Of a stretch of 8,233 nt of DNA, positions 1 to 8,233 are shown piece after piece; position 1 is the stretch's first letter, and each line of letters begins with the position of its first letter. The notes under the pieces are model-generated. The model made no database searches. It was not told the DNA's origin and saw nothing but the letters and a program-made list of their open reading frames with translations. Source of the DNA: Clostridia bacterium (lineage in GTDB: Bacteria > Bacillota_A > Clostridia > Christensenellales > UBA1242). The DNA is taken from assembly GCA_017466005.1 (NCBI GenBank), contig JAFTUZ010000086.1, positions 1 to 8,233 on the forward strand, read 5' to 3'. The translations under genes were made by a program, and so were the position numbers.

Positions 1-1170
1 CACATTACCATTTGCATCTACAACAGCAATTTTACAACCAGTTCTGTACGCTGGGTCCACAGCCATAACAGTTTTACCTTTTAGTGGTGGTTGCATTAAA
101 AGTGGTTTTAAATTACTTTCAAACATTTTAATTGCTTGCTCGTCCGCTGTGTCGGTAAGCATACTTCTTAACTCTCTTTCCAAACTTGGGTTAAGTAAGC
201 GGTCATAGCCATCAATAACTGCTTTTGTAACTATTTTTCTAGCACTCATATCAGCCAAAAGTTCAACTTCTTTTTTAGTTTTCGCTTTTGGTTTTTCAGC
301 ACTTACCTGCTCATTTTTGCTACTTTCTTGTTGTTTTTTGTCGTTTTCTGCATCTTTTTGTGGTTCTACATAAATTTCATCTTGTGGTATTTCTTCTGTA
401 CCTTTTGCAAATTGTTTACAAAGTAAAGTAAGCACTTCAAAACGGGTTTTTTCATCTAAATTAATTTCCGCTTTTATAACACCTTCTTTTTCACCACGGT
501 TAATTGCAAGTATGCGGTGGCTAGGCATAGTTTTAATATTTTCACAATATTCTTTGTATGTTTCATAAACTTTACGTTCATCTTTTTCAGCCACCCAAGC
601 AGTTTTCATTTTTGCTTTATTAAAGTATATATCACGCAATGCTTTTCTTGCATTAGGTTCGTCTGCCACAATTTCGGCAATAATATCACTAGCACCTTGC
701 AATGCTTGTTCTACATTTTCTATACCCTTTTCAGCATCTATATATTTTTCTGCTTCGGCAACAACATTAAGATTTTTATCTTGCCACAAAAGCGCATCTG
801 CAAGTGGTTGCAAGCCAGCAGCAATAGCAACCGATGCTCTGGTTTTTCTTTTTGGGCGGAACGGACGATAAATATCTTCAACTTCGGTAACAGTTGTTGC
901 ATCATCTATTTGTTTTTTAATTTCATCTGTTAAATTACCTTGTTCAGTTAAAAGTTTAACAACTTCTTCTTTACGTTTATCCAAATTTCTAAGTTGATTT
1001 AACGAATCTGCAAAATCTCTTATAGTTTGGTCATCACAACTTCCGTGCATTTCTTTTCTATATCTTGCTATAAATGGCACGGTACAACCTTCATCTAATA
1101 AGGCAATAATGTTTTCACAATAAGATTCTTTTATTCCAAATTTTTGTGATAATACGGTTGGAATGTTCAT
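1..1170 (-). CDS. tex: Tex family transcription accessory protein, N-terminal half (cut by window edge)
   Basis: Reading leftward from ATG at 1168-1170 gives 390 codons open to base 1; the C-terminal part lies outside the window. The start MNIPTVLSQKFGIKE, then VPFIARYRKEMHG (about residues 30-45), DIYRPFRPKRKTRA and MPSHRILAINRGEKEG (from residue 215) are the hallmarks of the Tex N-terminal region. AVDPAYRTGCK (Asp372) opens the YqgF/RNase H-like domain. In the family, helix-hairpin-helix and S1 RNA-binding domains follow; they are not visible here. Tex is a conserved cytoplasmic nucleic-acid-binding protein linked to transcription and, in pathogens, to toxin expression. An AAAAAGGAAA ribosome site about 8 bases upstream supports the start. 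Odd feature: residues 259-300 form a Lys/Glu/Gln/Ser-rich, probably disordered linker that seems longer than in typical homologues. A leader of about 150 bases containing the cloverleaf at 1231-1314 is inferred from the promoter candidate at 1331-1359. Confidence 0.95.
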   Translation of the reverse strand, partial: MNIPTVLSQKFGIKESYCENIIALLDEGCTVPFIARYRKEMHGSCDDQTIRDFADSLNQLRNLDKRKEEVVKLLTEQGNLTDEIKKQIDDATTVTEVEDIYRPFRPKRKTRASVAIAAGLQPLADALLWQDKNLNVVAEAEKYIDAEKGIENVEQALQGASDIIAEIVADEPNARKALRDIYFNKAKMKTAWVAEKDERKVYETYKEYCENIKTMPSHRILAINRGEKEGVIKAEINLDEKTRFEVLTLLCKQFAKGTEEIPQDEIYVEPQKDAENDKKQQESSKNEQVSAEKPKAKTKKEVELLADMSARKIVTKAVIDGYDRLLNPSLERELRSMLTDTADEQAIKMFESNLKPLLMQPPLKGKTVMAVDPAYRTGCKIAVVDANGNV

Positions 1171-1230
1171 AGTTAATTTCCTTTTTGCATATAAGATTAG
1201 TTTAAAGCTTTGTTTACCTTTTAATTGCTT

Positions 1231-1314
1231 TGGGCAACGCTTTGCAAAACCAAAACTGGTTTTGCGGTTTGCGCAAAGGCAAACCTGCCCGCCCCTGCGG
1301 GCAAGCGTTGCCCA
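1231..1314. repeat. Compact GC-rich cloverleaf (four-way junction) inverted-repeat element
   Basis: An outer perfect 12-bp stem pairs TGGGCAACGCTT (1231-1242) with AAGCGTTGCCCA (1303-1314). It encloses three perfect hairpins packed end to end: 1244-1252 with 1257-1265 (9 bp, loop AAAC), 1266-1272 with 1279-1285 (7 bp, 6-base loop) and 1287-1292 with 1297-1302 (6 bp, loop CCCT). Only bases 1243 and 1286 are unpaired between arms. G+C is 49/84 (58%), far above the surroundings. No T-run follows on either strand, so it is not an intrinsic terminator, and it lacks tRNA arm lengths and the GGTTC signature. It lies between the tex promoter candidate and the tex start codon, and upstream of the DegV promoter. 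It could be a small non-autonomous mobile palindromic element, a structured RNA leader of tex, or a DNA cruciform. The structure is seen; the function is unknown. Confidence 0.8.
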
Positions 1315-1330
1315 CCTTAAACCAAGATAT

Positions 1331-1359
1331 ATTTTAGCAAAAACCAACAAAAAAAGCAA
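1331..1359 (-). promoter_or_regulatory. Candidate sigma-A promoter for tex
   Basis: On the minus strand TTGCTT (1354-1359) is separated by 17 bases from TAAAAT (1331-1336), with a TGC extended -10 directly before the -10 hexamer. Transcription would start near 1322-1325, giving a leader of roughly 150 bases that includes the cloverleaf. The TTTGCTAAAAT block closely resembles TTTGCTAAACT in the promoter candidate before the HD gene. Not experimentally supported. Confidence 0.5.
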
Positions 1360-1421
1360 CTAAAACTACACATTCTACCACTTCTGTATATATTCTTGAT
1401 AATGCAACAAACTAATATTAC

Positions 1422-1451
1422 TTGACTTTTTTGCCCCAAAAATGCAATAAT
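1422..1451 (+). promoter_or_regulatory. Candidate sigma-A promoter for the DegV gene
   Basis: TTGACT (1422-1427), an 18-base spacer and AATAAT (1446-1451), with TG at 1443-1444 forming an extended -10. Both hexamers match consensus at five of six positions. A 20-bp near-palindrome, TTAAATTAA (1451-1459) and TTAATTTAA (1462-1470) around AC, overlaps the presumed start-site region and could be an operator or merely AT-rich sequence. The leader to the ATG would be about 105 bases. The rest of the 1171-1562 intergenic region is AT-rich and I see no gene in it. Confidence 0.55.
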
Positions 1452-1562
1452 TAAATTAAACTTAATTTAAAGTTTAACCTAAAAATTAAAAGTGAAACTT
1501 ATTTATTGCTTTTAAAATTTTGCCCAGTTATCGCTTAAAACAAAGAAAAAGGAATTAAATTT

Positions 1563-2426
1563 ATGAAAATTAAAATTACAGCAGATTGTACTTGCGATTT
1601 AACACAAGATATGGTTAAAAATTTAAACGTTGGTATAAAACCAGTTAATATAATAATGAATGATAAAGAATATTTAGATGGTGTAACCATAACTTTACCA
1701 GAACTTTTTAAAATGTTTAAAGAAACTGGTCAACTTCCAAGAACTTCGGCTTGCAACCCAGTAGAATATGAAGAGTTTTTTAACGAACAACTTAAATCAG
1801 ATGGTGGCTATGATGCAATAATTCATTTCAGTTTATCTTCGGGCATTTCTTGCTTAAACCAAAACGCAAAAGTTGCCTCTCAAGCATTTGATAACAAAGT
1901 TTGGGTTATAGATTCTCAAACACTTTCCACAGCAATAGCACTTCAAATTTTTTATGCACACGAATTAATACAAAAAGGTTTATCTGTGCAAGAAATTGTT
2001 GATAAAATAGAAGCCAGAAAAACTAACGCACAAGCATCTTTTGTTATTGATACTCTTAAATTTTTGTATAAAGGTGGCCGTTGCAGTGCCCTTTCTATGT
2101 TTGGTGCAAACATTTTAGGCATAAAACCAAGTATTATTGTAAAAGATGGTAAAATGGGTGTAGGTAAAAAGTTTAGGGGAAAATACGATAAAGTTGTGCT
2201 TGAATATGTTGATTATGTTTTAGAAACATATAAAAACCCCGACCGTAAACGTGTTTTTATAACTTACACCACATTAGATAAGCCAGAAATTATAGACCAA
2301 ATAAAAGCAAAATTGCAAGGTAAATTTGATGAAATTTTAGTTACCACCGCAGGTTGTACAATTGGTAGCCACTGCGGACCAAACACTTTAGGTGTATTAT
2401 TTTACACCGATGGTAATCAAGAATAG
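1563..2426 (+). CDS. DegV/FakB family fatty-acid-binding protein
   Basis: The 287-residue length is normal for the DegV family, whose members bind a long-chain fatty acid and, as FakB, present it to the kinase FakA for phosphorylation and entry into phospholipid synthesis. Visible family signatures are KITADCTCDL at the N-terminus, the TS motif in RTSACNP (61-66), SLSSGIS (90-96), VIDSQTLST (115-123), DTLKFLYKGGR (163-173), GIKPSI (186-191) and HCGPNTLGV (270-278). In studied FakB proteins the carboxylate is held by a Thr/Ser of the TS motif, a Ser of the SxSSG loop and a C-terminal His; all three regions are present (His270 the likely His). There is no signal peptide, so the protein is cytoplasmic. 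AAAAAGG (1546-1552), 10 bases before ATG, sets the start. It has its own promoter candidate and a terminator overlapping its stop, so it looks monocistronic. No fakA is seen in the window. The exact ligand cannot be told from sequence. Confidence 0.93.
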   Translation: MKIKITADCTCDLTQDMVKNLNVGIKPVNIIMNDKEYLDGVTITLPELFKMFKETGQLPRTSACNPVEYEEFFNEQLKSDGGYDAIIHFSLSSGISCLNQNAKVASQAFDNKVWVIDSQTLSTAIALQIFYAHELIQKGLSVQEIVDKIEARKTNAQASFVIDTLKFLYKGGRCSALSMFGANILGIKPSIIVKDGKMGVGKKFRGKYDKVVLEYVDYVLETYKNPDRKRVFITYTTLDKPEIIDQIKAKLQGKFDEILVTTAGCTIGSHCGPNTLGVLFYTDGNQE

Positions 2427-2446
2427 AGGTTAATCCTCTATTTTTT
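2422..2446 (+). terminator. Intrinsic terminator of the DegV gene, overlapping its stop codon
   Basis: AATAGAGG (2422-2429) pairs perfectly with CCTCTATT (2435-2442) across the loop TTAAT, and a run of T continues to 2446. The TAG stop (2424-2426) lies inside the left arm, so the terminating hairpin starts within the coding sequence. No comparable T-run follows on the minus strand, so it is directional. Confidence 0.85.
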
Positions 2447-2479
2447 ATTTATTTAATATCATAGATATTAATTTTTTAT

Positions 2480-2526
2480 TTGACTTTGCCCCTAGTGTTT
2501 GCTAAACTATTTTTATACAGTATAAT
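2480..2526 (+). promoter_or_regulatory. Candidate promoter(s) for the HD-domain gene
   Basis: Two overlapping readings are possible. TTGACT (2480-2485), 17 bases, then TAAACT (2503-2508) with a TGC extended -10. Or TTGCTA (2499-2504), 16 bases, then a perfect TATAAT (2521-2526). The first shares TTGACTTT followed by GCCCC with the DegV promoter candidate. Either gives a short leader of about 45-65 bases. Confidence 0.55.
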
Positions 2527-2581
2527 TGCGGGCATTATAATTTAAAAACAAAATTGCAATTTTAATATTAAAGGGGAAAAA

Positions 2582-3349
2582 ATGAACATTCAAAAATATA
2601 ATATGGTTTTTCAAAACCTTACTCAAAAATATGATTTAACCGAATCTAATATGTTTAAAAAATACTTACACGCATTTTTAGTTGCCGACAACTGCTTTTC
2701 GTTAGCAAGTTCGCTTTATTTTAACGAAGAAGAACGCGATTTTGCCTACCTTTGCGGGCTGGTTCACGATATTGGCCGTATGGAACAATGGGATAGATAT
2801 GCTAGTTTTTCTGATAGTAAAACAAAACACCACTCTATTTTGGGTTCCACCCTTCTGGAAACTGGTTGGGCAGAAAAATTTGGCTTGAGCAAAAGCCAAC
2901 AAAAATTACTTTGCCAAATTGTTTTATACCACGCATCTCCGTATAAAGGCAACGATAAAAATGTAAGAAAATTTCTTCAAGTTTTAAGAAATTCAGATAA
3001 CTATGCAAACCTTCAAAACACATCTAACGGTATGGAAAAATTATGGTCTGATAAAGATGGTGTTAGCGAAGAAGTGCTTTATAAATTTCAAAACCGTATA
3101 AATTTACACGGCACACCAATAGTTACTAAACTAGACCGTATTTTACAGTTTTTATCTCGTGCTTATTGTATAGAATTTCCACTTTTTCAAAAAGATTTAC
3201 TTGCTAGAAAATATTTAAATTCTATATACGATGTTTACTCTAAACAACTTACCACCGAAGATAAGAAAATTTTATATGAAGAATGCTGGAGATTAAAACG
3301 TGAACTTGCAAACGAAATGACTTGTGTGCACAACAACTACAACGGTTAA
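2582..3349 (+). CDS. HD-domain protein, putative metal-dependent phosphohydrolase
   Basis: The 255-residue cytoplasmic protein carries the HD-superfamily pattern: His30 in KYLHAFLVADNC, the His62-Asp63 doublet in YLCGLVHDIGRMEQ, and Asp139 in LRNSDNYANL. Two more histidines, His84 (SFSDSKTKHHSILG) and His117 (IVLYHASP), sit where extra ligands occur in two-metal HD enzymes, so a dinuclear centre is possible (inference). The stretch GLVHDIGRMEQ...YASFSDSK...H resembles a common Firmicutes HD subgroup with FEQ...YGTFSDAKS...H. HD proteins hydrolyse phosphomonoesters or phosphodiesters, often nucleotides or signalling nucleotides; the substrate here is not predictable. The C-terminal third (about 160-255) is helical-looking with no recognised domain. 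AAGGGG (2571-2576), 5 bases before ATG, selects this start over the internal Met8. The gene has its own promoter candidate and lies 155 bp after the DegV gene beyond a terminator, so no operon link is implied. Confidence 0.88.
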   Translation: MNIQKYNMVFQNLTQKYDLTESNMFKKYLHAFLVADNCFSLASSLYFNEEERDFAYLCGLVHDIGRMEQWDRYASFSDSKTKHHSILGSTLLETGWAEKFGLSKSQQKLLCQIVLYHASPYKGNDKNVRKFLQVLRNSDNYANLQNTSNGMEKLWSDKDGVSEEVLYKFQNRINLHGTPIVTKLDRILQFLSRAYCIEFPLFQKDLLARKYLNSIYDVYSKQLTTEDKKILYEECWRLKRELANEMTCVHNNYNG

Positions 3350-3370
3350 AATTAAAAAACTATAAAAATT

Positions 3371-3394
3371 ACTACACATTTTGTGTAGTTTAAT
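3371..3394 (+). terminator. Weak stem-loop terminator after the HD gene
   Basis: ACTACACA (3371-3378) pairs perfectly with TGTGTAGT (3382-3389) across a TTT loop, 22 bases after the TAA stop. The following TTAAT is a poor T-run, so termination would be partial. It could instead be an RNA-stabilising hairpin. Confidence 0.45.
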
Positions 3395-3419
3395 AACAAA
3401 TTAATACAACATTTATAAT
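3390..3419 (+). promoter_or_regulatory. Weak candidate promoter for the lipoprotein gene
   Basis: A perfect TATAAT (3414-3419) lies 44 bases before the ATG. The only -35-like hexamer at an acceptable distance is TTAATA (3390-3395, 18-base spacer), matching consensus at four of six positions. The surrounding DNA is almost all A and T, so chance TATAAT matches are likely. Partial read-through from the HD gene past the weak hairpin is an alternative. Confidence 0.35.
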
Positions 3420-3463
3420 AATTTAAAAAATAAAACAAAAACTAAATTAAATAAGGAGTAATT

Positions 3464-4693
3464 ATGAAAACATTTCAGCGAATTATGTGCTTTGCATTAT
3501 TTTTAATACCATGTATGTTTTTATTTACCGCTTGTAGTTTGTTTGGTGGCGATTCAACCAGCATCAGTCATTCTTCGGCATTTAATAAAACTGGTATTCC
3601 AAGGCTAAATGCAGGTACAGTACAATCTTACCGCCTACGCAAAGATGGTTATACCGAAATGGTGTTAAGCGGTTTATCTTTAAAAGAAATAGATAATTAT
3701 AAAAAACAATTAATGGAACGTGATGGATTTATAAATTCTATTGCCGATTCGGTAGAAGCAGCCAATGGCGTGTGGTGGATGGAAAACACAATAGATGGGC
3801 ACGCTGGGGATAATATAAGAATAGAACTTACCCCAAATTCAGATAGTTACACAGCACACATACAATATTACAGTTATTTTAGCGTTGCCGAAACCATAAC
3901 CAACACATCAACTTTAGAAATGCTAGAAAACTTTAATGATACAGGTATTTATTTAACATCATACTATATAATAGATGGCGAAGAAATATTCCCAAGCGAA
4001 CAATGGCCAAACAGTTTAGTAGATTTTGTAAACTGTAAAACAGAATATGGTGTAGAAAAAAATGGTAGATTTGCAAAAAGCATAACCCACACCGTTTACT
4101 TAACAAACGGAACAGTTCTTGAATATAAAATGCGTTTTGTTCAAGATGTAGAAGTTAACGAAACAACTGGTGTTGCTACACCAACCGAAAATGTTTATTT
4201 CTTCTTAACTGCACCAGCTTATGATGTGGACCCTAATGTAGATGAAGCACAAAAAGACCAAGGTTTAAAAGTATTTTCTACCACACAACTTGTATCTGCA
4301 AATCAAATTATTAACGAAAATATTAATATAAACTATCTTATTAAAAACATTTACCCAAGCAATGTTGAAGAAATGTTAAACACATACACAGCAAAAGGTA
4401 AAATGGTGTACAACAACAAAGTGCTAGACACCGAAATTTATTGGGTTAACGCAAAAGAATATGTTTACGGATACGATAATAATAAATTAGTTGCAAAATT
4501 AGAAGCAGACACAGCACAAAACCTAGAAGTTAGCGAAAATATACCATCTTTATTATTAAGCACAGAATCGGAAAACTATTCTATAAACAATGCGTACAAC
4601 CACGCACGTATATTTAGTTATTTTAATAATTATGAATACTTAAACAAATTCCGTGGCCTACCTACCACCGAAACACCTAGTACAACTGAATAA
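3464..4693 (+). CDS. Predicted lipoprotein of unknown function
   Basis: The 409-residue product opens with a lipoprotein signal: Lys2 and Arg6, a hydrophobic core at about residues 7-22, and the lipobox LFTAC with Cys24 as the predicted lipidated residue. Position -3 is Phe rather than the usual Leu, which is tolerated. After Cys24 comes a Ser/Gly/Asp linker (SLFGGDSTSISHSS), as expected for a tether to the outer face of the membrane. The mature part is polar, rich in Asn, Tyr and Thr, with alternating segments that look beta-rich (for example IRIELTP, AHIQYYSYF, SITHTVYLTNGTVLEYKMRF). It ends in a Thr-rich tail, TTETPSTTE. I do not recognise a family, catalytic motif or solute-binding signature. 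AAGGAG (3453-3458), 5 bases before ATG, is a near-ideal ribosome site, suggesting efficient translation. A strong terminator follows immediately, so it is the last gene of its unit. It may be lineage-specific. Confidence 0.9.
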   Translation: MKTFQRIMCFALFLIPCMFLFTACSLFGGDSTSISHSSAFNKTGIPRLNAGTVQSYRLRKDGYTEMVLSGLSLKEIDNYKKQLMERDGFINSIADSVEAANGVWWMENTIDGHAGDNIRIELTPNSDSYTAHIQYYSYFSVAETITNTSTLEMLENFNDTGIYLTSYYIIDGEEIFPSEQWPNSLVDFVNCKTEYGVEKNGRFAKSITHTVYLTNGTVLEYKMRFVQDVEVNETTGVATPTENVYFFLTAPAYDVDPNVDEAQKDQGLKVFSTTQLVSANQIINENININYLIKNIYPSNVEEMLNTYTAKGKMVYNNKVLDTEIYWVNAKEYVYGYDNNKLVAKLEADTAQNLEVSENIPSLLLSTESENYSINNAYNHARIFSYFNNYEYLNKFRGLPTTETPSTTE

Positions 4694-4724
4694 ATAAAAA
4701 GCCTGTTTAGGGCTTTTTATTTTT
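4692..4724. terminator. Strong bidirectional intrinsic terminator after the lipoprotein gene
   Basis: AAATAAAAAGCC (4692-4703) pairs over 12 bp with GGCTTTTTATTT (4711-4722) across a 7-base loop, and the left arm begins at the TAA stop (4691-4693). The A-run on the left and T-run on the right mean it can terminate plus-strand transcription from the lipoprotein gene and back up termination of minus-strand gyrA transcripts. Confidence 0.85.
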
Positions 4725-4748
4725 AAACTATAAATTACATTTTAATAA

Positions 4749-4951
4749 TTTTACACTTTTTAAAATAAATTTTTAGCACATAAATTTTGTATAAAAGTTT
4801 TAATTTATCCACAAGTTTTGCACATTTAACAAAAATTTTTACACTTAATTTTTATCACTTACCCACACATTTTTGCACACTTTATACACTTTTTTTGCAT
4901 TTTTCCCTTATTTTTTACGTTTTTTTGTCATTTTTTAACCACTTTTCCACA
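4749..4951 (+). promoter_or_regulatory. DnaA-box-like 9-mer array in a T/C-rich, G-poor stretch
   Basis: All copies face the same way. Against TTATCCACA: 4805-4813 is identical; TTACCCACA (4859-4867) and TTTTCCACA (4943-4951) match 8/9; TTTTGCACA (4816-4824 and 4871-4879), TTATACACT (4882-4890) and TTAACCACT (4935-4943) match 7/9; TTTTACACT (4749-4757 and 4837-4845) matches 6/9. Starts at 4805, 4816, 4837, 4859, 4871 and 4882 are 11, 21, 22, 12 and 11 bases apart, close to whole helical turns. Bases 4825-4960 contain only 4 G against 28 C. T-rich sequence suited to unwinding lies at 4888-4938. DnaA binding is inference. Against oriC: genes on both sides are transcribed toward it, and an 8/9 box also occurs inside gyrA (6202-6210). 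Other readings are a DnaA-titration site, a Rho-utilisation-like C>G tract, or low-complexity sequence. No gene is supported in this 361-bp gap. Confidence 0.4.
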
Positions 4952-4956
4952 AAAAC

Positions 4957-4987
4957 AAAAACACAACCAAAAACTGGTTGTGTTTTT
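4957..4987 (-). terminator. Intrinsic terminator for gyrA (bidirectional in form)
   Basis: AAAAACACAACCA (4957-4969) pairs over 13 bp with TGGTTGTGTTTTT (4975-4987) around the loop AAAAC. On the minus strand the stem is followed by TTTTT interrupted by single G residues (4950-4956), suitable for ending gyrA transcripts about 70-100 bases after its stop. On the plus strand T residues also follow. The core CCAAAAACTGG is nearly the same as CCAAAACTGG in the first cloverleaf hairpin at 1250-1259. Confidence 0.75.
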
Positions 4988-5002
4988 TATACTGAAATGG
5001 AT

Positions 5003-5036
5003 TATTAAATTAAGTTCCCGATTTCTTAATTTAATA
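5003..5036. repeat. AT-rich 12-bp inverted repeat downstream of gyrA
   Basis: TATTAAATTAAG (5003-5014) and CTTAATTTAATA (5025-5036) are perfectly complementary around a 10-base loop (TTCCCGATTT). It lies 18 bases after the gyrA stop and before the stronger terminator hairpin. It may add to termination or 3'-end protection of gyrA mRNA. With one G:C pair per arm the stem is weak as RNA. Confidence 0.55.
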
Positions 5037-5054
5037 TTTTAAATTTAGCAAAAA

Positions 5055-7850
5055 CTATTTAAGGTCTTTATCTGTATTCAAAAGTCCTTCATCTTCCAAA
5101 AAGTCTTCTGCTTCATCTTTTGTTTGTTCAAATTCGCCTTCATTTTCTTCAAGCAATTTTTCGGCATTAGTTAGCATTTCAAAATCTACTCCAGCATCGT
5201 CTATGCCTTCTACGTGTTCTTCAAATTGCTCTTCATCTGTTTCTACATAATTTTCTTCGTTTTGTTCCATTTTTTCTGAAACACGTGTAGAACTTTCTGC
5301 AAAGCCATCTAGCCCACGTTCTTTAAGTTCGTCTGCAAGTTGTTCATCTACGTTTTCGTTTATAATTTCTTCTTCTTTTGCAATAACTGCAACAGATGTT
5401 ATTTTGTTGTTTGCACGCAACTTCATCATTTTAACACCCATAGAAGTTCTGCTTAATAAACGAACGGTAGATGAATTTATTCTAATAACTGTACCATTGT
5501 TTGCAATAAGCAACACATCGTCGTCTTTTTCAATTTGTTTCATTGCAACAACCATACCAGTTTTATCGTTAAGTTTTCCAGCACTTACGCCCATACCGCC
5601 ACGGCTTTGTTTGCGGTAGCCATCTACTGCCACACGTTTACCAAATCCATTTTCGGTTATGGTTAAAATTTCGGTGTTTTCACGAATTACACTCATATCT
5701 ACAAGTTTAGCATCTTCTACCAAACGCATTGCACGTACACCACGTGCACTTCTACCCAATGCTCTTATATTCTTTTCGCTAAATCTTATACATTTTCCGT
5801 TGGTAGATGCAACTAAAATTTCGTCATCTCCATAAGAAAGTTGAACACTAATAAGTTCGTCACCTTCATCTAATGTTATAGCACGTTTACCAACTTTCAT
5901 AATATATTTAAATTCTTCAATTGGTGTTTTCTTAATTAAACCATTACGTGTTGCCATAACCAAGAATTTAGGCTTTTTAACTTCGCCAATAACATTTTCT
6001 TCTTCACCTGGTTTTGGTTTATCGTTTTCCATACAAATAACAGCAGTAGTTTTTTCGCCTTGGTTTAATTGAAGTAGGTTGATAATTGCCCTACCTTTAC
6101 CCACACGGCTAGACTCTGGAATTTCGTATGTTTTAACGGTGTAAACTCTACCTAAATTGGTAAAGAACAATAAATTATCGTGTGTGTTAGCAATAAACAA
6201 TTTATCCACGTGGTCGTTATCTTTGGTTTTGTGTGTGTTTATACCAACACCACCACGGTTTTGTGTATGATATTCGCTTAATGCCATACGTTTAATATAG
6301 CCTTGGTTTGTCATACTTACAACCATATCTTCTTTTGCAATAAGGTCTTCAATATCTATACTACCAACATCGTGTGAAATTTCTGTTCTTCTTTCTTCGC
6401 CATATTTTTCTTTAATTTCGGTAAGTTCTTTTGCAATAATTGCCAAAATTTTATTAGGGTTGTTAATAATACTTTCCATTTCGGCACAGAATTTTGCAAG
6501 TTGTGCTAATTCTTCGGTAAGTTTACCAACTTCTAATGCTGTTAAACGCATTAAACGCATTTCCAAAATAGCATTTGCTTGTTTTTCTGAAAGTGCAAAA
6601 CTTTCACATAATTTTTGAACAGCTTCTGCCTTTTCTTTACTAGATTTAATAATTTTAACAACTTCATCAATATTTTGAAGAGCAATAACCAAACCGCTAA
6701 CAATATGCTCACGTTCTCTTGCACGCTCAAGGTCGTATTTACTACGACGCAAAACAATTTCTTTTTGGTGTTCAAGGTAGTGGAATAAAATTTCTTTTAA
6801 GTTTAAAACTTTTGGCTCGCCTTTTACAAGTGCAAGGAAAATAATTCCGTTACTTGTTTGTAATTGTGTGTGTTTGAAAAGTAAATTTAATACAACTTGT
6901 GGGTTTGCATCACGTTTAATTTCAACCACAATACGCATACCATCACGGTCACTTTCTTCACGTATATCAGAAATACCTTCAATACGTTTATCTTTAACTA
7001 ATTGTGCCATTTGTATAATAAGTTGTGCCTTATTAACTTGGTGAGGAATTTCGGTAATAATTATACGGCATTTACCGTTTTCTTCTTCAATTTCACAACG
7101 AGAACGAACAACAACTTTACCATGACCAGTTTTATATGCTTGCCTTACACCCATACGCCCCATAATTATACCACCTGTTGGGTAGTCTGGAGCTTTTATA
7201 TAATTCATAAGTTCGTCTATTGTAATCTCGGGGTTGTTAATAAGTGCAATAACACCATCTATAACTTCAGAAAGGTTGTGTGTTGGAATACTTGTAGCCA
7301 TACCAACAGCAATACCATCAGAACCATTAACCAAAAGGTTTGGATAGCGGCTAGGAAGCACAACCGGTTGCATTAAAGTATCATCAAAGTTTGGTGTCCA
7401 ATCAACACTTTCTTTATCAATATCTCTAATCATTTCGGCGGCAATTTTAGAAAGCCTAGCTTCGGTATATCTTTGCGCCGCTGCAGGGTCGCCATCTACC
7501 GAACCAAAGTTTCCGTGTCCATCTACAAGTGGAACACGCAAAGTAAAATCTTGCGCTAAACGCACCAACGCATCGTAAACCGCACTATCGCCGTGTGGGT
7601 GATATTTACCCAAAACGTCACCAACAATACGTGCACATTTACGGTACGGCTTATCGTTAAACAAATTCAACTCACTCATCGCATACAAAATACGGCGGTG
7701 AACTGGTTTTAATCCATCACGAACATCGGGAATAGCACGTGATACGTTAACTGCCATTGCGTATGAAATAAAACTCTTTTTCATTTCATCAATAACAGGC
7801 ACTTTGATAATTTTAGAATTATCTTCATACAATTTATTATTTTCTTCCAT
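5055..7850 (-). CDS. gyrA: DNA gyrase subunit A
   Basis: GyrA pairs with GyrB to form the ATP-driven type II topoisomerase that introduces negative supercoils. The 931-residue protein has the breakage-reunion core at the N-terminus: [16 protein letters not shown] (38-53), [13 protein letters not shown] (81-93), and the DNA-linking tyrosine Tyr128 in [10 protein letters not shown]. Ser89 and Asp93 align with E. coli Ser83 and Asp87, so the quinolone-contact residues are of the sensitive type. A coiled-coil tower and C-gate region (about 340-490) precedes the beta-pinwheel C-terminal domain (about 500-825). The GyrA-box is QNRGGVG (530-536) instead of the common Q(R/K)RGG(R/K)G; a second blade has QSRGGMG (748-754). 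After 825 comes an acidic tail of 106 residues with 41 Asp/Glu, making the protein much longer than B. subtilis GyrA (about 820). AAAAAAGGA (7858-7866), 7 bases before ATG, fixes the start. The 42-bp gap to the upstream gene, with no clear promoter, suggests cotranscription. The visible neighbour is not gyrB. Confidence 0.96.
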
Positions 7851-7892
7851 TTCAGCATCCTTTTTTATTTAATTTTTATTCTTTTGTAAAAA

Positions 7893-8233
7893 CTATTTTG
7901 TCATTTCGTCTTTGCTTTCTATTTTTTGCTTTTTAAAATAGTTTTTAACCATTGCTTCGGTTTCTATTGATTGAATAAGTTTTTCTCTTTTGCGTCTTAC
8001 TTTTAAGTCTTCCAAAGTTTTATTACTTTCCGCATTTTTTTCTAATTCAGCCATATTTTTATAAACCTCCTTAAAATCTTTATTGCAATCTATATGAAAT
8101 TTATTTAACTTTTCGTGCATTATTTGTTTTATTTGGTTAAAACAGGTTTTGTCATCATCAAATAAATCTTCCTGACATTCAACCCACTCTCGGTTATTAA
8201 TAAATTCGTTGCGTGCTTTTATATAATTTTTTA
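7893..8233 (-). CDS. Unknown charged helical protein, C-terminal 112 residues (5' end outside window)
   Basis: The reading frame is open from the window edge to a TAG at 7893-7895. An internal ATG at 8118-8120 has no ribosome-site-like sequence before it and the frame continues upstream without a stop, so I read this as the end of a longer gene. The visible part is highly charged (for example EDLFDDDKTC, MAELEKNAESN, LKVRRKREKL) and predicted mostly helical, perhaps coiled coil, with no signal peptide, membrane segment or recognisable motif. It has two to three scattered cysteines (ECQ, KTC, IDC) but no CxxC. It does not resemble the GyrB C-terminus, RecF or other usual gyrA neighbours. It ends 42 bp before gyrA on the same strand, so the two are probably in one operon. 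Function unknown. Confidence 0.65.
   Translation of the reverse strand, partial: KNYIKARNEFINNREWVECQEDLFDDDKTCFNQIKQIMHEKLNKFHIDCNKDFKEVYKNMAELEKNAESNKTLEDLKVRRKREKLIQSIETEAMVKNYFKKQKIESKDEMTK

Follow-up and report, generated by a model that had tools for sequence, protein, structure and literature searches.

The cloverleaf-forming sequence upstream of a putative tex gene in a Clostridia bacterium is, in our judgement and with somewhat better than even confidence, a copy of a dispersed family of DNA elements that is defined by its shape, is probably non-autonomous and mobile, and has here landed in the tex leader. The sequence lies in an 8,233-nucleotide stretch of DNA (contig JAFTUZ010000086.1 of assembly GCA_017466005.1, hereafter the window), where it had been pointed out in an initial annotation made from the letters alone.

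At positions 1231–1314 of the window we found a near-gapless cloverleaf fold with a minimum free energy (MFE) of −56.2 kcal/mol (z −6.97), an energy reached by none of 200 dinucleotide shuffles of the element (0/200; mean −30.68 kcal/mol, sd 3.66). The MFE form has an 11-bp outer stem and hairpins of 9, 7 and 7 bp, with two unpaired bases at the junction (Table 1). The initial annotation had described four perfect stems of 12, 9, 7 and 6 bp with two junction bases in 84 bases, which is the same fold with A1303 paired to 1242 in the outer stem instead of within the last hairpin, and its figure of 58% G+C was also recovered (0.58 for 1228–1317). Such folds were sought with a sequence-independent descriptor that required 7 bp or more in the outer stem and 5 bp or more in each hairpin, which had to be perfect and have a loop of 3–7 nt, and that allowed up to 8 unpaired bases at the junction. 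This descriptor found one cloverleaf in the window, that at 1231–1314, and no three-arm cloverleaf in either 300 first-order Markov shuffles of the window or eight shuffles of the DNA fetched from the related genome G088 (7.32 Mb); 4 of 10,200 random sequences having the elements' own dinucleotides passed it. The energy shuffles and the empty shuffled DNA together thus ruled out a chance origin of the fold, and the arrangement is as non-random as had been supposed.

Table 1. Features of the window around the cloverleaf (strand given as. where none applies)
Feature	Position	Strand	Remarks
tex, N-terminal part in the window	1..1170	-	putative, name from the first sequence reading; start 60 bp left of the element
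Outer (closing) stem, left arm	1231..1241	.	TGGGCAACGCT; one more pair (1242 with 1303) in the 12-bp form
Unpaired junction bases TT of the MFE form	1242..1243	.	from the fold
Hairpin arm 1	1244..1265	.	9 bp, 4-nt loop: GCAAAACCA aaac TGGTTTTGC
Hairpin arm 2	1266..1285	.	7 bp, 6-nt loop: GGTTTGC gcaaag GCAAACC
Hairpin arm 3	1286..1303	.	7 bp, 4-nt loop: TGCCCGC ccct GCGGGCA
Outer (closing) stem, right arm	1304..1314	.	AGCGTTGCCCA
Possible tex promoter	1331..1359	-	TTGCTT, 17 nt ending in TGC, TAAAAT; picked by eye, absent from the promoter-scan list
degV-family gene, divergent from tex	1563..2426	+	start 248 bp right of the element

Despite its outline the element was not a tRNA, as already stated from the sequence: ARAGORN reported none in the window. 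Rfam gave nothing approaching a gathering score over window positions 1000–1600 and no family covering an element at 20 loci tested, so that identity with a tRNA or a known Rfam RNA was rejected for the window and those 20 loci, at the level of above-threshold matches over an element. Close to one cloverleaf, on the minus strand of L220:1258–1412 (G165), Rfam reported an L10_leader at 45.3 bits against a gathering score of 44.

Using covariance models together with the descriptor, we obtained 33 further three-arm cloverleaves of 67–102 bp at other loci in seven related genomes of about 1 Mb. The initial annotation had proposed, as one option, a dispersed miniature element; its dispersed nature fits these finds, and its mobility we regard as probable. 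Including the window copy, 34 elements were tabulated (G088, 16; G142, 6; G165, 4; G107, 3; G199, 2; G015, 1; G121, 1), and carriers overall comprise these seven genomes plus G070, whose element has a longer arm and fails the descriptor. When the relatives were searched by plain blastn, the window element gave short matches only, two of which, in G142, lie close to cloverleaves found later. The window element by itself was used to build a first covariance model (R1), which gave three matches in G088 and one in G107 over the nine-genome genus to which the closest relative, G001, belongs; all four were cloverleaves with differing arms, two of them at one locus common to G088 and G107. Over 197 genomes of the family, at E ≤0.05, R1 found G088 and G107 only, with filters that also dropped the best G088 match. 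A second model (R2) was built from three sequences at two loci (L076, L077 and L078), excluding the window, and it scored the window element at 33.4 bits, with a rough E-value of 1.7e-5 over 39 kb. R2 gave 25 rows representing 16 places in G088 and six rows representing four places in G107, and none in the other seven genomes of the genus; over 396 genomes of the order it gave 0 matches, in what was a weak test since at most 11 candidates were scored per listed genome.

The descriptor, applied to 915,425 bp of G088, found 15 three-arm cloverleaves, all of them family members, and none in a shuffle, along with ten two-arm structures, mostly AT-rich, against one in the shuffle. Among the other loci retrieved it detected two elements, both from G142, and it found no cloverleaf in the 142,940 bp of contigs that had been retrieved from G107 by position. 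A third model (R3), made from 14 sequences that included the window and one G142 element, which both match by construction, was positive in five of the 197 family genomes and in six of 38 chosen genomes, the latter being no random sample and including three known carriers; it led to additional cloverleaves in G142, G165, G199, G121, G015 and G070. G001 had no match by R1, R2 or R3. With regards to all these counts it should be kept in mind that the relatives are draft assemblies, that model E-values are rough and that searches across more than 40 genomes miss weak matches. Left out of the 34 were L087 (G088:C71, imperfect closing stem), L076 (same locus as L077), L231 (G070, long additional insert in one arm), L074 (G001, AT-rich, unrelated), the weak match at L197:11749 and duplicate reports from the other strand or frame (L093, L222, L223, L235 and L239); a MAFFT alignment of the first four elements placed the arms wrongly and no model was built from it. 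The structure at L074:1062–1146 is itself a gapless three-arm cloverleaf of 13/12/6/6 bp with 0 unpaired bases, AT-rich, overlapping the end of an ORF and having no evident family likeness.

All 34 elements have exactly three arms, with lengths of 67–102 bp (median 84), closing stems of 7–16 bp and 0–9 unpaired junction bases. The window copy, at 11/9/7/7 with two unpaired bases, falls within this geometry (7 bp or more in the closing stem, perfect pairing in all three hairpins, no more than 9 unpaired bases). In 26 of the 34 a GGGCTT near the left end is matched by AAGCCC near the right end, and the shorter pair GCTT and AAGC is found at these places in 27, including the window, and is absent in seven. 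The window copy lacks the longer family motif, having AACGCTT/AAGCGTT and not GGGGCTT/AAGCCCC, with only GCTT/AAGC in common. Outside this motif most pair positions show all four Watson–Crick types among the 34 elements. Because most arms are unrelated, relatedness between genera is judged by geometry and GCTT/AAGC, and convergence is possible; we infer that the window copy shares common descent with the others rather than having converged onto one shape with them.

We also looked for compensatory changes in the stems, and the covariation was very strong. The alignment comprised 36 matches aligned by R2 from 19 loci, picked by model score alone and excluding the window, with both strands of many loci present so that rows are not independent. 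In it, 253 cells were changed on both sides of a pair against 10 changed on one side, double changes occurred in 32 of 34 pairs, and 97.8% of cells were paired, compared with 76.7% upon shuffling and at most 58.9% with slid partners; no shuffle attained the observed values. G-T pairs were scarce, with 7 of 786 in the first 22 elements (19 model-found loci, the window and two G142 elements) and 7 of 1162 in all 34, a count biased low because elements were chosen with a perfect-pair descriptor, versus 30 of 494 in 23 G088 tRNAs (Fisher P 1e-10 for 7 of 1162). As the evolution of RNA ordinarily proceeds via G-U, this scarcity points to a constraint or process acting at the level of DNA or on both strands.

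As read from the sequence, the element appears to sit inside the tex 5′ leader, just downstream of the candidate tex promoter, and with that promoter directly upstream on the tex strand it is probably transcribed. The closest relative (L001 in G001) has a DegV protein 88% identical to that of the window, and tex is present in the degV locus in seven relatives of the nine-genome genus (L002, L037, L038, L040, L041, L042 and L044), with an extra stretch of at least 1 kb between the two genes in L040 and L042. At the tex–degV site of these seven relatives the descriptor found no cloverleaf (among matches with G+C above 0.28), nor did R2 at that of six of them, L040 aside; in L002 the gap between the genes is 193 bp, about half of the 392 bp in the window. 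In G001, where the intergene lies at a contig end, another dispersed composite palindrome occupies the spot (L001:1–260). Further along the window, the protein encoded at window:2582–3346, flanked by degV and by a long ORF whose start resembles that of a lipoprotein, shows below-cut-off similarity to the Cas3'' HD and HDIG families.

The best surviving alternative, which we nonetheless consider unlikely, is that the cloverleaf is a structured RNA, whether a leader that regulates tex in cis, a small RNA, or a terminator working in both directions or mRNA stabiliser, with selection on the folded transcript. Its extreme stability, probable transcription and strong covariation would all be in keeping with this, and were both strands required to fold, G-U pairs would be avoided too. 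One-sided changes are, however, nearly absent, unlike in usual RNA covariation, and as no cloverleaf was found at this site in the seven relatives we rejected a tex cis-regulatory RNA. That proposal, made in the initial annotation for tex or degV, also finds no support in the family copies, which adjoin various genes in several orientations, or in the scarcity of G-T pairs and one-sided changes, which suggests a DNA-level or strand-symmetric constraint. With regards to a terminator role, a T-rich tail was found on one side in 17 of the 34 elements and on both sides in 0/34; the T-tracts thereby present at 17 of 68 ends (25%) were barely enriched over the 21.7% of nearby spots having them, so the family does not resemble terminators. 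In the window no T-tract directly follows the stem on either side, and the sole terminator-like site within 1100–1600 is an alternative hairpin inside the cloverleaf, all in agreement with the early statement that the element is no intrinsic terminator. We rejected an intrinsic or bidirectional terminator for want of clear T-tract enrichment, yet convergent gaps were somewhat over-represented, as a terminator role predicts: 23 items were examined, and of the 17 with called genes at both flanks 8 lay between convergent genes versus 74 of 332 gaps in G088. The position was nevertheless inconsistent, the 11 G088 copies with genes on both sides comprising four convergent, six co-directional and one divergent, so no single gene context characterises them.

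The reading as a mobile, shape-defined family draws most directly on how the copies are distributed. Three pairs are near-identical inside different flanks (L078/L080, 98.6% over 74 bp; L077/L082, 92% over 88 bp; L084/L086, 91% over 86 bp), with similarity that stops close to the closing stem, while other pairs are similar beyond the cloverleaf (L080/L084, 144 bp; L082/L091, 117 bp). A left flank common to four G088 loci (C3, C36, C47 and C77; 72–90%) precedes a cloverleaf whose orientation at C3 and C36 is the reverse of that at C47 and C77. Across these orientation groups the cores are 77–94% identical with one of them inverted versus 63–65% in the same sense, and within the groups they are 83–87% identical in the same sense. 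At L092:224–300 (G088:C77) we noted, adjoining a complete element, a seemingly truncated common flank with only the first cloverleaf bases, perhaps a deletion derivative.

Presence of the element also varies between orthologous sites. One locus is filled in both G088 and G107, and two sites filled in G088 are without element in G107; the differing DNA at these empty sites exceeds the element (485 versus 103 bp in one), so that deletion in G107 is a possible cause. Around the common cloverleaf about 420 bp are near-identical (L076:122–540 versus L077) within an aligned stretch that as a whole is 88% identical, for which recent transfer, unusual conservation and metagenome contig cross-binning are candidate explanations. 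Twelve of 15 G088 copies lie outside naive ORFs and three overlap short ones (80–113 aa). An open frame spans the element and 60 bp on either side in 13 of the 34, mostly GC-rich and outside G088, which makes non-coding status uncertain for those, and that all copies are non-coding is therefore a supposition. Two very GC-rich cloverleaves in G142 (L197:2473–2563 and L196:2907–3008) overlap naive ORFs of 1307 and 150 aa and may be translated sequence or may mislead gene calling. No target-site duplication abutted 29 of the 34 elements, and in the other five it was 2 bp at most, although the true ends of the elements may lie beyond the closing stem. A phage or plasmid origin was rejected, as the window element gave just short borderline matches (E 0.8–0.9) and L078 none; pattern matches in viral contigs numbered 0, 0, 0, 1 and 0, the single one (L241) not being a cloverleaf.

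The same distribution bears on a second alternative, that these are sites for a chromosome-organising or repair protein which binds four-way junctions or cruciforms, with DNA shape selected and no mobility involved. Constant shape with variable sequence, low G-T content, a mostly intergenic location in G088 and seeming indifference to orientation would each be expected of such sites. Near-identical copies in different flanks imply copying, however, and the patchy presence, with 16 tabulated in G088 but no model match in G001 or in most of the family genomes searched, is unlike that of an essential architectural site; we therefore hold this explanation to be improbable.

More improbable still is a REP/REPIN-type element moved by a tyrosine transposase (Y1, HUH) of the REP-associated kind, even if the general lifestyle of palindromic, dispersed, mostly extragenic sequences with a predicted single-strand fold is the same (PMC3116915). 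REP and REPIN sequences resemble the cloverleaves in being short palindromes with many dispersed copies that are believed to be non-autonomous and to adopt a fold in single-stranded DNA or in RNA (PMC3116915, PMC3733652), but they carry a GTAG or CGTC tag, the GTAG group being thought to depend on Y1 transposases (PMC3116915, PMC3733652), and REPs are described as palindromes of 20–40 bp (PMC3733652), whereas the cloverleaves have three hairpins on one closing stem and arm sequences that vary across copies. At the ends of the elements GTAG was found in 0 of 34 (3.4% in nearby control DNA) and CGTC in 1 of 34 (2.3%), thus not above nearby DNA. A Y1 transposase gene (PF01797) was absent from the draft genomes of the five carriers tested (G088, G107, G142, G165 and G199), and with both tag and gene missing REP/RAYT identity was rejected. 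The only PF01797 match, L240 (G001:C2:115933–116247), has three internal stops and resides in G001, in which no family member was found. It belongs to the IS200/IS605 type, and some 600 bp separate it from a copy of the composite palindromic repeat of that genome (G001:C2:115103–115325), of which it is possibly the former mobiliser.

That composite repeat (L001:1–260) is like the window element in being a dispersed nested palindrome in the same tex–degV intergene, there in the closest relative, but it is longer and modular and occurs in a genome without any R1, R2 or R3 match; it has 69 matches in G001 and two weak ones in G088, the only ones among the other eight genomes of the genus.

Least credible of all is that template switching alone, as a mutational by-product without dedicated mobility or selection, built and perfected these nested palindromes, for although template switching between inverted-repeat arms homogenises the arms and inverts the spacer (PMC8604942) and would thereby explain perfect arms, paired changes, the lack of G-T pairs and inverted cores, it leaves unexplained the three arms in 34 of 34 elements, the pairing of GGGCTT with AAGCCC in 26 of them and the near-identical copies at different loci, which are most simply read as the outcome of copying an element that is recognised by its shape.

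For the preferred reading, that of a shape-defined and probably mobile family, a mechanism can be envisaged, in which actual movement, the single-stranded state, the enzyme and template switching are inferred. The family shape would be a closing stem, mostly with GCTT/AAGC near the junction, followed by three perfect hairpins set almost without gaps. Such an element would fold into the cloverleaf when single-stranded, as at a replication fork, or when extruded as a cruciform, and a structure-specific enzyme of the host or of a mobile element, acting in trans, would take the cloverleaf shape as its substrate. Recognition of shape in trans could then bring about spread in either orientation, while template switching between the arms would keep the stems perfect and allow their sequences to diverge, both partners of a pair changing together. 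As for the window copy, it would have inserted into the short leader of tex, immediately after the presumed promoter of that gene. Taken to its fullest extent, and only tentatively, since we think it rather less probable than the core reading, this would amount to a kind of mobile DNA whose sole recognition signal is the cloverleaf shape, formed by a folded single strand or a cruciform, with four helices meeting almost without gaps; only shape would be selected, arms would drift to unrelated sequence, pairs would change two bases at once by template switching, and a putative structure-reading enzyme would copy the element in either orientation in these reduced Clostridia.

Other known systems share some of these traits. 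Bacterial MITEs and enterobacterial repeat units are likewise dispersed inverted-repeat elements of about 100 bp without genes (PMC10969869, PMC2759123). The cloverleaves differ from MITEs in lacking a target-site duplication and in having geometry conserved more than sequence, and no parent transposon was found for them in a search confined to PF01797. The attC sites of integrons are recognised by their folded single-strand shape and show weak sequence conservation; they are located in gene-cassette arrays together with the IntI integrase and have extrahelical bases. The cloverleaves are instead scattered and nearly fully paired, and attC offers an analogy of how such an element could work. 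Double-hairpin and repetitive hairpin-forming elements of mitochondria are similarly dispersed, intergenic, divergent between relatives and scattered in distribution; they belong to organelle genomes, however, and a three-arm closing-stem plan is not described for them in the abstract consulted (PMC2800124). Both attC sites and the mitochondrial elements should be seen as analogies of behaviour and not as kin. With regards to cloverleaf or multibranched dispersed repeats as such, no family of this kind appeared in the titles and opening lines of abstracts searched, a scope lying outside subscription papers and preprints, and the words cloverleaf and nested are absent from the main text of a tree-of-life survey of inverted repeats (PMC13155455).

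REP-type repeats are, in the literature consulted, classed into families by sequence features such as the end tag. A geometry that is conserved while sequence is almost free is the expected signature if the shape of a nucleic acid is itself recognised and copied, and the family offers dozens of natural sequences that realise a single DNA fold, as well as a clear target in the hunt for a structure-specific enzyme. Covariation, which is commonly taken as a sign of RNA function, may here stem from the copying of arms at the level of DNA. Some Clostridia with small genomes carry short, scattered elements of widely differing sequence that can each adopt a tight three-armed cloverleaf, and the one before tex looks like a member of this family.
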